This document shows, piece after piece, positions 1 to 33,922 of a DNA stretch of 33,922 bases. The position numbers and the translations under genes are program-made. Source of the DNA: Candidatus Woesearchaeota archaeon (GTDB lineage: Archaea; Nanobdellota; Nanobdellia; Woesearchaeales; GW2011-AR9); the NCBI GenBank assembly GCA_016179955.1, contig JACPCD010000009.1, forward strand, positions 1-33,922. The letters run 5' to 3'. The notes under the pieces are model-generated. The model searched no databases. It had not been told where the DNA came from and worked only from the letters and a program-made list of their open reading frames with translations. Numbering within the stretch: the first letter of the stretch is position 1; each line of letters opens with the position of its first letter.

Positions 1-887
1 GGCTCTGTCCTAAATCTTAAATAATAAATGCCCCTACCAGGTTTTACCCTGATGGGGGCAGGGTGGAAGGTCAAGTTCCACCATGAAAAAAGAGGAAAGA
101 CTAGTACATAAAGTTAAGCGTCTTTTGAGACGCTTAGGATGTCCAAGGTGGTTACACCACTTTGGACCAAAGACTTACGAGTTTTATGAGCATTTCTGCG
201 CTTTGCTGATTAGAGCATTCTGTAAGCTATCTCTACGCAGAGTAAAGCAACTCTGTGATGTGCTGGGCTTACATTGCCCCAGCAAATCTGCCCTGCATTA
301 TACCGCACAGAAACTTTCCGCTGCTTTCTGGCAGAAAGTTCTCAAGGCAACAAGTGGTTCCGCATATCTTGTTGCTATCGACAGCACGGGTTTGTCACGT
401 ACAAACCCCAGCTATCATTATCTTAAGCGTATCGACGGTAAAATACCTCGAATACCTATTAAGCTAAGCCTTGCCATTGACACTCGAAAAAAAAAGTTCT
501 GTGCTGCTAAGATTCGTGTGCTTCCAGCACACGATCTTCGTGATGCTGAATACCTCTTACAGCAAAGTATGTCTAAAATTGCTGTAGCAGATAAGGGGTA
601 TAGCTCAGAAAAGCTGTACCGTTTTGCCGCACAGAACAATATCTTGCTGATGGTGCCACAGAAAAAGAATGCAAAGCATGGTTTATGGAGGGTACGTATG
701 CAAAAGCAGTTTAAGATAAGAACATACCATCGCAGGGAGATGGTAGAAGCAGGAAACAGCAGTCTGAAACGGAAGTTTGGCGGCTCTGTCCTTGCCAAAC
801 GGGTGCGGACAATCCGCACCGAAGTCTATGGCAGACTAGCCTGCCATAATATTATGGGCAGGCTTCAAAGACTTTTAGGACAGAGCC
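1..887 (+). mobile_element. Complete IS5-like insertion sequence, about 887 bp
   Basis: Terminal inverted repeats GGCTCTGTCCTAAA (1-14) and TTTAGGACAGAGCC (874-887) flank a DDE transposase ORF. Confidence 0.88.
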
Positions 888-928
888 CGGCAATTCCAAA
901 ACACTTAAAAACCCTCTACGCCCCGTAA
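83..928 (+). CDS. IS5-like DDE transposase
   Basis: DDE-type motifs VAIDSTG, VADKGYSS and VEAGNSSLKRKFG. The ORF runs through the right TIR and stops in flanking DNA. Confidence 0.85.
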   Translation: MKKEERLVHKVKRLLRRLGCPRWLHHFGPKTYEFYEHFCALLIRAFCKLSLRRVKQLCDVLGLHCPSKSALHYTAQKLSAAFWQKVLKATSGSAYLVAIDSTGLSRTNPSYHYLKRIDGKIPRIPIKLSLAIDTRKKKFCAAKIRVLPAHDLRDAEYLLQQSMSKIAVADKGYSSEKLYRFAAQNNILLMVPQKKNAKHGLWRVRMQKQFKIRTYHRREMVEAGNSSLKRKFGGSVLAKRVRTIRTEVYGRLACHNIMGRLQRLLGQSPAIPKHLKTLYAP

Positions 929-932
929 GACC

Positions 933-1508
933 ATGGAACACGATATCCTCTTCCGCGCCGTCATTGAAGTGCTGGGAAAACCTAAAGAACACGTGGAATC
1001 CTCCATCAAAGAGTATGTCGCCCAACTAAAACAAAACCCAAAGTACAAAGTTATTCGGGAAGATGCTGCCGAGGTCCAGCAGCAGGGCGAGAGCGAATTA
1101 TGGACTATTTTCACGGAATTGGAAATCAAGACCGAGAAAGTCGAAGACGTCGTTGCCTTTTGCTTTAATTATATGCCGGCGCTGCTGGAAATCCTGGAGC
1201 CCCGGGAACTTACCATGTCTGACGCGCAGCTTTCCCTGCTGCTGAATGACCTGCAGTCCAAGCTGCATCAAGTGGATATGATCGCGAAGCAGTCGGTGCT
1301 GGAACGGGAGCACCTTCAACAGAATATGGGGCGGCTGCTCAAGAATTATGTGACGGTGCTGCTGCGCAACGGCAGCCTGAGTTCACTGCAGTTAGGCAAA
1401 TTAACGGGCATGGAGCAGGATAAGATGGAAGATTTTTTAGACCAGCTGATTGATGAAGGGAAGGTAGATTTAAAAGAAGGGGTTTATTTTTTAAAAGAAA
1501 AGAACTAA
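933..1508 (+). CDS. Conserved hypothetical protein, 191 aa, possibly helical or winged-helix C-terminus
   Basis: Intact ORF. TATA-like CTTAAAAA about 25-30 nt upstream of the ATG suggests a near-leaderless transcript. Confidence 0.75.
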   Translation: MEHDILFRAVIEVLGKPKEHVESSIKEYVAQLKQNPKYKVIREDAAEVQQQGESELWTIFTELEIKTEKVEDVVAFCFNYMPALLEILEPRELTMSDAQLSLLLNDLQSKLHQVDMIAKQSVLEREHLQQNMGRLLKNYVTVLLRNGSLSSLQLGKLTGMEQDKMEDFLDQLIDEGKVDLKEGVYFLKEKN

Positions 1509-1599
1509 ATTTTAATGATTTTGGCGCAGCTCAGAGCCGTTCCCGAAATATAAATGCATTTTAGAAACATTTAAATATAAGAGTAATCTAAACTAACCC

Positions 1600-1839
1600 G
1601 TGGGGACCATAACTATCAATGTGGGCGATGAGATGGAGAAGATATTCCGCGAAGTAGTCGTCAAAGAAAAAGGCATCGGCAAAGGCAAACTTGGCAGTGC
1701 CGTCGAAGAAGCTCTCAATCTATGGGTGACTGAAAGAGAACGGAGGTACATCACCCAGCGTCAGCTTCAATTGATGGAGAAAGGCTTCCGCTTCGGAAAG
1801 TATAAATTTAATCGTGAGGAGTTGCATGAGCGAAAATAG
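1600..1839 (+). CDS. VapB-like antitoxin (GTG start)
   Basis: Small ORF overlapping a downstream PIN gene. Upstream ATTTAAATATA promoter. Confidence 0.65.
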   Translation: MGTITINVGDEMEKIFREVVVKEKGIGKGKLGSAVEEALNLWVTERERRYITQRQLQLMEKGFRFGKYKFNREELHERK

Positions 1840-2269
1840 CGAACCTCTGTTTCTGATTGACAGTAATATTTTAGTCTACGCCTATGATACTACTGATCCC
1901 CATAAACATCTAAAAGCCAAAACTCTTCTCGAAAAGTGCTGGAAACGAGAAGTAGCCTATACTCTTTCCACCCAAAATTTAGCCGAATTTTTTATAATCA
2001 TCACCAAAAAAGTCCCTACTCCTCTTTCTCTTGAAGGGGCAGGACAAATAATTAATGATATTATTTCCTTTCCTTCATGGAACGTTATTGATTATAATGA
2101 ACAAACTTTACTGAGGGCCATTTATCATCATCAAAAAAGCAAATCTCATTTCTGGGACGCGTTAATTGTCGCGACTATGGTGCAGGCGGGGGTGGTCCAT
2201 ATTTATACTGAAAATATTACCGATTTCCAAAAATTTGAGGGCATTACAGTTGTCAACCCTTTAGTGTAA
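1826..2269 (+). CDS. PIN-domain toxin, VapC-like
   Basis: FLIDSNILVYAYD start, internal NLAEFF, HFWDALIVATM and a C-terminal TENITDF. The ORF track starts at a GTG at 1814; ATG 1826 is more likely. Confidence 0.85.
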   Translation: MSENSEPLFLIDSNILVYAYDTTDPHKHLKAKTLLEKCWKREVAYTLSTQNLAEFFIIITKKVPTPLSLEGAGQIINDIISFPSWNVIDYNEQTLLRAIYHHQKSKSHFWDALIVATMVQAGVVHIYTENITDFQKFEGITVVNPLV

Positions 2270-2317
2270 TCCCCCCAGCCTCGAAAGACTTAAAAATAAA
2301 GCCATTATGAGCTTTTT

Positions 2318-2941
2318 ATGGATGAAAAAATAAAAAAAGTGGAAGCGGTACTGTTTACTGTCGGCAAGGAAATTACCTCAGAGCGCATCGCCAGCCTCTG
2401 TTCCCTGAGCGTGCCGGAAGTTGAGAAGGTTATGCTGCAACTACAGCAGGAGTATGCCCAGCGGGATCATTCGCTCAAGCTGGAACAACGCGAAAATGGG
2501 TGGAAGTTAACGGTGCGCGATGAGTATGTGCCTTTAGTAAGTTCAATTGTTGAGTCTACTGAAATGGAAGGGGCCATGATGCAAACGCTTGCTGTCATCG
2601 CCTGGAAATATCCCATCATTCAATCGGAAATCATCAAGCTGCGGGGAAGTTCTGCGTACGAGCATATGCGGTTATTGGAAGAGCAGGGATTCATTGCCAA
2701 GGAGAAGTTTCAACGGACGTTTAAAGTGAAGCTGACGCCGAAATTCTTTGAATATTTTGACTTGCCCAGTGCGGAAGCGAAGCAGGCGTTTCTCCAACGG
2801 GTGCCGGCCAAGGTATTGGAGGAAGCCGAGAGCGTGAACCAGGAAGCCAATGAAGTGGAACGTTTGGTGGAGCAGGAGCAGACTGAAAAGAAAGCCCGGG
2901 AAGAGATTAAGAAAGCGGTTGATGGCGTGAGAAAAAATTAA
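2318..2941 (+). CDS. scpB: SMC-ScpAB condensin subunit ScpB
   Basis: KIKKVEAVLFTVGKEIT and TLAVIAWKYPIIQSEIIKLRGSSAYEHMRLLEEQGFI are typical of ScpB winged-helix proteins. Confidence 0.88.
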   Translation: MDEKIKKVEAVLFTVGKEITSERIASLCSLSVPEVEKVMLQLQQEYAQRDHSLKLEQRENGWKLTVRDEYVPLVSSIVESTEMEGAMMQTLAVIAWKYPIIQSEIIKLRGSSAYEHMRLLEEQGFIAKEKFQRTFKVKLTPKFFEYFDLPSAEAKQAFLQRVPAKVLEEAESVNQEANEVERLVEQEQTEKKAREEIKKAVDGVRKN

Positions 2942-2975
2942 AAAACCCAACCGCAGCAAGCTGCGGGGTTTTTTA
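2941..2975. terminator. Intrinsic terminator-like hairpin after scpB
   Basis: CCGCAG-caag-CTGCGG followed by GGTTTTTT, with a matching A-tract on the other side, so possibly bidirectional. Confidence 0.6.
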
Positions 2976-3070
2976 GTGTTTGTTGAGGATTCTATCATTT
3001 CACTGCAAGCAGTGGGGATTTCGACCCAACAAACAATTAAAAAAGTTAATTTAAAAATAGTGGTGGTCCC

Positions 3071-3487
3071 CTAATACATTTCTGCTAAAGCGGCAAAAAC
3101 ATTAAAGCTATCCTTTTCTTCTCGTGAATACACACCCGTAATGCGATCCCCATACTGCACTATCAGGGCTTCCAACTTTGATTGGTTTACCAACTTCCAC
3201 ATTCGGGGGCGATAGTGTTTGTCAATTGTGAATCCACCTTGACAGGACGGGCTTTCATAGGTGTACTCTTTTGAGCCTGATTTGCGATGGACGCCTTTGA
3301 TCTTTACGGCGGAATACCCATACACTTTCCCATTAAGATGATACGGTTCTAAATCTAGCCGGATGGTATCACCTTCCTTAAGCTGCTTCAGTTCTTTTAA
3401 TCCGAGTGCTTTGAAGCAATCATGGATTTCACGCACTTCCACACCCCGCCAACGGTTGTAATAAAAGATGTCCGAAGGAAGAGCCAT
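3071..3487 (-). CDS. Hypothetical protein, 138 aa
   Basis: Intact ORF in an intergenic position with a coherent composition. Confidence 0.6.
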   Translation of the reverse strand: MALPSDIFYYNRWRGVEVREIHDCFKALGLKELKQLKEGDTIRLDLEPYHLNGKVYGYSAVKIKGVHRKSGSKEYTYESPSCQGGFTIDKHYRPRMWKLVNQSKLEALIVQYGDRITGVYSREEKDSFNVFAALAEMY

Positions 3488-3685
3488 TCTTTTTCCTGCT
3501 TCATTTCGGCCTACCTCGTCTGGGCCACCATAATACCTTGAACCGCCATCAGTTATAACTATTGTTCATCACCATCGTGCTATGGCTCTATTCTTTATTT
3601 ATAACTTACACTACAACAAAATAAACGTAATAATGCAGATTATAACAAAGGAAAAATTTAAATAAAACCACTCTTCTGACAGACC

Positions 3686-4558
3686 ATGCACAAAAAATTA
3701 ACTGCGCAAGGGCCTCGAGACCGGAAATCGTATACGGTAACCCTTCCCTTGGACTGGGTAAAAGAACACCAGTTGGATAAAACCAAACACGTGGAATTGG
3801 AAACTCTGGGCAGCAAGGTGATTATTTCTGCTGAAACTCTTCGAGAGGAACGGCAGGTTGTCAATTTATCGTTATATCCCCAGACGCCGCTGAAAGTCTT
3901 GCAAAATCTCTATCGGATGGGGGTCTCGGAGATAAAAGTAATGTATACTTCTCCGTCACAGCTTCAGGAAGTGGCTACTATCGTGAATATGAAGCTAATC
4001 GGCTGTGAGATTATAGAACAAGGAAAGAATTATGCCATCATCAAGGACATTACTAAAGAATCAACAGAGGATTTTGAGACCATCATTCGACGCATTTTTT
4101 TGCTCATTCTGGAATTAACGACTGTAAAAGATGTAACTAACTTGGCGGCTTTAGAAAATACAATTCAGAAACTGGTAAATTATTGCCTGCGGATGTTGGT
4201 TCTGCAAGGCCACGTGGAATATACCAAAACCCCATTTTATGTTGTATTGCTAGATCGCCTGGAAAAATTGACCGATGAATACAGTTGGATATTAAAAACA
4301 CGCCCCACTCCAGAGCAGGCGAAGGCCTTGCTCGTGATTAATAAATATATTCGGAAGGCGTATGAATTATATTATACTTTTAATCCTCAAGAGTTCGATG
4401 CGGTAGCATATCAGACCTATCAGCGAATGAACGATATTAAAGGAAAACCCCACGTTACTATCTTTGAAATGCACCTGCATAATCTGGCCCGGCAGCTGAA
4501 TACCATCTGTAGCACTATCTTTATTTTGCGTTATACTGCCTCTCCAAAATCACCGTAA
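3686..4558 (+). CDS. SpoVT/AbrB plus PhoU-domain regulator
   Basis: N-terminal SYTVTLPLDWVKEHQLDKTKHVELETLGSKVIIS (AbrB swapped-hairpin-like) followed by a long helical PhoU-like region. Confidence 0.75.
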   Translation: MHKKLTAQGPRDRKSYTVTLPLDWVKEHQLDKTKHVELETLGSKVIISAETLREERQVVNLSLYPQTPLKVLQNLYRMGVSEIKVMYTSPSQLQEVATIVNMKLIGCEIIEQGKNYAIIKDITKESTEDFETIIRRIFLLILELTTVKDVTNLAALENTIQKLVNYCLRMLVLQGHVEYTKTPFYVVLLDRLEKLTDEYSWILKTRPTPEQAKALLVINKYIRKAYELYYTFNPQEFDAVAYQTYQRMNDIKGKPHVTIFEMHLHNLARQLNTICSTIFILRYTASPKSP

Positions 4559-4648
4559 CCTTTATAAACCAACAACATCTCTGTTTTCAGGTGATTTATC
4601 GTCTATAAATGCAGGTTCAAAAGACCTTATTTTAGCCCCCCCACCACC

Positions 4649-7600
4649 ATGACTGAAACTAGCCCGCAAACTGCTCCCGGAGAAGGCATCATCCCCCGGG
4701 TTATCGAGCAGGAAATGAAAGAGGCGTACGTCAATTACGCCATGTCGGTTATCGTAGGGAGGGCGCTCCCGGACGTCCGCGATGGCCTGAAGCCGGTTCA
4801 TCGGAGAATTCTGTATGCCATGTACGACATCGGCATGCTGCACAACAAGCCGTTTAAGAAATGCGCCCGAATTGTGGGAGAGTGTTTTGTTAAAGATACT
4901 CCTGTTCTCACCGAACGGGGCTTAGTTCCAATTCAGGAGGTTCAGATTGGAGAAAAGGTCTTTACCCAAGGTGCCCTTAAACCAGTTTCACAGCTCTATA
5001 TTATGCCGTCTCGTCCTTTACTCAAAATCTCTCTAGTGGGCGGCCTTTCCAATATCGCGACCCCTTCCCAGAAATTTAAGGTTCTTACTCCTAACTGGAC
5101 ATTCATCTGGAAAGAAGCTAAGCATCTCCAACCCGGCGATTACTTGGTCACCAAAGCAGCCTATCCTCACCATGTACCGCCACCCTCGCTCGGGGAAAAG
5201 AAATTGACCCCTGCTCTAGGCTATGTGCTGGGTCAATTGCTCTCTGATGGCTGGATCGGCATGGATAAAGACCGTGGCTATCACCGCCTCTTTTTTTATT
5301 CTACTTCCAGCCCTATTATTAACCGCCTGATCGCTATTTTTGAAGAAGAATTCTCTTATACCCCCACACTGGAGCACAAAGACTACGAATTGCCTTCTTC
5401 TTCCGGTCACGTGCTGCTGCAAAAAGCCTACCAAATCCGCATTAACCGGCAGGATATCAATCAATTTTTTCTTACCCACTTTAATCTTGCTCATGTTCTC
5501 GCCGAAACAAAAACTATTCCTCTCCCTATCCTCCAAAGCCCCCCGGAGACTGTTTTTTCCTTTTTGAGCGGTTTAATTGATGGCGATGGCAGTATCCATT
5601 GTGAACGCAACGTTATCCATTATGGCACCGTTTCCGCGAAACTTGCTCACCAACTTCTTCTCCTCACCCATCACTTAGGATATCCAGGAAAACTGTATGC
5701 GCAAGAAAAAGGAAAAAAAATCATCCTCGGACGCCAATGTTCTACCCAAAAGTTTTACAACCTGGAATGGCGTGGTGCAATTGCTCAAAAATTTTCTACT
5801 CAACTTAATGTAGCTGAAGAGGAAAAAGCGTTGCGGCTGGAACGATTGCGTACCAGCCAAATCAAGAAAAATTCTGAAGAGATAATCCCATTTGCTTCAA
5901 CCAAAATATTTGCTGAACTTAGCAACCACCATCTTGGCGGCGGATGGTATGCCACTCCTGCGGGAAAAAAATTTCGTGCGGGCATAAAGTATCCCGCGGG
6001 AACAAAAATCCGGTACTCTTCCACCATCCAAGAAACCGCCCTACATCTTTCTCAAATTATTGAATGGGGGATACAGGAAAAATTACAGCAGATTGGTTCC
6101 CAATTATCCTCTTTTTTGGAGTTAGTTATCCGCGATAAACTACTCTTTCTCCCGGTGAAAGAAATAGCGTCTGCTGGTGAAGACGCAACCTACGATCTTC
6201 AGGTAGAGGGCGACCATGAGTTTGTGGCCAATGGCATGGTGGTTCACAATTGCCTTGGGAAATATCATCCCCATGGTGATACTGCAGTGTATGACTCCTT
6301 GGTACGCATGGCCCAGGACTTTAGTTTGCGCTACCCCCTTATTAAAGGGCAAGGTAATTTCGGCAGCATTGATGGCGACAACGCCGCTGCACAACGTTAT
6401 ACTGAAGCAAAGCTGAACCAGATCGCCGAAGAACTCCTCAAAGACATTGAAAAAAATACCGTGGAGTTTAAAGATAATTTTGATAGTACATTACAAGAGC
6501 CTTCCGTCCTGCCCAGCAAGCTGCCCAACCTGTTAATAAACGGCTCTTCCGGTATTGCCGTGGGCATGGCGACCAATGTTCCACCTCATAATGTGACGGA
6601 AGTGTGCAATGCCATCATTGCCGCTATTGATAATCCTGCCATTACGGTGGAAGAGCTGATGCATATCATTCCTGGCCCGGATTTTCCTACTGGCGCGGAG
6701 GTTATCTGTGGGAATGGGCTGCGTTATGCGTATGCCAAAGGGAAAGGAAAAGTAACCATTAAAGCTATTGCTGAGATTCAGGGCGATCAAATTATCGTCA
6801 CGGAAATTCCTTATCAAGTTAATAAGGCAGAACTTATTGAGCAGATTGCTGAATTGGTCAAGGATAAGCGTATTGTGGGCATACGCAATATCAACGACGA
6901 ATCCGATCGGGAAGGTATCCGCATCGCCATTCATCTTAAAGATGGAGCCGATGGAAATGTCATCTTAAACCAGTTGTATGAATATAGCAACCTGAAGACG
7001 TCGTTCAGCCTGCAGATGCTGGCCTTAGTGGATCAACAACCTCGTTTGCTGGGCTTATCGGAGATGATCCAGCACCACATTAAACATCGCCAGGAGGTTA
7101 TCGTCCGCCGGACGACGTATGATTTAGCGGAAGCGGAAAAGAAGATCCATATTTTAGAAGGCTTGCTGGTGGCGCTGAATAATTTAGATCGGGTTATTCC
7201 TGGCATCCGCAACAGCCGGACTATCGAAGAGGCCAGCAGATTTTTGATATCTACTTTTTCCCTGACGGAAATCCAGGCGAAGGCCATTTTAGAAATGCGG
7301 CTGCAAAAACTTGCTTCTTTGGAGCAGGAAAAAATTAGGGTAGAGCATACGGACGTGCTGCAGCAGATTGCCCTCTTCCGCGAAATTTTAGGATCGGGGC
7401 AGAAAGTTCTTTCCCTGATTAAAGAAGAATTGCATGAAATTAAAACTGATTATGGCGATGCCCGCCGCTCACGGATAGTCTTAGGAGATGATGAAGAAGG
7501 GTTTGATATGGAAGAGCTGATTGCAGATGAAACCTGCATTGTTACTATGACTCATGCCGGGTATGTGAAACGCCTGCCCGCCGATACTTACAAGACGCAG

Positions 7601-8479
7601 CGCCGCGGCGGCAAAGGCGTCAAGGCTGCCGGAACCAAAGAAGAGGATTTTGTGGAAAACGTGTATGTTGCATCCACCCACGATTACCTGCTGTGCTTTA
7701 CCGATCAGGGCCAAGTCTATTGGCTGAAAGTGTATAATGTTCCGGAGGGAAGCCGGCAGGCTAAAGGCAAACATATCGCGAATGTACTGGAGCTGCGAGA
7801 AAAGGAAACTGTGAACGCCATTGTTCCCGTCAGCAATTTCCAGCAAGGATATTTGTTCATGGCCACCAAACAAGGCACGGTCAAGAAAACTGAATTAACA
7901 GAATTTGCCAATCCCCGTCGAGGAGGAATTCGAGCCATAACCTTTGATGAGAATGATACCTTGGTGGGCGTTCGCTATACTACGGGAGATCAGGAGATAA
8001 TCATTGCCACCCGCCAAGGGCAGGCTAACCGGTTTAATGAGCAGGATATTCGTCCCATTGGCCGGCAAGGGCGTGGAGTCCGAGGGATACGATTAGAGGA
8101 AGGCGATGAAGTCATTGGTATGCTAGCGGCTGAGGAAAAAATGAATATATTGACCATTACGGACAAAGGGTATGGCAAACGTACCCCCGTTTCCGAGTAT
8201 CGCCTGTGTAATCGTGGCGGGAAAGGGGTTACGAACATTAAAATCACTGATAAGAATGGTGCGGTGAAAGCGGTCATGCTCGTGGACGGGAAAGAGGAAA
8301 TCATGTTAGTCTCTCGCAACGGCATTGCCATCCGGGTGAAATGTACGGATATCTCTATCGTCGGGCGGGCCACGCAAGGTGTTCGTATCATGAAGCTGGA
8401 AGACGACGACCAGTTAGCAGCGGCTGCCAAGATTGTGGTTGAAGATGAGGAAGATACCAATTCTGGATCGGCAGAATGA
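4649..8479 (+). CDS. gyrA: DNA gyrase subunit A precursor with intein (1276 aa; extein about 820 aa)
   Basis: [42 protein letters not shown], catalytic AQRYTE, and a C-terminal GyrA box QRRGGKG with pinwheel repeats. Confidence 0.96.
4883..6250 (+). other. LAGLIDADG-type intein in GyrA (456 aa)
   Basis: Interrupts RIVGE / [10 protein letters not shown]. Begins with Cys (CFVKDTPVL), ends VVHN before Cys+1, with [14 protein letters not shown] and [12 protein letters not shown] motifs. Confidence 0.95.
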
Positions 8480-9537
8480 TGAAATGCTATGCACTGGTTT
8501 TACCGGGTCTGGAACATCTTTGCCGGCAGGAAGTTAAAGAACTGCTCTCGGTTCGTGCGGTTGGCAGTGCTGGCTTGGTGGAATTTGCAGCGGCAAAAGA
8601 AGATTTTTTTCGTTATGCTTTCCGAGCGCAGGCAGTGCAGCGGGTTCTCATCGCGCTGGGAAAATGCAAAGACGTTGATTCGTTCTCCTGCGATGCAGCG
8701 TTGCCGTGGGCTGATTTTTTTCCCACTTCATTTTCATTTAAAGTAGAAGTGGAACATATCAAAGGGCAGGAAAATAGGTTTCTGATAGCAAGAACCATTG
8801 CCGGAAAAATGTTCTCCGTCCTGGAACCGCAAGGGTTTAAGCCAGTCCTGGAGCTGAAGACGCCCGACTTCCTTATCTTGGTGTATTTTACCGGTAAAGA
8901 GTATGCGGTGGGGATTGATGTTGCCAGTGAATTAGCCTCACGGCATTATCGGGTCTTTACGCATCAAGCATCCCTGAAAGGGGATTTGGCGTATGCGATT
9001 ATTCGCGCCAGTGGTTTTGTCGCCGGAGAAAAATTAGTGGTGGGTTTCGTAAAAGATGGCACCCTGGCTATTGAAGCAGCCCTGTTTGCGAATGCGTTGC
9101 CGGTGCCGAAAGCATTGTCTCTGGCAAAATTCCCGATGTATGCCAAGGCATCTGCACTTCCTGTGGGAACAGGTTCGACGGTGGTGTACGGCTTTGATGA
9201 AAGTGCACAAAATATCATTGCGGCCCAGAAAAACTCGTTGCTGGCGGGCACAAAAAATTGTTTGCAGTTGCGAAGCCATCCGCTGGAAGAGCTGGACATT
9301 GCCGTTGCCGAGCAGAGTTGTGATCGGATTATTTTCCACCTGACGTCCAAAGATGAAAGTAAGATTAATGAGCTGTATCGACAGGTGATGTATGTCCTGA
9401 AGCCGAAGGGGGCGCTGCTGATATTTTCTATCTCAGCCTTGGAGTTGCCTATCCCGACCACTTTTCTACTGAAAAAGAAAGCCATTTTCCAGAAAGGGGA
9501 TAATAAGTATAGGGTGTGGGTGCTGCAAAAGAAATAA
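8476..9537 (+). CDS. THUMP/Trm14-RlmL-like RNA methyltransferase homologue, probably degenerate at the active site
   Basis: N-terminal THUMP-like region, RHYRVFTHQASLKGDLAYAIIRASGF and GTLAIEAALFA. ATGA overlap with the gyrA stop. Confidence 0.65.
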   Translation: MMKCYALVLPGLEHLCRQEVKELLSVRAVGSAGLVEFAAAKEDFFRYAFRAQAVQRVLIALGKCKDVDSFSCDAALPWADFFPTSFSFKVEVEHIKGQENRFLIARTIAGKMFSVLEPQGFKPVLELKTPDFLILVYFTGKEYAVGIDVASELASRHYRVFTHQASLKGDLAYAIIRASGFVAGEKLVVGFVKDGTLAIEAALFANALPVPKALSLAKFPMYAKASALPVGTGSTVVYGFDESAQNIIAAQKNSLLAGTKNCLQLRSHPLEELDIAVAEQSCDRIIFHLTSKDESKINELYRQVMYVLKPKGALLIFSISALELPIPTTFLLKKKAIFQKGDNKYRVWVLQKK

Positions 9538-9580
9538 TCACTGTTGGTAGTAGACGTAAGATTCAAAGAAACAAGACTGT

Positions 9581-9943
9581 TTATACAATAAATATTGCTC
9601 CGCTATATTGATTATCACATAGGTAGTTTGTGGTATATTGCACTCCCACAGAAGATGTAGCAACAAATTTAGCCGTGCCACCGGCTGCTACATTAATTTC
9701 TTGATTTTCAATAAATAGTACGTGATCTTGACTATCTGAATTAACAAAAGTCACTTCTGTGCCATCATTGACTTGTAGTATAGCAGGGTTAGCTTTGCAA
9801 TTTGTAATGGTTATTGTATCGCCACTTTCCGGTTGAGGAACCGGTAAATTTCCTTTGCCATTAGAAACAGTAACACTAGAAGTACAGCCAACAAGACCTA
9901 ACAGAAATACAACTGCCAATGTAATAATCAGAGTCTTATTCAT
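9581..9943 (-). CDS. Small secreted lipoprotein with cupredoxin-like fold
   Basis: Signal peptide with lipobox LVGC, ITITNCKANPAILQVNDGTEVTFVNSDSQDHVLFIE, and a C-terminal YLCDNQYSGAIFIV. Confidence 0.6.
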   Translation of the reverse strand: MNKTLIITLAVVFLLGLVGCTSSVTVSNGKGNLPVPQPESGDTITITNCKANPAILQVNDGTEVTFVNSDSQDHVLFIENQEINVAAGGTAKFVATSSVGVQYTTNYLCDNQYSGAIFIV

Positions 9944-9998
9944 ATATCTTTTTTAGATGGGTGTTCATATATTTAAAACTATCGATTCTACGTATGTA

Positions 9999-10631
9999 TT
10001 AAGTTAGCTGGGAATATCTGAGAAGCTTTTCGTAAGTGTTCTTCCCTTGGATTTGCCACGTGGAAGTACAGGTCAAAAAATTGTTTACAAACGCTTCTCC
10101 TTTCTCATTTCTGATACACCCAATACGGTTTCGATGAAGCACTACTTTCCTCAAATTCCGCTCAGCTCTGTTATTGGTGAGCTGAGCAGTGGGATATTTC
10201 ACTGCTCGCAACCATAGATTGGTTCGATTATTAATTTTTCCGTACATAATTCGACAACCATCCATCGGATGGTAACACCTTGCAATGTCTTCTAATTCAG
10301 ACTTCAGGGTATCGTATTTACTGGTGTCCTGTATCTCTTGAGTTATTTTTGCTTTTGCATACAATGCCTTTAGCCGTTCATACTGGATTTTTGCTTCAGG
10401 GTATTTCTCTGCAAATTCTTTTGCTTCTCGAAGCAAATACGCCCAGCAGAGCTGGCGCAACTCGTACCAATAATAACTATTAAAGTCATCAGTTGTTAAC
10501 AATCCATTAAAGGTGTTGAGTATGCGCTTCGCAACAATATCGAAGTTAATTAAAGGTTTTTCCGAGTACTCAAAAAAGGTAACGAGGAAAATTAATACAT
10601 GCGTGTGGGTGCTGAAACGGAAATAGACCAT
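9999..10631 (-). pseudogene. IS66-like transposase C-terminal remnant
   Basis: AQLTNNRAERNLRKVVLHRNRIGCIRNEKGE is typical of the IS66 C-terminus. The N-terminal half is absent and no TIRs were found. Confidence 0.7.
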
Positions 10632-10666
10632 TCATTAAGTAGATTTTTTCAGATAAAGTTTTGTCC

Positions 10667-11116
10667 TCAAACAATCTTTTTATCCATCCACTTATACTGG
10701 TGCCCCTCCTGAAATCCTTGTTTCTTCAAGAAAGAGACCATCTCTCCTTTCCCTTCCACGTTCGCCCAGCCATACAGATGGGTAATGCCTAACTGGACTA
10801 GTCTCTTGGTACAATCCAAATATAGCTGTTGGCCGAGGCCCTGCCGCCGATATGCTGGAGCGATGATCAGATACACCAAGCAAGCATATTTATGTTTAAA
10901 GGGGCGTTCGGCATCCTTAGCATTGGCGTAGATGAAGCCGACTATCCTCCCCTGCTCTTCCGCCAATAAAAATATCCCTTCCGGATTGCGGATGGACCAT
11001 TTGAATTCATCTGTGTCCATAAACTCTTCAACTGTACTTACGCGCAGTTCGGGGGCATCTTTTCCAAGACTATACAATTCTTCAAAATCTTCAATGGAGG
11101 CGGGACGGATGTCCAT
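10667..11116 (-). CDS. GNAT-family N-acetyltransferase
   Basis: MDIRPASIEDFEELYSLG and LIIAPAYRRQGLGQQLY (acetyl-CoA loop). The ORF extends to 11170; ATG 11116 is preferred. Confidence 0.85.
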   Translation of the reverse strand: MDIRPASIEDFEELYSLGKDAPELRVSTVEEFMDTDEFKWSIRNPEGIFLLAEEQGRIVGFIYANAKDAERPFKHKYACLVYLIIAPAYRRQGLGQQLYLDCTKRLVQLGITHLYGWANVEGKGEMVSFLKKQGFQEGHQYKWMDKKIV

Positions 11117-11260
11117 GGGGGAGGTTTTGTTGGTGGGGTATAAAATTATTTTGTTTGCGGAGTATAGCACTCACGGTAGTATGTGGCGGAATAACTGATA
11201 CTATTACTCCTAATTTCCAAAAACAAACACCTTTATATACCTCTAAAATTTAACTAGGGC

Positions 11261-11998
11261 ATGGTCAGCCGCCGAGAACTACGAGCTCGAGTCCAGGATT
11301 TCTTTACCTTTAGCCGGCAGGAAATAACCGGCTTGGTCTTTGCGATTCTTATTACCACCTTCATCTTCTCCTTTCGCGACTGGGGCGAAGAACAGTTCGA
11401 AGCAGCAATTGGTTTGCAGCATTTTGTCCTGGTCCTGTTAATAGTTCTGGTGAGCGTGCTCTTCCGCATTTCCTGCCAGAAAATCTATGGCTTAGCCGAA
11501 GGGTATAACGCCGAATTTAAAGTGTGGTGGGCAGGCTTGGCTATTGCCTTAGTGCTTGCTTTTATCAGCAATGGCCGGCTTTCAGTCGTGTTCATTGGCA
11601 CCATGTCCGTGGCGTTTATGGTCAAGCAGCGCCTGGGTGAATTCCGGTATGGTTTCTCCTATTGGAATAACGGGGTGATTGCCTATTGGGGCATCTTGGG
11701 AAGCGTCATTATGGCCATCCTGTTTGCTCTCGGCCTTTATTTCCTGCCGCAAAGCTACTTTTTTTATAAGGGACTCATCTTCAATCTCATTATGGCGCTC
11801 TCTTCCCTGGTGCCCCTGCCGCAACTGGACGGGTTACAGGTTTTTTTTGGCTCCCGGGCATTGTATTTCATTGCCCTGGGCTTAGTGCTCCTGACGGGAG
11901 TGCTGCTGCTCAGCCGGACGGCGCTGGGGCTGGTACTCGCGGTTTTTGTGGGCGTCGTGTATGGGGTTATCTATTATTTAATAGGTTCAGAAAAATAA
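11261..11998 (+). CDS. Multi-spanning membrane protein related to site-2 protease (M50), apparently lacking HExxH
   Basis: Hydrophobic segments, YNAEFKVWWAGL and PLPQLDGLQVFFGSR resemble M50-family positions. Confidence 0.55.
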   Translation: MVSRRELRARVQDFFTFSRQEITGLVFAILITTFIFSFRDWGEEQFEAAIGLQHFVLVLLIVLVSVLFRISCQKIYGLAEGYNAEFKVWWAGLAIALVLAFISNGRLSVVFIGTMSVAFMVKQRLGEFRYGFSYWNNGVIAYWGILGSVIMAILFALGLYFLPQSYFFYKGLIFNLIMALSSLVPLPQLDGLQVFFGSRALYFIALGLVLLTGVLLLSRTALGLVLAVFVGVVYGVIYYLIGSEK

Positions 11999-12012
11999 CA
12001 AGAGGCGAGACT

Positions 12013-12354
12013 ATGATTAAATGGGATGAAGATTGGGCGGAAACGGTTACGTTATTTTTTGCGGTGCTGGGGTTTATTCTCTCAGTTACACTCCAAAGCG
12101 CGCTCTTTAGTTATATTTCCATTATCTTAGCGGGCTTTATTGCCGGCAGGTCATTCTACATCCGCCGCTTCCGCGAGCCCATTCTTCCTTTTGTTTTTAT
12201 TATCCTGGGCTTTTTAGTTGGCTATTTAGCGGGAAGCTTTTGGGTCAGCAGAGCCTGGTTGTTAGTGGCTTTTGCCCTCAGTTTTGCACTCTCGTATTAC
12301 CTGCACCTGAAAAAGATATTCGTCATATTTAAAAGCCAGCGCTTCATTAAATAA
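12013..12354 (+). CDS. Small integral membrane protein, hypothetical
   Basis: 113 aa with several hydrophobic helices, in tight linkage with its neighbours. Confidence 0.65.
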   Translation: MIKWDEDWAETVTLFFAVLGFILSVTLQSALFSYISIILAGFIAGRSFYIRRFREPILPFVFIILGFLVGYLAGSFWVSRAWLLVAFALSFALSYYLHLKKIFVIFKSQRFIK

Positions 12355-12356
12355 GA

Positions 12357-13223
12357 ATGAAAGATCAAACGAAATCGTACCTCTACGCATTTTTTGCAGT
12401 CATTTTATGGGGTTCTGTTCCGGCCATCACCAAACTTACCTTAAAGAATCTTGATTTTTTTCAAGTTACAACCTACTCTTTGTTTTTTTCTGCGTTAGTA
12501 ATGTTGGTCATCGTTTATCTTCAGAAGAAAATATCCCTCTTTAAGAAATACACTCCCAAAGATTACTTCCACATGATTCTCTTGGGTTCTTTTGGTATTT
12601 TTGTCACGTATGTTCTTTACTTTGGTGGAATTAATTATGCGCCCGCAGCCGACGCCCAAATCCTTAATAATATGTGGCAGATTTTTGCGATTATTGGTGC
12701 ATTTTTTTTCTTAAAAGAACAAATAACCACTACAAAAATTATTGCCTTATTGTTAGGTTTTGCTGGCGCATATATCGTAATCACTAAATTTTCGTTCCAG
12801 GGGTTAAACCCCGTTTATGCTTGGGGCTATGCACTTGCCGTAGGCTCCGCATTCACTGAAGGACTATTTACCATTTTAGGGAAAAAGTATCATTACGAAA
12901 CGTGGACCAGCATGGTGGTGTACTTTATTTCTTCTTTTGTATTAATTCTCATAACCACCTGGCTATTTTCGAGGTTGGTCGTGCCTTCCTTGATGGATTT
13001 AATGGGCGTGGCGTATTTAGGGATATTTGGAATTGCATTACCCTTTACTTTTATGTTTAGAGCAATGAAATTGGGTGATACTGCCAAAGCCACCTCCATC
13101 GGTTTTCTGAGTCCTTTCTTAGCACTCGTCTTTATTTCTTTTATTTTAGGCGATACCATAGTGCTTCCTCAGATCGTAGGATTGCTCTTCATTGTGGGGG
13201 GGATTTTAATCCAGAATAAATGA
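12357..13223 (+). CDS. EamA/DMT-superfamily transporter
   Basis: Ten-helix-like profile; FAVILWGSVPAITKL and GFLSPFLALVFISFILGD are typical of EamA repeats. Confidence 0.85.
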   Translation: MKDQTKSYLYAFFAVILWGSVPAITKLTLKNLDFFQVTTYSLFFSALVMLVIVYLQKKISLFKKYTPKDYFHMILLGSFGIFVTYVLYFGGINYAPAADAQILNNMWQIFAIIGAFFFLKEQITTTKIIALLLGFAGAYIVITKFSFQGLNPVYAWGYALAVGSAFTEGLFTILGKKYHYETWTSMVVYFISSFVLILITTWLFSRLVVPSLMDLMGVAYLGIFGIALPFTFMFRAMKLGDTAKATSIGFLSPFLALVFISFILGDTIVLPQIVGLLFIVGGILIQNK

Positions 13224-13230
13224 CCTATAG

Positions 13231-13271
13231 CGAAGGACATAAATAATCATACAAAATAGTTATGTCCTTCG
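13231..13271. repeat. Perfect 12-bp inverted repeat (hairpin)
   Basis: CGAAGGACATAA (13231-13242) and TTATGTCCTTCG (13260-13271), 17-nt loop. Confidence 0.8.
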
Positions 13272-13274
13272 GGA

Positions 13275-13318
13275 TATAATAAGTGACAGTTGTATAAATA
13301 TTTAGGTCACTTACTATA
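13275..13318. promoter_or_regulatory. Palindrome enclosing a TATA-like element
   Basis: TATAaTAAGTGAC (13275-13287) and GTCACTTAcTATA (13306-13318), with TATAAATATTTA in the loop. Confidence 0.55.
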
Positions 13319-13411
13319 AATCGTGAAAAACTAGAGTCGGAGTATCCTTTCGTGATCCTAACTACCAAATTACACAAGTTTTAAAAAGCAGGCGTATCTC
13401 TGAGATATAAA

Positions 13412-13960
13412 ATGGTCTCTACAACCGTATGGATTGTTATTGCAGCAGTGGTAGTATTATTTCTCATCTATCTCTACAACAGCCTCATTCGCCTGCGGAT
13501 GCGGGTCAATAATGCCTGGTCGCAGATTGACGTGCAGTTGAAGCGAAGGTATGATTTAATCCCTAATTTAATTGAGGCCGTCAAGGGGTATATGAAACAC
13601 GAAAAAGGCGTGCTGGAAAATGTGACCAAGATGCGGGCTTCGTTAGTCAGTGGGACCATGCAGGACAAAGCGAAAGCATCTAATCAGATCACGGAGGCCC
13701 TGAAATCTATTTTTGCCGTGGCGGAAAGTTATCCGCAGCTCAAAGCCAGTGAAAATTTCAAGCAATTGCAGGAAGAGTTATCCGGCACGGAATCCAAGAT
13801 TGCCTATGCCCGGCAGTTTTACAATGATTCGGTGATGGAGTACAACCAGGCCATTCAGGTCTTTCCCAAGAACATTTTTGCCAAGCTCTTTGCCTTCCAT
13901 CAGCGGGAGTTCTTTGAAACGAAAGGCAAGGAACGAGAAAACGTGAAAGTGTCTTTCTAG
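13412..13960 (+). CDS. lemA: LemA family protein
   Basis: [54 protein letters not shown] is the LemA signature. Confidence 0.95.
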
Positions 13961-13964
13961 GACC

Positions 13965-14864
13965 ATGAGCTTTTATGATGAAATCGGCGCCAATAAGCGC
14001 AAATCGTACCTGTTAATCTTCTTCTTTTTTGGCGTGGTGGTCTGTTTGGGGCTATTGCTGGGGCTGCTGTACGGGAACAGCTATGGGGGATTACTGGTTG
14101 CGGCCATCGTGGGCGTGGTTTATTTTCTCTTTAGTTATTATGCCGGGTCTTCGGCAATCCTGGCCATGAGCAGGGCGAAAGAAGCGACCAAACCAGAGTA
14201 TACACAGCTGATCAATGCGGTGGAAAGCCTGGCCATTGCTGCCGGATTGCCCATGCCTAAGGTGTATGTCATTGATGATTCGGCGTTGAATGCCTTTGCC
14301 ACCGGCAGAGATCCGAAACATGCGTCCATTACTGTAACCACTGGTCTTTTGCAGAAGATGAATAAGTTGGAATTGGAAGGGGTTCTTGCTCATGAGATGT
14401 CGCATATCAAGAACTTTGACATTCGGGTGATGATGTTAGCGGCAGTGATGGTAGGGTTGACGGTATTGTTGTCTGATTTCATCTTACGCAGCTTTTTGTG
14501 GGGCGGTAAAGGCGGCAATCGGGAGCACAATCAACTGTCTATCATTTTTATCGTGCTGGGGCTGGTGTTAGCAATCTTGGCACCGTTGGTTGGAGAGCTG
14601 ATTAAATTAGCCATTTCCCGCAAGCGGGAGTTTCTGGCGGACGCTTCTGGTGCGATGTTGACCAGATATCCGCAGGGGTTAGCGGATGCGTTGCAGAAGA
14701 TAAAAGGCGATCCAGATCCTTTGGTAGATACGGCGAATAAGGCGACTGCTCACTTGTTTATCTCTACGCCATTCCGGAAGAAAAAAGGAACATCGTTTTT
14801 ACAGAATTTATTTTCCACTCATCCACCCTTAGAAGAAAGGATTAGGAAGTTGAAGGGGATGTGA
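13965..14864 (+). CDS. htpX: HtpX-like M48 metalloprotease
   Basis: VLAHEMSHIKNFD (HExxH), REFLADASGAMLTRYP, THPPLEERIRKL. Confidence 0.94.
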   Translation: MSFYDEIGANKRKSYLLIFFFFGVVVCLGLLLGLLYGNSYGGLLVAAIVGVVYFLFSYYAGSSAILAMSRAKEATKPEYTQLINAVESLAIAAGLPMPKVYVIDDSALNAFATGRDPKHASITVTTGLLQKMNKLELEGVLAHEMSHIKNFDIRVMMLAAVMVGLTVLLSDFILRSFLWGGKGGNREHNQLSIIFIVLGLVLAILAPLVGELIKLAISRKREFLADASGAMLTRYPQGLADALQKIKGDPDPLVDTANKATAHLFISTPFRKKKGTSFLQNLFSTHPPLEERIRKLKGM

Positions 14865-14966
14865 ATAAACTCTCACTCCTATTATTTTCAATGAAAAGTT
14901 TATAAAGTAAATCAATTTTTAGTAAGTTGGGGTTGGTTCTGATGTTTTAAACAGCGAGGGATAAAC

Positions 14967-15302
14967 ATGGTACGATTAAATACAAAATTGGATGGGCTTC
15001 TTGTCGAAGGAATGCCTACTGACTATCAACTCAGAAAATTAGTAAAAGATCAGTCTGCCGATATCTTCTATGCATTTGCTTCAATTGAGAGAGCTAGTTG
15101 TCGTCTGTATGTTGGCCCTAAAAATAAATTAGAAGAAGTACAGGTGAAAGAAATAAGCAATCTAAGAGATGGGGGGACCATCCTCGTTGGGTTCAACCTC
15201 GAAGGGAAAGTTGGTGAATTATCTTTCCCTCCAAAATATAGGGATCCAGCGACAGTTAAATATCAAGGAAGATCCCGGATCGAACTCCAACGAATAATTT
15301 AA
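14967..15302 (+). CDS. Hypothetical protein, 111 aa
   Basis: Intact ORF with an upstream TATA-like sequence. Confidence 0.55.
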   Translation: MVRLNTKLDGLLVEGMPTDYQLRKLVKDQSADIFYAFASIERASCRLYVGPKNKLEEVQVKEISNLRDGGTILVGFNLEGKVGELSFPPKYRDPATVKYQGRSRIELQRII

Positions 15303-15342
15303 ATTTTTTAATTAATTTTTCTGTAATTATTAAGAATGGGGT

Positions 15343-18036
15343 TCACAATTCTTTTAGTTTCTCCAGCCCCTTCTTGAAAAACTCTTTCTTCTCCGGTATG
15401 GCAAACGGCGAACCGCCCCCATGCCACGTAAATCGTGGGCGCATCTGCACCGGGAAAATACGTTCATTGGCATCATCAAAAATAACCGCTGCACCTTGCA
15501 CCCGGGGCAGGAAATCTATCTCTTGCTCTAATCCGTGGCGCATGTAACTTTGGGTGAGCATCCCTAAAGCGTCTACATCCATTCTCGCCGTAAGCCGATG
15601 GGCGATGACTGTGTCAGCCTGCGTCAGTACATCCGTATGAATCTTTCCCGGCTGTTGTGACGCAAGTATAAGTGAAATTCCCGGCTGACGGCCTTCTCGA
15701 AGTATAGTAATTAACGCATTCGTGGCCGCAGTTTTCCCTTCTTTTGGCAATAATTCATGACAATTATGGACAATGAAGCCGTCAGCAACAAAATTATGTA
15801 CTTTATCAACGGAAATGTCAAAAACTGGTTCTGCCTTTTTCTTGATTTTTGAGAGTATATTTTCATAGAGAATGTTGTTCTTAACTCTGGATTCATTCCA
15901 AACATCAAAATCTGAAAATGACCAGCACAGTTTAGTTCCTCGCCCATGATAAATCCAATCTCTTACTTGCCAAGCTTGGATACCTAATTTTCTGGCAATC
16001 TTAATTTTACCCCAACCTGTCTCTTTTCTAATTTTAAGTGCTTTCAGGCGTAATTGTTCTCGTTCTTTTAAGGTATGTTGCCTCGCTTTAAGATACAAAA
16101 GCCATTTATTGCCTTTTATCTCTTTCTCCGTACAATACCTGTAACCAACCGTTTCAAGAAATTTGATGGTGTTTTCTACATTTTTAGCAAGAGTAATCTG
16201 AAACTTAATCGATGCTGTTCCATCTTTCCTAAGGTTGCCTCCATTTTTTCTCTCACTCGCGTTGCTTACTTTCACCCCAATATCTTCTAATAAAAATTTA
16301 ATTTGCCTTGCATACTGCTCACCATTCGACCTGAGTGTGCTTGCTTTGTTAAATGTTAACCTAATGGCGTTAAAATCCCCCCCCCATTTTTTTGATTGAG
16401 ATGGAGCCACACCATCTGCTCCAAACAAAGCTGCCAAAAATTCTGCCTTTTCTAGTTTAGATGCGCCCATAAGCCATTTTGGGATTAGAACTTTAGTATT
16501 GGTTTTGCTTCCTATAGGAATACTCAATTCAGAAAAAAAGTTAAAAACTTTTGTGCCGGCTCCTACAGAATGCGAGGTGCCTTCTACAATTGCTTCTTTC
16601 CCACTTACTGCTTTTATTGTTGATACTGTTTTTCTAGAATAAATCTTCGAGGAAGAGAGTCCAATTGTATGAAGATCACCCCGTATTATTTCTAAATCCT
16701 CTGGGTATCTTTTTCCACTAAATCCTGCCTGCTTTTGATTGGCACTTAACCATCCATCCCCATAAAGATGCCCAACTAATCTCGCAACGATATGTTTTCT
16801 CTCTTGAGAATAATTTAATTGCAAAGGTGTTCCTATTTCCTCAGCAATTTGAGCTTCTTTGAATCCATCGGCGGTTAGAATTTTATGCTCTGGCGTACAT
16901 TTTATTTTTCTACCAGTTTCTGTTGTAAGTTCAATTATATTTTTTACACCTTTTTTATAGACTTTAGTAATCGGAAAAAAACCAACTTTTTTTTGAGAAA
17001 GGTCATAGCCTAACACTTTTAATTGTGTAGTCGGCATCCATTGATTGATGATTTGACCTATTTTTATTTTACCTCTACTAGTGGTTATGGATGAAGAATA
17101 TGGAAGACATTCGTCAATCCCCAGCCACACTAACGGCTCGTCCAGTTTCTCTTCCACTTCTTTGGAAAAGTAATGCATGGCTGCATCCACGGTTTTGAAC
17201 TCTTCTGTCTTTCTGGTCAACATACGCTGGTTGAACAAGGTGCGGGCAATTAAGCCTACCACTAATGCTTTGATGTCCCAGCCCGAGCCCATGGTAGCAT
17301 ACGGACTGACGTCTAACACCGTTACTTGTCCTCGGGCGACGATATCTTTCAACGGCGTTCCTTCTGCCGAGAAGATTTCCCATCCTTTTGCTTTCTTGAA
17401 TTCATTGAGGACGATATGATTTACGATGGGGTCACTTTCTGTATCTTGATGCACGGCATCGAGCAGTGTATCTAACGAATAACTTGTTTTCTTTCGTCCC
17501 AGCTCCTGGACTATCCTCGTAATTAACACGCCTTCGGCGGAGTTCTGGTCGATGGAAAAGACCGTGCACCAGTCTTCTGGATTGACGTCCAGAGGCCGGA
17601 TGGAAAACGGGAAGTCGGTAGGAATTCCCTGTTCTTTGTATTGGTAATAAAAACCAGTAGGGGTATAGATCTTCACATCCAGTGGTTTTGCCTCTATGCC
17701 CCATTGTTTCAGTAATTCCGCATCCTGAAAGTTGGGGTATTTCATGGTCCAGTAAATACCCATCGTATCTAATAGGATGATGGAAAGGTTTTGTTTGATC
17801 TCTTGAGGTAAATCGGCGATGCCTTCGGCAATGGCGCCCAGCGAGTAGGATTTTCCCGATCCTCTCTTGCCTACAATAAACACTACATGCGACCCCGCCA
17901 CATCCAAATAGACGGGATTCGAAAGCGACGTGGTCTGCCCCATCTTGATGTACTGTTTGCCCATCAGAATGGTGCCTTCTTTTCCGTACTTTTCGAGGTC
18001 TTTCTTGCTTCGGCCGATGACGACATCAAACACCAT
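15343..18036 (-). CDS. herA: HerA-like ATPase precursor with intein (897 aa; extein about 448 aa)
   Basis: Walker A VGKRGSGKSYSLG, Walker B LVWLGIDE split by the intein, then CHELLPKEGKTAATNALITILREGRQPGISLILASQQP. Confidence 0.92.
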   Translation of the reverse strand: MVFDVVIGRSKKDLEKYGKEGTILMGKQYIKMGQTTSLSNPVYLDVAGSHVVFIVGKRGSGKSYSLGAIAEGIADLPQEIKQNLSIILLDTMGIYWTMKYPNFQDAELLKQWGIEAKPLDVKIYTPTGFYYQYKEQGIPTDFPFSIRPLDVNPEDWCTVFSIDQNSAEGVLITRIVQELGRKKTSYSLDTLLDAVHQDTESDPIVNHIVLNEFKKAKGWEIFSAEGTPLKDIVARGQVTVLDVSPYATMGSGWDIKALVVGLIARTLFNQRMLTRKTEEFKTVDAAMHYFSKEVEEKLDEPLVWLGIDECLPYSSSITTSRGKIKIGQIINQWMPTTQLKVLGYDLSQKKVGFFPITKVYKKGVKNIIELTTETGRKIKCTPEHKILTADGFKEAQIAEEIGTPLQLNYSQERKHIVARLVGHLYGDGWLSANQKQAGFSGKRYPEDLEIIRGDLHTIGLSSSKIYSRKTVSTIKAVSGKEAIVEGTSHSVGAGTKVFNFFSELSIPIGSKTNTKVLIPKWLMGASKLEKAEFLAALFGADGVAPSQSKKWGGDFNAIRLTFNKASTLRSNGEQYARQIKFLLEDIGVKVSNASERKNGGNLRKDGTASIKFQITLAKNVENTIKFLETVGYRYCTEKEIKGNKWLLYLKARQHTLKEREQLRLKALKIRKETGWGKIKIARKLGIQAWQVRDWIYHGRGTKLCWSFSDFDVWNESRVKNNILYENILSKIKKKAEPVFDISVDKVHNFVADGFIVHNCHELLPKEGKTAATNALITILREGRQPGISLILASQQPGKIHTDVLTQADTVIAHRLTARMDVDALGMLTQSYMRHGLEQEIDFLPRVQGAAVIFDDANERIFPVQMRPRFTWHGGGSPFAIPEKKEFFKKGLEKLKEL
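15763..17109 (-). other. LAGLIDADG-type intein in HerA (449 aa)
   Basis: Starts CLPYSSSITTSRG, block B CTPEHKIL, LVGHLYGDGWLS and LAALFGADGVAPS motifs, ends FIVHN before CHELLP. Confidence 0.95.
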
Positions 18037-18114
18037 ACGTCTTGTTAAATGAAGAGAAGATAAAAAGGTTGTGGTGGGATTATATTCTTAAATGGTTTGT
18101 GATATAAGTTGGTT

Positions 18115-18777
18115 TTATGGTGGTTGGAGTAAATCGTCAATATGGAGCCGCCTATGGTATTCCCGTAGTTTTTCCGATAATAATTTACCTAATTCCGGAA
18201 CGGCTTCTTGAACATTGGTTATACTGGCCTTTCCAGGGAACAAGATGGTGTCGGCCGTCTGGTCGCATAAATAATCTACAATAATCATCCTACTCTCGGC
18301 TAAATCTGCTGAATATATTCCGTGATGGAACAGATATCTTAGAACATCTGGTTCTGGCGGTACACTGAGTTCACAGACTTGTCTTCCCTCACTAAAAGGA
18401 ATTCCGTAGATGTCTGATAGCGTACGATTATCTCCTTGCGTGACAACTCGGTAATGGACGGGAGAGCGGTAATTCGTGCCGGTAACTGTCATTGAGCCGC
18501 TTCGGGAGACGCAGGCAAATGGCCGGGAGACATTTTCTGGTTGTGGAATGACATCCAGTAATCGAGCTGGTGTGGAGAGATCAAATTTTTCTTGGAACCA
18601 GACATTTTTGTAATGGGTTAAATCATCTCGACATTGTTCACCATCAGCCGGTCCAGAAATAGAGCATTGAGGAAGAAGATTGAGGCTGCAACGATGCGTT
18701 CGTATGTACGATGCTGATACTAACCCTCCCGCTAAAATACCCAGTCCTAATGCTCCCGCCAGTATTTCTTTAATCAC
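18115..18777 (-). CDS. Hypothetical protein with N-terminal hydrophobic anchor
   Basis: Intact 220-aa ORF overlapping the dnaG stop by 4 bp on the same strand. Confidence 0.65.
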   Translation of the reverse strand: MIKEILAGALGLGILAGGLVSASYIRTHRCSLNLLPQCSISGPADGEQCRDDLTHYKNVWFQEKFDLSTPARLLDVIPQPENVSRPFACVSRSGSMTVTGTNYRSPVHYRVVTQGDNRTLSDIYGIPFSEGRQVCELSVPPEPDVLRYLFHHGIYSADLAESRMIIVDYLCDQTADTILFPGKASITNVQEAVPELGKLLSEKLREYHRRLHIDDLLQPP

Positions 18778-20063
18778 AGCTTATCATCCGTCAGCACATT
18801 CACTTTAGACTGTTCCTGCACCTTACTGCCGGTGCCAATCAAGTAGCTGATGCCTAACTTCTCGGCAATCCGCAGTAAGTCTACGTCAATTACGCCATCC
18901 AAGGCTAAGGCATAAATGCCCCCGTTCAGGCTTTTGATAGTAGAACTTAATTCACTTAAAGGCACCTTTCCCAGTACGTTCAGCTTCTGGTCGAAAATGC
19001 ACGCTCCCCGGGTGCCAAACAAATCATCTAACGTATTTTTGAAGGTCTTCCGTTCTTCGGGAGTAAGTTTACCGCTTTCTTTGGGTGCAAATGACGGCCG
19101 AACATTCGATGTTTCTGTGGGTTTAGGATATGCCGGTCGAGGGGCCATCTCCGGACGTCGTGGCGGTAAAGGCCTTTGCATAAAATTGCGTCGGGGTTCA
19201 GCTTCTTCTTTCAACTGGCCCTGTTCGTCAATGCCTAACTCCAGTTTTGCCTGTTCCGCGGTAATGCGTCCGCGCAAGGCCTGGTGGATTTCTTTCTTGG
19301 TAATTTCCTCCACTTCCTTGCCATCGGGCGCTTTACAGACGAAATCAACGTCGGCTGTGCTGATTAATCCCCGGATAATCAAGTCTCCGCCCCGATCGCC
19401 GTCCACAAAGAGGGTAACGGTCTTCTTCTTGGTAAGGTCTTTGATGGTCTGGGGGATGGTGGTTCCATTTAAAGCAATCACATTCTTGAACCCGTTCTTC
19501 AGCAAGTTAAGGACATCGGCACGTCCTTCCACGACAATGATATCGTCACTATCATCGATGGCAGGGCCAGCAGCTAACTTGTCTCGTCCGTACTCTACTA
19601 CCTCCATCATGCGGACGGACTGAGCCACTTCATCTGCAAGCTCTTGAGAATCCGGCAGGGTCTTTTCCGTAAGATCCTTCAGCAAGGCTTTGGCACGCTC
19701 AATGACAAATTGCCGTTTGCTGATGCGGACGTCTTCGATTTTCTTGACTTCAATTTTAGCAGTACATGGGCCGATGCGCTGGATGATCTCCAGGGCGGCT
19801 GCTACAATAGCAGTTTCCGTTTTGTCCAAAGAACTGGGAATAATAATCTCTCCTTGAGTCTTGCCAGAACTGGTGTTGACGTTCACTTCAATCCGGCCGA
19901 TACGGCCGCTGCGCTGCAGTTCCCGTAGTTCCAGGTCGTTTCCTAGTAACCCCTCAGTCTGCCCGAAAATGGCGCCAATGACGTCTGGCCGGTCAACGAC
20001 ACCATCAATAAAGATGGTGGAATGAACAATGTATTTTGCTGCAACTGGACTTATTTTAGCCAT
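18774..20063 (-). CDS. dnaG: Archaeal DnaG-like primase (Toprim domain)
   Basis: SPVAAKYIVHSTIFIDGVVDRPDVIGAIFGQTEGLLG, VVEGRADVLNLLKNGFKNVIALNGTTIP, VTLFVDGDRGGDLI. Confidence 0.95.
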   Translation of the reverse strand: MAKISPVAAKYIVHSTIFIDGVVDRPDVIGAIFGQTEGLLGNDLELRELQRSGRIGRIEVNVNTSSGKTQGEIIIPSSLDKTETAIVAAALEIIQRIGPCTAKIEVKKIEDVRISKRQFVIERAKALLKDLTEKTLPDSQELADEVAQSVRMMEVVEYGRDKLAAGPAIDDSDDIIVVEGRADVLNLLKNGFKNVIALNGTTIPQTIKDLTKKKTVTLFVDGDRGGDLIIRGLISTADVDFVCKAPDGKEVEEITKKEIHQALRGRITAEQAKLELGIDEQGQLKEEAEPRRNFMQRPLPPRRPEMAPRPAYPKPTETSNVRPSFAPKESGKLTPEERKTFKNTLDDLFGTRGACIFDQKLNVLGKVPLSELSSTIKSLNGGIYALALDGVIDVDLLRIAEKLGISYLIGTGSKVQEQSKVNVLTDDKL

Positions 20064-20517
20064 AGTGTTTCCTCCGCGAGAAAGAGTACAACTGCTTACT
20101 GTTTCCGTCCACTGCTACTTACGTGATGAATGGTGTAAAGCATGATGATACTCTTTCGGTTTACTTTATCTTTGTATCCTATAGAACAATGAATTCCCTA
20201 CATCCCAATACTTATGGAACACATGAAGTGAATGATTATCCTACAGGCTGCAATTGTGAAATGAAGCCCGCTGCACTAACCCCCATGTTCATGGCTTGGC
20301 GTGTGCCGTTAACTCCCACAGGTACTCTCGTGGCGGGCTATTTTGATAGTGTAGTCTCTAGTATATAAATTGTTCGGTTTTGTATGTTTACAATATTGAA
20401 ATTTATTGAATTGCTTTCCAAAACTGGGCATTGCCGGCAGACTCATAGTTTTACATGGTGTGGTGGTTATTACATGGTTTCGAAAAATTTATATACTTTT
20501 CTAATTTTACCATGTGA

Positions 20518-20763
20518 ATGGCCATAGAATTAGAGGTAGGAACTGCAACGATAACTTCGAAGAATATGATAGTGATACCTAAAAAGGCCCGAGAGAAATT
20601 TAACCTTCAGGAAGGGCAGAAGTTGAAAGTGTTTGTGGGAGAGCATGAGGTGATTCTTTCACCCTTTTTATCACTGGATCAGCTCTGCGGTATTTTGAAA
20701 GGGCCGCAAACTGCTGAGGAATTAGTCAAAGAAGGCAGAAAAAATATAAGCAGGTATGATTAA
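20518..20763 (+). CDS. AbrB-family antitoxin (VapB-like)
   Basis: ATITSKNMIVIPKKAREKFNLQEGQKLKVFVGEHEVIL. The downstream PIN gene starts at the next base. Confidence 0.88.
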   Translation: MAIELEVGTATITSKNMIVIPKKAREKFNLQEGQKLKVFVGEHEVILSPFLSLDQLCGILKGPQTAEELVKEGRKNISRYD

Positions 20764-21165
20764 ATGATTGTTTTTGAGACTTTTGCTTTGGTAAAGCTTT
20801 TGAAAAAAGAGCCAGGATATGAAAAGATAGCTCAAGCCGTTGAACAAGGTGGCTTTATTTTGGATACTACTAAATATGAATTGTTCTATGATGTGGTCAG
20901 AGATTGGATGAAGCAGGGGCATGAGCTTCATGAAAGTCTGCGGAAAGGCATTGAAATCATAGAAGCTTTGGCTACTCATTTACAAACCGAAAGCGTCAAT
21001 GAAAGAATTATGCAGGAATCAATTTATTTTAAGATCACTTACCACCAATTAAACCTTTCGCATTTTGATTGTCTGGCGTTGGGAGCTGCCAAAGTGCTGG
21101 GCGTGCCTCTCTTATCGGGTGAGAAAGGCTTGGCGCAAGTGAAAGAAGTAAAGGTGGTGGGATGA
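20764..21165 (+). CDS. PIN-domain protein, VapC-like
   Basis: MIVFETFALVKLLKKEPGYEKI and LSHFDCLALGAAKVLGVPLLSGEKGL. Confidence 0.8.
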   Translation: MIVFETFALVKLLKKEPGYEKIAQAVEQGGFILDTTKYELFYDVVRDWMKQGHELHESLRKGIEIIEALATHLQTESVNERIMQESIYFKITYHQLNLSHFDCLALGAAKVLGVPLLSGEKGLAQVKEVKVVG

Positions 21166-21263
21166 AAATGAATGAAGACTCATTCTGGTTAAAAGTAAGT
21201 GAACTTTCATTGATGAAAGTGTGGCATAATACGTTTGATGACCGATGGGATGAAGTGCTTTAA
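21162..21263 (+). CDS. 33-aa microORF coupled to the PIN gene, antitoxin-tail-like
   Basis: ATGA overlap with the PIN stop. Product MKMNEDSFWLKVSELSLMKVWHNTFDDRWDEVL resembles acidic C-terminal tails of AbrB/VapB antitoxins. Confidence 0.5.
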   Translation: MKMNEDSFWLKVSELSLMKVWHNTFDDRWDEVL

Positions 21264-21360
21264 AGAGTTGGTGTAGAATTCTGGAATAAAGTTAATCCTT
21301 ATTTAGGTCTATATTTTTTTAATTGATGTATATCCTGTTACGGGGGTATTGCTGAAAACA

Positions 21361-21606
21361 TTACCTCTTCAAAAAATCATAAACAATATATGTGGCCAGG
21401 ATAGTATAGGTTACCCATTTTGGAGAATCTGCCATCAACGACCATGCAACTGCCATCTTTTTCTCTGCCATACCTCCGTTAAACTCTTGAGCGGGAACTC
21501 GTATCATCTTTTGGGTTATATAAATGGGATTTAATAAGTATTCCCTCATCCTAATTTTTACCGGCAGGTGTTGTCGCGTTTTTTGCTCTAAATTTTCGGC
21601 GGTCAT
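21361..21606 (-). CDS. Small hypothetical protein with a C-terminal hydrophobic segment
   Basis: 81-aa ORF with no overlapping alternative. Confidence 0.4.
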   Translation of the reverse strand: MTAENLEQKTRQHLPVKIRMREYLLNPIYITQKMIRVPAQEFNGGMAEKKMAVAWSLMADSPKWVTYTILATYIVYDFLKR

Positions 21607-21640
21607 AGTATTATGAAAAATTAGTTATTCTCCTATAATA

Positions 21641-22045
21641 TTAACGACTTTCATACCCTTGACGTTGTTGAACGCGATATCTATCAACAGCCAAAAGGTA
21701 ACCTAAATCAGAATTTGCTTGCACCAATCTTGTGGCCGCATCACGAATTTCAGGAGTCATTACTCTGGCTCTCCCTTTATTGACTTTGTCTAAAGTAGGT
21801 ACAAATTCAGGGGCGACATAATACGCTTCACCCACCGAGCCAATAAGATCTGCTTGACCATCACCATTTAAATCTCGCACGTATGCTCGACTAAATAAAT
21901 AGTAAGGGCCACTTCCCAAGGGCATAATTACACTTGCAGACTGTCTATCAAAAACTGCTCTTTTCGGCTCTGAAAGTCTGCTATTGCCGCAACTAGTCAA
22001 GAGTCCCATTAAACTTAACGTTGCCAATGTTTTTCCCGTTGCCAT
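21641..22045 (-). CDS. Lipoprotein with EF-hand/FG-GAP-like motif
   Basis: Lipobox LLTSCG and calcium-loop-like DLNGDGQADLIG. Confidence 0.65.
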   Translation of the reverse strand: MATGKTLATLSLMGLLTSCGNSRLSEPKRAVFDRQSASVIMPLGSGPYYLFSRAYVRDLNGDGQADLIGSVGEAYYVAPEFVPTLDKVNKGRARVMTPEIRDAATRLVQANSDLGYLLAVDRYRVQQRQGYESR

Positions 22046-22246
22046 TTTTTTATTCCGTTGGAATATGAAAACCCCAACAGATCCCGAAGGACCTGCCGGG
22101 GAAAGAGGTGGTTTGAGGTATTTTGTAACTTAAGAATAGTGTATACTTTATAAATGTTGTGGTATTTTGTTACTTTATAGTGGTTTTTCTATCATTTCTT
22201 CCCAGTATCTAAATGCTAATATAGTTTTAAAGTCTTCTTCCCAGGT

Positions 22247-24613
22247 ATGTTTTTTCTTACCTACGTTGAGCCAGTCAATCTGCAGCAGGGAACGGAAACA
22301 CTCTTCTTCGTCCGGGAGCAGTCTCCCGCAGGCAATCGTTCGCACGTGGTTATACACAATATCTCTCATTATTTCTTTACACCCCCATTGCTTCACGATG
22401 ATGTAAGTGCACTCACGGAAAAATTGAAAAAAAGTATACCTGAAAATATGATCTTAGAGGAAAAGAGATATAACGCTCGGCGTTCTTTTGTACGTATAGC
22501 TGGCAGCAAAGAAGACCTCCCCTTGCTGCCGGCGTTGTTCCATCCTCAAAATGAGCCGGTTAATTCTCCTTCTCGACAACTGCGCTGGATATACTCGCCG
22601 GGGTTGCTGCTGGAAAGTCCCGATAAAATTCCGACCCCAGACGATATTCTTAGCGGACGAGTTCATCGCCAGTACGCGCCACTGGAAGCATTAGTGAATG
22701 ATTCTGCTGCCGTTATTGATATTGAGATGGAAGGCTGGCAGAAAGGTCAGGAGCACATCTTCATGGCCGTCTACCTCAGCCCGCACCAGAAGATTATCTT
22801 TCATGATCTCCCTTTTGACCAGCAAGAGCAGGAAGGATTTTTATTACAGCAATTTTCCTCACCCCAAGATTTAGGGGAAAAATTAACCAGACTTTTGCAT
22901 GAAGACGATCCGTTATGGATTTATGGGCACAATGTTATGAAGTATGACCAACTCAAGATTCGGGATTGCACTGGTGCGTATTTTCCAGCGACGGACGGGC
23001 ATTATCCGGTGACCAAGTCAACCCAGGGTTTAGGCAGAGTTCTTACCAAAGGGCGGTTTACCCTCGATACGTACGCCTATTATTTTAATTATGGCAACTT
23101 ACTCGCGAACGGCAGCCTGGGGACGCTCTCATTACAAAAGCGGCCGTTGAGTCATGCACAGCAGGCTCTTCGAGTGGCTGAGGCACGGCGGGGCAATAGT
23201 GATGCCTTTCAAGAGTTGGTGCAGTATTGCATTGGGGACGGTCTTGCTTCTTTAGAGCTGGCGGAAGGCGTTAAAGAATCAGCCAGCCGGATCGCGCTCC
23301 ATTTTCGGACGTCTCCCGATAGAGTCTGTACCGCGGGCAAGAGTACCACTGCCGAAGACTATTGGCAGCGGCGGCACTTCCTGATTAAAGGCACGTCTCC
23401 CCGCAGCTGGCGGACACGGGAAAAACCGTTTTCGCTTGATCAGCTAACCAATTCTCTCTTGACGAAGGGATTCGTCCCCGGCATTATTGATGACGTGCAC
23501 GTTCTTTATCTTACTCCGTTTATTGCAGGTACTCGTGATATGCTGGTTCGCCGGGCGGCAATGCTACGGCAAGGAATTGAAAAGACAGATCCCTGGGGGC
23601 AGTATGCACTGCTGCGGGCCTTGAATGCTGATATTTCCTTTCTGGTGCAGGAATATGAACGGATCGTGGGTGATGTTGAAGGCGCCCATTTTCGTGCTCC
23701 TCCCTCTGAATACAGTGAGCAAGAAAAGGCAGCGCTCTACTGCCTGTTCCGATATCAACAGATTCGCTCCATTGATGCTGATAAAAGCTATCCAGCAGAC
23801 CCCTTGAGTTTTGCTTCGCGGGTTGCGGCAGCTATTACTCGTACCAATGCTGCCTTGAGCCAGTACACTCCCATTAACCAAGGCTCTACTCTTACCTTTG
23901 TCCGGGGCAATGTTGAGGTGCAGCAACTGGAAGAATCAGGTTATGGCTGTTCTTTCGGTCAGGGAAAAGTGTTATCGTTACGTCCTGGCTGCGTTATTGC
24001 TAATCCTTTCCACGAGACCAATCCGGCCCGGTTTATGTACCAGGGCTATAGTTTTGAAAAAGGGAGAAAAAGTAATTTTGAGAAACGAGTGGTTAAGGAA
24101 ATGCTTACACAGCTTTTTGCCGGTGAGCGTGTTGATTCCATTCGGGCGTATCTCGATGGGGAAGTGAGCGATTTTAGTGCTGGCAGAAAACCTGATGAAG
24201 AGTATTATATTACTGGGAAAACCAGAACGTATTATCTTTCTGAGCTGACCAGAGTGCTGGAGCAGCGCTCGGAAAAGAGTAATCATCATATTCCTCTCGC
24301 TGCGTTGCAGCGCTATCGAAAAGTATCGCGTCGTTTGGGAAATACACTTTCTCCTTCGACCAGGAAAGAGCTTCAGGCGATACTGGAGCAGTGCCGCAGG
24401 GACTTTTCCTTTCCCTATCTGGACGAATTGTGGGAGAAAGTACAGCATCCTTTTCCGCCCACTCTCAATTTAATGATTGATGAGCTTGGCCGGTTAATGC
24501 CGGTGCCCATGGCTGCTGCTCCCGGACTTTCTCAATATGCTGCGAAGGTGCGAAAGCATTTGGCGGAGTTTTATGCGATATTAAAGCCGGCACAACGAAC
24601 GCTGGGGTGGTGA
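22247..24613 (+). CDS. B-family DNA polymerase homologue with exonuclease motifs and no recognisable polymerase catalytic motifs
   Basis: Exo I-like AAVIDIEMEG, Exo II-like WIYGHNVMKYDQ, Exo III-like YCIGD, and a PolB thumb-like segment VRAYLDGE..RKPDEEYYITGKTRTYYLSEL (start read as SIRAYLDGE). No DxxSLYPS or YGDTD seen. Confidence 0.68.
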   Translation: MFFLTYVEPVNLQQGTETLFFVREQSPAGNRSHVVIHNISHYFFTPPLLHDDVSALTEKLKKSIPENMILEEKRYNARRSFVRIAGSKEDLPLLPALFHPQNEPVNSPSRQLRWIYSPGLLLESPDKIPTPDDILSGRVHRQYAPLEALVNDSAAVIDIEMEGWQKGQEHIFMAVYLSPHQKIIFHDLPFDQQEQEGFLLQQFSSPQDLGEKLTRLLHEDDPLWIYGHNVMKYDQLKIRDCTGAYFPATDGHYPVTKSTQGLGRVLTKGRFTLDTYAYYFNYGNLLANGSLGTLSLQKRPLSHAQQALRVAEARRGNSDAFQELVQYCIGDGLASLELAEGVKESASRIALHFRTSPDRVCTAGKSTTAEDYWQRRHFLIKGTSPRSWRTREKPFSLDQLTNSLLTKGFVPGIIDDVHVLYLTPFIAGTRDMLVRRAAMLRQGIEKTDPWGQYALLRALNADISFLVQEYERIVGDVEGAHFRAPPSEYSEQEKAALYCLFRYQQIRSIDADKSYPADPLSFASRVAAAITRTNAALSQYTPINQGSTLTFVRGNVEVQQLEESGYGCSFGQGKVLSLRPGCVIANPFHETNPARFMYQGYSFEKGRKSNFEKRVVKEMLTQLFAGERVDSIRAYLDGEVSDFSAGRKPDEEYYITGKTRTYYLSELTRVLEQRSEKSNHHIPLAALQRYRKVSRRLGNTLSPSTRKELQAILEQCRRDFSFPYLDELWEKVQHPFPPTLNLMIDELGRLMPVPMAAAPGLSQYAAKVRKHLAEFYAILKPAQRTLGW

Positions 24614-24650
24614 GCAAACTTATATATAACCCGGAGCTTATAGTATTCTT

Positions 24651-25352
24651 ATGGCCACCTTCACCTATCAGGAACGCTTTAAGACCATTAAAGGCGTCTT
24701 TGATGAACATACCAATCGGGTGCTGTTTGAGCTGCACAGCCAGGGGCATTTTGACGAGTTAGTGTCGCCGCTGAAAGTCGGCAAGGAAAGCAATGTCTTC
24801 ATTGCCCTTAAAGGGAAGAAAAAAGTCATCGTGAAAATTTACCACTTGCAGAACTCTAACTTCAATAAGATGTTTAGTTATATCCGAGTTGATCCCCGCC
24901 ATATCTACCTGCAGCATCGTTCCCGGGAAATAATCTTTGCCTGGACCCAGCGGGAATATGCCAACCTGCTGCGGGCCGAAAAAGCCCGAATTAATGTTCC
25001 AGAGCCGTTGACGGTAAAAAATAACGTGTTAGTCGAGGAGATGATTGGCGATCCCGCGCCGCAGCTGAAAGACGCTTTTCCGGCTGATCCAGTTTATTTT
25101 TTTGATACAGTGATTGCCCAAATCCAAAGATTATACGCTGCGGGATTGGTCCATGGGGATCTTTCGGCGTTTAACATCCTGAATTGGGATGAAAAGCCCT
25201 ATTTCATTGACTTTTCGCAAGCGACCTTAACCAAGACGCCCAATGCCCAAGAACTGCTGGAACGCGATGTGAAAAATGTCCTGCAGTTTTTTAAGAAACT
25301 GGGAATTAAAGCTGAATTTGCACAAACTTTAAAAAAAATCACCCGTAAATGA
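24651..25352 (+). CDS. rio1: RIO1-type serine kinase
   Basis: KESNVFIALKGKKKVIVKIYHLQNSNFNKM, GLVHGDLSAFNIL, PYFIDFSQAT. Confidence 0.93.
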   Translation: MATFTYQERFKTIKGVFDEHTNRVLFELHSQGHFDELVSPLKVGKESNVFIALKGKKKVIVKIYHLQNSNFNKMFSYIRVDPRHIYLQHRSREIIFAWTQREYANLLRAEKARINVPEPLTVKNNVLVEEMIGDPAPQLKDAFPADPVYFFDTVIAQIQRLYAAGLVHGDLSAFNILNWDEKPYFIDFSQATLTKTPNAQELLERDVKNVLQFFKKLGIKAEFAQTLKKITRK

Positions 25353-25885
25353 CCCTCATGGAAGAATTCGCCTATGAATGGAAAATCCCGGAAGAACGAG
25401 TCGCGGTTCTGATAGGGGCAGCAGGCAGCACTAAAAAGATGCTGGAGCAACAGACCAAATGCACTATTGCTGTTTCCAAAGAAGGTGATGTTTCCATCAC
25501 CGGCGAGGATGCGTTGATGCTTTATACCACGCGAGAGATAGTCCGGGCCATTGGCAGAGGGTTTAATCCCAAGATTGCCTTACTGCTGTTGAAAACGGAT
25601 TATGCCTTAGAGATGATTGACATGAAAGATATTGCGGGGAAAAACAAGAATACCATGGAGAGACTCAAGGGTAGAGTAATCGGCACCGGTGGCAAATCGC
25701 GGGAAGAAATTGAGCGCTTGACTGACACGCACATTTCGGTGTATGGCAAGACTATCGGCATCATTGGCGAGGTCGAGCATGTTTCTCTAGCCCGGGACGC
25801 AGTGGCGATGCTGCTGCAGGGGTCGATGCACAAGACGGTGTACCAGTATTTAGAGAAGAAAAAGAAGGAGATATTGTTTGGGTGA
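25349..25885 (+). CDS. KH-domain protein (archaeal Krr1/Dim2-like)
   Basis: Two KH-like repeats (VLIGAAGSTKKMLEQQTKCTI and GRVIGTGGKSREEIERLTDTHISVYG), directly downstream of rio1 with overlap. Confidence 0.9.
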   Translation: MTLMEEFAYEWKIPEERVAVLIGAAGSTKKMLEQQTKCTIAVSKEGDVSITGEDALMLYTTREIVRAIGRGFNPKIALLLLKTDYALEMIDMKDIAGKNKNTMERLKGRVIGTGGKSREEIERLTDTHISVYGKTIGIIGEVEHVSLARDAVAMLLQGSMHKTVYQYLEKKKKEILFG

Positions 25886-25921
25886 AAATCGATTAAACGA
25901 GGTTGTACCTTGGACCACGTC

Positions 25922-26062
25922 ATGATGTTAACAATGGAACGATTTAAGTCAGAATTGAAAAAGAAAAAGCCGCCGTTCACCAGTTTGGCGAAACCCACTC
26001 ACTGGGGCGAGGGCAGTGAGCACCTTAGCGAGCAGATTGATGAAATTCTGTATGGTGAGTGA
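25922..26062 (+). CDS. Unannotated 46-aa small ORF, antitoxin-like
   Basis: Encodes MMLTMERFKSELKKKKPPFTSLAKPTHWGEGSEHLSEQIDEILYGE. The stop codon lies at the base of a terminator-like hairpin. Confidence 0.55.
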   Translation: MMLTMERFKSELKKKKPPFTSLAKPTHWGEGSEHLSEQIDEILYGE

Positions 26063-26085
26063 AATATTCAGATATTTCATTTTTT
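26060..26085 (+). terminator. Intrinsic terminator-like hairpin plus T-tract
   Basis: TGAAATAT-tcag-ATATTTCA followed by TTTTTT. Confidence 0.7.
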
Positions 26086-26174
26086 AATAATACAACCCCA
26101 TAATAAAAATAAATTCTGGCAAAAAAAGCAACTCACCACAATCCTTATAAACCACTTCTTTTTTTCTATAATTC

Positions 26175-27920
26175 ATGGCCGAGCGGACTGCCGAAGAATT
26201 AGCCAAGAAACAACGGGAAATCAGCATCGCTGAGTTCTTTGAGAAAAACCGCCACCTCCTGGGTTTTGATAATCCGCGGAAAGCCCTGCTTATGGCCGTG
26301 AAAGAAGCCGTGGATAATTCGCTAGATGCCTGCGAGGAAGCCCGCATCCTGCCGGAAGTCAACATTGAAATCCTGAAGCTGGATGAAAAACGCTATCGGA
26401 TGGTCGTGGAAGATAATGGTCCGGGCATCGTGCGCAAGCAAATCCCCAAGATCTTTGCCAAACTGTTATACGGCTCCAAGTTCCATAAACTTTCCGCGAC
26501 CCGCGGCCAGCAAGGAATTGGTATTTCTGCTGCGGTTCTCTACGGGCAACTTACCACTGGCAAGCCCGCTATTATTCTTTCCAAAACTGCGTCGGGTGAT
26601 ACCGCCCACAAGTTCAAGCTGAAAATCAACACGCAGACGAACAATCCGGACATTCTGGAAGATACCGAAGAAGAATGGCCGGGAAAAGAGCACGGCATCC
26701 GGGTGGAGATTGAGATGGAAGGTGAATATCTCAAAGGCCGCCAGTCAGTGGATGAGTATCTGAAAGAGACGGCTATTGTTAATCCTCATGCCACTCTCAT
26801 TTATACCAATCCGGAAGCAGAGCAAATAATCTTTCCCCGGGTGGTACAGCAATTGCCACCGGAAGCCAAGGAAATTCAGCCCCATCCCTATGGTGTGGAA
26901 TTAGGAATGCTGATCAAGATGCTGGAGAATACCGAGGCTAAGACCTTACAGCAGTTCCTCACGACGGAGTTTGTCCGCGTCGGTCCGGGAACGGCTAAGG
27001 AAATTTGCGCCAACAGTGCTTTACTTCCTAATACCAAACCCAAAGAAGTGAGTAGGGAATTAGCGGAGAATCTCTATAAAGGAATTCAAAAAACTAAAAT
27101 CATTGCTCCCCCTACTGATTGCATTTCTCCTATTGGCGAGGAGCAGCTGGAAGGGGGCTTGCGCAAGGAAATCAATGCGGAGTTTTATTGCGCCACGACC
27201 CGGCCGCCGGAAGTGTATCGGGGAAATCCATTTATTATAGAAGCGGCAATTGCGTTTGGCGGGGAGCAGGATGCCGAATCGACGGTTCGTATCCTGCGCT
27301 TTGCCAACCGCGTTCCGTTGTTGTATCAGCAAGGAGCGTGCGCCATCATTAATTCCATTACCAATACGGCCTGGAGGAATTATGGGTTGCAGCAAAGCAA
27401 TGGGGCACTGCCCAGTGGACCATGCACAATAGTGGTGCACATGACCTCCGTCTGGGTGCCTTTTACCTCTGAATCGAAAGAAGCGTTGGCGCACTATCCG
27501 GAAATCATCAAAGAAGTGAAGCTGGCGCTGCAGGAATGTGGACGTAAATTATCAATGTATGTCAACAAGAAGCGGCGCATTGGCGATGAAGCCAAGAAGC
27601 GCAGTTATATCGAAAAATATATTCCTCACGTGGCTGATGCCTTACGGGAAATTACCGCGGGAACTGTTCAGGAGCAGAAACAGCTGGAAGACAACCTGTA
27701 TGAAATCCTGGAGCAGGAGCGGGGAGAGCTGGAAGAACTGAGCATTGATAATCCGGATTATGACCCTGAGTTTGCCAAGATCGGGCAAGAGGAAGAGCCG
27801 GCCGATGATGGCTCTTTCACCGAAGAGACGAAGGGCATGAAAGAAAGTAAAGATAATAAAGACAAAAAAGAAAAGAAAGATATGAAAGATACGAAAGGCA
27901 AACAGACTAAATTAAAGTAA
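26175..27920 (+). CDS. top6B: DNA topoisomerase VI subunit B
   Basis: GHKL ATPase motifs: [55 protein letters not shown]. Confidence 0.96.
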
Positions 27921-27921
27921 G

Positions 27922-29031
27922 ATGGCTAAAAAAACGTTACCCAAAGAGAATCAAGACGTAGTCGCGAAAATCGTAGACACGGCCACGGAAATGAAACAGA
28001 AGATCAAGCAGCTCAAGCAGCCTCAGCTGAAAATTCCGCTGCGGGCGCTGAGTAATGTCGAATATGATCTTAAAGCAGGCTATTTCAAACTGTTGCGGCA
28101 GATCAAGGCACGGACGTTGACTGCGTCTACCATCCGAACGTTTGCCCAGACGCTGCGGATGATGGGCTTATCCAAACAGCTGGTGGAGACGGATGACATT
28201 GCGACCAAAAGGGAAGCCTATTACGTGAGCAAGAACTGGGGGGATGCCCGATTCTTGGAGCAGCCGGAATCCGACACGGTCATGGACGATATTGAAGCGA
28301 TGATGCAGGTTAACCGGGAACGGATCGGATTCATTCCGGAAGAGAAAGGGGGTGATGTGGCGGGAGAGTTAGTCGTTATCGACCAAGATGCCGATACGGG
28401 CAAAGAATTGCGCATTGACTGCACCAAGTTTGGCTCGGGTGCGTATTCGGTGCCGAGCAGCTGCGAGCACCTAAAGTTTGAAACGAAAGCAAAATTTGTC
28501 TTAGCCATTGAAACCAGTGGTATGTTTGAGCGGCTGAACAAGCACCGCTATTGGAGGACTGCTAACTGTATCCTCATTTCTATGGGGGGAGTGCCTACTC
28601 GTGCATGCCGGCGTTTCATCCGCATGCTGGCCGATCAGCAGAAATTGCCGGTGTACGTCTTTACCGACGGTGATCCGTACGGGTTTGGTTCGATTTACCG
28701 CACTTTAAAGGTTGGTTCCGGCAACGCTGCCCATATCAATGAATATTTTTGCGTTCCTCAGGCCACATTTTTAGGTGTTACACCCCAAGATATTATTGAC
28801 TATAAACTGCCCACACATCCGCTGAAGGAGGTGGACGTCAAAAAAATAAAAGATTTAGTAAAGAATGATCCTTTCATCAAGCACCACAAAGAATGGCAAA
28901 AAGCCTTAGACCAGATGGCCAAGATGAAGGTGCGCGCGGAACAGCAAGCCTTGGCGAAGCATGGATTGAACTTCGTGATGGAAAAATACTTGCCGGACAA
29001 GCTGAAAAACCAAAAAACATGGCTGCCGTAA
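27922..29031 (+). CDS. top6A: DNA topoisomerase VI subunit A
   Basis: Catalytic-tyrosine region TKREAYYVSKNWGDARFLEQPESD and Toprim VYVFTDGDPYGFGSIYRTLKVGS. Confidence 0.96.
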   Translation: MAKKTLPKENQDVVAKIVDTATEMKQKIKQLKQPQLKIPLRALSNVEYDLKAGYFKLLRQIKARTLTASTIRTFAQTLRMMGLSKQLVETDDIATKREAYYVSKNWGDARFLEQPESDTVMDDIEAMMQVNRERIGFIPEEKGGDVAGELVVIDQDADTGKELRIDCTKFGSGAYSVPSSCEHLKFETKAKFVLAIETSGMFERLNKHRYWRTANCILISMGGVPTRACRRFIRMLADQQKLPVYVFTDGDPYGFGSIYRTLKVGSGNAAHINEYFCVPQATFLGVTPQDIIDYKLPTHPLKEVDVKKIKDLVKNDPFIKHHKEWQKALDQMAKMKVRAEQQALAKHGLNFVMEKYLPDKLKNQKTWLP

Positions 29032-29678
29032 AAGAAAGTATCCTTGTTATTGGAAATTGCGCCGGGTTTAAAACCCTGTACTTTAGGGCGCAATTTTCAA
29101 TCCCGAAAATCGCACGATTAAATACCTCAGGATTTAGCCCGAGGATTAGTGCGATTTTCGTTATTGGTGTGGCGTTGCTGTTGGTAGCATGTAGCAAATC
29201 AACTGCTACGGCAGTGATAGAAACTTCAGCCGGCACCTTTACTCTCGAATTATCTGATAAGACTCCCCGAACCACTCAAAATTTCATCGACCTGGTGAAC
29301 AAAGGATTTTATGATGGCACTACATTTCATCGTGTCATTCCTGAATTTATGATTCAGGGAGGCGATCCGCTGACTCGAGACCCAGCGCAGAAGTTTCGCT
29401 GGGGCACCGGCGGACCGGGCTATGAGATTGAGGATGAGTTTAGTCCGGAACTTAATAATGTTCGAGGTACCATCTCTATGGCCAATCACGGGCCGAATAC
29501 CGGCGGCAGCCAGTTTTTCATTAACGTCGTTGATAATACATATCTTGACAATAAACATGCGGTCTTTGGAACAGTCTTTTCGGGCATGGACGTGGTGGAT
29601 AAGATTTCATTAGTCTCCACGGATGCGCAGAACCGCCCGTTGGAAGATGTGACTGTCCTTTCGGTGAAAATTAAATAG
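29019..29678 (+). CDS. Cyclophilin-type peptidyl-prolyl isomerase, lipoprotein
   Basis: ATAVIETSAGTFTLELSDKTPRTTQNFIDLVNKGFYDGTTFHRVIPEFMIQGGDP and lipobox LLVACS. ATG 29019 overlaps the top6A end. Confidence 0.88.
   Translation: MAAVKESILVIGNCAGFKTLYFRAQFSIPKIARLNTSGFSPRISAIFVIGVALLLVACSKSTATAVIETSAGTFTLELSDKTPRTTQNFIDLVNKGFYDGTTFHRVIPEFMIQGGDPLTRDPAQKFRWGTGGPGYEIEDEFSPELNNVRGTISMANHGPNTGGSQFFINVVDNTYLDNKHAVFGTVFSGMDVVDKISLVSTDAQNRPLEDVTVLSVKIK
29050..29160. repeat. Two tandem long inverted repeats within the 5' coding region of the cyclophilin gene
   Basis: TTGGAAATTGCGCC (29050-29063) with GGCGCAATTTTCAA (29087-29100), and CGAAAATCGCAC (29104-29115) with GTGCGATTTTCG (29149-29160). Confidence 0.85.
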
Positions 29679-29723
29679 ATTTTAGATTTTTTTCACTGAC
29701 TATTTATCAAATCATCTTCTTTC

Positions 29724-29856
29724 GTATTTGTTTAGCACCTTCGAAATTCCCGAGGATTTTTTGGAGGAGAGACATCCCCGTAGGGGGCAAGTCCCCCTGT
29801 CTCTCTCATAGTTATTTTCCTATAGAATTTCGACCTTTGGGGTGCTAAACAAATAC
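29724..29856. repeat. 133-bp nested palindrome between convergent genes
   Basis: GTATTTGTTTAGCACC / GGTGCTAAACAAATAC (16 bp perfect), TCGAAATTC / GAATTTCGA, GAGAGACA / TGTCTCTC, GGGGG / CCCCC. Confidence 0.85.
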
Positions 29857-30471
29857 CTTCTTTCCAATAATCATCTCCCCATAGGCACTTAATGCTGCCG
29901 GCACTTCAAAAGTACGCAAGGACACCTGCCGAAAGCCGGAATCACTAATGATAAAACCGCCGGAGCGAAGTTGCGCAAAGACGTTTTCCTCGTAGAATGG
30001 TTCTGCCGATTTCATGATGCGAAAAGCCTTTTCGAAATAAATGTCGTACGGTGGAATCGCTGGAAGTATCTTGAAAATGTTGCCGGCCATTCCCTCTACT
30101 TTGATTAACAGCGAGTTCCAATAGAAAGAGAATGAATTCTGATGTTCGCTGAACGAAATTCCCACGTCATCCAAGACTGCTTTGATGGTCGGCAGCGGAA
30201 GATTCAAATCTATCAACAGCAGCCGTGCCTGGCGAAGCGTTGGAAATAAAGACGCAAGGTACAGGCAGGGGGTTATTATATCTGCGCCGCAGCCGGGATA
30301 CAGTATGGTACACTCCTTCTGGTCAAACGAAGGAATGGCTGAAAGCTGTTTTAACGCCAGGTATTCTTCCTGGAAGACGTACTGCTGCACCTTTTGCAGG
30401 TTCGGGGTGGTGTGGGGATTTATTCCCCTGGGACTGACCCAATGGGAAGGAAAAGTAATCAATTGGCTCAT
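29845..30471 (-). CDS. Predicted Rossmann-fold methyltransferase-like protein
   Basis: CTILYPGCGADIITPCLYLASLF (motif I-like) and RLLLIDLNL (acidic strand-2 end). Confidence 0.55.
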   Translation of the reverse strand: MSQLITFPSHWVSPRGINPHTTPNLQKVQQYVFQEEYLALKQLSAIPSFDQKECTILYPGCGADIITPCLYLASLFPTLRQARLLLIDLNLPLPTIKAVLDDVGISFSEHQNSFSFYWNSLLIKVEGMAGNIFKILPAIPPYDIYFEKAFRIMKSAEPFYEENVFAQLRSGGFIISDSGFRQVSLRTFEVPAALSAYGEMIIGKKVFV

Positions 30472-30525
30472 TGTCTCTCCTCCGCTAACGAAATATTTAA
30501 AAGTTACTTCTCTTTACGGGAAGAT

Positions 30526-31416
30526 ATGCGAACAACTTGGGGAATATTTCTGCTTTTACTGTTGGCGGTGTTCTTGATGGCCTGTTCTTCCGAACCCTTG
30601 ACCGGCAGTTCGACGGCGCAGGCGAGCACCCTTACCATCAAGACGGAGAGTGAGAATGGCTCCATCATTACCGGCGCCAGCATCTATGTGAATGGGGAGT
30701 TCAAGGGGAAAACCAACACCTATGGCGATGAGAAAGGCGCCCGACTGATTGTGCTGGAAGGAAATAATAACCTGGTTACGGTTGAAAAAGAAGATTATGG
30801 AGCGGCTGAGCCTCGAGTCATCAATGCCGTGTCGGGAGGCAATCAACAAGTTACCTTTGTGCTGGAGAGCAGGAAAACGGATTTGCTGGTAATAGTCCAG
30901 GATCGCTATGGACCAGTTTCTGGCGCCCAAGTTTCCTTACGGAAAGGAGATACTTTTATTGTCTTAGGGACAGCTATAACTGATGAGGATGGCGTTGCTA
31001 CCTTTAGCCAAGTTGACGATGGCTCCTACACGCTGCAGGTACGTAAAGACGGCTATATCCCAGAAGAAGTCGAGGAAACCGTTGATCATTTCCAAAATAA
31101 CGGCGGTCTCAGCACCACTATCTTGCTGACGAAGATTCCGGAGTTATATGTGACTATAGTCGATCGCCAGGGACAGCCTTTGGATGACGCTGAGGCGTCT
31201 TTATATTCCCGGCAAGGATATCATTCACCGGGCACGAGCGCAATTGCCACGGCCTATACCGGAAGTTCCGGGGAAGTTCTGTTTCAGAATGTGGATTATG
31301 ACGAGCAGTACGTTATTGTTGTTCGCCGGGCGCAGTATTTGAGTGCAACTCACGAGGTGGTGCTTACGCCAGATACCCGCGAGGTGACGGTGGAAATGAT
31401 ATGGGATATTGGATAA
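30526..31416 (+). CDS. Lipoprotein with repeated carboxypeptidase-regulatory/PEGA-like beta domains
   Basis: Lipobox FLMACSS, then three repeats of the type V.D..G.P..GA.VSL...G..TF..V..G.Y. ATG 30526 preferred over 30394. Confidence 0.75.
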   Translation: MRTTWGIFLLLLLAVFLMACSSEPLTGSSTAQASTLTIKTESENGSIITGASIYVNGEFKGKTNTYGDEKGARLIVLEGNNNLVTVEKEDYGAAEPRVINAVSGGNQQVTFVLESRKTDLLVIVQDRYGPVSGAQVSLRKGDTFIVLGTAITDEDGVATFSQVDDGSYTLQVRKDGYIPEEVEETVDHFQNNGGLSTTILLTKIPELYVTIVDRQGQPLDDAEASLYSRQGYHSPGTSAIATAYTGSSGEVLFQNVDYDEQYVIVVRRAQYLSATHEVVLTPDTREVTVEMIWDIG

Positions 31417-31663
31417 GAAGTTCGCTGGTTAATTTCTTTCGAGCTTACGGTTATGTTTTCTCTCATCCTCTTAGAGTATGAACATTCGAGAATAACCCTC
31501 TATTGAAGATAGGGCAGTGAGCTCTGAGCAATGCTGAACGGGGCTTTTGGACACGAACAGGGCGGTACTCCCACGTCTTTGGGGAGTTTGGATGCGCCAA
31601 TGTGTGTGGTGATATCGCCAGTAGAGTAACTAATCTATGCTGCTCCAACAGGACAGGGAAGAC

Positions 31664-31673
31664 TTTATAAATA
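31664..31673 (+). promoter_or_regulatory. TATA box for tRNA-Arg
   Basis: TTTATAAATA ending 24 nt before the mature tRNA 5' end. Confidence 0.7.
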
Positions 31674-31696
31674 AATTCCCGTTTATTCTGGGTGAT

Positions 31697-31867
31697 GGGC
31701 CTGTAGCCTAGCCTGGATAGGGCGACAGCCTTCTATGCGTAAGCGTAAGGAAGCTGTAGGTCGGGGGTTCAAATGCCAGTTACACTAGGCGAGTCGTACT
31801 CAGGTGGGGCATAAAGCCCCACGATAACGCAAAATAGTGTAACGACTTGAAAGTCCCCTCAGGCCCG
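31697..31867 (+). tRNA. tRNA-Arg(TCT) with two introns (31736-31751 and about 31774-31853)
   Basis: Acceptor GGGCCTG/CAGGCCC, D stem GCCT/GGGC, anticodon stem ACAGC/GCTGT, loop CTTCTA+A, T stem GGGGG/CCCCT, loop TTCAAA+T. Mature length 75 nt. Confidence 0.88.
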
Positions 31868-31959
31868 TTTTCTGCTTTTGGTTGGACTATTTACTGCAAA
31901 AGAGATACGTTTAAATACTGGTAGTGCCTCAAAACCGGCATACAAGAAGGTGATGTTTC

Positions 31960-32262
31960 ATGGATGTCCGCAAAACCAGAACGTGTGATCGATGCCGGGC
32001 CAGTGTGCCCTTAGACCAGGTGCGCTTGTTTCCCAAAGACAAGGAAAAAAATATGCTGGTCTGTGGAAAATGCTTTCAGGAGCTGAGCAAGCCCAAGGTA
32101 CCATTGAAATCTACGGCTCAGCCGTTGCCACAAGCAGACTATACGTCGTACTTTTGCGATCGCTGCAAGTATTCCTTCCGGGTAGATTCGGCTAAAGCCG
32201 GCGTAACCTATGTGCTGCACTGCCCCTACTGTGGAAAATCTGACCGCTTGCATGAGCGATGA
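31960..32262 (+). CDS. Two-zinc-ribbon protein
   Basis: CDRC...CGKC and CDRC...CPYC motifs. Confidence 0.75.
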   Translation: MDVRKTRTCDRCRASVPLDQVRLFPKDKEKNMLVCGKCFQELSKPKVPLKSTAQPLPQADYTSYFCDRCKYSFRVDSAKAGVTYVLHCPYCGKSDRLHER

Positions 32263-32268
32263 ACGTCC

Positions 32269-33051
32269 ATGATTTACATCCATCAGCTGAATAATTTTAA
32301 TCCCAAGACCGTGGAGACGGAGGCAGTATACCTTATCCGCGAGCTTAAGCAGAAAACTCCCTACCCTTTAACGGTTGACAGTGTCTCTGCATATTTTACC
32401 GATCTGCTTCTTTCCCAGACTGACCAGGCTGCTATGGAGCAGGCGTTGGAATTGATTGATCAACTTATTCCGCAGATTGAACAGTTGCTGCAGGAGCAAT
32501 CATCTCTCTATGAGCCGGTTAATTTGCAGCGGGCCATTGCCATCTTGCGGGAATTGCCCTCGCCATTACAGCAGAACATCACTTATTTTCAGAGCATCAT
32601 TCCCTGGCAGCAGCAGTACATCCAATCTTTAGTGCCGGTGCTGAATGGCATTCCCCGGGCGACGGCCATCGAGGACAAGAAAAAATGGAATGCGTTCCTG
32701 AACATATTTTTTGAGAAAGTGCTGCGCACCGAGCAGTTTGCTTTCAATAGCCAGGATATCCTTCATGAAGGGCCGCTAGCCCAAATCGTGGGATTAAGCG
32801 AGAGCATGAGCAGGGGATTTTTTTTCCATGTTTCTCTGGAAGAGGAGCTGAAGAAAGTGTCGTATGACATTATCAAGCGGCGGATTCCAGCAGAGAATTT
32901 ACGGGTGGTGGAAGACATCCGCGAGGGCATTGAGAATATCCGCCGGGGCATTGAGCGGGGCTACCATAGTAACATGCGCCTGGTCAATTGGGCGGTGATT
33001 ATGTATTCGTATGTCAAGTGGCTCTCGAATCCCTGGGAAAAGAATGGGTAA
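32269..33051 (+). CDS. Hypothetical helical protein, 260 aa
   Basis: Intact ORF following the zinc-ribbon gene. Confidence 0.65.
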   Translation: MIYIHQLNNFNPKTVETEAVYLIRELKQKTPYPLTVDSVSAYFTDLLLSQTDQAAMEQALELIDQLIPQIEQLLQEQSSLYEPVNLQRAIAILRELPSPLQQNITYFQSIIPWQQQYIQSLVPVLNGIPRATAIEDKKKWNAFLNIFFEKVLRTEQFAFNSQDILHEGPLAQIVGLSESMSRGFFFHVSLEEELKKVSYDIIKRRIPAENLRVVEDIREGIENIRRGIERGYHSNMRLVNWAVIMYSYVKWLSNPWEKNG

Positions 33052-33067
33052 GTTCTGGTAGTGCAAA

Positions 33068-33235
33068 AGGGGCAGCACCAATTCACGAGCGATAGTATTC
33101 TGAAAACAATCGGTTGCGGAGGTGGATGCATTCCGAATGGATGAGGAATGTTCCGAAAACCGTGTTTTCGATATCACTTACGGGGAGGCGCCACAATTCA
33201 GAACCATAGTAAAAGAGCGAGTCGGTGCTGCCCCT
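33068..33235. ncRNA. Candidate structured ncRNA of unknown family
   Basis: Outer 12-bp helix AGGGGCAGCACC/GGTGCTGCCCCT, then TTCTGAA/TTCAGAA, AGGTG/CACTT, CATTCC/GGAATG, CGAAAAC/GTTTTCG, all properly nested. Confidence 0.55.
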
Positions 33236-33270
33236 GATGAAGTTCCCACTAACCATTAAGTCCTCGAAAA

Positions 33271-33280
33271 TTATATAAAT
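33271..33280 (+). promoter_or_regulatory. TATA box for tRNA-Cys
   Basis: TTATATAAAT ending 24 nt before the mature tRNA 5' end. Confidence 0.7.
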
Positions 33281-33303
33281 GCGCCCTCTTCCCTGTAACT
33301 CAA

Positions 33304-33441
33304 GCGCCCGTAGCCAAGCGGCTAAGGCAATCGCCTGCAGTCCACGGAAGACAGCGATGATTCGAGGGTTCGAGAATAAGTGGCCTTGCCCCTTATCAAT
33401 CCCGGGCCAATGGGAAGAAGACGAAAATCCCTCCGGGCGCT
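33304..33441 (+). tRNA. tRNA-Cys(GCA) with two introns (33341-33352 and about 33375-33427)
   Basis: Acceptor GCGCCCG/CGGGCGC, discriminator T as expected for Cys, anticodon stem ATCGC/GCGAT, loop CTGCAG+A, T stem GAGGG/CCCTC, loop TTCGAG+T. Mature length 73 nt. Confidence 0.88.
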
Positions 33442-33442
33442 C

Positions 33443-33913
33443 TTATAATCTTTTTAGATATTCTTCCCACCGAGAAATTATTTTTACCGTGGTAAGAGCT
33501 ACTCCCAGAGATACTATTCCTTTTTCCGACAAGTCCGGCATGCTCTGGCAGTATTTTTTAAAGATGTGGAGTTGCAATTGTACTCTGTTTTGAATCGTCG
33601 TAAGGCTATGGGTAAAATCTTTTGCCGATAACTCTTGGTAGCTTAATCCATTCTTCGCTTGAATACATTCCCCCACTAGGCAGTTTTGGAATGACAGCAC
33701 TGGCAAGACTTCATCATCTTTGCGATAATAGCCCGGGGTTACGATTACCGGAAGAGCATATCTCTTTCCCGGCTGATGATGGGTATGCTGCAGGTTGAAG
33801 AGCGTAAGATACGTGGCATTTAGTGGTATGGCGGCGTATTCCTTAGGGCGAAGACGAATGACATTGGTTAACTTATACTGCTTTAGAAATTTTCTTTTGG
33901 AGGGGGTGATCAC
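33443..33913 (-). CDS. Hypothetical protein, 156 aa, convergent with tRNA-Cys
   Basis: Intact ORF near the window edge; the 5' end could extend beyond the window. Confidence 0.5.
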   Translation of the reverse strand: MITPSKRKFLKQYKLTNVIRLRPKEYAAIPLNATYLTLFNLQHTHHQPGKRYALPVIVTPGYYRKDDEVLPVLSFQNCLVGECIQAKNGLSYQELSAKDFTHSLTTIQNRVQLQLHIFKKYCQSMPDLSEKGIVSLGVALTTVKIISRWEEYLKRL

Positions 33914-33922
33914 TTGGTTATT

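Follow-up and report, generated by a model that had tools for sequence, protein, structure and literature searches.

A very probably functional tRNA-Arg(UCU) gene of a woesearchaeote with a T-loop intron from a family dispersed among tRNA isotypes

The non-canonical bulge-helix-bulge (BHB) introns described in tRNA genes of the Thermoproteales, Nanoarchaeum equitans and ARMAN-1/2 share with those analysed here the 59/60 site, the presence of several introns in one gene and a relaxed BHB motif (PMC4090602, PMC6379350, PMC4033280). Multiple or non-canonical introns were already listed for N. equitans and ARMAN-1/2, and 59/60 is a known insertion site (PMC4090602, PMC4033280), so that the T-arm location in a DPANN genome is not the unusual part, as which a sequence-only reading of this DNA had singled it out. 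As far as it is summarised in the papers that cite it, a 2010 study of transposed archaeal tRNA introns found similar introns across isotypes, as is the case here; insertion is believed to occur at the DNA level, by a mechanism described as unknown (PMC4033280, PMC4090602). From that system, as outlined there, the present one differs in the archaeal lineage concerned and in the occurrence of the same sequences in antisense orientation beside duplicated tRNA 3' ends. The tRNA-disruption model for Caldiarchaeum (PMC3293823) likewise connects intron gain with the integration of an element at a tRNA, where a piece of tRNA is duplicated, but concerns one 1.9-kb insertion; here, the short copies number in the tens and are spread over many genomes, one LAGLIDADG-bearing insert comes in addition, and no integrase was seen. 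Introns in the T-arm, several introns per gene and the transposition of introns are thus already known elsewhere. No description of woesearchaeotal tRNA introns was found in the literature searched and, as far as that literature shows, the host lineage, the scale and the clues to movement are new.

The gene under study lies on the forward strand of a 33,922-nt stretch of DNA (the window) from contig JACPCD010000009.1 of a Woesearchaeota assembly (G000; 954 kb, 42 contigs, 81% complete), whose Top6A protein is 84-85% identical to those of Woesearchaeota/Nanoarchaeota metagenome genomes. It spans positions 31697-31867 and comprises three exons of 39, 22 and 14 nt and two introns, with the exons delimited by ARAGORN on the spliced form and by splice-aware alignment. 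Exon 1 (31697-31735; tRNA positions 1-37) is followed by a 16-nt intron at 37/38 (31736-31751; register ambiguous by 1 nt), exon 2 (31752-31773; positions 38-59) by an 80-nt intron at 59/60 in the T-loop (31774-31853), and exon 3 (31854-31867) supplies the 14 nt of positions 60-73. A TATA-box-like sequence, TTTATAAATA, is located 24-33 nt upstream (31664-31673). ARAGORN called the spliced 75-mer as tRNA-Arg(tct), a complete tRNA, in agreement with the two introns proposed in the sequence-only reading; when the T-loop intron alone was removed, it detected the gene including its 37/38 intron. In the ARAGORN drawing all stems are intact, also as proposed, and the G-U pair at 49-65, which had been given as the only one, is joined by a second at 13-22 in the D-stem.

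In its unspliced form the gene was missed by ARAGORN, which found no tRNA in the whole window. Rfam at its default threshold gave no match in the window either, and at a loose threshold RF00005 aligned with the 5' part at 15.7 bits (cut-off 29). An Rfam match of the intron to CAESAR, weak at 14.6 bits against a cut-off of 45, was rejected as a chance hit. A cloverleaf parser scored the tRNA at 25.0, compared with 23.5 for the best match in ten dinucleotide-shuffled versions of the complete window, searched on both strands, a margin that is modest when taken alone. AGA codons occur 12 times across six ORFs of the window, and no other tRNA-Arg(TCT) gene was found in the 81%-complete source assembly; an intact second gene could sit in the missing part.

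A strict BHB motif has a 4-bp helix between two 3-nt bulges. When the precursor is folded to minimum energy, the cloverleaf is retained, and the T-loop TTCAA (31768-31772) forms a 5-bp helix with TTGAA in the 3' splice region (31847-31854), leaving a 3-nt 3' bulge, AGT, before CCCCT. On the 5' side, a 6x3 internal loop (ATGCCA/GAC) precedes a 9-bp inner helix (GTTACACTA/TAGTGTAAC). Since this loop takes the place of a 3-nt bulge, the predicted site is a relaxed BHB: the helix and 3' bulge put forward in the sequence-only reading are borne out, but not the strict motif. For tRNA-Ala(TGC) of the same genome, a strict motif is possible as judged by eye (TTCA/TGAA, AAA and AGT bulges, AAGC/GCTT). 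The exon-intron helix was further assessed in 25 junction sequences; these were selected by means of the T-stem helix, which is hence no evidence, whereas the exon-intron pair at T-loop base 57 played no part in the selection. Counted across T-loop introns, A57 faced U in 12 of 13 cases and G57 faced C in 11 and U in 3 of 14 (Fisher p=3.4e-5, a value that is too small because related sequences are not independent). The pair was altered on both sides in 10 of the 25 sequences, and the signal disappeared when the structures were slid by 1-3 columns as a control. Covariation thus supports pairing between the T-loop and the intron.

For comparison with relatives, the mature tRNA-Arg was aligned in a splice-aware manner to 80 Woesearchaeota loci around top6A, with BLAST as an additional tool. 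Of the 80 loci, 44 (the tree set) have the tRNA-Arg(TCT) close to top6A, in most cases no more than about 3 kb away. Six of these orthologues are intronless (L075, L078, L080, L095, L097 and L123); others carry introns near 29/30, 37/38 or about 43/44, in the D-loop or in the T-loop, six of them with three introns by splice-aware alignment, and these positions have a register ambiguity of one or two bases. The presence of the same mature tRNA, devoid of introns, near top6A is the decisive comparative evidence for the reality of the gene, which is real and, on these sequence grounds, very probably functional. It might instead be a pseudogene broken by a mobile element, with AGA read by another tRNA. 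The element family does also occur at sites other than T-loop introns (13 copies, see below) and the assembly is incomplete, but the spliced form has all its stems, the T-loop/intron helix is conserved and shows covariation, no other tRNA-Arg(TCT) was found, and T-loop introns occur at the same locus in 12 other species. We regard a pseudogene as extremely improbable.

The T-loop intron of tRNA-Arg is not an isolated case, as such introns are common in the source genome and its Woesearchaeota family. A second hidden gene in the window, tRNA-Cys(GCA) with U73 (33304-33441, forward strand), was also missed by ARAGORN in its unspliced state. Removal of a 12-nt intron at 37/38 (33341-33352) and a 53-nt intron at 59/60 in the T-loop (33375-33427; family F1) yields a sequence that ARAGORN calls tRNA-Cys(gca), and the same TATA-box-like motif as for tRNA-Arg precedes the gene at the same spacing (33271-33280). 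In several relatives, tRNA-Cys also follows tRNA-Arg. RF00005 gave 17 matches in the source genome, 12 of them above the cut-off. With the cloverleaf parser, T-loop introns within complete cloverleaves were identified in at least 14 of its tRNAs, a lower bound obtained from targeted stretches: Arg(TCT), Cys(GCA), Ala(TGC), Thr(GGT), Ala(GGC), Arg(GCG), Arg(TCG), Ala(CGC), Gly(GCC), a tRNA with anticodon CAT, Ile(GAT), Val(GAC), Ile(TAT) and Glu(TTC). This number within one genome distinguishes the present case from the Thermoproteales, N. equitans and ARMAN-1/2. Three further tRNAs were represented by T-arm junctions only, and tRNA-Phe has an insertion at 53/54 as judged by eye. ARAGORN accepted the spliced forms of five such tRNAs; the standard tRNA finder misses these intron-bearing genes. 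Separately, three tRNA-Leu-like genes of this genome (L008, L009, L011) contain similar 37/38 introns, and the anticodon is apparently TAA in each.

Many of the T-loop introns fall into dispersed sequence families. The F1 repeat (ATAAGTGGC..GCCCCTTATCAACCCC) gave 25 BLAST matches in the source genome, many within T-loop introns. By its sequence, the T-loop intron of tRNA-Arg is one copy of a second dispersed family, F2 (core GCCAGTTACACTAGGCGAGTCGTACTCAGGTGG...CCACGA), with matches in 16 of the 49 genomes and 12 of the 36 genera of the Woesearchaeota family. Copies of F2 occupy the T-loop in Ala, Gly, Ile, Glu, Thr, Leu and Val tRNAs, and this recurrence of near-identical intron sequence across isotypes is what defines a transposed-intron family. 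Of 378 genomes sampled across the class, only members of the Woesearchaeota family contained the exact F2 core (22-mer), and viral contigs contained no exact F1 or F2 core copy, so that no viral carrier was found. Among the 58 unique F1 and F2 copies, 28 are T-loop introns, 17 adjoin direct repeats (11-45 nt long and in most cases tRNA 3' ends) and 13 are located elsewhere. Copies at tRNA 3' ends are antisense to the tRNA and have no TTGAAAG end, whereas T-loop copies possess this end, matched to base 57. Downstream of tRNA genes on contigs C18 (L164) and C42 (L170) of the source genome and C33 (L218) of G002, F1 occurs in antisense orientation, either singly or in tandem, and every such copy has a duplicate of the tRNA 3' end after it. 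In one locus (L248, genome G049), the F2 core is apparently placed in an anticodon-loop insertion of tRNA-Ala(TGC) rather than in the T-loop.

At the tRNA-Arg locus, T-loop introns are present in 13 of 45 species (the source and 12 others), and their distribution on the Top6A tree requires at least seven changes, with many branches weakly supported. The sister species at L048 and L089 have a homologous intron in the same tRNA-Arg gene. The Top6A of L049 groups with theirs, but its T-arm has no intron; the T-loop intron end GGCGTGAAAG and, after it, a second 3' exon are located about 0.9 kb downstream, and a reverse-strand ORF with a LAGLIDADG domain lies between the T-arm and this exon. Since the second 3' exon, with its intron end, is located beyond the LAGLIDADG ORF, the intron-bearing 3' end has been displaced by the insert that carries this gene, in an order of events that we infer. 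The homologous introns of L048 and L089 would suit an immobile intron that is inherited vertically and whose likeness across isotypes reflects functional constraint. This reading is unlikely, given the intronless sister L049, the at least seven changes on the tree, despite its many weak branches, and a core of about 35-50 nt that is mostly 88-100% identical across isotypes, across genera and outside T-loops. The LAGLIDADG gene inserted at tRNA-Arg itself in L049, together with the 17 copies adjoining direct repeats (mostly tRNA 3' ends), could also point to T-loop insertions being attachment-site scars of an integrated element that are never spliced. The copies that resemble scars have the opposite orientation and no TTGAAAG end, whereas the T-loop copies carry TTGAAAG, matched to T-loop base 57, and we consider unspliced scars very unlikely.

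Broad-specificity EndA is known as an (alpha-beta)2 enzyme with a crenarchaeal loop containing a conserved Lys, or as an epsilon-2 enzyme, and the loop is linked to cleavage of relaxed motifs. Genes for EndA and RtcB are both encoded in the source genome. Its EndA is a 214-aa protein with both the N- and the C-domain typical of an alpha subunit, and its nearest matches are the alpha subunit of N. equitans, the fused protein of entry 5x89 and EndA of M. jannaschii. A PF01974 search at E<=10 revealed one gene per genome above the cut-off in 21 genomes, with neither a second (beta) subunit gene nor a fused epsilon architecture among them; a short divergent beta subunit (2zyz_A) matches the profile of these EndA proteins weakly (E=0.054). 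A second EndA-like match in G011 (L148; E=0.075) was set aside, as nothing was found to support its being a beta subunit. The crenarchaeal loop, an insertion in the Sulfolobus alpha chain (2cv8), is missing from the source EndA, and none of nine woesearchaeotal EndA proteins has it, which sets this system apart from the Thermoproteales, N. equitans and ARMAN-1/2. Either EndA has a broader specificity than expected from its architecture, or a partner escaped detection; a beta subunit could be encoded in the missing part of the 81%-complete assembly. The rtcB gene of the source genome (C23, L160) has a 30-nt insertion with an in-frame stop between MPDGH and WGYG, and that of G011 (L196) has one of the same length at the same place, with in-frame stop(s), whereas rtcB reads MPDGHWGYGFPIGG without interruption in the three relatives checked. 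Judged from its ends and pairing, the insertion resembles a BHB intron, here within a protein-coding gene. Immediately 5' of rtcB in L160 lies an open frame with a LAGLIDADG_3 domain (PF14528, 4.7e-18) and an in-frame stop near its start. Elsewhere, ORF translations of the window include GyrA and a HerA-like ATPase with apparent inteins (4649-8479 and 15343-18036).

We conclude with high confidence that the locus represents a functional single-copy tRNA-Arg(UCU) gene that is spliced by EndA and RtcB and whose T-loop intron stems from a family, F2, that spread through the T-loops of several isotypes. Briefly, the gene would be transcribed into a precursor of about 171 nt, in which pairing of the T-loop TTCAA with TTGAA near the intron end would leave AG/T bulged before the T-stem; EndA would excise the 16-nt canonical intron at 37/38 and the 80-nt intron at 59/60, and RtcB would ligate the exons to give the 75-nt tRNA, while F2 would have spread through T-loops of various isotypes in this Woesearchaeota family. 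Transcription, cleavage, joining and spread by DNA movement are what we infer from features read directly in the DNA, namely the gene and its introns, the intronless orthologues, the covariation, the multi-isotype family and the EndA and RtcB genes. Casposon-like or tyrosine-integrase target duplication and IS200/IS605-type insertion are candidate mechanisms for such movement. More tentatively, the T-loop introns of this Woesearchaeota family may derive from short DNA elements that are mobile and have the near-palindromic T-arm (GGTTCRAAYCC) as their target: in one orientation the insertion could be spliced and survive as an intron, in the other the element would be left next to a duplicate of the tRNA 3' end, with LAGLIDADG genes inserting at the same site driving gain and loss and a one-subunit EndA without known loops processing the result.

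That many genomes contain the same short sequences both within T-loops, as introns, and next to duplicated tRNA 3' ends bears on how introns spread, and because close relatives differ in the intron, its gain and loss are testable. The combination of one alpha-type EndA, which has no specificity loop, with a genome full of T-loop introns offers a direct test of the rule of EndA-intron coevolution. If true, the processing of T-loop introns by a one-subunit EndA would overturn the accepted association of relaxed introns with particular EndA architectures.
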